Source: an uncultured Opitutia bacterium
GTDB taxonomy: Bacteria; Verrucomicrobiota; Verrucomicrobiia; Opitutales; UBA953
Assembly: GCA_903924185.1 (NCBI GenBank)
Contig: CAIYAN010000277.1
Span: 1-41,303, forward strand
Direction of reading: 5' to 3'
DNA length: 41,303 nt
Shown: positions 1-41,303 of the stretch, one piece after another
Layout: every line of letters starts with the position of its first letter
How positions within the stretch are numbered: the stretch's first letter is position 1
Made by a program: the position numbers and the translations under genes
The notes under the pieces: generated by a model
Told to the model about the DNA's origin: nothing
Database searches by the model: none
Seen by the model: only the letters and a program-made list of their open reading frames with translations

Positions 1-1370
1 CGCGTCAACGTTTCGGTCCGCGACTGGTAGGCCTGCGAAGTCGCAATGAATTCCAAGACGGCCTTCAGGTCATACTTTGACTCCACGAGACGATTGGCGA
101 GGACATCGAGCAGGTCTTGATTCCAGGGCTCGGTTTGCATCGAGTCGACGGGGTGGACGACCCCCCGTCCCATGAGACGATGCCAGAGTCGATTGACGAT
201 CGTGCGCTGCAGCCGACCATTCTCGGGATGCGTCATGAGCGCCGCCAATTGCTGTAAGCGCTCGGTGCGTGGCTTCGTCGGATCGACTTGGCCGAGCTCG
301 GGGAAGGGCCAAGCGGCCACGGCCGTCTTACCGGTGGGGATATCGCATCGCACCAGTTCCAAAGGCTGATTGGAAGTGATGGCCGCTAAACCATAGGCGT
401 CGCGGAGCTTCCAGCGATCAACGAAGCTGTCATGGCAGGACGCGCACTTCATGTTAATGCCCAGGAAAGTCTGGGAGATACTCTGGGAGAACTGCAGCTC
501 CGGGCGCGCGCCCGCACTCACGCTGCCGCGCCAGATGATACCCTTGGCAAAACCTTCGCTGGCCGGCGTCGGCGCGATGAGTTCGCGGACGAAGACATCG
601 TACGGCTTATTCTCCGAGAGGGCGGTGTACAGCCAGCCCGTAATCTGCTTACGGCCACCATCGATGTAGCCCGTACCAGCATAATCGTTACGGAGGAGGT
701 CGTTCCAGAATACCATCCAATGGTCCGCGTAGTCGGCGTCCCGAGACAGCAAGGTACGCACCAGCTTGGCTCGCTTGTCCGGAGCGCGCTCGGCGAGGAA
801 GGCGGCGTTTTCGGCGGCCGTCGGCAAGACCCCGACCAAGTCCAAGTGAACGCGGCGTAAGAAGGTCGCGTCATCGGCGACGACGGGGCGCGGCAATTGC
901 TTCGCTTTGACCCACGCGTCGAGGACGCGATCCAGGGGGTGCTCGCGGCCATCCTGGGCCGTCGGCAGCACCGGCGCCCGTGGCTTCAAGGGCGGCTCGT
1001 AAGCCGGTTGCTTAAAGGCAAAGCCGCTCGTCCAAACCGCCCCCTCGGCAATCCACGCCTTCAATTGGGCGACCTCCACCGGACTCAGCCCGGGCCCCTT
1101 GGGCGGCATGCGCACATCCAGGTCAGCGCTCGCCACGAGCTCTAGTAGCTTGCTTTTAGCCACATCAGATGGCACCACGACGGCCCCATTCTCGCTGCCT
1201 TCGAGCAAGGAAACACGCGTATTCATGGAGAAACCGCCTTTGCGCTTGTCGCCCGTGTGGCACTCGCCGCACTGCTTGCGGAGCAAGGGCACAATCTCGT
1301 GGTCAAAATCCACCGCCGCAGCGAGGGGTACGGCAGCGAGGAAAAGTAAGTGGACCAGGGGACTCCGCAT
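1..1370 (-). CDS. DUF1549/DUF1553-type (PSCyt1/PSCyt2/PSD1) secreted cytochrome-like protein, C-terminus cut by window edge
   Basis: Read directly on minus strand (not in ORF track because the stop is outside): MRSPLVHLLFLAAVPLAAAVDFDHEIVPLLRKQCGECHTGDKRKGGFSMNT...; CxxCH motifs (CGECH, CASCH) and 'NRLWHRLMGRGVVHPVDSMQ' typical of PSD1 proteins. Confidence 0.9.
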   Translation of the reverse strand, partial: MRSPLVHLLFLAAVPLAAAVDFDHEIVPLLRKQCGECHTGDKRKGGFSMNTRVSLLEGSENGAVVVPSDVAKSKLLELVASADLDVRMPPKGPGLSPVEVAQLKAWIAEGAVWTSGFAFKQPAYEPPLKPRAPVLPTAQDGREHPLDRVLDAWVKAKQLPRPVVADDATFLRRVHLDLVGVLPTAAENAAFLAERAPDKRAKLVRTLLSRDADYADHWMVFWNDLLRNDYAGTGYIDGGRKQITGWLYTALSENKPYDVFVRELIAPTPASEGFAKGIIWRGSVSAGARPELQFSQSISQTFLGINMKCASCHDSFVDRWKLRDAYGLAAITSNQPLELVRCDIPTGKTAVAAWPFPELGQVDPTKPRTERLQQLAALMTHPENGRLQRTIVNRLWHRLMGRGVVHPVDSMQTEPWNQDLLDVLANRLVESKYDLKAVLEFIATSQAYQSRTETLT

Positions 1371-1376
1371 GGGGGC

Positions 1377-1404
1377 AAAGTAGGGGGTCACCGTCGCTTA
1401 TCAA
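1377..1404 (-). promoter_or_regulatory. Candidate leaderless promoter of the DUF1549 gene
   Basis: TTGATA-N16-TACTTT-N6-ATG(1370). Confidence 0.55.
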
Positions 1405-1468
1405 GCCGTTGCGCAAGTTCGCATGGTTTAACCTTTCCGATTCCTTGAAGAAACGTCAGGCTCCTTTT

Positions 1469-1732
1469 ATGCCCCTTCGCCCCGCCCTGCTCGTTTGCCT
1501 ACTCTGTGGCCTCTTTGCGGCCCTCGTCGCCGCGGACACCAAGCCCGAGACCAAGCCTGAAACCAAGCCGACCACCCCGAAGGTCGCACCTCCCGCCATT
1601 CCCGTCTGCCCCAAGTGCCACAAGCAGATGGAATTAGAAGGCTTTGAAATGTTACCCGACGACGGCGGCGGCATCTTCAAGATTTTCGTCTGCAAGGCTT
1701 GCAAGACCACCGACAAGCGAAAGCGCGACTGA
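1469..1732 (+). CDS. Small secreted protein with C4 zinc-ribbon-like motif (CPKC...CKAC)
   Basis: Signal peptide MPLRPALLVCLLCGLFAALVAAD; start trimmed from ORF 1169 to ATG 1469 in same frame; TKPE repeats. Confidence 0.7.
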   Translation: MPLRPALLVCLLCGLFAALVAADTKPETKPETKPTTPKVAPPAIPVCPKCHKQMELEGFEMLPDDGGGIFKIFVCKACKTTDKRKRD

Positions 1733-1753
1733 GCGTCACCGCTTCCGCCAACG

Positions 1754-1780
1754 AAAAGGGCGCCCGGCGGGCGCCCTTTT
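1754..1780. terminator. Bidirectional intrinsic terminator between convergent genes
   Basis: AAAAGGGCGCCCGGCGGGCGCCCTTTT: perfect GC stem with A/T tracts on both sides. Confidence 0.85.
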
Positions 1781-1798
1781 GCTTTCCTCAATTTCCGT

Positions 1799-2896
1799 TC
1801 AGCGCGCGAAAATAATGCAGCAGGATGAACCCGCCTCGACCGCCTGCTGGGTGTCCGTCAGTTTGCCCGTGACCGGGTCGACGCGATAAGCGTTGATCGT
1901 GCCGGACTTCTGGCCAGCGCACACAAGCCAGCGGCCGTCGTTGCTGAGGCCGAAACCACGCGGCACGGCCGGGACGTCGAGTGCATGCTGGATGAGGGCG
2001 AGTTTGCCGTCGGCCCCGATAGCATAGACCGCGAGCGAGTTATGGCCACGGTTGGAAACGTAGAGCGCCTTCCCGTTCGGATGGCAAAAAATCTCCGCGG
2101 TCGATGCACCCTTCGCGGAAGCACCCTCGGGCAACGTTGGTAAGACCTGTACTTCCTTCAAGGCCCCCGACGACGCGTCCACGGCAAACGTGCTCACGGT
2201 CATCAGCATCTCGTTGCAGACGTAGGCAAAAGCACCCTTAGGATGGAAGGCAAGGTGACGCGGACCGGAGCCCGGGGCCACGCGACCGGACTTCGGCTCA
2301 TTTGGGGTTAGCGTGCCCTTGGCCGCATCAAAGCGGTAGATGAAGATATCATCCGTGCCGAGGTCGGGCACGTAAACAAAACGATTGGCCACATCCGGAT
2401 AAATACCGTGGGCATGCGGACCCGCTTGGCGCCCCTTATTCGGACCCACCCCTTCATGCTGAAAGAAGCTACTGGCCACGCCGATCGAGCCATCCGCCTG
2501 GAGCGGCAAGCAAGCCACCGAGCCCGAACCATAGTTTGCGGCGAAGAGGAACTTGCCCGTTTGATCGACCGAGACGTGCGTGGCACCCTTGCCCTTTGTG
2601 TCCTGACCATTGAGGAAGCTCGCCTTACCATCGGCCGATAGGCGATAGGCAGCGACGCCGCCGCCCGCGACTTCGGCGGTCGCGTACAAGACCTTACCGT
2701 CATTGCTCAACGCCAAGTAGGAGGCCCCTTTCGCGTCAGCGATGACGACAGGCGCGGAAAGTTTACCGGTCTCCGCATCGATGGTGCCGCGTAAAATGCC
2801 CTTCGCCTGCGGGCCGGACGTACCGATGTAATAAGTGAGGTCGGCGGCAACAGCGGTGGCGGACATGAGAGCGAGGAGGGGGAGGAGCGGGCGCAT
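1799..2896 (-). CDS. Lactonase family protein (6-phosphogluconolactonase-like seven-bladed beta-propeller), secreted
   Basis: Signal peptide MRPLLPLLALMSATAVAA; repeated propeller motifs (GPRHLAFHPKGAFAYVCNE, LYVSNRGHNSLAVYAI, RGFGLSNDGRWLVCAGQ). Confidence 0.88.
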   Translation of the reverse strand: MRPLLPLLALMSATAVAADLTYYIGTSGPQAKGILRGTIDAETGKLSAPVVIADAKGASYLALSNDGKVLYATAEVAGGGVAAYRLSADGKASFLNGQDTKGKGATHVSVDQTGKFLFAANYGSGSVACLPLQADGSIGVASSFFQHEGVGPNKGRQAGPHAHGIYPDVANRFVYVPDLGTDDIFIYRFDAAKGTLTPNEPKSGRVAPGSGPRHLAFHPKGAFAYVCNEMLMTVSTFAVDASSGALKEVQVLPTLPEGASAKGASTAEIFCHPNGKALYVSNRGHNSLAVYAIGADGKLALIQHALDVPAVPRGFGLSNDGRWLVCAGQKSGTINAYRVDPVTGKLTDTQQAVEAGSSCCIIFAR

Positions 2897-2945
2897 AGAG
2901 TTAATGATGAGAGGGCAAGGACGGGGGATAGTTCCAAGTAAAATT

Positions 2946-4268
2946 TTAGCGACCATCCCACCAAGCGTCCAACTGGGTGGACAGACGCTTCACCTCGGCC
3001 GGGCGTTCCGCGGCGAGATCGCGGAGTTCATGCGGGTCGGCCTTCAGGTCGAACAGGCGCGGTGGTTCGGTGGCGTCGGTGGAGCCATTGGCCGTCTCGC
3101 CGGTCTTAAGGCCGCTCGACACGATGAGCTTGAGGTCTCCGGCCACGAGCCAGCGGTAACGCAGACTGGCCGCGGGGCGACCCAGCTCGCGGATATCGTG
3201 GGTTGAGTTCTGTCCCGCGACAAACAGGCGGGCCTGCAGGGCCGCATCGTCCAGTAAGTCAAGGCCGTCGCCATCGGCTGGCACCTTGGCACCGGCGAGT
3301 TTGAGCAACGTCGGCATGAGATCGACCGCGCTAGCGGGAGCGTCGACCACGGTCGGCTTAATGCGCCCAGGCCAACTCACGAGGATCGGGCTACGAATGC
3401 CGCCGTCAAAGGGCGACTGCTTCGAGCGCGCAAAGTCCACCACCGGCTTATCCGTGCGCGGAATCCAGCCGTTGTCCGAGATGTAGACGATGATTGTATC
3501 CCGGGCCAGCCCCTCCTTCTCGAGGTGTGCACGAACCTCCCCGATGGTCTCATCGAACCACTCAATCATCGCGTGGTAGCGGGCCGCCTGTGGCGTGGGC
3601 GACCGATCGCGATACTTAGCGAGTAATCTTTCCGGAGGATTATGCGGGTCATGCGGCATCATGGGCGCATACCAAGCGAAGAACGGCTTACCGTCTCTTT
3701 TCGCACGGGTAATAAACTCCGTGAGCGGAGCCAGAGTCTTGCGGCCGATGTCGAGGCCAACGTCGCCATGCCGGCCACCCTTGGTCATGCCTTCGGTAAA
3801 CCCACCCGTCGTGTAGTCGCCCATCCACCACTTACCCGTCTGCAGGCTCACGTAGCCCTGCTCGCCCAGGAGGCGCGGCAGATGCGGGGACTGCTGGAAA
3901 AGCTTAATCATCTGGGCGCGGCCCTCAAGGAACGCCGCGCTCTTCTGCCTAGTCGCCGGGCTCACGGAGGCGGGCACAAGCGGATCATTGCCGGTAATGC
4001 CATGCCGATGCACGTGCCGGCCGGTTAAGATAGAGGCGAGGCTCGGACCACACAGCGAATTAGTGTTGTAGCCGCGCGGGAAGACGCGCGACTCGGCCGC
4101 CAACTTATCTAAGTTCGGCGTGCTGACCGCCTTCGAACCCATGAACCCATAATCAAACCAAGCATGATCGTCCGAAATGATCATGAGGATGTTGGGTCGC
4201 TTAGCCGGCGCCGCGGGCTCGGCGGCCCCCAGCGTCAACGCACAAAAGAGAAAGAGGAGAGAGCGCAT
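2946..4268 (-). CDS. Sulfatase (S1 family, alkaline-phosphatase fold)
   Basis: RPNILMIISDDHAWFDYGFMG, CGPSLASILTGRHVHRHGI, SDNGW; signal peptide from ATG 4268. Confidence 0.9.
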   Translation of the reverse strand: MRSLLFLFCALTLGAAEPAAPAKRPNILMIISDDHAWFDYGFMGSKAVSTPNLDKLAAESRVFPRGYNTNSLCGPSLASILTGRHVHRHGITGNDPLVPASVSPATRQKSAAFLEGRAQMIKLFQQSPHLPRLLGEQGYVSLQTGKWWMGDYTTGGFTEGMTKGGRHGDVGLDIGRKTLAPLTEFITRAKRDGKPFFAWYAPMMPHDPHNPPERLLAKYRDRSPTPQAARYHAMIEWFDETIGEVRAHLEKEGLARDTIIVYISDNGWIPRTDKPVVDFARSKQSPFDGGIRSPILVSWPGRIKPTVVDAPASAVDLMPTLLKLAGAKVPADGDGLDLLDDAALQARLFVAGQNSTHDIRELGRPAASLRYRWLVAGDLKLIVSSGLKTGETANGSTDATEPPRLFDLKADPHELRDLAAERPAEVKRLSTQLDAWWDGR

Positions 4269-4276
4269 ATGTATGG

Positions 4277-6277
4277 TTACCAAATTTTGACGCGGTCCTT
4301 CGGATCCAGCCACATGCCGTCACCGGGCTTAGTGCCGAAGACCTCATGGAAGGTGTCCACGTTGCGCAGCACGACGTTGATCCGCTGGGGCATCGGCGAG
4401 TGCGTATCAGACAGCAGCCGATTACGGAGCGTCTCCGCCCGGATGTTGCCGGCGAAGGCAAACGCGTGGGCGAGGAAGAAGCGTTGGAGGGGCGTCTGCC
4501 CAGCAATCAGCCGGCCCGAGCGGTAGGCTTCCGTCGTACGGAAAGCGTCGAGGGCGATTTCGACGCCACCAATATCGGCGATATTCTCGCCCAAGGTGAG
4601 CTTGCCGTTGACGCGGATGCCCGGCAAGGGCTCTTCCTTATCGTACTGAGCGACGATCAAGTCGCATCGATCCCGAAAGCCCTTTTCCGTCGGCGGCGAC
4701 CAGCCCTGTTCTAGGCGGCCTGTCGGACCGAACCGGCGGCCGGAGTCGTCGAACCCGTGCGTGAGCTCGTGGCCAATCGTGCACGCAATGAAACCGTAGA
4801 GGACCGCGTCGTCGAGCAGTTCGCCGTCATACGTCGGTACCGCGAGGATGGCGGCGGGCATGACTATCTCGTTATTCATCGGACTATAGTAGGCGTTCAC
4901 CGTATAAGGACGCATCCCCCACTCCTCACGTTCGGGCGACCCACCCACGCGGGCGAAAGTACGCGCCCGGGACCACTTGCTGACGTTGACTAAGTTCTGG
5001 GCCAGGCCGTCGGCACGGATCTCCACGCCTTCATACCCGCGGAATTTATCGGGATAGCCCACGCGCAGTTTAATGGCCGCGAGTTTACGTAAGGCCCAGG
5101 CCTGCGTATCGGCGTCCATCCACTCCAGTTTACGAATCCGGGCGGCGAAGGCGGTCCGGACATTTTCGCAGACGAGGCGGAAACGTTCGCGTTGCGCCGG
5201 CGAGAACCGCCGGGCCACATATTCCTTGCCCATCAAGTCGCCCAAGGCGCCATCCTGCATCTTCAGGGCACGCTCCTCGAGGCTCCGTTGCTGCTTGGCC
5301 CCCGTCAGGACGACGCCTTCGAATTCAAAAGCGGCCTTGGCCGTGGTTGCGTTCAGGATGGAAGCGTAGCCCGAGATTGCTTGGAAGCGTAGGTAGTCGC
5401 GAATGTCTTCGGCGGGGGTTTCAGCGAGGATGCGGGCGAGCGCCTTGAGGAAATCAGGTTGGCCAACGATGACGCGGGTGACGGGGGGGGCGCCGGCACG
5501 GCGGGTGGCAGCTTCCCAGCACAGGCCAGGCGTGAGGGCATCGACTTCGGCCCAAGACATGGGGTGATAATGTGCATCTGGGTTACGCAGTTTTACCATC
5601 GGCAAGGAAACTTCGGCCAGCTTGACCTCGAAAGCGAGAACGGCGGCACCAGCCTGCTGGGCGCGCGCGGCATCGTAGCCTAGGAAACCCAACATCTTGG
5701 CGACGTGCGCGGGGAAAGCATCGCGCACGCGCTTGGTGGCGGGTTCGTCGCTAAAATAAAAAGCCCGCTCGGGCAGGGAGAGCCCGGCCTGCCAGAGATA
5801 CAAGGCAACCTTGGTCTCGTCCTTCTTATCTTGGGAGGCAAAGACGCCCAGGAAGGAGCCGGTACCTTCAGCGTAGAGAGCCGCCGAGGCATCCAGTAAC
5901 GCCTGCGGGGTCTTCGCCTCGTCGAGCTTAGCCAACACACCACGTAAGCCCGCGGGCAGTTCGGTCGGGCCATGCTCAAACCCAAGGGCGGAGCTCCAGA
6001 AATCAGCGAGGCGACGCTGGTCGCCGTTGGCGTCCTTCTTCACTAACAAGTCAGCGTTAATCGCGAGCAGGTCTTTCTTGATGAGGTCATCCTGCCAAGC
6101 GAAGGAATTGTAGACCGAGCGATCGGCCGGAATGGGGTTCGCTTGATTCCAGCGTCCATTGGCGTGGAGCCAAAAGTCCTTAGTGGGGGCAATCTCCGTA
6201 TCGCGGTTCGACTCAACGAGGTCGGCCTGAGCCAAAGCGGTGGCCAGCATTAGGGCCAAGCAGGGGGTACGCAGCAT
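4277..6277 (-). CDS. M13 family metallopeptidase (neprilysin/PepO-like)
   Basis: HELTHGFDDSGRRFGPTGRL zinc motif, GENIADIGGVEIALDAF, NAYYSPMNNEIVMPAAIL. Confidence 0.95.
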   Translation of the reverse strand: MLRTPCLALMLATALAQADLVESNRDTEIAPTKDFWLHANGRWNQANPIPADRSVYNSFAWQDDLIKKDLLAINADLLVKKDANGDQRRLADFWSSALGFEHGPTELPAGLRGVLAKLDEAKTPQALLDASAALYAEGTGSFLGVFASQDKKDETKVALYLWQAGLSLPERAFYFSDEPATKRVRDAFPAHVAKMLGFLGYDAARAQQAGAAVLAFEVKLAEVSLPMVKLRNPDAHYHPMSWAEVDALTPGLCWEAATRRAGAPPVTRVIVGQPDFLKALARILAETPAEDIRDYLRFQAISGYASILNATTAKAAFEFEGVVLTGAKQQRSLEERALKMQDGALGDLMGKEYVARRFSPAQRERFRLVCENVRTAFAARIRKLEWMDADTQAWALRKLAAIKLRVGYPDKFRGYEGVEIRADGLAQNLVNVSKWSRARTFARVGGSPEREEWGMRPYTVNAYYSPMNNEIVMPAAILAVPTYDGELLDDAVLYGFIACTIGHELTHGFDDSGRRFGPTGRLEQGWSPPTEKGFRDRCDLIVAQYDKEEPLPGIRVNGKLTLGENIADIGGVEIALDAFRTTEAYRSGRLIAGQTPLQRFFLAHAFAFAGNIRAETLRNRLLSDTHSPMPQRINVVLRNVDTFHEVFGTKPGDGMWLDPKDRVKIW

Positions 6278-6342
6278 GCCGAACAGTCAATCCACCCGCC
6301 GACTCTGCGGAACCCTTTTTTTAGAAAATCGCTGGCACCCCC

Positions 6343-6370
6343 TTGCGATCCCAAGCCCCTCGGGTATACT
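6343..6370 (+). promoter_or_regulatory. Candidate sigma-70 promoter for the sigma factor gene
   Basis: TTGCGA (6343-6348) - 16 nt - TATACT (6365-6370); implies a ~160 nt leader before ATG 6539. Confidence 0.5.
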
Positions 6371-6538
6371 GTCGGCTGAGCCTCAGACCGAGCCCAAGGT
6401 GTCCGTCCCAGACGACCACCGCCGGGGGTACTGAAAGTATAATACGATTTTATTTCACTGATTATCAGTTGGTTAGGAAAACGTGTCCCCGAAAAGGCCT
6501 TTTAGGAGCCCCTTATATAGAGGCCCATCACTTTTTTT

Positions 6539-7522
6539 ATGATCACACTCATCCCCACCGCCACGCCTGTCACCCCGACCTCCCTTGATCGCTTGCCCAC
6601 CGAGCAGGCCTTGCTCCGCCCCGTCGTCGACACTGCCGAAGAGACATCGGACGCCTTCGAAGCCGGCGAAGCCATCGAAATCTCCGGCTACCAAGCCTAC
6701 CTGCAGCAAGCCGGGCAGCATAAAATTCTGACCGCCGCCGAAGAGCTCCAGCTCGCCGTGCGCATCCAAGCCGGGCGCCTCGCGGAAGGCCAGTTCACGG
6801 CCGATGCACTCCAGGCTCGCGACGAGCTCATTCGCCATAACCTCAAGTTCGCGGTCTACTGTGCTGGTAAGTATGCCCACACCCTCGAGGAGCGCGAGGA
6901 ACTGACCAGCGCCGCCAACCATGGTCTCGTCATTGCGGCGGAACGTTTCCTCGCCGAGAAACAGGTGCGCTTCAACACCTATGCCAGCTGGGCCATCTAT
7001 AGTCTCATCATGGCGGAGATTGGCCGCCGCCGCGTAGTCGACCTCCCGCGCAATATCCGCGAAGCCCTCAAAGTCCTGCGCCGGGCTGCGGCGTCCCTCC
7101 TCCAGCGCGAGGGGCGCGAGGCGACGGATGCCGAGCTCGCGGCGGCGATGCAGGAAGACGAACATAAAGTAGCGTCTTTGCGCCGGCTCTCGCAAAGCAA
7201 CGTCTCGCTCGATGCACCAATCGGCGAAGATGGCGAGCTGACGCTAGGCGAAACCCTCCGCGACGACGAGGCCCCGGGAACGGCCGACCAAGCGGCGTTA
7301 CGACTCGACGCTGAACTCATCCGCGCGCACTTGCGGACGCTGAACGATCGCGAAGCCCTGATTATCGAGCTCCGCAACGGGCTGCGCGACGGCGCTGAAT
7401 GGACCCTCGATGAGGTCGGCGGACGCCTCAACGTCAGCCGCGAGCGGGTGCGACAGTTGGAGGAACGGGCCTACCGTAAACTACGCGCCCTGCTGATGCC
7501 GGCAGCGGCGAACGCCAACTAA
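6539..7522 (+). CDS. RNA polymerase sigma factor, sigma-70 family (regions 2-4)
   Basis: DELIRHNLKFAVYCAGKY, RFNTYASWAIYSLIMAEIGRRRVVDLPRNI, TLDEVGGRLNVSRERVRQLEERAYRKLR. Confidence 0.93.
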   Translation: MITLIPTATPVTPTSLDRLPTEQALLRPVVDTAEETSDAFEAGEAIEISGYQAYLQQAGQHKILTAAEELQLAVRIQAGRLAEGQFTADALQARDELIRHNLKFAVYCAGKYAHTLEEREELTSAANHGLVIAAERFLAEKQVRFNTYASWAIYSLIMAEIGRRRVVDLPRNIREALKVLRRAAASLLQREGREATDAELAAAMQEDEHKVASLRRLSQSNVSLDAPIGEDGELTLGETLRDDEAPGTADQAALRLDAELIRAHLRTLNDREALIIELRNGLRDGAEWTLDEVGGRLNVSRERVRQLEERAYRKLRALLMPAAANAN

Positions 7523-7532
7523 GTTCTCGCTC

Positions 7533-7582
7533 TAGCCGAAAGCGCTGAAGCCATCCGCTTAAGCCGCCGGTGCGTTCGGCTA
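7533..7582. other. Structured intergenic element (inverted repeat TAGCCGAA...TTCGGCTA)
   Basis: 8-bp perfect arms 7533-7540 / 7575-7582, 34-nt loop with inner AGCG/CGCT pairing; no T-tract. Confidence 0.35.
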
Positions 7583-7619
7583 ATAACCCGAGACACTGTC
7601 TGGCGGGCGGAGGCTGACC

Positions 7620-7648
7620 TTGTCCTCCCCCTCCCTACGCGGTAGGCT
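7620..7648 (+). promoter_or_regulatory. Candidate leaderless promoter of the CxxCH protein gene
   Basis: TTGTCC-N17-TAGGCT-N6-ATG(7655). Confidence 0.45.
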
Positions 7649-7654
7649 ATCCTC

Positions 7655-8968
7655 ATGAAGACGCCCACCTGCATGTGCCGGAACCTCTTCTTGGGGCTGG
7701 GCCTGTTGCTGACCGCCGCCACGGCGCGCAGTCAAGAAGCCGAGCCTTTTGAAGATCCGCCAATCAACTATTCGGCGACGAAGCCGACCGACCGGGCGAC
7801 GAAACTCAACGAGGCCTTTCAAAAGCAGGCCGACGAGATCCGCGGCTGGCCCGCCCGCCGGCGACTCCGCTGGCTACTCGAACAACTCGAAGTCCCCCTC
7901 GATTCGCAAATCCTCGTTTTCAGCAAGACCAGCCATCAACGCGCGCTCATTGGCCCAAAGAACCCACGCGTCCTCTTCTTCTCGGACGAAGCCTATGTCG
8001 GCTGGGTGCCGGGCGGCGCCATGGAAGTCACGCTCTTCGACCCCGTCCTCGGGGCGACCTTCTATTTACTCGATGCGCAAGCGGACGAAGCCAAGCCGCT
8101 GCTCCAGCGCGACAACCAATGCCTCTCCTGCCACAAGAGCTATGAACGGACGCCCAGCCTACGGGCTCGGTCGGTCATGCCCGACGCTGAAGGCGAAGCC
8201 CTCAGCGGCTCCAGTATTTCCAATATCGAGCCGGATACCCCCTACACGGATCGCTGGGGCGGCTGGTATGTGACGGGTGCGCCCAGCCCATTTCGCCATC
8301 GTGGAAATACCGTAGGTAAGACGGAGGCCGACTTTCGCACCAGCGACGGCAAGGGCGGCGTCACCCTGCAAACGCTGAAAGATTACTTCGACATTGGTCG
8401 CTACCCGAAGCCGACGAGCGACATCGTCGCGCTGAGTATCCACGATCACCAAGTCTACGTCCATAATGTCATTGCCGCTGCCAACCAGACTGCCCGCCTG
8501 TCTTTGGCTCGCTGGCCAGCGACCCGCGAAATCCTGCAGTTACCAGCCAATGCACCGCTTGCTGGCTCCACGCTCGTCTCCCTGGCAAGCGAAGCCGACA
8601 AAGTAGTTGCTGCGCTTCTCTGCCGGGATGAACCGGCGTTACCAAGTGATGGGCTCCACGGCGATGGCGACTTCGAGAAGAGCTACGTGAAAAGCCGGCG
8701 GGTCGATGGACAGGGCCGGTCGCTCCGCGACCTAGACCTTAGGACGCGGCTTTTCCGTTACCGGTGCAGCCCCCTCATCTACAGCGAATCCTTCCGCGGC
8801 TTCCCGCCGGAACTGCGGACCTTGGTCCTCACCCGTTTGGGTGCCATCCTCCGGGCCGAAAGCCCCCCTGCGGACTACGCTTTCCTCCCAGCGGCGGAGC
8901 GCCAAGCCATCGCCGAAATCCTCACGGCGACCCTCCCCGACCTCCCGCCCGCTTGGGGTCAGAAGTAG
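7655..8968 (+). CDS. Secreted protein with a single CxxCH haem-type motif, function unknown
   Basis: Signal peptide MKTPTCMCRNLFLGLGLLLTAATARSQ; DNQCLSCHKSYERTPSLRARS. Confidence 0.8.
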   Translation: MKTPTCMCRNLFLGLGLLLTAATARSQEAEPFEDPPINYSATKPTDRATKLNEAFQKQADEIRGWPARRRLRWLLEQLEVPLDSQILVFSKTSHQRALIGPKNPRVLFFSDEAYVGWVPGGAMEVTLFDPVLGATFYLLDAQADEAKPLLQRDNQCLSCHKSYERTPSLRARSVMPDAEGEALSGSSISNIEPDTPYTDRWGGWYVTGAPSPFRHRGNTVGKTEADFRTSDGKGGVTLQTLKDYFDIGRYPKPTSDIVALSIHDHQVYVHNVIAAANQTARLSLARWPATREILQLPANAPLAGSTLVSLASEADKVVAALLCRDEPALPSDGLHGDGDFEKSYVKSRRVDGQGRSLRDLDLRTRLFRYRCSPLIYSESFRGFPPELRTLVLTRLGAILRAESPPADYAFLPAAERQAIAEILTATLPDLPPAWGQK

Positions 8969-9001
8969 TTTTTAATACTTCTTTTACAATTCCCCGGCGA
9001 G

Positions 9002-9763
9002 ATGTCGCTTGTGGGGCTTCGGTCACGTGGGCAAGATGTGCCCACGGATATGGCTACTTACCCCCTCCATCTCCAAGGCGGACACTTGTTCGTCGAGATT
9101 AACAACCAACGCTGGCTGTTCGACACTGGCACGGCCATCAGTTACGGCATGGCGCCGAGCCTGACGCTTGCGGAGCGCACCTTTACGCTGAAGCCCATTA
9201 TGACTGGCAAGCCTGGTAAGCCCATTATCGGCGTGCCGAAACTCATCCAATTCCTGGGCACCCCTTGCGCCGGTCTCTTGGGCATGGACATTATTGGCGA
9301 GTTCGACTGGACGCTTAACGCCGCCAAGCGCACTTGCACCGCGACGACGGAGGCCACGCTCATCCGCGACCGGAGCTTCCCCCTTAAGACAGAGAACGGG
9401 CAGCTTAGCACCCAGGTCGTGATCCGCGACCGCGAGTATCGGTTGCGCCTAGACACTGGCTTTCAGCTGACCTTTCTCGAGCACCCGGTGATTGAGAATT
9501 TTCCCTCGGCCGGCAAGGGCCGCGACTTTCACGTCTATTTCCTCGGGGGCTGGTTCCAGACGGATTCCTTTCACGTCCCGATGAAGCTAGGAGTGGAATT
9601 TGCGGCAGACAACCTCCACACTGGCCGGTTACCGGCGAGCCTCCGGAAGGAAATCCTGCCCGTGGACTTCGATGGCATCCTCGGGGCGGAATTCTTCTCC
9701 CGGCATTTTCTCGCCTTCGCCCCGCGCCGGCAGCTCATCGGCTTCCTGACCTCCGGCGAATAG
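9002..9763 (+). CDS. Two-lobed aspartic-protease-like (retropepsin/pepsin fold) protein
   Basis: Two DTG motifs (WLFDTGTAISYG; LRLDTGFQLTFLE), each followed by a GLLGMDII / GILGAEFF strand; alternative in-frame start at 9050. Confidence 0.7.
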   Translation: MSLVGLRSRGQDVPTDMATYPLHLQGGHLFVEINNQRWLFDTGTAISYGMAPSLTLAERTFTLKPIMTGKPGKPIIGVPKLIQFLGTPCAGLLGMDIIGEFDWTLNAAKRTCTATTEATLIRDRSFPLKTENGQLSTQVVIRDREYRLRLDTGFQLTFLEHPVIENFPSAGKGRDFHVYFLGGWFQTDSFHVPMKLGVEFAADNLHTGRLPASLRKEILPVDFDGILGAEFFSRHFLAFAPRRQLIGFLTSGE

Positions 9764-9772
9764 GCACGCAAA

Positions 9773-9796
9773 AGGCCGACCCCACGGGGTCGGCCT
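9773..9796. terminator. Intrinsic terminator hairpin between convergent genes
   Basis: AGGCCGACCCC-AC-GGGGTCGGCCT, preceded by an A-tract (U-tract on the minus-strand transcript). Confidence 0.7.
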
Positions 9797-9820
9797 GCGT
9801 GACCATCGGGACCGGATGGC

Positions 9821-10618
9821 TTACTTAGCGAGCTCGGCGAGCTTCTCGCGGATGGCATCCGCTTCAATCTGATAGCCCTTGGCGTTGAGGTGCAACTGGT
9901 CAGGCATGATTTCCTTCGAGAGCGTGCCGTCGGCGGCGAGGAACTTGGCGCCGATATCGAAGTAGTGGACTTTCTTACCGTCATGGAACTTAGCGATGAG
10001 TTCATTCACGGCCTTATTCTTGGTGCGACCAGGGTTGCCGGTTTCACCAGCCCCGCGCGGGAAGATAGCGAGGAGGAGGACCTTGGTGTCAGGCGTGCGC
10101 TTATGGATGGCCGCGATGATATTCTTAATGCCGGCAGCGATCTGTTCGACCGAGTTCTCGCCGACGCCACTGTTATTGGTTCCGATCATGAGCACGACGA
10201 CCTTCGGCTTGATACCTTCGAATTCACCGTTCTCGACGCGCCAGAGCACGTGCTGGGTGCGGTCGCCACCGATACCGAAGTTAGCGGCCTTATATTGGGC
10301 ATACTCTTTTTCGAAGAGGGCCTTCTGGCCGTTCCAGCCAGCGGTGATGGAGTCACCGAGGAAGACGACCTGGGCTTCACCCTTCTTGGCGATTTCCACG
10401 AAGGAATCGTGGGACTTCTGGAAGCCAGCTTGGATTTTACCATCGGGTCCGACCTTCGGGGCGGCGACATCAGCTGGCTGGGCTGGAGCCTTCGGGGCGG
10501 CGGCCTTGACGGCGACCTTGGCCGCATCGGCGGCAGGCTTCTTCGCCTCGTCGGCGCTATAGAGAGAAACCTGAGCCAGTAGGGAGAGGCCCAAGAGAAT
10601 GGAGAGTTTGGATTTCAT
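9821..10618 (-). CDS. SGNH/GDSL hydrolase (PAF-acetylhydrolase-like), secreted
   Basis: VVFLGDSITAGW, GIGGDRTQHVLWR, LMIGTNN, DQLHLNAKGY. Confidence 0.92.
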   Translation of the reverse strand: MKSKLSILLGLSLLAQVSLYSADEAKKPAADAAKVAVKAAAPKAPAQPADVAAPKVGPDGKIQAGFQKSHDSFVEIAKKGEAQVVFLGDSITAGWNGQKALFEKEYAQYKAANFGIGGDRTQHVLWRVENGEFEGIKPKVVVLMIGTNNSGVGENSVEQIAAGIKNIIAAIHKRTPDTKVLLLAIFPRGAGETGNPGRTKNKAVNELIAKFHDGKKVHYFDIGAKFLAADGTLSKEIMPDQLHLNAKGYQIEADAIREKLAELAK

Positions 10619-10691
10619 GGGGATATTTGGGGTAGGCCCTTCATTTCGGACGGCGACCTAACGGAGTCAACAGTGACCCGCAGGTGCATTC

Positions 10692-10721
10692 TTGCTCCCC
10701 CGCCCTAAATGACGCTAGGTT
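10692..10721 (+). promoter_or_regulatory. Candidate leaderless promoter of the cupin-VTT operon
   Basis: TTGCTC-N18-TAGGTT-N6-ATG(10728). Confidence 0.45.
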
Positions 10722-10727
10722 GCGGAA

Positions 10728-11138
10728 ATGAGCCCGAACTTGCGCTTCGTTACCCCCGCCAATGCCTTGAAGGAAGAATATAAAGGGCGGACGAATTACT
10801 GGCTCTGCCGGCCGGGCGTGACCGAAGCCAAGGCCTTGCAAGTCTGTGAAGCCACGCTGCCGGCGGGGGAAGGTCACAACTTTCACACCCACCCCGAGCT
10901 CGAAGAGATGATCTACGTACTCAAGGGAGAAGTGGAGCAGTGGGTTGAAGCAGAATGCCGCATCCTCAAAGCGGGCGAAAGTGCCCACATTCCCGCGGGG
11001 CTCGTCCACGCGACCTTTAACAGTTCGCAGGCCGACGCCACGATCCTCGCGATTCTTTCGCCCGGCGACAGCCAAGGCCCCTTCATGGTCGACGTCAGCG
11101 ACCAAGAGCCCTGGAAGAGCCTGCGCGGCTCGCGATGA
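10728..11138 (+). CDS. Cupin domain protein
   Basis: EGHNFHTHPELEEMIYVLKGEVEQWV...HIPAGLVHATFN. Confidence 0.85.
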   Translation: MSPNLRFVTPANALKEEYKGRTNYWLCRPGVTEAKALQVCEATLPAGEGHNFHTHPELEEMIYVLKGEVEQWVEAECRILKAGESAHIPAGLVHATFNSSQADATILAILSPGDSQGPFMVDVSDQEPWKSLRGSR

Positions 11139-11776
11139 AATTCACCCGCGGACACCTCGTACTCGCCACCCTCGTGGCGCTGCTCCTAGCGGGCACGATT
11201 GGGCCCTGGCTAATTTGGGGCGAAGCCTTTGACCGCTCTTTCAGTCTCGGCGGGACACTCACTTGGCTCCGGGAACTCGGTCCGTGGGCGGCGGCGGCCG
11301 GTGTTGGTCTACTGGTAGCTGATATCGCGTTACCCATTCCCAGTACGATCGTCATGTCCGCGCTGGGTGCGACCTATGGCTTTTGGGTCGGCAGCTTGCT
11401 CTCCATCTTAGGTTCGATGCTCGCGGGGCTAACCGCCTACGGCTTAGCCCGCTGGGCGGGCCGACCCGCGGCGATTTGGATCGCTGGCGAAGACAGCCTC
11501 GTCCGCACCGATGAACTCTTTGCCCGCGGCGGCGCGTGGCTCGTCCTGACCTCTCGGTGGTTGCCCATCCTGCCGGAGGCGGTGGCCTGCTTAGCCGGAT
11601 TGGCGCGCATGCCGTTCCGCACCTTCTTCTGGGCCCTCACGGTCGGCAGCGTACCCCTGGGCCTGACCTTCGCTTGGATTGGTACGTTGACGGAGGACCG
11701 CGAGGGACTCGCGCTCGCCCTGAGTGCCGGCCTCCCTATCGGTGCTTGGCTCCTGAGCCAACGCTGGCGGCGCTGA
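11135..11776 (+). CDS. TVP38/DedA (VTT-domain) membrane protein
   Basis: ALGATYGFWVGSLLSILGSMLAGLTAYGLARWAG; ATGA overlap with upstream cupin gene. Confidence 0.85.
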   Translation: MKFTRGHLVLATLVALLLAGTIGPWLIWGEAFDRSFSLGGTLTWLRELGPWAAAAGVGLLVADIALPIPSTIVMSALGATYGFWVGSLLSILGSMLAGLTAYGLARWAGRPAAIWIAGEDSLVRTDELFARGGAWLVLTSRWLPILPEAVACLAGLARMPFRTFFWALTVGSVPLGLTFAWIGTLTEDREGLALALSAGLPIGAWLLSQRWRR

Positions 11777-11777
11777 C

Positions 11778-12452
11778 CTACTTAAGTTCGCGGAGGCGAA
11801 CGCCGCGATACCAGACGCGCTTCGCTTCGTCTTGGAAACCAACATGCCCATCCGCGGGGCGATCCTTCATTGGCGATTCGTCGAGCTTGAGGAGGATGAT
11901 ACGCTGGCCGTTAAAATCCACCTGGAGTAGACGATCTTTGAGTGTAAGCGTGTAGCGATTCCACTCACCGACTGGCTTGACCATATTCTTGGCCGGGGCC
12001 ATGGCCTTGATGATTCCACCGCAGTCGTGATTACCAGGCGTGGCTAAGCCATAAGTGTCGAGCACTTGGAGCTCGATGCCCTTATCCACCGGATTGAGCG
12101 GGTCCGCGACACAGAAGAAGACGCCAGAATTGCCGGTAGGCTCGATCTTGAATTCGAGATCGAGCACGAAGTCGCGGTATTTCTTTTCGGTGAAGAGGTA
12201 GGCATCAAAACGCTTCCAGCCCGTCTCACCGGCCCGCGGCTTTAACGTGACCGTCCCGTCTGTATCGTAGACCCAATTACCCTTAGTCTTCCAACCCGCC
12301 AGGTCTGTGCCGTTAAATAACGGGGTGAAGCCCGGCGCGTCGGCCGCGGGATGCGTCACCGCGATTGCCGGGGCCGAGACTGGGTAAGGATCCTTCGCCG
12401 GAGCGGCGTTGAGGACAGCGGCGAGGCCGCATAGGCAGAGGAGGGTTTTCAT
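11778..12452 (-). CDS. DUF1080 (LamG-like, 3-keto-disaccharide hydrolase family) protein
   Basis: GFTPLFNGTDLAGWKTKGNW, DFVLDLEFKIEPTGNSGVFF, GHVGFQDEAKRVWYRGVRLREL. Confidence 0.92.
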   Translation of the reverse strand: MKTLLCLCGLAAVLNAAPAKDPYPVSAPAIAVTHPAADAPGFTPLFNGTDLAGWKTKGNWVYDTDGTVTLKPRAGETGWKRFDAYLFTEKKYRDFVLDLEFKIEPTGNSGVFFCVADPLNPVDKGIELQVLDTYGLATPGNHDCGGIIKAMAPAKNMVKPVGEWNRYTLTLKDRLLQVDFNGQRIILLKLDESPMKDRPADGHVGFQDEAKRVWYRGVRLRELK

Positions 12453-12453
12453 A

Positions 12454-13581
12454 TCAGAGAGTCAGTAAGGCGGTGGGGCAAAGCTGGGGGTCGAGTCGCT
12501 CGGTCAGTGCTGCGCGAATGACGGCTTCTGTCCGTGGAACCTTGCCTTGAAAAACCTGTACGCCATTCACCGACACGGTCACGGGCTCATCCAGATTGAG
12601 CAGTGCATCGCTGAGGCGGAGGGCGGTACCTTTGGGAATATCCCCCGCGAGCCCGATGGACTGCCCCTTGACGGTGGCCACCATCTTCTGGCCAGGCTTG
12701 GTGCTGTCCGCGGGCACTTGGAGCCAATAGAATTGATGGTGCGGCACGCCCGTCTGCACCCAGATAACCTTTTTCGGCCAGGCTTGGCGCGTGAACTTAG
12801 CCATCCACGGCAAAGCCTCCGCATCCTTAAGGCTCATCCAATGGGGCAGGCCTTCGTAGACGCGGCCCAGGTGTTCATAGCCCTCGGGGTCCTCCTGATG
12901 CAGGCGACCAAATTCGGCAATCTTCTCGGCGACGACTTTATTGCGATTATAGGCCGCGTCAGCGCCGCCGACGAACATCGCAAACGGCAGGTTACGCACG
13001 CCGAGTGTGTTCACGCCATTGGTATGGCCTGCCATCATCGCGGCAGCGGCAAAGCGATCGGGCATCCGCGGAGCTAATTGCCAGACGCCGTCGCCGCCGG
13101 CGGAATAGCCTAGGAGATAGACCTTCGCGGGATGCACGCCGCGCACGGCGACAAAATCATCAATCAAACGGGCGAACATCGGGTCGATGTGCCCCTCGTG
13201 CCAAAGGTTCCAAGTATTGGTCGGAGCGCGGGGCGCCACGACGATGCCCTCCGCCGGGGCATAGAGACGAATCTGATTTTTCCACTGCTGGTCATTCACC
13301 GTGGCCGGCGCACCCCCGCCACCGTGCATCGAAATCCACAGGCTCCGCTGACCTTCGGGCGCGAGGTTAAATTCTTTTTCCAACCAGCGAAGGGACTTGT
13401 CGCCGAGCTTGAGTTCCTTCGCGGCGACCTCGGGCCCGCGCTCTTTCTTGAGCTCACCCGTCCGCTCGGCGGTGAGCGCCGCAACGGCCGCTTCCGCTTG
13501 ACTGCGGGTCAGGCCCTCCGCAGCCGGCAAAGCCAAGCCAGCTAGGCAAAGAAGCAGCATGTGGGGCAACAGGCGATGCAT
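12454..13581 (-). CDS. Alpha/beta hydrolase (esterase/PHB-depolymerase-like), secreted
   Basis: LLGYSAGGDGVWQLAPRMPDRFAAAAMMAGH (GxSxG), signal peptide; start could also be 13560. Confidence 0.82.
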   Translation of the reverse strand: MHRLLPHMLLLCLAGLALPAAEGLTRSQAEAAVAALTAERTGELKKERGPEVAAKELKLGDKSLRWLEKEFNLAPEGQRSLWISMHGGGGAPATVNDQQWKNQIRLYAPAEGIVVAPRAPTNTWNLWHEGHIDPMFARLIDDFVAVRGVHPAKVYLLGYSAGGDGVWQLAPRMPDRFAAAAMMAGHTNGVNTLGVRNLPFAMFVGGADAAYNRNKVVAEKIAEFGRLHQEDPEGYEHLGRVYEGLPHWMSLKDAEALPWMAKFTRQAWPKKVIWVQTGVPHHQFYWLQVPADSTKPGQKMVATVKGQSIGLAGDIPKGTALRLSDALLNLDEPVTVSVNGVQVFQGKVPRTEAVIRAALTERLDPQLCPTALLTL

Positions 13582-13642
13582 GACGCCAAGTTGGCGGCCG
13601 AGCTCAAGCGTGGCGAGCCATCTTCGGCATCGACCACCCCAA

Positions 13643-13663
13643 TGTCATACCATTTATATGACA
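13643..13663. promoter_or_regulatory. Operator-like palindrome upstream of the S9 peptidase gene
   Basis: TGTCATA-N7-TATGACA; downstream half TATGAC lies exactly 6 nt before ATG 13669. Confidence 0.45.
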
Positions 13664-13668
13664 ACATC

Positions 13669-15594
13669 ATGGTCCGCCCCGCCCTGCTCAGCCTACTCCT
13701 CCTGCTGTCCGCCTGCCAGGCAATCCCACAGCACCCCGCTAACCTCGTCGTCGAAGGTGTCCCGGCCATCACCCCGGAACTCAAGGCGGAGCTCGAGCCC
13801 TACGCCAACCTCGGTGGCGCCAGCTTCCGCGGCTGGGCGACCACGCAGCGCACCATCTTGGTAACCACCCGAAGTGGTGATGCTTCCCACCTGCACACGA
13901 TGGCCGCGCCCCTCGCAAAGCGCACCCCGCTCACCCGCGGACCCGACACGGTGCGGAGCGGTTCGTTCCAACCCAAGGGTACGCGCCTGCTTTATTCCGC
14001 GGACAAAGGCGGCGATGAAAACTTCCAGCTTTGGCTGACCGATGCGGCCCACCCCGAGCAGGCACCCCGGCGCCTGACGGATGGTAAATCACGCAACACC
14101 GACGCGACCTGGTCCAAGGATGGCACCCTGATTGCCTTCAGCTCCAATCGCCGTAACGGCAAAGACAGCGATATCCTCATCGCCGATGTACGTAGCCTGG
14201 GTGAACCGCGTGAACTCGTCCGCCTGGACGCCGGCGGCTGGGCACCAGTAGATTGGACCGCGGACGGCAAGTCCTTGCTCGTTCGGCAGAGCCTGGGCAA
14301 CGCCGCCTCGCGCCTGTGGACCGTGGAAGTGGCCACGGGCAAACGCACGCAAGTCAGTCCGAAAGGTGTCACCTGCCTCTACCAGCAAGCCGTCTTCGCC
14401 GAAGGCGACCAGGCGATCTATGCCTTGACCAACCATGGGTCCGACTTCCTTTCCGTGATGCGCCTCGAAGTCGCGACCGGGAAACTCACCCTCCTCGTGG
14501 CAGCACCGAAGTGGGACGCCGAAGAACTCGCCGTATCATCTAACGGCAAGCGGCTCGCCTTCGCCATGAACGTGGAAGGCTTCTCGCAACTGCGTTGCTG
14601 GAACCTCGAGACCGGCAAGGAAATCCCCGTGCCGACCCTCAAGCCCGGCGTCCTCAGCAACCTCGCTTGGCGCGCAGGCAGCCACGAGCTTGGCTTCACC
14701 TTGAACAGCGAAGACTCCGCCAGCGATGCTTGGTCGCTAGACCTCGATGCGGGGGCACTCACCCGCTGGACGAACCGGACGACGAAGCCCAAAAAGGAAA
14801 TTCCCGTGACCCAGCCAGAAGTCGTACGCACGCCGAGCTTCGATGGCCTCAGCATCCCCTCCTTAGTTTACTACCCGGACGCCAAGAAGTTCCCGGGGAA
14901 GCGCCCCGTGCTGATGCTCTTTCACGGCGGGCCGGAAGGTCAGTCGCGCCCGGGCTACCGCGGTTCGGCACTCTATTATCTCAACGAACTCGGCGTAGCA
15001 CTGGTCTACCCGAACATCCGTGGCTCGACTGGCTACGGCCGCACCTTCCTGAGCCTCGACGATACCGTTAAGCGAGAAGATGCGGTGAAGGACGTCAGCG
15101 CCGTACTCGATTGGGTCGCCAAATCCGATCGCCTCGACCCGAAGCGCGTCGCGGTCTACGGCGGCAGTTACGGCGGCTTCATGAGCTTAGCTTGCCTCAC
15201 GAACTACCCTGACCGCTTCCGTTGCGGCATCGACAACGTCGGCATTGCCAACTTCGTAACCTTCCTGCGGGACACTGCGGATTACCGCCGCGCCAATCGT
15301 CGGCTCGAGTACGGCGATGAAAGTAAGCCCGAGGTGCGCGCCTTCCTTGAGCGCATCTCACCCGCGAACCACGCCGACCGAATCCGCGCACCCCTGCTTA
15401 TTATCCAAGGGCGCAATGACCCCCGCGTCCCCTTCACCGAGGCGGAGCGCATGCGGGACGCCATCCGGGCCCAGGGCGGGCGCGTCTGGTTCGTGATGGC
15501 GAACGACGAGGGCCACGGCTTCGCGAAGAAGTCGAATGCCGACTTCCAATTCCAAGCCACGGTCCTCTTCCTCAAGGCCAACCTCTTGGACTAA
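13669..15594 (+). CDS. S9 family peptidase (prolyl oligopeptidase type), predicted lipoprotein
   Basis: Start trimmed to MVRPALLSLLLLLSACQ (lipobox LSAC); YGGSYGGFMSLACLTNYPDRF, GRNDPRVPFTEAERM, NDEGHGF. Confidence 0.92.
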   Translation: MVRPALLSLLLLLSACQAIPQHPANLVVEGVPAITPELKAELEPYANLGGASFRGWATTQRTILVTTRSGDASHLHTMAAPLAKRTPLTRGPDTVRSGSFQPKGTRLLYSADKGGDENFQLWLTDAAHPEQAPRRLTDGKSRNTDATWSKDGTLIAFSSNRRNGKDSDILIADVRSLGEPRELVRLDAGGWAPVDWTADGKSLLVRQSLGNAASRLWTVEVATGKRTQVSPKGVTCLYQQAVFAEGDQAIYALTNHGSDFLSVMRLEVATGKLTLLVAAPKWDAEELAVSSNGKRLAFAMNVEGFSQLRCWNLETGKEIPVPTLKPGVLSNLAWRAGSHELGFTLNSEDSASDAWSLDLDAGALTRWTNRTTKPKKEIPVTQPEVVRTPSFDGLSIPSLVYYPDAKKFPGKRPVLMLFHGGPEGQSRPGYRGSALYYLNELGVALVYPNIRGSTGYGRTFLSLDDTVKREDAVKDVSAVLDWVAKSDRLDPKRVAVYGGSYGGFMSLACLTNYPDRFRCGIDNVGIANFVTFLRDTADYRRANRRLEYGDESKPEVRAFLERISPANHADRIRAPLLIIQGRNDPRVPFTEAERMRDAIRAQGGRVWFVMANDEGHGFAKKSNADFQFQATVLFLKANLLD

Positions 15595-15603
15595 TCAGCG
15601 ATC

Positions 15604-16173
15604 TTAATGGTGGTCGCCGTGGCGCTGCATCTTCTCGCCCCAGGCGAAGAGGATCATCGAAAGCAGAAAGACCCCGTGGATAATGGCCTGCCAGAGGATG
15701 ACCTTCTCATGGCTGGCCGTCATGGGCTTGTCGGCGGAAGCCGCCGAGGTGATGTCGATGAAGCTCTTCAGGAGGTGGATGGCCGAGATACTCGCCAAAC
15801 TCCCGGCGAGTTTAACCTTCAGCGTATTAGCGTTGATGTGGTCGAGCCAATCTGGGCGGTCGCCGTTTTCGCCGAAGTCAATCCGACTAACGAACGTCAC
15901 GTAGCCACCGACGACGACCATGTTCACCAGATTGGCCACCATGGAAATATCCACCAAAGAGAGAATGCCCAACATGATGGAGCTCTCCGTGGCGGTCGCA
16001 AAACCGGCGAGCAGGTGGATTAATTCTTGGACACTCTTCCACGCATAGGCGATGGCGGCAAAGATGAGGGCGACGTAAATCGGTGCCTGCACCCAGCGGC
16101 TGGCGAAAATAAAATACTCCAAACCATGCTCCAATTTCTGGGCAATCCCTTCGGACTTTGTGTCTTTAGACAT
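15604..16173 (-). CDS. YqhA family (UPF0114/TIGR00645) membrane protein
   Basis: LEYFIFASRWVQAPIYVALIFA, SLVDISMVANLVNMVVVGGYVTFVSRID, KLAGSLASISAIHLLKSFID. Confidence 0.88.
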   Translation of the reverse strand: MSKDTKSEGIAQKLEHGLEYFIFASRWVQAPIYVALIFAAIAYAWKSVQELIHLLAGFATATESSIMLGILSLVDISMVANLVNMVVVGGYVTFVSRIDFGENGDRPDWLDHINANTLKVKLAGSLASISAIHLLKSFIDITSAASADKPMTASHEKVILWQAIIHGVFLLSMILFAWGEKMQRHGDHH

Positions 16174-16177
16174 GGCC

Positions 16178-16195
16178 TTAGAATCAGTATTCTAA
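16178..16195. promoter_or_regulatory. Operator-like palindrome upstream of the yqhA-family gene
   Basis: TTAGAAT-CAGT-ATTCTAA, perfect 7-bp arms, 5 to 22 bp upstream of ATG. Confidence 0.5.
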
Positions 16196-16219
16196 TCCAT
16201 TCGTCAAGCCGTGGTGGCG

Positions 16220-17710
16220 TCAAACGCCCGCGCTCGCCGCGGCCTCGCCCAGCGGGTCGGCGTTTGGCTCCCGCAGGTAGGCATCGGCCTTGGCCGAAAC
16301 AATCACGCCATAATTAATCGTGCCTAACCAACCCGACATGATGATGCCGACGCTACCGGCGTGGTACAGCCCACCCACTTGTTCAGGTAAGCCCATCGAT
16401 ACCTTAAGCCCTTCGAACTTCGTGCCGAAGGAAGTGCCCGCCACGTGTCGGACGTAGCGGTTCACCGTGCGCGGAGTGGCCGCCTCAGCGTGGTCGACCT
16501 TAGAGCGGATATCAGGGATGAACTTCTCCAACCCGCGGAAGGATTCCTCAATGACGCGCGCCTTGTGCGTCTGGTAGTCAGCCTCGGAGAGGTTCGCCCA
16601 ATCCTCGAACTGCTGATTGACCGAAGTGACGATCGCGTAACGGGGGATCTTAGTGTGGGGACGGGTATCCGGATAGTAGACCGAATAGGTCCGCGAGGTC
16701 GTATGGAAGTCGATGAGCTCGCGACTGGAGAATGGCTTCGCCTCGGAGGTGAAGACGAGGTCGCCGATGTGCGGGATACTCTCGCCCGTCCGTACGCCCA
16801 TGTAGACTTGGCAGGAGGACGTATTGACGCGCACCTGGCGGGCCTGCTCCAGGAAGGAGTCATCGAACGCCGTGGCGTCCGTCAGTTTCAGGACGGTGTC
16901 CTTAATATTCGCATTGGAGACGACCGTGGCACAGGCCACTTCGGCCTCTTCGCCCAGCCGCGTGCCGCGGAGCTTCACCCCGACCACCCGGCGCCGACCG
17001 GAGGCGTCTTTCTCAACGAGCACCTTCTCGACGAGCACATTGCGGCGAATGTCGACGCCATTGGCCTTCATCTCCACCGTCATCAAGTTAATCATCGTAT
17101 CCGTGCCCCCTTGGAAGATGAACACGCCCTTCGACATGAAGTTTGAGAAGACGATGCCAAACGTGATGGCCGGGTCGTCGAGGGTCGAGCCATTGGCGTA
17201 GGCAATCGGCTCGAGCAGGAGACGCTGGATATCGGGGCGACCGGGAAAGAACTGCTCAAAGAGCTCGCGTGTCGTGCGCGGGTCATTGTCGTAGTAGTTC
17301 ATCTCCCGAAGGTGGGCGAAGAACGCCTCCACGGTCTCGGCCGGGACGCGGAACTGCTCGATCATAATCCGGGTGAAGTCCGCACGGTCGAACGTCGTCC
17401 GGACGTCAAAATCCGGATTAATAAAACGGACGTCACTGAGCTGATGAATCCGGTCGGAGATTTCCTTGGTCCAGTAGCGCCGGGTCGACTTGATCATCCC
17501 ATGCGGGAAGCCGTGCAGGGAGATATCGAACACATGGCCGCCGGCGCGCTTAAAGAAAGTCGCCAACCCGCCGAGCTGGTAATGGTGCTCGAGCAGCAGG
17601 ACCTTCCGGCCGAACTTGGCGAGGTTGTTCGCGGCCGTCATCCCGCCCAGACCGGCGCCAATGACGACGGCGTCGTAGCGAGGGAGCAGGTTTTCGAAAG
17701 GCGAAGGCAT
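16220..17710 (-). CDS. FAD-dependent phytoene-desaturase/carotenoid-isomerase-like oxidoreductase
   Basis: [42 protein letters not shown] dinucleotide-binding motif; C-terminal [22 protein letters not shown]. Confidence 0.85.
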
Positions 17711-17774
17711 CGGAAGGGGACTGGAAGAAGGAAACGGGCGAAAGGCAAAGCCGAAACCCGTTTGCAGGCGGCCT

Positions 17775-18566
17775 TTAAGGCGTCCGGAGGCTCCAGCCAG
17801 CCCGCGTCTTGGACAGTACCACCGGCCGGCCGAACAACTTAGCTAACGGCGGACGACGCAGGACTTCGGCGACAGGGCCGGCGGCCAGCTTGGCGCCCTT
17901 CCGCAAAAGTAACGCGTGCGTAAAGACCGGGACGATCTCCTCGACATGGTGGGTGACGAGCACGATGGACGTACGCTTGGCCACCGTCGGTAGCCGCTGC
18001 AACAACGCCAGAAAATCTGCCCGCGCCGCGGGGTCGAGGCCCGCACACGGCTCGTCTAAAATGAGTAAGCCTGGCTGACCGATCAACGCCCGCGCAATGA
18101 GTACGCGCTGCCGCTCGCCTTGGGAGAGATGCCCGTAGGGACGGGCCGCGAGGGCTCCGACCTTCAGCTGTCGCAACATCGTGCGGGCACGGGCCAAGAC
18201 GGCGGCAGGCGGACGCCGCCAAAGGTTGATGACCCCATCGACACCCCCTGCGACGACATGTAAGGCGGGTTCGGCTGGTTGCACCATCGCAGCGACCGAG
18301 GGGCCCGCTAAGCCGATGCGACGACGCAGTTCGCGCCAGTCACTCCGACCAAACGTTTCCCCGAGGACGGTAACCCGTCCGGACGTTGGGGCGAAATAGC
18401 CCGTCAGCGCCGCCAAGAGCGATGATTTTCCGGAACCATTCGGGCCGAGGAGCACCCAGTGTTCGCCAGTGCGCACGGTCCAATCAATACCCTTAAGGAT
18501 GACCTTGCCTTCGCGAGCGATGCGCAGGCGAGCGACCTCGAGGACAGGCGGGAGCGGCGGCTTCAT
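17775..18566 (-). CDS. ABC transporter ATP-binding protein
   Basis: [16 protein letters not shown] (Walker A), [15 protein letters not shown] (signature), [13 protein letters not shown] (Walker B). Confidence 0.93.
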
Positions 18567-18629
18567 GGACTCATCTTATTAGGGAGGGCTCGGTCCGACT
18601 TCCAAGTCACAAAGCGCGCACGCCCATCC

Positions 18630-18659
18630 TTGCCCTCCGCCCCGAGGTCTGTTTATGAT
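18630..18659 (+). promoter_or_regulatory. Candidate leaderless promoter of the 225-aa protein gene
   Basis: TTGCCC-N18-TATGAT-N6-ATG(18666). Confidence 0.55.
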
Positions 18660-18665
18660 TAAAGA

Positions 18666-19343
18666 ATGCGCTGGGCAACCCCACTCCTCCTCGGCCTCTG
18701 CCTCGCCCTGGGGGCGGCGGAGAAACCGACGCCGGCGCCGATCTCGCCAGCTGACTTGGCTGAGCTCGAACAACTTCGGCAAAAGTCACGGGAAGACACG
18801 GTGCCGCCCACCGCCGCCCCGCTACCAGCGCCAGCGAACGGCGCCATGAGTCGGGAGGACCAAGCGGAGTTCGACGCCTTGCGCTCGCAAATCAAGGCCC
18901 GCCAAACGGAGACCACTGGCGGACGGCCCATCTTAGTGCAACTCATTCACACGGAACTCGACGGGTTAGAACTAGTAATGGTACTCGACGCGCCAGTTCC
19001 CACGCCGGTCGTCATCCAGGGCAGCGGCCACACCTTAGGCCAAAAGTTCAGCGTCACCGGCACGTTCAGCGGCGCAGCGAAGTTCGAAGGCGCCTACTAC
19101 TCCTTACTCAAGACCAGTGAGCCCGTGGTAAACGTCCTAACGCCCAAGGAAGCCCCCAAGGCGGACCAGACCCCCCACCCCGTCTTGGGCGCGACCGACG
19201 GTGAAGCCGACGATGGCTTCAGCGGCTTCCAACTCAGCAACATCCTCTTCGCAGGCTTCGCCGCCATCTCGCTCGCCATTGTTGCCCTCAAGGTCAAAGC
19301 CAAGATCGATGCCATGAAAGGCAAGAAGTCCCGCCGGCGTTGA
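18666..19343 (+). CDS. Hypothetical secreted/membrane-anchored protein, C-terminal TM helix and basic tail
   Basis: Signal peptide MRWATPLLLGLCLALGAAE; TM ILFAGFAAISLAIVAL then KKSRRR. Confidence 0.7.
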   Translation: MRWATPLLLGLCLALGAAEKPTPAPISPADLAELEQLRQKSREDTVPPTAAPLPAPANGAMSREDQAEFDALRSQIKARQTETTGGRPILVQLIHTELDGLELVMVLDAPVPTPVVIQGSGHTLGQKFSVTGTFSGAAKFEGAYYSLLKTSEPVVNVLTPKEAPKADQTPHPVLGATDGEADDGFSGFQLSNILFAGFAAISLAIVALKVKAKIDAMKGKKSRRR

Positions 19344-19359
19344 CCCCACTTTCAACATC

Positions 19360-20217
19360 ATGAAAATCGCCCTACTCCTCGCCCTCGCCGCCCTCACCTG
19401 CGCCCCGCAGGCGGCGAGCGCTGCCACGAACGCCGAAAAGGCCAAAGCCACCGCAACGGCTGTAGCCGCAGGTGGTGGCACGGCCAGCACCGCTACCACG
19501 GGGACCAAGGTCGCCCCCGCCAAAGCTGACCCGAAAGCCGCGGAGGAAACGCCCACGCCCCTCACCGAGGCTTTAAAGGACGGCACTGAAACGCGCATCA
19601 CCTGCGTCTACAAAGGCGCAGGCAAATTCGCGGCGATGTCCGGCACCTATCATTACAAGCTCTGGGTGCCCGCAGGCTACTCGGCTGACCCCAAGAAAAC
19701 CTGGAAGACCATCTTCATCGCGGACCCCAGCGGCAAGGCCAAGCTCGGCGCCATGGGCGACTGGATCAAAGCACATGGCTACATCGCCGTGATGCTCGAA
19801 GAATCCAAGAACGGCCCATGGGAGCCGACTATCGGCAACTTTCTCTCGGCACATGAAGACGTTGTGAAGCGGATGCGCGTCGCCGAAGGCCAGAAAGTTG
19901 CCACCGGCTTTTCGGGTGGCGCTCGCGCGAGTTCGCTCTTCGTGACGCTCGCCCCTGGCTTCGGCGGCCTCGTCTTCCAGGGTGCCGGCTGCAGTGACGT
20001 AAACCCCGACGGCACGTACATCATCAAAGATATCAAGTGTAAGACCGTGGCCGGAACGTTTGGAAAAAAAGATATGAACTACAAGGAGGCCGCCCGCCTG
20101 AAAAATTCCTTCGGGGCGCGTATCGAGATCTTCGAGTTCGAAGGCGGGCACCAGTGGGCGCCGAAGGAAGTCATCGAGCTGGCCTTGAATGTAGTGGACG
20201 GCAAACTGCCCAAGTAA
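19360..20217 (+). CDS. Secreted alpha/beta hydrolase-like esterase
   Basis: Signal peptide; KVATGFSGGARASSLFVTLAPGFGGLVFQGAG (GxSxG). Confidence 0.75.
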   Translation: MKIALLLALAALTCAPQAASAATNAEKAKATATAVAAGGGTASTATTGTKVAPAKADPKAAEETPTPLTEALKDGTETRITCVYKGAGKFAAMSGTYHYKLWVPAGYSADPKKTWKTIFIADPSGKAKLGAMGDWIKAHGYIAVMLEESKNGPWEPTIGNFLSAHEDVVKRMRVAEGQKVATGFSGGARASSLFVTLAPGFGGLVFQGAGCSDVNPDGTYIIKDIKCKTVAGTFGKKDMNYKEAARLKNSFGARIEIFEFEGGHQWAPKEVIELALNVVDGKLPK

Positions 20218-20281
20218 GGGTCGCGGCCCTGCTGAGAAAGTTTGCAAGGAACGCGAGGGGGCGGTTGGGTGTCCTATCCCC

Positions 20282-21328
20282 ATGAAGTCCCTCCTGCCCC
20301 TCCTCCTGGCCCTCACGGGTTTCGCGGCCTCGACCGAGTCCGCGCTGAAGTTCGCGGACCCGAAGCCCCAAGCCTATAGCCTGACCCTACGGGCGAGTGA
20401 AATCGACCCCCGCTGCAAGTCGCATCCAGAAGTCGGGTTTGTCCTCGAGGCGGCCGGCAAGCCCGCCGACACCCAACGAGCCAGCGTCGATACCCGGGTC
20501 GCGCCGCGGGGCCAACTCGTGATTTGGCTCATGGGCCACAGCCAGCCACTCGCGGAAAAGGTCAATAGCTACGGCTTACACTACATCCAAGTCGCCTATG
20601 CGCGCGAGTGGTTCGCCAAACTCAACACTGAGCCACTCGATGACTCGCAGCACCTCGGCAACATCCGCCTCGAAGCCACCACTGGCCTGGATGCGTCCAA
20701 GGCCATCGACATCCCCGTACCTGACAGCATGAAAGAGCGCGCTTACCAACTCGTGAAGGCGCTCGTGAAGTCCAATTCGCCAGGCCGCTGGGAATTCTTC
20801 CTGACGAAAGATGGCAAAGCCCTCGATTGGGAAAAAGTGATCGTCTCGGGCGCCTCGCACGGCGCGACCTCTTCGGCCCGTTTCGGCATCGCGCAGAAGT
20901 GTGCGCGTATCGTGATGTTCTGCGGCCCGCGCGACCAACTCGACGACTGGCAAGCACTGCCTTCGGCGACTCCCTCCAACCGTTTCTTTGGCTACAGCCA
21001 CGTGCTCGACAGCGGCTGGAGCGGTGACCATTACCCGCGCTCGTGGTTACTCATGGGTCTAAACAAGTTTGGCCCCATCGTGAATACCGACGAAGCCAAG
21101 TACCCTTACGGCAACTCCCGCCGCCTGATCACCAAGTACGACGTCAAAGGCGACGCCAACAAAGCCCACGGCTTCGTTCAAGTCGGCAAGAACCCGCCGA
21201 AGGACGCCAAGGGCGTGCCGGTCCAGGAAGACATCTGGCGCTACCTCTTCACTTCCCCCGTCGACGAAATCGGCAAGCCGGTCCCGGCCGAGACCGAGAC
21301 CCGGATGAATCTGCGGAAGAAGAAGTGA
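20282..21328 (+). CDS. Secreted alpha/beta hydrolase-like protein (BPSS1187-like)
   Basis: VSGASHGATSSARFG, VMFCGPRDQLDDWQ, signal peptide. Confidence 0.7.
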   Translation: MKSLLPLLLALTGFAASTESALKFADPKPQAYSLTLRASEIDPRCKSHPEVGFVLEAAGKPADTQRASVDTRVAPRGQLVIWLMGHSQPLAEKVNSYGLHYIQVAYAREWFAKLNTEPLDDSQHLGNIRLEATTGLDASKAIDIPVPDSMKERAYQLVKALVKSNSPGRWEFFLTKDGKALDWEKVIVSGASHGATSSARFGIAQKCARIVMFCGPRDQLDDWQALPSATPSNRFFGYSHVLDSGWSGDHYPRSWLLMGLNKFGPIVNTDEAKYPYGNSRRLITKYDVKGDANKAHGFVQVGKNPPKDAKGVPVQEDIWRYLFTSPVDEIGKPVPAETETRMNLRKKK

Positions 21329-21388
21329 GCCCCCTTACCGAGGCTTGCCCTCGGATGGCTTTCTCCCGTTGGATGACCTGACATCGCC

Positions 21389-22081
21389 GTGGCCATCCGC
21401 ATCGACCTACTTACCCTCTTCCCGGCCATGGCCGACGGCTTCCTTCAGGAATCCGTCATCGGCCGTGCCATTGAAAAGGGAACCCTCGGGTTCAAGGCCC
21501 ACGACCTGCGGCAGTACTCTAAGGATAAGCACCGGAAGGTCGACGACATCCCGTATGGGGGTGGTCCAGGCATGCTGATGACCTGCCAGCCCCTTTTTGA
21601 TGCCGTGGACGCCTTAGCCACCCCCGATTGCGAGGTCATCTACCTTTGCCCCGACGGGGAGCAGCTGACCAACCCCTTGGCCCGGGAATTAGCCCAAAAA
21701 AGCCACTTAATCCTCATTTCTGGCCATTATGAAGGAATCGACCAGCGCTTCCGGGACCGCAAGGTTACCCGCGAAATCTCGATCGGTGACTACGTTTTGA
21801 CCAACGGCACCCTCCCAGCCTGCGTCCTGGTGGATTGCATCGGCCGGCAAATCCCCGGGGTCCTCGGCGAGGAAAACTCCTTGACTGGGGATAGCTACAA
21901 CGGCAAGTTGCTCGCCTTTCCGCAGTACACCAGACCCGCTGTTTATGATGGTCTCGAGGTGCCCCCGGTCCTCCTAGGAGGACACCACGCCGAAATCGAA
22001 AAGTGGCGCCGGGTAAAGCAAATCGAGAAGACAAAGCACCGCAGGCCCGACCTACTGGAAGACCAAGAACACCAGCCATGA
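21389..22081 (+). CDS. trmD: tRNA (guanine-N1)-methyltransferase TrmD
   Basis: GTG start; [63 protein letters not shown]. Confidence 0.97.
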
Positions 22082-22467
22082 GCAACCATCCCCTCCTCCA
22101 ATACGCCACCCAATCGCAGCTGAAGCCCGGCCGCGGTCACGACACTTTCAAGGTCGGTGATGGCGTCCGCGTCTCCACCAAGGTCCGCGAAGGCGACAAA
22201 GAGCGCACCCAGCTATTCTCCGGCATCGTGATCTCCCGCAAGGGCGGTAACGTTCAGGAAACCTTCACCGTCCGCCGCGTCTCCTTTGGCGAAGGTGTTG
22301 AGCGTACCTTCCCGGTCCACTCCCCGAACATCGAGAAGATCGAAGTCGAGCGCGTGTCCCAGGTCATGAAGGCCCGTCTCTTCTACCTCCGCGATCGCCA
22401 CGGCAAGTCCGCTACCAAGGTTAAGGAAAAGCGCTACGACCCGTCGGCTGCAGCCGAGGTCAAGTAA
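22078..22467 (+). CDS. rplS: 50S ribosomal protein L19
   Basis: [77 protein letters not shown] overlap with trmD. Confidence 0.96.
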
Positions 22468-22485
22468 GCGCTCTCTGCGCCGTCC

Positions 22486-22511
22486 AAAAGCCCCGCTTCC
22501 GGGGCTTTTTT
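22486..22511 (+). terminator. Intrinsic terminator after rplS
   Basis: AAAAGCCCCGCTTCCGGGGCTTTTTT. Confidence 0.9.
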
Positions 22512-22539
22512 ATACCTAAAGATAAAGGCCTAGTATCTT

Positions 22540-22604
22540 AAACGACTGCAATCAGGCAAATCAACCTGCTGTTAATAAGTTACTTACCCTGCATAGAGTC
22601 GTTT
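22540..22604 (+). other. Possible structured leader upstream of rpsP
   Basis: Perfect IR AAACGACT (22540-22547) / AGTCGTTT (22597-22604) with inner CAGG...CCTG pairing, in a ~234-nt AT-richer intergenic region. Confidence 0.35.
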
Positions 22605-22745
22605 CAGGTCCTCCCAAATGGGTTAAAAGTTTTTTCTGAAAACGCCGCCTGCAGGCTTGACTCCCCCCTTCCCGCCTGCGTCTTTCCACATCCCTCGTTT
22701 GGCTAGCCCAAGCGTCCGGCAACTCCCTCCCTCTTCCCAACTACA

Positions 22746-23012
22746 ATGCTACGCATCCGCCTCCAACGCTTCGGTACCAAGAACGAGCCGACCTATCGCC
22801 TCGTCGTTGCCGAACAGAGCGTCCGCCGTGACGGTCGCTTCGTCGAAGTCCTCGGCCACTATAACCCTGGCGCCCGCGGCAAGGCCATCCCTCTCGTCAT
22901 CAACGTCGAGCGCGTCGACCATTGGGTCAAGCTCGGCGCCCAGCCATCCGATACCGCGAAGTCGCTCGTGAAGCGTGCCCGTGGTGCCGCTGCCGCTGCT
23001 CCGAAGGCCTAA
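22746..23012 (+). CDS. rpsP: 30S ribosomal protein S16
   Basis: MLRIRLQRFGTKNEPTYRLVVAEQSVRRDGRFVEVLGHYNP...RVDHWVKLGAQPSDT. Confidence 0.96.
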   Translation: MLRIRLQRFGTKNEPTYRLVVAEQSVRRDGRFVEVLGHYNPGARGKAIPLVINVERVDHWVKLGAQPSDTAKSLVKRARGAAAAAPKA

Positions 23013-23052
23013 GTCCCCTCTACACGGCGGAAACGCCCACCCTGACGACGTC

Positions 23053-23076
23053 ACACCCTGCCCACCAGCAGGGTGT
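23053..23076. terminator. Terminator-like hairpin between rpsP and the convergent FmdB-like gene
   Basis: ACACCCTGC-CCACCA-GCAGGGTGT followed by TTCGTTT. Confidence 0.6.
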
Positions 23077-23102
23077 TTCGTTTGGTGGGGTCAGCGAGCC
23101 AC

Positions 23103-23366
23103 TCAGTTGACCTTCGTCCAACCGCCTTCGCCGTTCTTCTCCAGCTTCTGAAAGCCCGCCTGCGCTAAGCGCTTATCGGAAACGGCCTGCTTCATGGCTC
23201 CTTCACCATATCGAATCGTCAAACTCGGCGAAGCGAGGAGGCGTCGGCAGGCCTCCTTAGTGACCGGGTGCTGAGTGAAATCCGGCGCTTCCGTCGGCAG
23301 ATCGACCTCAAATTCGTCACCCTCGGTGCCGTCGGCCTTGAGCACGATGTAACGACGCAACGGCAT
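23103..23366 (-). CDS. FmdB-like small protein lacking zinc-ribbon cysteines
   Basis: MPLRRYIVLKADGTEGDEFEVDLPTEAPDFTQHPVTKEACRRLLASPSLTIRYGEGAMKQAVSDKRLAQAGFQKLEKNGEGGWTKVN: length and C-terminal layout resemble PVC-type FmdB proteins. Confidence 0.5.
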   Translation of the reverse strand: MPLRRYIVLKADGTEGDEFEVDLPTEAPDFTQHPVTKEACRRLLASPSLTIRYGEGAMKQAVSDKRLAQAGFQKLEKNGEGGWTKVN

Positions 23367-23367
23367 C

Positions 23368-24246
23368 TTATTTCTTGGCGGTACGCGGGTCAAAAGCATC
23401 GCGCAAACCATCCCCAAGGTAACTGAGCGAGAGTAAGGTTCCCGCAAAGACGACGGAGGGGATGAACAGTAGCCAAGGGCACTGCTCCATGACGTCGGAG
23501 CCTTCTTTGATCAGCATCCCCCAGGAGGTCATGGGCGACTTCACGCCGAGGCCTAGGAAGCTGACGAAGGCCTCGAGCAACATCACGCCTGGAACGGTGA
23601 GGGTCGCATAGACCGCGATGGTTCCGGAGAGGTTCGGGAGATAATGGCGCAGGACGATACCCGGGCGCGATTGGCCCAAGGAAACGGCCGCCTCAACGAA
23701 TTGGCGGTTCTTCAGCGAACGGGTCTTGGTGCAAACGATGCGAGCCATCGTCAGCCAAGACACGCCACCCACCGCCAAGAAGATCATCCAGATATTCTGC
23801 CCAAAGATCACGGTGCAGAGGATGACGATGAGCGTCAGTGGGAGGGTGCTCACGATATCGACCACCCGCATCGCAAGGTCCTCGAAGCGTCCGCCGATTT
23901 CCGCGGCGACGACACCGTAGATCACCCCGACGAACAGCGCGACGGTCGTGGCAATCAAGCCGACGGAGATGGAAATCATCCCGCCTTGCAGCAGGCGGGC
24001 GAGTAGGTCGCGCCCCAAGAGGTCCGTCCCCAACCAATGCGCCGCACACGGGGCCACCGGGCCGAGCGCGAGGTCTTGTGTCTTGTAGTCGGGTAGCAGG
24101 TCGAGGGCCGTCAGGAGCGGTGAACTAAAGCAGAGGGCGGCGATGCCGACCAAGAACCACAGGGCGATCACTGGGGTGCGATCGCGCTGGAAGCGTTGCC
24201 AGCCGGTTTCGGTCGGAGCGGAGGCGTTGGTCACAGTGAAACTCAT
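23368..24246 (-). CDS. OppC/DppC-type peptide ABC transporter permease
   Basis: HWLGTDLLGRDLLARLLQGGMISISVGL; EAFVSFLGLGVKSPMTSWG. Confidence 0.95.
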   Translation of the reverse strand: MSFTVTNASAPTETGWQRFQRDRTPVIALWFLVGIAALCFSSPLLTALDLLPDYKTQDLALGPVAPCAAHWLGTDLLGRDLLARLLQGGMISISVGLIATTVALFVGVIYGVVAAEIGGRFEDLAMRVVDIVSTLPLTLIVILCTVIFGQNIWMIFLAVGGVSWLTMARIVCTKTRSLKNRQFVEAAVSLGQSRPGIVLRHYLPNLSGTIAVYATLTVPGVMLLEAFVSFLGLGVKSPMTSWGMLIKEGSDVMEQCPWLLFIPSVVFAGTLLSLSYLGDGLRDAFDPRTAKK

Positions 24247-25166
24247 CGGCGGTCGCGCGCGGTGCGCGGGTCGAGGGCGGCCTTCGCGAGGTCGGCCACC
24301 AGGTTAAGGCAGAGTAAAGCGACCGCGTAGAGCAACGTCGTCCCGAGGATGACGGGGACGTCGCGGTTGATGATAGCGGTAACAAAGAGACGGCCGACGC
24401 CGGGGACGTCGAAGAGAGATTCAACGACAAAGGAGCCAGAAACCAAGGCGGCGGCGGCGGGCCCAAGGTAAGTGACGACGGGTAAAATGCCATTCCGCAG
24501 CGCATGCACGAAACGCACTCGCATCGGCGACACGCCCTTAGCGCGCGCGGTGCGCACGTAATCCAAGGTATAGACTTCCATGAGTTCACCGCGCGTCAAG
24601 CGCGCCAAGGGTGCAGCGGTGATCAGCCCCAAAGCCAACGAAGGCAGCACGAGGTGTGACACCGAACCCCAACCGCACGGCGGAAACCAGCCGAGCTGGA
24701 GCGAGAAGACCAATGCCAGCAAAGGTCCGAAAACAAAGGACGGCACACAGATACCAATGAGTGCAAAGCCCATGGGCACGCGGTCCATCCAGGTATTCGG
24801 ACGGGACGCCGCGATTACTCCAATGGGGATACCAACGAGGATCGCGATGAGCAAAGAAAGCGACCCCAAGACGACCGAGACCGGGATGCGCTCGCCGATG
24901 ATTTGATTCACCGTCCAGCCAGGGTACTTCATCGAAGGGCCCAACGAGCCCTGGGAGAGATTGCTAATATAGTTTCCCAGCTGCACGTGGAGTGGCTGGT
25001 CGAGTCCGTAGTAGGCTTCGACCTGCTTCTTCACTTCTGCTGGCATCGGGCGTTCCTTATCGAACGGACCACCGGGCACCGCATGCGCTAAAAAGAAGGT
25101 GGTGACGACCACGACCAAGAGGACGGGGATCATTTCAGCCAGCCGCTTGAGGACGTAGAGGAACAT
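24243..25166 (-). CDS. OppB/DppB-type peptide ABC transporter permease
   Basis: VTTFFLAHAVPGGPF, LARLTRGELMEVYTLDYVRTARAKGVSPMRV, ESLFDVPGVGRLFVTAI; ATGA overlap with oppC-like gene. Confidence 0.95.
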   Translation of the reverse strand: MFLYVLKRLAEMIPVLLVVVVTTFFLAHAVPGGPFDKERPMPAEVKKQVEAYYGLDQPLHVQLGNYISNLSQGSLGPSMKYPGWTVNQIIGERIPVSVVLGSLSLLIAILVGIPIGVIAASRPNTWMDRVPMGFALIGICVPSFVFGPLLALVFSLQLGWFPPCGWGSVSHLVLPSLALGLITAAPLARLTRGELMEVYTLDYVRTARAKGVSPMRVRFVHALRNGILPVVTYLGPAAAALVSGSFVVESLFDVPGVGRLFVTAIINRDVPVILGTTLLYAVALLCLNLVADLAKAALDPRTARDRR

Positions 25167-25216
25167 CGGGGCGAGGCCAGCGTGGGACGGACGAGGTGGG
25201 TTGCAAGCCTACGGGA

Positions 25217-25492
25217 CTAAGGCTGCTTTTCTTTGGCCGCCTTGGCACGGCGCTCCATTTCCTCAATGGATAGAGCCGCCGGCAGGCCATTCGCCTCCGC
25301 CCGCACCCACCCCATGCGAGCGGCCACGACTTCCAGCTCCTTGGCATTCAGTTTACCCTCCGCCTTCAGGCGGGCCTGACGCTCGGCACTATCACGCTCC
25401 ATCTGCGCTTGGGCATCATTCTGCACGTAAGTCTTGAAGACACCACAGCCCGCAAGCATCAGTGCCGCGGCAATGGTGAGGAGGGTCTTCAT
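25217..25492 (-). CDS. Small predicted lipoprotein
   Basis: MKTLLTIAAALMLAGCGVFKTY (lipobox LAGC), charged C-terminus. Confidence 0.75.
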   Translation of the reverse strand: MKTLLTIAAALMLAGCGVFKTYVQNDAQAQMERDSAERQARLKAEGKLNAKELEVVAARMGWVRAEANGLPAALSIEEMERRAKAAKEKQP

Positions 25493-25498
25493 GTGCGC

Positions 25499-25528
25499 AG
25501 ATTAATCAGCGAGGTGAGTGGGGCTCAA
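25499..25528 (-). promoter_or_regulatory. Candidate leaderless promoter of the small lipoprotein gene
   Basis: TTGAGC-N18-TAATCT-N6-ATG(25492), inside the 3' end of the upstream DCC gene. Confidence 0.4.
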
Positions 25529-25888
25529 GAGCGTACAAGCCGGGGGGCGACCGAACCAATGCCGACGCTGGGCGATAAAGTTATAGACGGCGTCGGCCAA
25601 AAAGGTGGGCACCCAAGCGAGCGACCAAGCCAAGAGACCCCAACCGCCCCCCAAGCACCGCAGCATGGATAAAACGGCGGTCGACCGAACCAGCCGGTGC
25701 GAGCCGACCCAAGCCACCACCGTCCCCTGATCGCCCCCGGGGGGCTCGCCGAGGATGCGGGCAGTCTCCCCTGCGTTCGTCGCGAAAACCATAGTCCCAC
25801 GGGTATCGCGGGCTGAGAACCATTGGGCCGACCGATTACACAAAGCACAGTCTCCATCAATCAAGACGATGATAGGGGACGCCTCCAT
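25502..25888 (-). CDS. DCC family (DUF393) thiol-disulfide oxidoreductase-like protein
   Basis: IIVLIDGDCALCNRSAQWF. Confidence 0.85.
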   Translation of the reverse strand: MEASPIIVLIDGDCALCNRSAQWFSARDTRGTMVFATNAGETARILGEPPGGDQGTVVAWVGSHRLVRSTAVLSMLRCLGGGWGLLAWSLAWVPTFLADAVYNFIAQRRHWFGRPPACTLLSPTHLAD

Positions 25889-26017
25889 ACTCCCTGAATG
25901 AGCCAAAATTGGCGGGGAGTGAAGGCCTTTCGGCATTTCCAGACCCGAACCACTAAAAGCGAGGGAAAGCGCTTGTCACGGGAGCCTCGGACTGCCAAAA
26001 AGCCCTTCCTACTGGCC

Positions 26018-26104
26018 GGAAGGGTATCCAAGTGGCTAAAGGTCGCGGACTGTAAATCCGTTCAGCTTCGCTGTTCGTGGGTTCGAATCCCACCCCTTCC
26101 ACCA
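26018..26104 (+). tRNA. tRNA-Tyr (anticodon GTA), CCA encoded
   Basis: Acceptor GGAAGGG/CCCTTCC, anticodon arm GCGGA-CTGTAAA-TCCGT, long variable arm, T-arm GTGGGTTCGAATCCCAC, then ACCA. Confidence 0.95.
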
Positions 26105-26199
26105 GCAGGACAATTTTGACGACACCCCCGACGCCGGGGGCGAAATCGTTAAATCCGCGTTGACTCCGAGGGCCGCCCACGGCTTCCCTACTGACACAC

Positions 26200-26445
26200 A
26201 TGGCCAACATCAAAGCTAACCAGAAGAGCATCCGCCAGACCGTTGCTCGCGCCGCCCGCAATAAGATCGTCCGCACCCGCCTCAAGAGCCTCGTTAAGGG
26301 CTTCGTCGCAGGCGCGGCTTCCGCCAGCCCTGCCGCCGTGGCTTCCGCCGCCGACAAGGCCGCCAAGACGGGCGTCATCCATCGCAACAAAGCGAACCGC
26401 ATCAAGGCTCGCCTCGCGAAGAAGCTGGCTGCCGCCAAGAAGTAA
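26200..26445 (+). CDS. rpsT: 30S ribosomal protein S20
   Basis: MANIKANQKSIRQTVARAARNKIVRTRLKSLVK...HRNKANRIKARLAKKLAAAKK. Confidence 0.95.
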   Translation: MANIKANQKSIRQTVARAARNKIVRTRLKSLVKGFVAGAASASPAAVASAADKAAKTGVIHRNKANRIKARLAKKLAAAKK

Positions 26446-26469
26446 GAGATGCCTTTCAGGCCTCTCCAC

Positions 26470-26500
26470 AACCCCGCCGTCTGAGACGCCGGGGTTTTTT
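26470..26500 (+). terminator. Intrinsic terminator after rpsT
   Basis: AACCCCGCCGTCTGAGACGCCGGGGTTTTTT. Confidence 0.85.
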
Positions 26501-26508
26501 GTTTTAGG

Positions 26509-27309
26509 ATGAGCCAGCTCCCTTCCTCCATCGGCTTCCCGTCGGGAGTCTTCGGCGTGGCGCCCTTGCGGCTCGATGTTCTCACGCATGGGCCAGGCTG
26601 GGTCGCCCTCAACAAGCCAGTTAATTTACCCAGCGACGACCATCCCTGGCAGGAAAATGCCGCCCACTTAGTCGGCGAACTCCGCGTCCAACTTCAACTG
26701 GAGAAACCCGAGATCGTTAAGCTCGGGCTAAAAGAGCCAGCCGTAGCCTTCGGTCCGGAGCCGCAAGTCTCCGGGCTACTCATCCTCGCTGACCGGGCCA
26801 GCACGCTCGCCGCGTGGCGCGAGGCCATCGGGTCGTTTCAACTTAACTTTACCTACGAGTTCATCGCCCGCACCGAAGAGGCCCCCGCCGAAGGCGGGCT
26901 CTGCGATCTGCCGCTGGGGATGGACGACACGCGCGGGCGCGCCTTCGTCTCGCATCGCCTCGGCAAACAAGCCGAGACGACCTTTCATGGGGGCGAACTT
27001 TTCAATCGCTGGCGGCGCTGGACTGCGACCACGCGCTTCCCGCGGCGCGACCAAATCCGCGCCCACGCTAACGAATGCGGACTGCGTATCGCCGGCGAAC
27101 TCGAGTACGCCCGCTCTGGCCGCGTGACGCTCACCGATACGACCCGCCGGGGCCGACTGAACAAGGGCGAGGATAAGCCCTTGCATCGCTGCCTTCTGCT
27201 GCATCTCGGCCGGATTCAAGGCCTCGTGGCCGGCGTCCCGATCGACTTAACCGCCCCGCTCCCCGACGACTTTGCCACGGTGGTCAAGCGCCTCGGCAAA
27301 GCCGGTTAA
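26509..27309 (+). CDS. RluA-like pseudouridine synthase homologue with degenerate catalytic motif
   Basis: VALNKPVNLPSDDHPW; FGPEPQVSGLLILAD in place of HRLDxxTSGLLLxAK; RRDQIRAHANECGLRIAGELEY. Confidence 0.75.
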   Translation: MSQLPSSIGFPSGVFGVAPLRLDVLTHGPGWVALNKPVNLPSDDHPWQENAAHLVGELRVQLQLEKPEIVKLGLKEPAVAFGPEPQVSGLLILADRASTLAAWREAIGSFQLNFTYEFIARTEEAPAEGGLCDLPLGMDDTRGRAFVSHRLGKQAETTFHGGELFNRWRRWTATTRFPRRDQIRAHANECGLRIAGELEYARSGRVTLTDTTRRGRLNKGEDKPLHRCLLLHLGRIQGLVAGVPIDLTAPLPDDFATVVKRLGKAG

Positions 27310-27920
27310 CTGCGGGGCAAGTCTTTGCGAAAGATATCCCGCGTGCGCACGTAGCCGTCGGGGCTATTCATGCGCCCGACCGGCGCATACTGCACGTAGT
27401 CTACCCGCCAGGTCACTGGATCGGCGATGCCCGCCCGCACATGAGCCAAAAGAATTTCCACGACGACGACGCGGTTCTCGCCATACTTCCTGATATCAAG
27501 CACGCGGCACTCCAAGGCGACGGGGCAATCGACTAAGATAGGAGGACGGACCCGCTCCGCTGGACGCGTCGCCAGACGCTCGCGGTCCACTTCGCTCACG
27601 CCAGGCGGTAACGATCGCGCACACGCCACCATCCGGTCCGCCATCGGCTCATCACAGAGATGAATCACGCACTCGCCATTGGCTAAGAGATTGGCCGCGG
27701 TGTCCTTCGGCGTGCCGTCCTCACGGTCACCCGGTGCTAACACGGCCAACGGGGGCTCTGTGCCCATGACGTTGAAGAACGAGAACGGCGCCGCGTTGAC
27801 GATCCCTTGGACATCGATTGTCGTAACTAGCGCGATGGGGCGCGGGACCACGAGGCCCGCCAGTAGCTTATAGGCTTGGGCGCCCGGGTGCGCCGCCACA
27901 TCGAAGCGCACGGCGTCCAT
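27306..27920 (-). CDS. Flavin reductase-like (FMN-binding split barrel) protein
   Basis: AYKLLAGLVVPRPIALVTTIDVQGIVNAAPFSFFNVMGTEPPLAVLAPGDR. Confidence 0.9.
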   Translation of the reverse strand: MDAVRFDVAAHPGAQAYKLLAGLVVPRPIALVTTIDVQGIVNAAPFSFFNVMGTEPPLAVLAPGDREDGTPKDTAANLLANGECVIHLCDEPMADRMVACARSLPPGVSEVDRERLATRPAERVRPPILVDCPVALECRVLDIRKYGENRVVVVEILLAHVRAGIADPVTWRVDYVQYAPVGRMNSPDGYVRTRDIFRKDLPRS

Positions 27921-27921
27921 C

Positions 27922-28509
27922 CTAGACCCGCGGCTGGTCTTCGCCCGCGTGCGAGACGATGGCTTCCCGCCGCAGGTAATCCTGCCGGTAGGACATGAAG
28001 AGGTAGATGACGACGCCCACGCAGATGCAGGAGTCGGCGACGTTGAATGCAGGGAAACGATAGCCGGGCAAATGGACGTCGATGAAGTCAATCACATGGT
28101 CCCCGAAGAGACGGTCGCGCACGTTGCCCAGCGTCCCCCCGACGAAGAGGCCGAAGGCCAACTGGCCACCCCCCAATTCACGCATCAAGGGGTGGCGCCA
28201 ACGCCACACTAAAGCCAAGACCACCAGTGCCAAGAAGACGAGGAACGGGCGGACGTCATACTGCGCCCCTAGGCCCCAAGCGGCCCCCTTATTGCCAACG
28301 TGGACAATCCAAAGCCAAGGAAAGAGGGCGATAGGTGAGCGCTCGGGGTTTTCAGAGAAGTGATAGACCCAGTCGTTTTCGAACCGGAGCGGAAAAATCC
28401 GCTCGATGTGCAGCTTCGTCAGGACGTCGGTCGCAAAAGCCATGACCGACACCGCCCAGAAAGTGCCGTAGGCTCGCAGACGCAAGGGACTGAAGAATCC
28501 AGTGCTCAA
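27922..28509 (-). CDS. lspA: Lipoprotein signal peptidase (signal peptidase II)
   Basis: VHVGNKGAAWGL, FVGGTLGNVRDRLFGDHVIDFIDV, FPAFNVADSCICVGV. Confidence 0.93.
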   Translation of the reverse strand: MSTGFFSPLRLRAYGTFWAVSVMAFATDVLTKLHIERIFPLRFENDWVYHFSENPERSPIALFPWLWIVHVGNKGAAWGLGAQYDVRPFLVFLALVVLALVWRWRHPLMRELGGGQLAFGLFVGGTLGNVRDRLFGDHVIDFIDVHLPGYRFPAFNVADSCICVGVVIYLFMSYRQDYLRREAIVSHAGEDQPRV

Positions 28510-29633
28510 GTCTCGGGCTGGTCGTCTTCACCGCCGCCGCCGCCGGTACCGAAGCCGACTTCATCGCCGATTTCGCCGAGCGGACTACCGCCCCGCCGAC
28601 GATGCGCACGGCGATTGCGCTCAAGCTCCTTCTGGCCTTCCAGCGAGTAGCGGGTGAATGGTACCGCCATCAAACGCGCGTGCGGAATGACCTTATTAGT
28701 GATTTCGCAGATGCCGTACTTACCCGACTTCAGGCGCTCGATGGCGTCCGCGATTTCCTTCAACGCTTCCTGTTCGTTGGAAATAAGGGAGAGTGCGAAG
28801 TCGCGGTCGGCCGTGTCCGTGCCGGCGTCAGCTAGGTGTTGAGAGTAGCCCGAGAGGTCGCCAGCGTCATCTTTGCCGTTCTTCTTGAGGGCCTCTTCGG
28901 AGTGGAAGGCCAAACCCTTCTGGATGACTTCACGCATGGCGGTCAGCAGGTGGTAATAGCGGCGAAGTTTTTCGGGGATTTGCTTAGATTCATCAACCAT
29001 CCCGCCGCCCTTACGGAACGGGTTAACCCCGCCGAGCAGGTCAGCAATCGAAGCGGCCGCGATATTATGCGACTTGTGCCCCTTGTCCCGGGCCGCGGTG
29101 GCGGCTTTCTCGCGCGCCTTGCGCTCTTCTTCGGGCACCCAGAGGTTCAACTTAGAACCCTCGCGCTTACGGCTCTTCATATGCTCGAGGACATCAGCAA
29201 AGGTAAAGAATTGCAGCTTGGTGCGCACCGGAGCGTCGGGAGTCCCCACCTGATCATGAATGACGCGATGCTTATCAAGGAGCTGCTTCTGCTTCTCGTG
29301 CTCTGCCTTGGTCTTGGCCTGAATCTTCGCGCCCTTCGCGGGCTTGGCGGGCTTAGCTGCGACGAGGGGGGCCTTCGCCCCTTTGGCCGGGACAGCGACG
29401 GGAGCAGGCTTGCCAGAGGCCTTACCAGCCTTCGCCGGTGGGATCTTGATGGGAGGCGTCACCTTGGCCGTAGGCTTAGTCGGTACGGCCGGCTTCTTGG
29501 AAGCAGGTGGAGCTACCTTGGCCACGGGCTTCTTGACCAGCTTGAGGGGGGGCTTGGCCTTGGCGACAGGCTTAGCGACAGGCTTAGCGACAGCCTTGGC
29601 GGCGGGCTTCTTGGGGGCGGGTTTCTTGGACAT
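28506..29633 (-). CDS. TraR/DksA-family protein with long Lys/Pro/Ala-rich (histone H1-like) N-terminal tail and degenerate zinc finger
   Basis: N-term MSKKPAPKKPAAKAVAKPVAKPVAKAKPP...; C-term YGICEITNKVIPHARLMAVPFTRYSLEGQKELE. Confidence 0.85.
   Translation of the reverse strand: MSKKPAPKKPAAKAVAKPVAKPVAKAKPPLKLVKKPVAKVAPPASKKPAVPTKPTAKVTPPIKIPPAKAGKASGKPAPVAVPAKGAKAPLVAAKPAKPAKGAKIQAKTKAEHEKQKQLLDKHRVIHDQVGTPDAPVRTKLQFFTFADVLEHMKSRKREGSKLNLWVPEEERKAREKAATAARDKGHKSHNIAAASIADLLGGVNPFRKGGGMVDESKQIPEKLRRYYHLLTAMREVIQKGLAFHSEEALKKNGKDDAGDLSGYSQHLADAGTDTADRDFALSLISNEQEALKEIADAIERLKSGKYGICEITNKVIPHARLMAVPFTRYSLEGQKELERNRRAHRRRGGSPLGEIGDEVGFGTGGGGGEDDQPET
29563..29586. repeat. 12-bp tandem repeat GCGACAGGCTTA x2 (third copy degenerate) encoding AKPV repeats
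   Basis: Direct reading: GCGACAGGCTTAGCGACAGGCTTAGCGACAGCCTTG. Confidence 0.8.
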
Positions 29634-29645
29634 GAAGAGAGGTGT

Positions 29646-32474
29646 TTAGGATTGCGGGTACTTGGCGGCGAGGGCGTCGCGGCACCGTGGGGATACCATA
29701 CCGTATTTCCCGGCGTCCACAAGCGTAGGCACCCAGCGCCATGACCTCGGGCACTTTACCCCAGAAGCATGGTCGACGGCAAACGCCAGCGGGGCCTGCG
29801 GGTGGGGCTGCAGCGTGACGGCCGAGACGATCCAAAGCTCGGTTAAAAGGCCCGCATGCTGGGAAAGGATGGCGAAATCAGGGTTTGCCGGGTCACCAGT
29901 AACGGTGACCGCGGCTTCCATCGACTGGCCGATTTTCTTCTCCTGCCGGAGGCGCTCCATGGGGACGTTGACCTGGGCGGCCAAGGCCTGGATGGCGGCG
30001 ACAGCGGCATGGGCAGCTAAACCGGAGGCATCTTCCCAAGCCGCGTCGACGACGGGCCAGTCTTGCAGGTGGATGCACGTGGCGTCGACATACTCGGTAC
30101 GGGCGTGCAAGTGCGACCACGCTTCATCCGCCGTAAACGGCACGAAGGGCGCGATGAGTTTCAGGTAAGCGCGCAAGACAAGGTCGAGCGCGGTCTGGGT
30201 CGAACGGCGCAAGGGGTCGTTGGGTGCAGTCGTGTAGAGGCGGTCCTTGACGACATTGTGGTAGGTCGCCGAGAGCGTGCCCGTCGTGAAACCCGCCAAG
30301 GCGGCGGCGGCACGGTGAAACTCATTACGCTCGCAGGCGTCGGTGACTTCGCGGATGAGCTGGGCGGTCTCGACGAGGACCCAGCGGTCGATCGGGGTCA
30401 ACTGCGCGACGGGGAGCGCATCCTTCGCGGCATCGAAGTCGAAGAGATTACCGAGCTGGTAGCGGAGCGAATTACGCATTCCGCGATACTGATTCGAAAT
30501 GGTCTCGAAGATGGCGTCGGAAATCGGGATATCGCTCTGGTAGTTTTCCGAGGCGACCCAGAGGCGCACGATATCGGCGCCGTATTTCTTGACGTAGTCA
30601 TCGGCGGTCTGCGGCTTGCCGCTCGGGTTGTCGGACTTCGAGATCTTCTGGCGCTTCTCATTGACGACGAAACCGTGCGTGAGGACGGCACGATAAGGCG
30701 CTGTGCCCTTGACGGCGATGGCGGTCCAAAGGGAGGACTGGAACCAACCGCGATGCTGGTCGGAACCTTCGAGGTAAAGGTCGGCGGGCCAATGGAGGTC
30801 AGGATGGAGGGCGCAAACAGCCAAGTGGCTGGAGCCCGAATCAATCCACACGTCCAGCGTGTCGGTACCCTTGCGGAGATCTTTCGGCCAAGCGGCTGGC
30901 ACGGGAGCACCGGCGAGGACTTCCGCGACGGAGGAGGCCCACCACCAATCGCCACCGCGGGTAGCGACCTGCGCAGCGACATGTCGGACGATGCCCGCAT
31001 CGAGGAAGGACTCGCCGGTTGATGGTGAGTAGAACGAAGGGATCGGCACGCCCCAAGCGCGCTGGCGCGAGATACACCAATCGGGACGGCCTTCGAGGGC
31101 GGCACGGATACGATTCTCCCCGCTAGCAGGAATCCATTTCACCTGGCCGACGGCAGCGAGGGCCTTAGCCCGCAGGCCACCGCGATCGAGGCCGACGAAC
31201 CATTGATCCAGGGCGCGGAAGACGACCGGCGACTTGGAACGCCAGCAGTGCGGGTATTGATGTTCGAAGCTCTGCGACTTCAGAAGCGCACCCTTTTCCT
31301 TGAGTAGTCCAAGGACAGCGATGTTGGCCGGGTTCTTACCGTCCGTCTCAAGCACGGTCACGCCCACCAAGGCCGCCGGGACTTGGCCATCATCAGCGTA
31401 GGTACCATCATCGCGAACCGGGCAATAGGGCTCGAGGCCGTATTTATTGCCGGTCTGAAAGTCTTCGAGGCCGTGGCCCGGGGCGGTGTGGACGCAACCC
31501 GAACCGGCATCCGTGGTGACGTAGTCGGCAAGCACGACCGGCGCGGGGCGCGCGATGAAGGGGTGCTGCGACTGCAGACCTTCGAGGGCGCGGCCCTTCA
31601 CACGGAAACCATCGGTCGCCCCTTCGAGGCCACACTCAGTGACAAAGGCATCGCGGCGGGCGGCGGCCACGAGGAACGAACGGTCGCCGTGGCGGACCTC
31701 GACGTATTCAAGTTCTGGATGCACGGCGATGGCGAGGTTGGCAGGCAACGTCCATGGGGTGGTCGTCCAGATAACGACGGCGAGTGGGTGCGCCGGGGTG
31801 AGGCCCTTCGCGGCGGGGTCGGCGACAGGGAAGGCGACCCAGATGGAGTGCGAACGCTTGGTCAGGTATTCAATCTCGGCCTCGGCCAAAGCCGTCTGGC
31901 AAGGGATGGACCAATAGACCGGCTTCTTCGAGCGATAGACGAGGCCTTGCTCAACGAAACTGCTGAAGCCCTTGAGGATCTCGGCCTCGTAGGCGGGATC
32001 CATGGTGCGGTATTCGGACTTCCAATCGGCAAGGATGCCGAGCCGGCGAAACTGCCCGCGCTGCTTCTCGATATAAGCGGCGGAGAATTCGGCGCAGGCC
32101 TTACGTACGCCGAGGGCGTCGAGCGACTGCTGCTTCGCCTGGAGCTCCTTCATCACCTTATGCTCAATCGGTAAACCGTGGCAGTCCCAGCCCGGGACGT
32201 ACGGCGTCCGGAACCCGCGCATGGACTTGAAGCGCAGGATCGCATCCTTCAGCAGTTTATTGAGAGCGGTGCCAATGTGGACGTCTCCGTTAGTGAAAGG
32301 CGGTCCATCGTGGAGGACGAAGGCGGGCTTACCGGCGGCTCGTTTCTGAATGGCGGCGTAGAGGCCATTCTTCTCCCAGTGGGCGATACGCAGCGGCTCG
32401 CGTTCGGCCAGGCCGGCCCGCATGGGGAAATCGGTGACGGGCAGGTTAAGGGTATCCTTGAGCTCTTCGGCCAT
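29646..32474 (-). CDS. ileS: Isoleucyl-tRNA synthetase
   Basis: DGPPFTNGDVHIGTALNKLLKD, PGWDCHGLPIE, KISKSDNPSG; start trimmed to MAEELKDTLNLP. Confidence 0.97.
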   Translation of the reverse strand: MAEELKDTLNLPVTDFPMRAGLAEREPLRIAHWEKNGLYAAIQKRAAGKPAFVLHDGPPFTNGDVHIGTALNKLLKDAILRFKSMRGFRTPYVPGWDCHGLPIEHKVMKELQAKQQSLDALGVRKACAEFSAAYIEKQRGQFRRLGILADWKSEYRTMDPAYEAEILKGFSSFVEQGLVYRSKKPVYWSIPCQTALAEAEIEYLTKRSHSIWVAFPVADPAAKGLTPAHPLAVVIWTTTPWTLPANLAIAVHPELEYVEVRHGDRSFLVAAARRDAFVTECGLEGATDGFRVKGRALEGLQSQHPFIARPAPVVLADYVTTDAGSGCVHTAPGHGLEDFQTGNKYGLEPYCPVRDDGTYADDGQVPAALVGVTVLETDGKNPANIAVLGLLKEKGALLKSQSFEHQYPHCWRSKSPVVFRALDQWFVGLDRGGLRAKALAAVGQVKWIPASGENRIRAALEGRPDWCISRQRAWGVPIPSFYSPSTGESFLDAGIVRHVAAQVATRGGDWWWASSVAEVLAGAPVPAAWPKDLRKGTDTLDVWIDSGSSHLAVCALHPDLHWPADLYLEGSDQHRGWFQSSLWTAIAVKGTAPYRAVLTHGFVVNEKRQKISKSDNPSGKPQTADDYVKKYGADIVRLWVASENYQSDIPISDAIFETISNQYRGMRNSLRYQLGNLFDFDAAKDALPVAQLTPIDRWVLVETAQLIREVTDACERNEFHRAAAALAGFTTGTLSATYHNVVKDRLYTTAPNDPLRRSTQTALDLVLRAYLKLIAPFVPFTADEAWSHLHARTEYVDATCIHLQDWPVVDAAWEDASGLAAHAAVAAIQALAAQVNVPMERLRQEKKIGQSMEAAVTVTGDPANPDFAILSQHAGLLTELWIVSAVTLQPHPQAPLAFAVDHASGVKCPRSWRWVPTLVDAGKYGMVSPRCRDALAAKYPQS

Positions 32475-32650
32475 ATTGACGGTGAAATGTGGGTGATTGA
32501 CCCGGTTAGGCAATACCCTGCCGGGGCGGGCAGGGTGAACGGCCTGACGGGCGTGGCAAGGGTGGAGATATCCGCCCAAGAAACGCTAAAACTCCGGGGC
32601 GGGCGGGGCGAGGTTGACAGGCGGGGCAGGAAAGGCACGAATCAGTCCCC

Positions 32651-32917
32651 ATGGACAACAACATGAAGCCCAAGCTGGTCACCACGTGGGGGGTCATCGT
32701 CGACCTCTCCCTGACTGTGATTTTCTTCGCCTGGATGGCCACGATACTTAAGAAGCACGTGCCTTGGGTTGAAGCCGGCGAGCCCGCCGTTTGGGCGGGT
32801 GCCCTGCTCGCCTCGTCCTGCCTCTCGGGTGTACTCTGGATGGCTCTCAGCCTTTTCCGCGTTACCTTGGCGGACCAGATGCTCCCTAAGGATATCTCTG
32901 AAAAGCAGGGTCGCTAA
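32651..32917 (+). CDS. Small two-TM membrane protein, hypothetical
   Basis: VIVDLSLTVIFFAWMATILKK and AGALLASSCLSGVLWMALSLF hydrophobic segments; TTGACA 31 nt upstream of ATG; own terminator. Confidence 0.7.
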   Translation: MDNNMKPKLVTTWGVIVDLSLTVIFFAWMATILKKHVPWVEAGEPAVWAGALLASSCLSGVLWMALSLFRVTLADQMLPKDISEKQGR

Positions 32918-32936
32918 GCGCCACCCGCTTCCCGGC

Positions 32937-32963
32937 AAAGGCCAGCCCCGTGCTGGCCTTTTT
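32937..32963 (+). terminator. Intrinsic terminator after the small membrane protein gene
   Basis: AAAGGCCAGCCCCGTGCTGGCCTTTTTATTT. Confidence 0.88.
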
Positions 32964-34062
32964 ATTTTAAGTTCGGCTCAGCCAAGACGCCTTGGATTTC
33001 CTTCCGCATTACCTCGGCCTCGCGAACCTCTTTCTGAAAATCGGCCCAGATAGCATCGAGCTCTTCGGGCGATGACTTCGGAAACCGCTCCAGCCAAGCC
33101 CCCAAGGTGCGCCAAGCATTATGGTAGACTGGATTCTGGCGGAGGATCTCCCGGCGAAGCACCAAGAGCCGCGACTCCATGCCTTGCCGCACACCCACGG
33201 CCTCGCGCTGCCGCACGACCTGCGGGCCAGTCAGGACGACATCGCCGGCACCGAGGTCGAAGACAAACCGAGTGGCATCATCCAAGGCTTCCGCGGACTC
33301 GCGCATGCCTAAGCTCACGGGACTACGCGTCAGGAGCAGGTTAGCGCGCGCGGCCAGCCACCATTCCTCCTCGGACTTCGCCAACGTCGCCAAAATTTTC
33401 CGCGTGTCGCGCCCCTGCGCCGCCGCGATGAGCACGCGGGTCTGCTCAGCGGAGATGCCAACATCATGGCGGAGCGCTCGCCAAAAAAGGAAAGCTTCCC
33501 TCTCCGGCGCCTTGCCTTGGAGGATATCGGCTAAGCGCGCGGGGGCGGCTAAGCGGCCTTCACGATACCAGAAATCGACCATCGCCGGACGTAACAGCGC
33601 GCGCGTCTCGCTCGCCAAAGCCTGCGCGACCCAGGGCTCGCTAGCGGTCACGGGCTGGCCGGCTGCAAAAGCTACTCGGCCCACCCAAGTGCGGGCCGCC
33701 GCTTCCGAGGCCCGCTGGGCCGCGACCTCGGGGGTAGTGAGCCGGAGCGAGACAATGACTTGGCCCGCTTGCACGCGGACGCTGACGTCTGGCTGCCCAG
33801 GCAGGTCGACGATTTCCAAACGGCCTTTCGCTTGGGGCACGCCATTAACGACCCCAGGGATGGCTGGAATCGCCAAGACTTGCTGCGTATAACGCTCGAG
33901 GGCGGAGCAGTGCACGGCGACAAAACTGACTTCGGCCAGTTCATAGCCGAGGACGACGGCTAGGCCGCCCTCATTGGCGAAAATACGTGGAGCCTCCGGT
34001 GCAGGCGCCGCGACGGGCTCGCCCGCCGCCAGGAAGACCCACGTAGCCAAGAGGCTCAGCAT
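32962..34062 (-). CDS. Hypothetical secreted protein
   Basis: MLSLLATWVFLAAGEPVAAPAPEAPRIF signal peptide; long ORF, no recognised motif. Confidence 0.7.
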   Translation of the reverse strand: MLSLLATWVFLAAGEPVAAPAPEAPRIFANEGGLAVVLGYELAEVSFVAVHCSALERYTQQVLAIPAIPGVVNGVPQAKGRLEIVDLPGQPDVSVRVQAGQVIVSLRLTTPEVAAQRASEAAARTWVGRVAFAAGQPVTASEPWVAQALASETRALLRPAMVDFWYREGRLAAPARLADILQGKAPEREAFLFWRALRHDVGISAEQTRVLIAAAQGRDTRKILATLAKSEEEWWLAARANLLLTRSPVSLGMRESAEALDDATRFVFDLGAGDVVLTGPQVVRQREAVGVRQGMESRLLVLRREILRQNPVYHNAWRTLGAWLERFPKSSPEELDAIWADFQKEVREAEVMRKEIQGVLAEPNLK

Positions 34063-34066
34063 CGCA

Positions 34067-35257
34067 TCACGAGCCCGTGAAGTGGCTCTCATCAACCTCG
34101 ACTGGCTCGCCGCCCGAAAGGTGCAGCGGTTCGCCCATCGGCGTCTGGTCGTTCTTCCAAATTTCCACCGTCGCAGGCGCATCGGGCTCCGGTGAGACCC
34201 ACTGCCAGCGACCGATACCAAGGAAGGTCATGAGTTGCCCGCTATCCTGGCTCAGGCCTGGACCCGTCCCGCGGACATACGGTTTGTTGCCGATACCAAT
34301 CATCAAGTTAATCGTCAGTGATGTGCCGCCCCCCGCAGGGGCGGTGGCCACTTCGGCGGACTCCTCGTCCTCGGTGGATTCTTCTTCAATAGAAACCTCT
34401 GCTTCGGCCTCCGGCGCGATTACCGACTCGATCGGGGTCTTCACATCTTCGATGACCATCTCCTCGACAGCAGCCTCCGGCTCTTCGTCGGAAAGCGACG
34501 ACGGGCTAGGAGCGGAGGCGGCGGGCGGGTTTGCCTGTAAGGACTTTACTTCGGCCTGAACGGACTCGAGCGCTTCGCTCAATTTGTCGGTAGCGGCGGC
34601 AGCCTTCTGGCCGGACTTCTTAAAATCTTCGCGTAGTTTCTTGAGGTCGTCGGCCACGGCGGCCTGCTGCGTCCCGACGTCGGTACGCAGGGCCTTTATC
34701 GCCTCGGCGGCCTCATCCACATCCGCCACGGAACCGCGGACGGACACGGCCAAGGCTTCGACCTGCGTAGTCAATTCTTCGACGGCTTCCGGCTTCACGG
34801 AACTACCGCTAGCGGCCACCGCGGCCTCCAAGACTTTTGCCTTGGCTTCTAAGGCAGTGATAGCGGCCTTGAGCGTGTTGAGTTCAGCGGAGGCGCGCTG
34901 GGCGACCGCGGCCGCCGCGGCCTCACCGGCCTGACGAGCGGTAACTTCGATTTCGCCGACGCGGCGAGAAACCGCTTCGGTGCCCGCCCGGAAATCATCC
35001 CGCAGCCCGTCAATCTCCGCGGCCAGCGCTGTTCGTAAACGTGCCTGCTCGGCGAGACGCTCGCGCTTGTCCCCACCATCCATCAACACGGGGACGACGA
35101 CGATGAGCGAAGCACCCAAGATGCCGAGTACGGCCAGGAAGGCCTCCAGCCCGTCACGGGGGTTCAGGTCGAGGCACAGGATGGCGATGACGGCGATAAA
35201 GTCGGCCGCCACTAAGTACCATTTTTCTTTAAGGATTTTTTCGAGGTCGCGGTTCAT
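34067..35257 (-). CDS. Membrane-anchored coiled-coil protein with acidic linker and C-terminal beta-rich domain
   Basis: Two N-terminal TM helices, Ala/Glu coiled coil, acidic stretch EEESTEDEESAE, C-term LTINLMIGIGNKPYVRGTGPGLSQDSGQLMTFLGIGRWQWVSPEPDAPATVEIWKND. Confidence 0.75.
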   Translation of the reverse strand: MNRDLEKILKEKWYLVAADFIAVIAILCLDLNPRDGLEAFLAVLGILGASLIVVVPVLMDGGDKRERLAEQARLRTALAAEIDGLRDDFRAGTEAVSRRVGEIEVTARQAGEAAAAAVAQRASAELNTLKAAITALEAKAKVLEAAVAASGSSVKPEAVEELTTQVEALAVSVRGSVADVDEAAEAIKALRTDVGTQQAAVADDLKKLREDFKKSGQKAAAATDKLSEALESVQAEVKSLQANPPAASAPSPSSLSDEEPEAAVEEMVIEDVKTPIESVIAPEAEAEVSIEEESTEDEESAEVATAPAGGGTSLTINLMIGIGNKPYVRGTGPGLSQDSGQLMTFLGIGRWQWVSPEPDAPATVEIWKNDQTPMGEPLHLSGGEPVEVDESHFTGS

Positions 35258-35283
35258 GGGGTGGGGTTGGGGGAAAGGGAAAC

Positions 35284-36303
35284 TCAACGCGGGCGTTCGA
35301 CGAAGCCGACCTTGCGATTGACCTTGGACATCGTCCGGAAGGCCGTGGCTTGGGCCTTTTCAGCGCCAGACTTGAAAATCGCGTTCAGCGCTTCGCGGTC
35401 TTTAATAAGTTCGTCGTAGCGCAGGCGGACTGGGTCGAGGGTCGCGACGACCGCATCAGCGACGGCCTTCTTGAAATCTCCATAGCCCTTGCCCGCAAAC
35501 TCAGCGGTGAGCGTCGGGACATCGCGACCTGTGCAGGCCGAGAGGATGGCGAGGAGGTTTGTGACGCCGGGCTTATCTTCGCCCGGGCGCACCTCGGAAC
35601 CGGAGTCGGTCACCGCCGACATGAACTTCTTGCGGATCTCTTCGGGCCGGTCCGTGACGTAGACCGTGGAGGACTGGTTGGGGTCGGACTTCGACATCTT
35701 CGCCGTCGGGTCCTGCAGGGACATAATGCGCGAACCCACCTTAGAGATAAAGGGGGACGGAACCTTGAAGGTGTCCGAATAGCGGTGGTTAAACTTCTCT
35801 GCCAAGTCGCGGGCCAGCTCAAGGTGCTGCTTCTGGTCGTCGCCCACCGGCACGAGATCCGCATTATAAAGGAGGATATCCGCCGCCATCAGCACGGGGT
35901 AGAAAAGGAGGCCCGCATCGATCGACTGCTGCTTCTTGGCCTTGTCTTTGAACTGGGTCATGCGCTCCAACTGGCCCAACGGGCAGAGGCAGCCTAAAAT
36001 CCAGGCTAGTTCGGTATGACCAATGACATGGGACTGGGCAAAGAGATGACTCCGGGCGGGGTCGAGGCCGCAGGCCACATATTGGGCGAGGCAGGAGTAG
36101 GTATTATCCCGGAGTTGGGCGGGGACGTGGGCTACCGTGATGGCGTGCTGGTCCACGATACCGAAATAGCACTCATAGTCGTCCTGCATCCGACCCCAAT
36201 TCAGGACGGCGCCGAGGTAATTCCCCAAATGGAGACGGCCCGTCGGCTGGGCGCAGGTCAGGACCACCGGCTTGGCGGGCTTTTTTTCGGCTATTTCGCT
36301 CAT
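35284..36303 (-). CDS. trpS: Tryptophanyl-tRNA synthetase
   Basis: CAQPTGRLHLGNYLGAVLNW, AKMSKSDPNQSS, GDDQKQHLELARDLA; AGAGGA just upstream of ATG. Confidence 0.97.
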   Translation of the reverse strand: MSEIAEKKPAKPVVLTCAQPTGRLHLGNYLGAVLNWGRMQDDYECYFGIVDQHAITVAHVPAQLRDNTYSCLAQYVACGLDPARSHLFAQSHVIGHTELAWILGCLCPLGQLERMTQFKDKAKKQQSIDAGLLFYPVLMAADILLYNADLVPVGDDQKQHLELARDLAEKFNHRYSDTFKVPSPFISKVGSRIMSLQDPTAKMSKSDPNQSSTVYVTDRPEEIRKKFMSAVTDSGSEVRPGEDKPGVTNLLAILSACTGRDVPTLTAEFAGKGYGDFKKAVADAVVATLDPVRLRYDELIKDREALNAIFKSGAEKAQATAFRTMSKVNRKVGFVERPR

Positions 36304-36368
36304 TCCTCTGGTCGCCAGCGTGGCAAGCCACAGGCTGGGCATCAAGCGGATAGGGATGTCACTGACGC

Positions 36369-36397
36369 TTGAAATGGCGGATTCTTCCGCCTAGATA
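36369..36397 (+). promoter_or_regulatory. Sigma-70-like promoter of the MscS gene with palindromic spacer
   Basis: TTGAAA-N17-TAGATA; spacer holds GGCGGA-TTCT-TCCGCC. Confidence 0.65.
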
Positions 36398-36423
36398 AAA
36401 CAACGCTCCTCCCCTCCTTTCCC

Positions 36424-37557
36424 ATGTTCCTCGCTCAAGTCGCCCCCGCGACCGCTCCGGCGGCCGTCAGCTCGGCCAATAAGTTCTACATCATCGGTGA
36501 CCTCGACGCCGTAAAGCCGGACATCCCCCAGAGCTGGCCAGACGTCGTCCTCCACAATCTAGGCTACATCGCCTTGGCGTTCGTCATCGGCTGGGTCGCC
36601 AAGAAGGCCCTCGGCTGGGCTGCGACGAAGTTCGATAAGAGTCCCATCGCCCAAGCCGCCGTAGCGGCGGTTGGTAAAGCCCTACCAGCCCTCCTGCCAG
36701 CCTACGCCCTCCTTTTCATCATCAAGGAGAACGCCCCCTACCTCGCCCATGGCGACTGGCTGCATTTCGCGGCCGTCAGCGCCATCTTCCTCACTTCCTT
36801 GGCCCACACGACCGCCATCTTCTACCTCGTGGAGATTCCCATCGCCTGGGCTCGGAAGGTCGCCGACGAAACCGATAATAAACTGGACGACGTTCTCGTC
36901 CCGATGATCTCCACGGTCATCAAGATCTCCGTCATCCTTGTCGGTGGCTTCAAGGCCATCTCGATCATCGACCCGAAGTCCTCCGAGGCGATTCTCGGCC
37001 TCCTCGCCGGCGCCGTCGTTGGCTTGGCCTTCGCCTCCCAAGACACCATCAAGAACGTCTTTGGTGCCGTGATGCTCATCGTCGACCAGCCCTTCACGCT
37101 CGGCGACTTCATCAACACCGGAACGCATGAAGGCAAGGTCGAGGCCCTCGGCCTGCGTTCCACGACCATCGAGCTCATGGACGGCCAAAAGCTGGCCATC
37201 CCGAACGGCGACCTCGCCAACCGCGCCATCGTTAATATTACCCGCCGCGATTTCATCCGCGCCCAAGACCTCGTGCACCTCGAGGTCAATACGCCGTCCG
37301 AGAAAATCCAGCAGGCGGTCACGATTGTCCGTGAATCGCTCGTGGACCACGAAGGCTTCGACTCGCGCCACCCGCCCCTCGTGCACGTGATCGAGTTCAG
37401 CGACTGGGCCGTGAATATTCGCCTCATGTACTGGTTCCGTCCGGCCAACGCCGCTAAGCAATTAGATTTTAACCAGAAACTCCTGCTCCGCATTAGTGCG
37501 AAACTCCAGGCGGCGGACATTCGCCTCGCCGCGCAAGGCACCCCGCAACCCCGCTAA
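36424..37557 (+). CDS. MscS family mechanosensitive ion channel
   Basis: LVGGFKAISIIDPKSSEAILGLLAGAVVGLAFASQDTIKNVFGAVMLIVDQPFTLGDFI. Confidence 0.93.
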   Translation: MFLAQVAPATAPAAVSSANKFYIIGDLDAVKPDIPQSWPDVVLHNLGYIALAFVIGWVAKKALGWAATKFDKSPIAQAAVAAVGKALPALLPAYALLFIIKENAPYLAHGDWLHFAAVSAIFLTSLAHTTAIFYLVEIPIAWARKVADETDNKLDDVLVPMISTVIKISVILVGGFKAISIIDPKSSEAILGLLAGAVVGLAFASQDTIKNVFGAVMLIVDQPFTLGDFINTGTHEGKVEALGLRSTTIELMDGQKLAIPNGDLANRAIVNITRRDFIRAQDLVHLEVNTPSEKIQQAVTIVRESLVDHEGFDSRHPPLVHVIEFSDWAVNIRLMYWFRPANAAKQLDFNQKLLLRISAKLQAADIRLAAQGTPQPR

Positions 37558-37564
37558 TTTCCCC

Positions 37565-38269
37565 ATGGCCCTCATCGAAGTCTCCCAACTGCAAAAATCC
37601 TACGGCGCTATTCGCGCCGTGAAAAACGTTTCATTCTCTGTCGATCGCGGCGAAGTCGTTGGCTTCCTCGGGCCTAACGGTGCTGGCAAGTCCACGACGA
37701 TGAAGTTGCTCACGGGCTACCTTCGTCCCGACGCCGGCACGGCCGTCGTCGCGGGCTTCGATGTCGTCGAGAACCCCGTGGCCGCCAAGGCCCACCTCGG
37801 CTACTCGCCCGAAGGCGCACCGGCCTACGGCGAAATGACCGTCCGCGAATTCCTGCGCTTCGCCGCCGAACTACGCGGCCTCGCCGATCCCGCCCAACGC
37901 GTGGCCGACACGCTCAAACTCTGCCGCCTCGAAGAGGTCGCTGGCCAATCTGTGGACACGCTCTCCAAGGGTTACCGTATGCGCGTGGGCTTCGCCCAAG
38001 CGGTCATCCACGACCCAGCCGTGCTCATCCTCGATGAACCCACCGACGGCCTCGACCCGAACCAGAAGTTCGAAGTGCGCCGCATCCTCAAGGACATGGC
38101 CGCCCGCAAGGCCGTCATTGTTTCGACGCACATTCTCGAAGAGATCGATGAACTCTGCACGCGCGTGATCGTCATCGCCCAAGGCGAGGTCCGCTGCGAC
38201 GAATCCAAGGAACGCTTCCTCCAACGCGGTGCCGACCTCAATCAGGTATTCCGCAAACTCACCGCCTAA
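37565..38269 (+). CDS. ABC transporter ATP-binding protein (GldA-like)
   Basis: FLGPNGAGKSTTMKLLTGYL, LSKGYRMRVGFAQAVIHDPAVLILDEPTDGLDPNQ. Confidence 0.93.
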   Translation: MALIEVSQLQKSYGAIRAVKNVSFSVDRGEVVGFLGPNGAGKSTTMKLLTGYLRPDAGTAVVAGFDVVENPVAAKAHLGYSPEGAPAYGEMTVREFLRFAAELRGLADPAQRVADTLKLCRLEEVAGQSVDTLSKGYRMRVGFAQAVIHDPAVLILDEPTDGLDPNQKFEVRRILKDMAARKAVIVSTHILEEIDELCTRVIVIAQGEVRCDESKERFLQRGADLNQVFRKLTA

Positions 38270-38282
38270 TCCACTTACGACC

Positions 38283-39044
38283 ATGTCTGACCAACCTACC
38301 TCCCCGACCCCGCGTCCCGGCGCCGCCTTCTGGGCCGTGCTGCGTCGCGAATTCGCGGGCTACTTCCGCACGCCGCTGGCGTATGTCTTCCTCGCGGTCT
38401 TCAACGCCTTCGCCATCTCCTTGGCTTTCTTCATCGGTAATATCTACGAAGCTGGCGTCGCCAGCCTCGACCGCTTCTTCCTCTACCATCCGTGGCTCTG
38501 GGCCTTCCTCGCTCCCGCCGCGGGTGCTCGCCTCTGGGCCGAAGAACGCCGGCAAGGGACGCTCGAACTGCTCCTCACCTGGCCAGTCACGGTTTGGCAA
38601 GCCGCCCTCGGCAAGTTCTTCGCGGCTTGGCTCTTCTTGGGGAGTGCGCTCCTCATCACCCTGCCGATGGCCTTCACGGTCTGCTACCTCGGTGACCCCG
38701 ACGTTGGCGTGATCGTCTCGGGCTACGTGGGCTCATTCCTTTGCGCGGGCGCCTGCCTCGGTATCGCCGCCATCGCCTCCGCGCTCACGCGCAGTCAGGT
38801 CATCGCGTTCGTCACTGGCTTCCTCGCCTGTTTCGTTCTGGTCCTCGTCGGCTACGGTGTCTTTGACGAACTACTCTCCGGGGCGTTCGCCACCGGCACC
38901 GTCGACGAAATCCGGCGCCTTGGCCTCTGGCGTAACCTGGAACCGTTTACGCTGGGCCTCATCGACCTGCGACCCACCGCCTACTTCTTGACCGTGGCCT
39001 TCGCAGGCCTCGGGCTCAGCACCCTCATCGTCGAACGCCGCTAA
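38283..39044 (+). CDS. ABC transporter permease (GldF-like)
   Basis: AVLRREFAGYFRTPLAYVFLAVFNAFAI, FLAPAAGARLWAEERRQGTLELLLTWPVT. Confidence 0.9.
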   Translation: MSDQPTSPTPRPGAAFWAVLRREFAGYFRTPLAYVFLAVFNAFAISLAFFIGNIYEAGVASLDRFFLYHPWLWAFLAPAAGARLWAEERRQGTLELLLTWPVTVWQAALGKFFAAWLFLGSALLITLPMAFTVCYLGDPDVGVIVSGYVGSFLCAGACLGIAAIASALTRSQVIAFVTGFLACFVLVLVGYGVFDELLSGAFATGTVDEIRRLGLWRNLEPFTLGLIDLRPTAYFLTVAFAGLGLSTLIVERR

Positions 39045-39059
39045 TCGGAGAAACCCACC

Positions 39060-40946
39060 ATGTCTCGCTCCCAAGCCATCTTTGCCGCCCTCGCCATCCT
39101 GGCCGCGGCTTTCTTCGTCAGCCTCATCGTTAGCGTCGTCGGCGACCGCTTCGGCGGTACGCGCGTCGACCTAACCGAAGACCACACGTTCACGCTCTCC
39201 CCCGGCTCGCGCCACATCGTCGGCAAGCTCGATGAGCCCGTGACACTGGAGTTCTTCGTCAGCCGCTCCGACGTCAAACTGCGCCCCTACCTCGAAAGCT
39301 ATTCCCGCCGTATCGAAACATTGCTGCGCGAATACGCCGCGGCCTCCAAGGGTAAGGTCAAGCTGGTCATCACCGACCCCAAGCCCGACACCAAGGAAGA
39401 GCAGCGCGCGCAGCGCCAGAGTTTGGGTGCGATGAACACGCCCAACGGTGCGGCCTACCTCGGTGTAACCGCCCAACAGGCCGATACGGTCAAGGCGATT
39501 GCCTTCCTTGACCCCACGCGTGAAAAATTCCTCGAGTACGACTTGTCTAAGTTAATTGCGTCCGTGGCCCGCCTCGAGCGCCCCAAGCTCGCCATCGTCA
39601 GCACGCTGGCCATCACGAACACGGCCCCACAAGGCGGCGAGCAGCAACCCGGCGCCGCCGATGTGCTCATGGCTGAACTGGGCCAAACGTTTGAAGTCAT
39701 CACCGTCAGCAACCAGGCGACGGAACTCCCGAAGGGTACGGCTGTGGTCGCGCTGATCCACCCGCATCACCTTTCCGATAAGCTCGCCTACGCCATCGAC
39801 CAATTCCTCCTAAATGGCGGCGCCGTCTTTGCGGCGGTCGACCCGCTCTCGCGCTACCAGAAGTTCCAGCAAGGCGGCATGCCCTTCATGGTCGCCCCGA
39901 TGGCGCTCAGCGCTTCCTCCGACCCGGCCCTGCTCCGCGGCTGGGGTGTGAACGTCGAGATGGACGCAGTTTCTGGCGACAGCCAGCGCTCCGTGCCGAT
40001 CCGTGGTTCGCGTAACCAGCCCGTGCAATACCCGCCAGCCTTCTCCGTCGGTGCCGAGTCCTTGTCCAAAGAGTCTCCGCTCACCTCCGACCTACGTGAA
40101 TTAGCCTTCATGGAGGCTGGCGAAATCACGCTCATCTCTGGTGCCGAAAAGCGCCTCAAGATGGATGTGCTCATCGCCCTCAAGGGGCCGACCACAGGCG
40201 CTGCCGCTACGCAAATCGCCAACGCCGGTCCGTTCGAGAAAGTCGCGCTGGGCTTCAAGGCCGATGGCCGTCCCCGCATCCTCGCGGCTTCCTTCACCGG
40301 CACCTTCAACTCAGCCTTCCCCAACGGTGTCGCCGCGGACGAGAAGGACAAGACCCCCAAGGCCGGCCCCGACCACCTCAAGGAATCCAAGAGGCCTGGT
40401 CGTCTCTTCGTCGTCGCGGACGCTGACTTCATGCTCGACCCCTTTACCGTCCGCCAGCGCCAGCTGAACGGCCAGATGGTCATGGAAGAACTGAACGATA
40501 ACTTGAAGTTCGTATTGAGCTCGCTCGAGACCCTCGGTGGCTCTGATGAACTCGTGACGCTGCGCTCCAAGGGCACGTCCATCCGCCCGTTCAAGCGCGT
40601 CGTCGCCCTCGAACGCAACGCCCAAGCACTCTATCAGGCTAAGCTCGACGAAATCGAGAAGCGCCTCGAAGAGGCCAACAACAAGGTGAACGAAATCTCC
40701 CGCCGCAGCGGGGGCGACCTGTCTAAGGGCCTTGTCATCACGCCCGAGATGCAGCGCGAGATCGACAAGTTCCAGAAAGAAGCCGCCGAGCTCTCCGAGC
40801 AGCGCCGGCAGATTCGCCGTGGCCTCAGCGAGGACGTGAATGCGCTCGGCCGTAAACTGGCCGTGGTCAACCTCCTCATCGGGCCAATCCTCGCTGGCCT
40901 CTTCGGCCTGCTCTACTTCCTCTCTCGCCGCCGTAAAGCCGCCTAA
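39060..40946 (+). CDS. GldG-family ABC-type transport auxiliary protein
   Basis: TEDHTFTLSPGSRHIVGKLDEPVTLEFFVSRSD; C-terminal coiled coil and TM; gene order after GldA/GldF. Confidence 0.9.
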   Translation: MSRSQAIFAALAILAAAFFVSLIVSVVGDRFGGTRVDLTEDHTFTLSPGSRHIVGKLDEPVTLEFFVSRSDVKLRPYLESYSRRIETLLREYAAASKGKVKLVITDPKPDTKEEQRAQRQSLGAMNTPNGAAYLGVTAQQADTVKAIAFLDPTREKFLEYDLSKLIASVARLERPKLAIVSTLAITNTAPQGGEQQPGAADVLMAELGQTFEVITVSNQATELPKGTAVVALIHPHHLSDKLAYAIDQFLLNGGAVFAAVDPLSRYQKFQQGGMPFMVAPMALSASSDPALLRGWGVNVEMDAVSGDSQRSVPIRGSRNQPVQYPPAFSVGAESLSKESPLTSDLRELAFMEAGEITLISGAEKRLKMDVLIALKGPTTGAAATQIANAGPFEKVALGFKADGRPRILAASFTGTFNSAFPNGVAADEKDKTPKAGPDHLKESKRPGRLFVVADADFMLDPFTVRQRQLNGQMVMEELNDNLKFVLSSLETLGGSDELVTLRSKGTSIRPFKRVVALERNAQALYQAKLDEIEKRLEEANNKVNEISRRSGGDLSKGLVITPEMQREIDKFQKEAAELSEQRRQIRRGLSEDVNALGRKLAVVNLLIGPILAGLFGLLYFLSRRRKAA

Positions 40947-40949
40947 CCC

Positions 40950-41303
40950 ATGCGTAACAAGTCCCTCCTCATCGGAACCTTAGTCCTAGGCCTCGGTGCC
41001 CTCGCCCTGCTTAACCTCAAGCCGCAGGATGCCGCCGACAGCGGCCCCAAGAGCCCGCTCGTGGCCACCGAAATCCTCGCCCAGCCGAAGAGCCTCACAA
41101 TCAAGGCCAACGGCAAGTCGACCACGGTGGAGAAAGCCGCCGACGGCACCTGGGTCGTGAAGGAAAAGTTCAACCTGCCGGTGGATGTCGAAAATCGCCT
41201 CCGCCCGTTGGTGATCGCCTTGCAGAAAGCCGAGAACCTCGGCGTACTCACCGGCAACCCCAAGCGACTGGAAAAGCTCGGGCTGACGGATAGCTCGCTC
41301 AGC
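40950..41303 (+). CDS. DUF4340-like protein, truncated by window end
   Basis: Read directly (not in ORF track): MRNKSLLIGTLVLGLGALALLNLKPQDAAD...KANGKSTTVEKAADGTWVVKEKFNLPVDVENRLRPLVIAL; follows GldG as usual for DUF4340. Confidence 0.8.
   Translation, partial: MRNKSLLIGTLVLGLGALALLNLKPQDAADSGPKSPLVATEILAQPKSLTIKANGKSTTVEKAADGTWVVKEKFNLPVDVENRLRPLVIALQKAENLGVLTGNPKRLEKLGLTDSSLS

Follow-up and report, generated by a model that had tools for sequence, protein, structure and literature searches.

Duplication of a retropepsin-like half, followed by fusion of the copies, is the usual explanation of the pepsin fold. Pepsin homologues of bacteria have been in the literature since 2009 (PMC2761423), and shewasin A and shewasin D, both members of MEROPS family A1, are single-chain, two-lobed proteins with neither a signal peptide nor a prosegment (PMC2761423; PMC4814920); shewasin D is cytoplasmic (PMC4814920). 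Other bacterial members of clan AA with a DTG catalytic motif, namely APRc, RimB and RloA, are single-lobed, and RimB and RloA are dimers (PMC4140852; PMC11957791; PMC12239564). RimB is a cytosolic protease of narrow specificity, which trims polyglutamate tails off a ribosomal protein (PMC11957791). An aspartic protease was also reported in Akkermansia muciniphila, which belongs to the phylum considered here: Amuc_1434, of about 50 kDa, is pepstatin-sensitive, contains DTG and LLG, and has one reported hydrophobic-hydrophobic-Gly motif (PMC6982040).

Here, we describe a protein of a freshwater Opitutae-like bacterium (uncultured Opitutia, UBA953; CAIYAN010000277.1), whose gene lies in a 41,303-nt stretch of DNA that is called the window throughout. 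Like the shewasins, the window protein is a single chain with two lobes and without a signal peptide, but it is much shorter, and its sequence does not match the pepsin family. It shares clan AA and the DTG motif with APRc, RimB and RloA, but carries both lobes in one chain, and it is set apart from Amuc_1434 by description only. The preliminary description of this DNA regarded pepsin-like two-lobed forms as mainly eukaryotic, a framing that was not supported. Fusion of two lobes in an aspartic protease is neither new nor unusual among bacteria: bacterial pepsins were published (PMC2761423), a secreted protein of this same genome contains two Asp_protease_2 (PF13650) domains, and a sample of 59 genomes from the phylum yielded at least six double-domain proteins of this kind. 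The protein in the same genome (C282; L001:565-1488, minus strand) is composed of 307 aa with DTGC and DSGA motifs and a start that resembles a signal peptide by eye, and its sequence marks it as a classical two-lobed clan AA paralogue. Such proteins have two D(T/S)G lobes per chain, as the window family has, and the two groups match collinearly by profile. The C282 protein, however, is longer, has the signal-peptide-like start and matches Pfam above the cut-off in both lobes, whereas members of the window family have about 220-240 aa, are leaderless and, where scanned, fall below every cut-off. What is new is therefore not the architecture but a compact, leaderless, uncatalogued family, together with a syntenic clade in which one of the two Asp residues was lost.

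The open reading frame at 9002-9763 (plus strand) and all motifs quoted for it in the preliminary description were verified in the sequence, but its start had to be moved. Translation almost certainly begins at the ATG at 9050, which is M17 of the listed frame, because bases 9002-9049 contain 1-nt indels and lack upstream ATGs in several orthologue genomes, and the conserved protein starts at MATYPLHLQGGHLFVEI in eight orthologous loci. From this ATG, nothing like a signal peptide is visible by eye before lobe 1, in line with the earlier remark that no secretion signal is obvious, and comparison of the orthologues likewise showed that the window clade is leaderless. The features of the gene are listed in Table 1, with residues numbered from the revised start.

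Table 1. Positions of the gene for the two-lobed protein, its lobes and its motifs in the window.
Feature	Position	Strand	Basis
Coding sequence of the two-lobed clan AA protein, 237 aa and stop	9050..9763	+	Conserved orthologue start; frameshifting indels upstream
Lobe 1, residues 1-104	9050..9361	+	Profile-profile match to lobe 2
Lobe 1 DTG (D25-T26-G27), putative catalytic Asp	9122..9130	+	D25 in 49/49 full-length members
Lobe 1 LLGMD, residues 76-80, psi-loop hydrophobic-hydrophobic-Gly segment	9275..9289	+	G78 and D80 invariant
Lobe 2, residues 105-237	9362..9760	+	Lobe-lobe profile match; lobe 2 of relatives matches PF13650, PF13975 and RVP below curated cut-offs
Lobe 2 DTG (D135-T136-G137, then F138), putative catalytic Asp	9452..9460	+	D135 in 47/49 members
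Lobe 2 ILGAE, residues 210-214, psi-loop segment	9677..9691	+	G212 invariant

For comparison of the lobes, 21 non-redundant family members were aligned, the alignment was cut at residue 104 and the halves were compared with hhalign. Lobe 1 matched lobe 2 at a probability of 94% and a score of 43.9, against a best score of 19.5 among 100 column shuffles and 14.7 for a reversed profile. The alignment places DTG on DTG and LLGMD on ILGAE and extends to the last strands, as expected from the earlier claim that each half has a DTG and an LLG or ILG segment. The score was 32.2 when DTG was masked in both halves and 25.0 when the LLGMD and ILGAE segments were masked as well, so the similarity of the lobes exceeds the motifs alone. 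These profile comparisons indicate that the proposed internal duplication is genuine.

Pfam, NCBIfam and the PDB sequences contain no match to the window protein taken alone, nor does Asp_protease_2 (PF13650) match it at E values up to 10; searches of PHROGs and PADLOC gave no meaningful matches, and neither plasmid searches with two relatives nor phage searches that started from the window protein and from a relative on a viral-class contig found anything. Because no Pfam, NCBIfam or PHROGs model matches the window protein, such genes are likely to be listed as hypothetical in annotations. The lack of a database match is also what would speak for a mispredicted frame or a chance resemblance, an explanation of negligible probability that is refuted by conservation: orthologues are present in several genomes, the motifs are invariant, the two lobes are strongly similar, and dN/dS between the window gene and seven close orthologues is 0.05-0.11, with low dN in both lobes. 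The gene is under strong purifying selection, and both lobes are constrained.

Placement of the protein came from its family. Eight of 16 members weakly match Asp_protease_2, gag-asp_proteas and RVP; matches of relatives to PF13650, PF13975 and RVP are below cut-off, and distant relatives scanned one by one stay below every curated cut-off, that of Asp_protease_2 included. The family profile finds PDB 9iy9, an "Exported protein" of 420 aa, as its best PDB match (E 1.8e-7), collinear from the LLG-D segment of lobe 1 via the linker to the DTG of lobe 2, and Ddi1/Ddi2 at E 0.003-0.004. The 9iy9 protein resembles the window family in the number and order of its motifs (two DTGs, two LG-x-D segments), but it is named as exported and has about 150 additional N-terminal residues. 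In profile-profile comparison with the secreted two-lobed Asp_protease_2 proteins, the match reached a probability of 98.9% (E 3.7e-17) over 164 collinear columns, which cover the end of lobe 1 and the whole of lobe 2. The aspartic-protease-like character suggested at the outset thus stood, and these profiles identify the window protein as a member of clan AA (retropepsin-like) in a compact, uncatalogued two-lobed family. In retropepsin family A2 a single lobe forms a homodimer, whereas two duplicated lobes here share one 237-aa chain.

Of the retropepsin and pepsin families that had been put forward for profile checks, only the former kind was recovered. Membership of the pepsin family (MEROPS A1), as a cytosolic bacterial pepsin of the shewasin type, is suggested by the single leaderless chain with two lobes, each having a DTG and a hydrophobic-hydrophobic-Gly segment, as in bacterial pepsins (PMC2761423; PMC4814920); at the level of sequence, the pepsin arrangement of one catalytic Asp in each of two lobes is indeed found. 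However, when the 16 members were compared with Pfam at E values up to 10, not one matched the pepsin family, whereas eight matched retropepsin-like families; no pepsin is among the listed PDB matches of the family profiles; and the window protein, at 237 aa, is shorter than the roughly 370-560 aa that can be estimated from gene lengths in PMC2761423. The Ser/Thr that follows D-x-G is found in lobe 1 (DTGT) but not in lobe 2 (DTGF), although bacterial pepsins and renin also break this rule in motif 2 (PMC4814920). Membership of A1 is very improbable and was set aside on these sequence grounds.

Conservation within the family bears on whether the two lobes form an active protease. Close orthologues (82-97% identity) are found in Opitutae and related Verrucomicrobiota genomes, and distant relatives (24-48%) elsewhere in the class and phylum. 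In an alignment of 16 homologues with 24-98% identity, both DTGs are invariant in all 16, down to 24% identity. The Gly of the hydrophobic-hydrophobic-Gly psi-loop (LLG in lobe 1, ILG in lobe 2) is invariant at G78 and G212, as are H12, F14, S31, G70, L76, D80, D159, F160, G167, G192, P195, I210 and P225. Among 49 full-length members, D25 is never replaced and D135 is replaced twice, by Ala in both cases.

The exceptions belong to a sister clade of type 1, the type to which the window protein belongs, and this clade comprises G683, G690 and G251, three genomes from the window's genus in which the gene occupies the same, syntenic locus. The DTG of lobe 1 is kept, but that of lobe 2 is changed to ASG in G683 and G690 and to SSG in G251, where the ends of two contigs each carry a part of the gene. 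In the tree, the two full-length sequences with Asp loss are placed next to the window clade, and this grouping is fully supported. The G683 and G690 proteins are 82% identical, with dN 0.125 and dS 0.945; one lobe has lost its catalytic residue in this clade, and the gene is still under purifying selection. Because the clade is still constrained, selection may not preserve catalysis in every part of the family, and this loss is the main reason why catalysis is not treated as settled here. It raises an alternative that we consider unlikely but worth weighing, in which the protein has kept the two-lobed clan AA fold as a pseudoprotease, or as a scaffold for peptide binding, with a conserved role other than proteolysis. 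The duplicated fold would then be turning into a conserved single-Asp pseudoprotease in this genus, and the family may chiefly serve to bind peptides or proteins, or to regulate its two-Asp paralogue, rather than to cut. The Phe after the lobe 2 motif in the window clade (DTGF instead of the usual DTG-A/S/T) points in the same direction and counts against proteolysis. Both Asp residues, however, are retained in the window clade and in nearly all other members, including those from other families of the phylum; this argues against disuse, since drift would be expected to erase unused Asp residues. The syntenic clade offers a ready comparison for a conserved non-proteolytic role of the fold.

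With most of the family retaining both Asp residues, we consider it probable that the window protein is a cytosolic, single-chain, two-lobed clan AA aspartic endopeptidase, made when a retropepsin-like lobe was duplicated and the copies were fused in one chain. Pepsin and retropepsin suggest by analogy that the lobes would pack as a pseudo-dimer, in which D25 and D135 would form the catalytic dyad and jointly position the catalytic water above a cleft for the substrate. AlphaFold gave no reliable model, which counts against this reading, with a pLDDT of 37 from a shallow alignment of eight close homologues and of 38 from the still shallow alignment to which the viral-contig relative was added. 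The protein would act in the cytosol, in limited, substrate-specific proteolysis and not in nutrition, because it is leaderless, its distribution among genomes is sporadic, and known cytosolic aspartic proteases of bacteria, RimB among them, have narrow substrates; the published data on cytosolic ones concern shewasin D (PMC4814920) and RimB (PMC11957791). By this analogy, an endopeptidase of narrow specificity is the likeliest function. The family would represent a compact and probably cytosolic bacterial case of the duplication, with halves still recognisably alike by profile.

Within the GTDB family of the window, a match was present in 42 of 79 genomes, and every one of the 42 belongs to the genus of the window. 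Two main paralogous types are found there: type 1 and type 2, which is about 24% identical to it, occur together in three genomes, and a third, L017-like form is present in G098 and G710. Type 1 lies in a block with the order sigma-70 gene, gene for a 437-aa CxxCH protein, protease gene and GDSL lipase gene, and type 2 has another, equally recurrent neighbourhood. One type 2 relative in G674 (L066:1498-2208, minus strand) reads DIG instead of DTG in lobe 1, with the Asp retained, and the type 2 gene of G669 (L090:383-1218, minus strand) is broken into overlapping frames, by frameshifts or assembly errors.

In the window, the gene upstream (7655-8968, plus strand) encodes the 437-aa protein, which has a signal-peptide-like start, one CxxCH motif (QCLSCHK) and no Pfam or NCBIfam match. 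It was considered as a functional partner and rejected: most genomes of the genus contain it, as a rule with no type 1 gene, and therefore adjacency does not show partnership. No obligate partner gene or substrate was found for the window protein. Right after the stop codon of this upstream gene, the intergenic stretch at 8969-8990 (TTTTTAATACTTCTTTTACA) is near-constant in the orthologues, and the bases beyond it vary; it is possibly a promoter or another regulatory element of the protease gene.

The relative on the viral-class contig (L100:6001-6657, plus strand; IMG/VR IMGVR_UViG_2728369487_000001) has 218 aa, two DTGs and 18-26% identity to the family. The contig is 43 kb long, and the neighbours of the gene are an ORF that resembles an amidase by eye and others of no assigned function; this relative is possibly a two-lobed aspartic protease borne by a phage or prophage.
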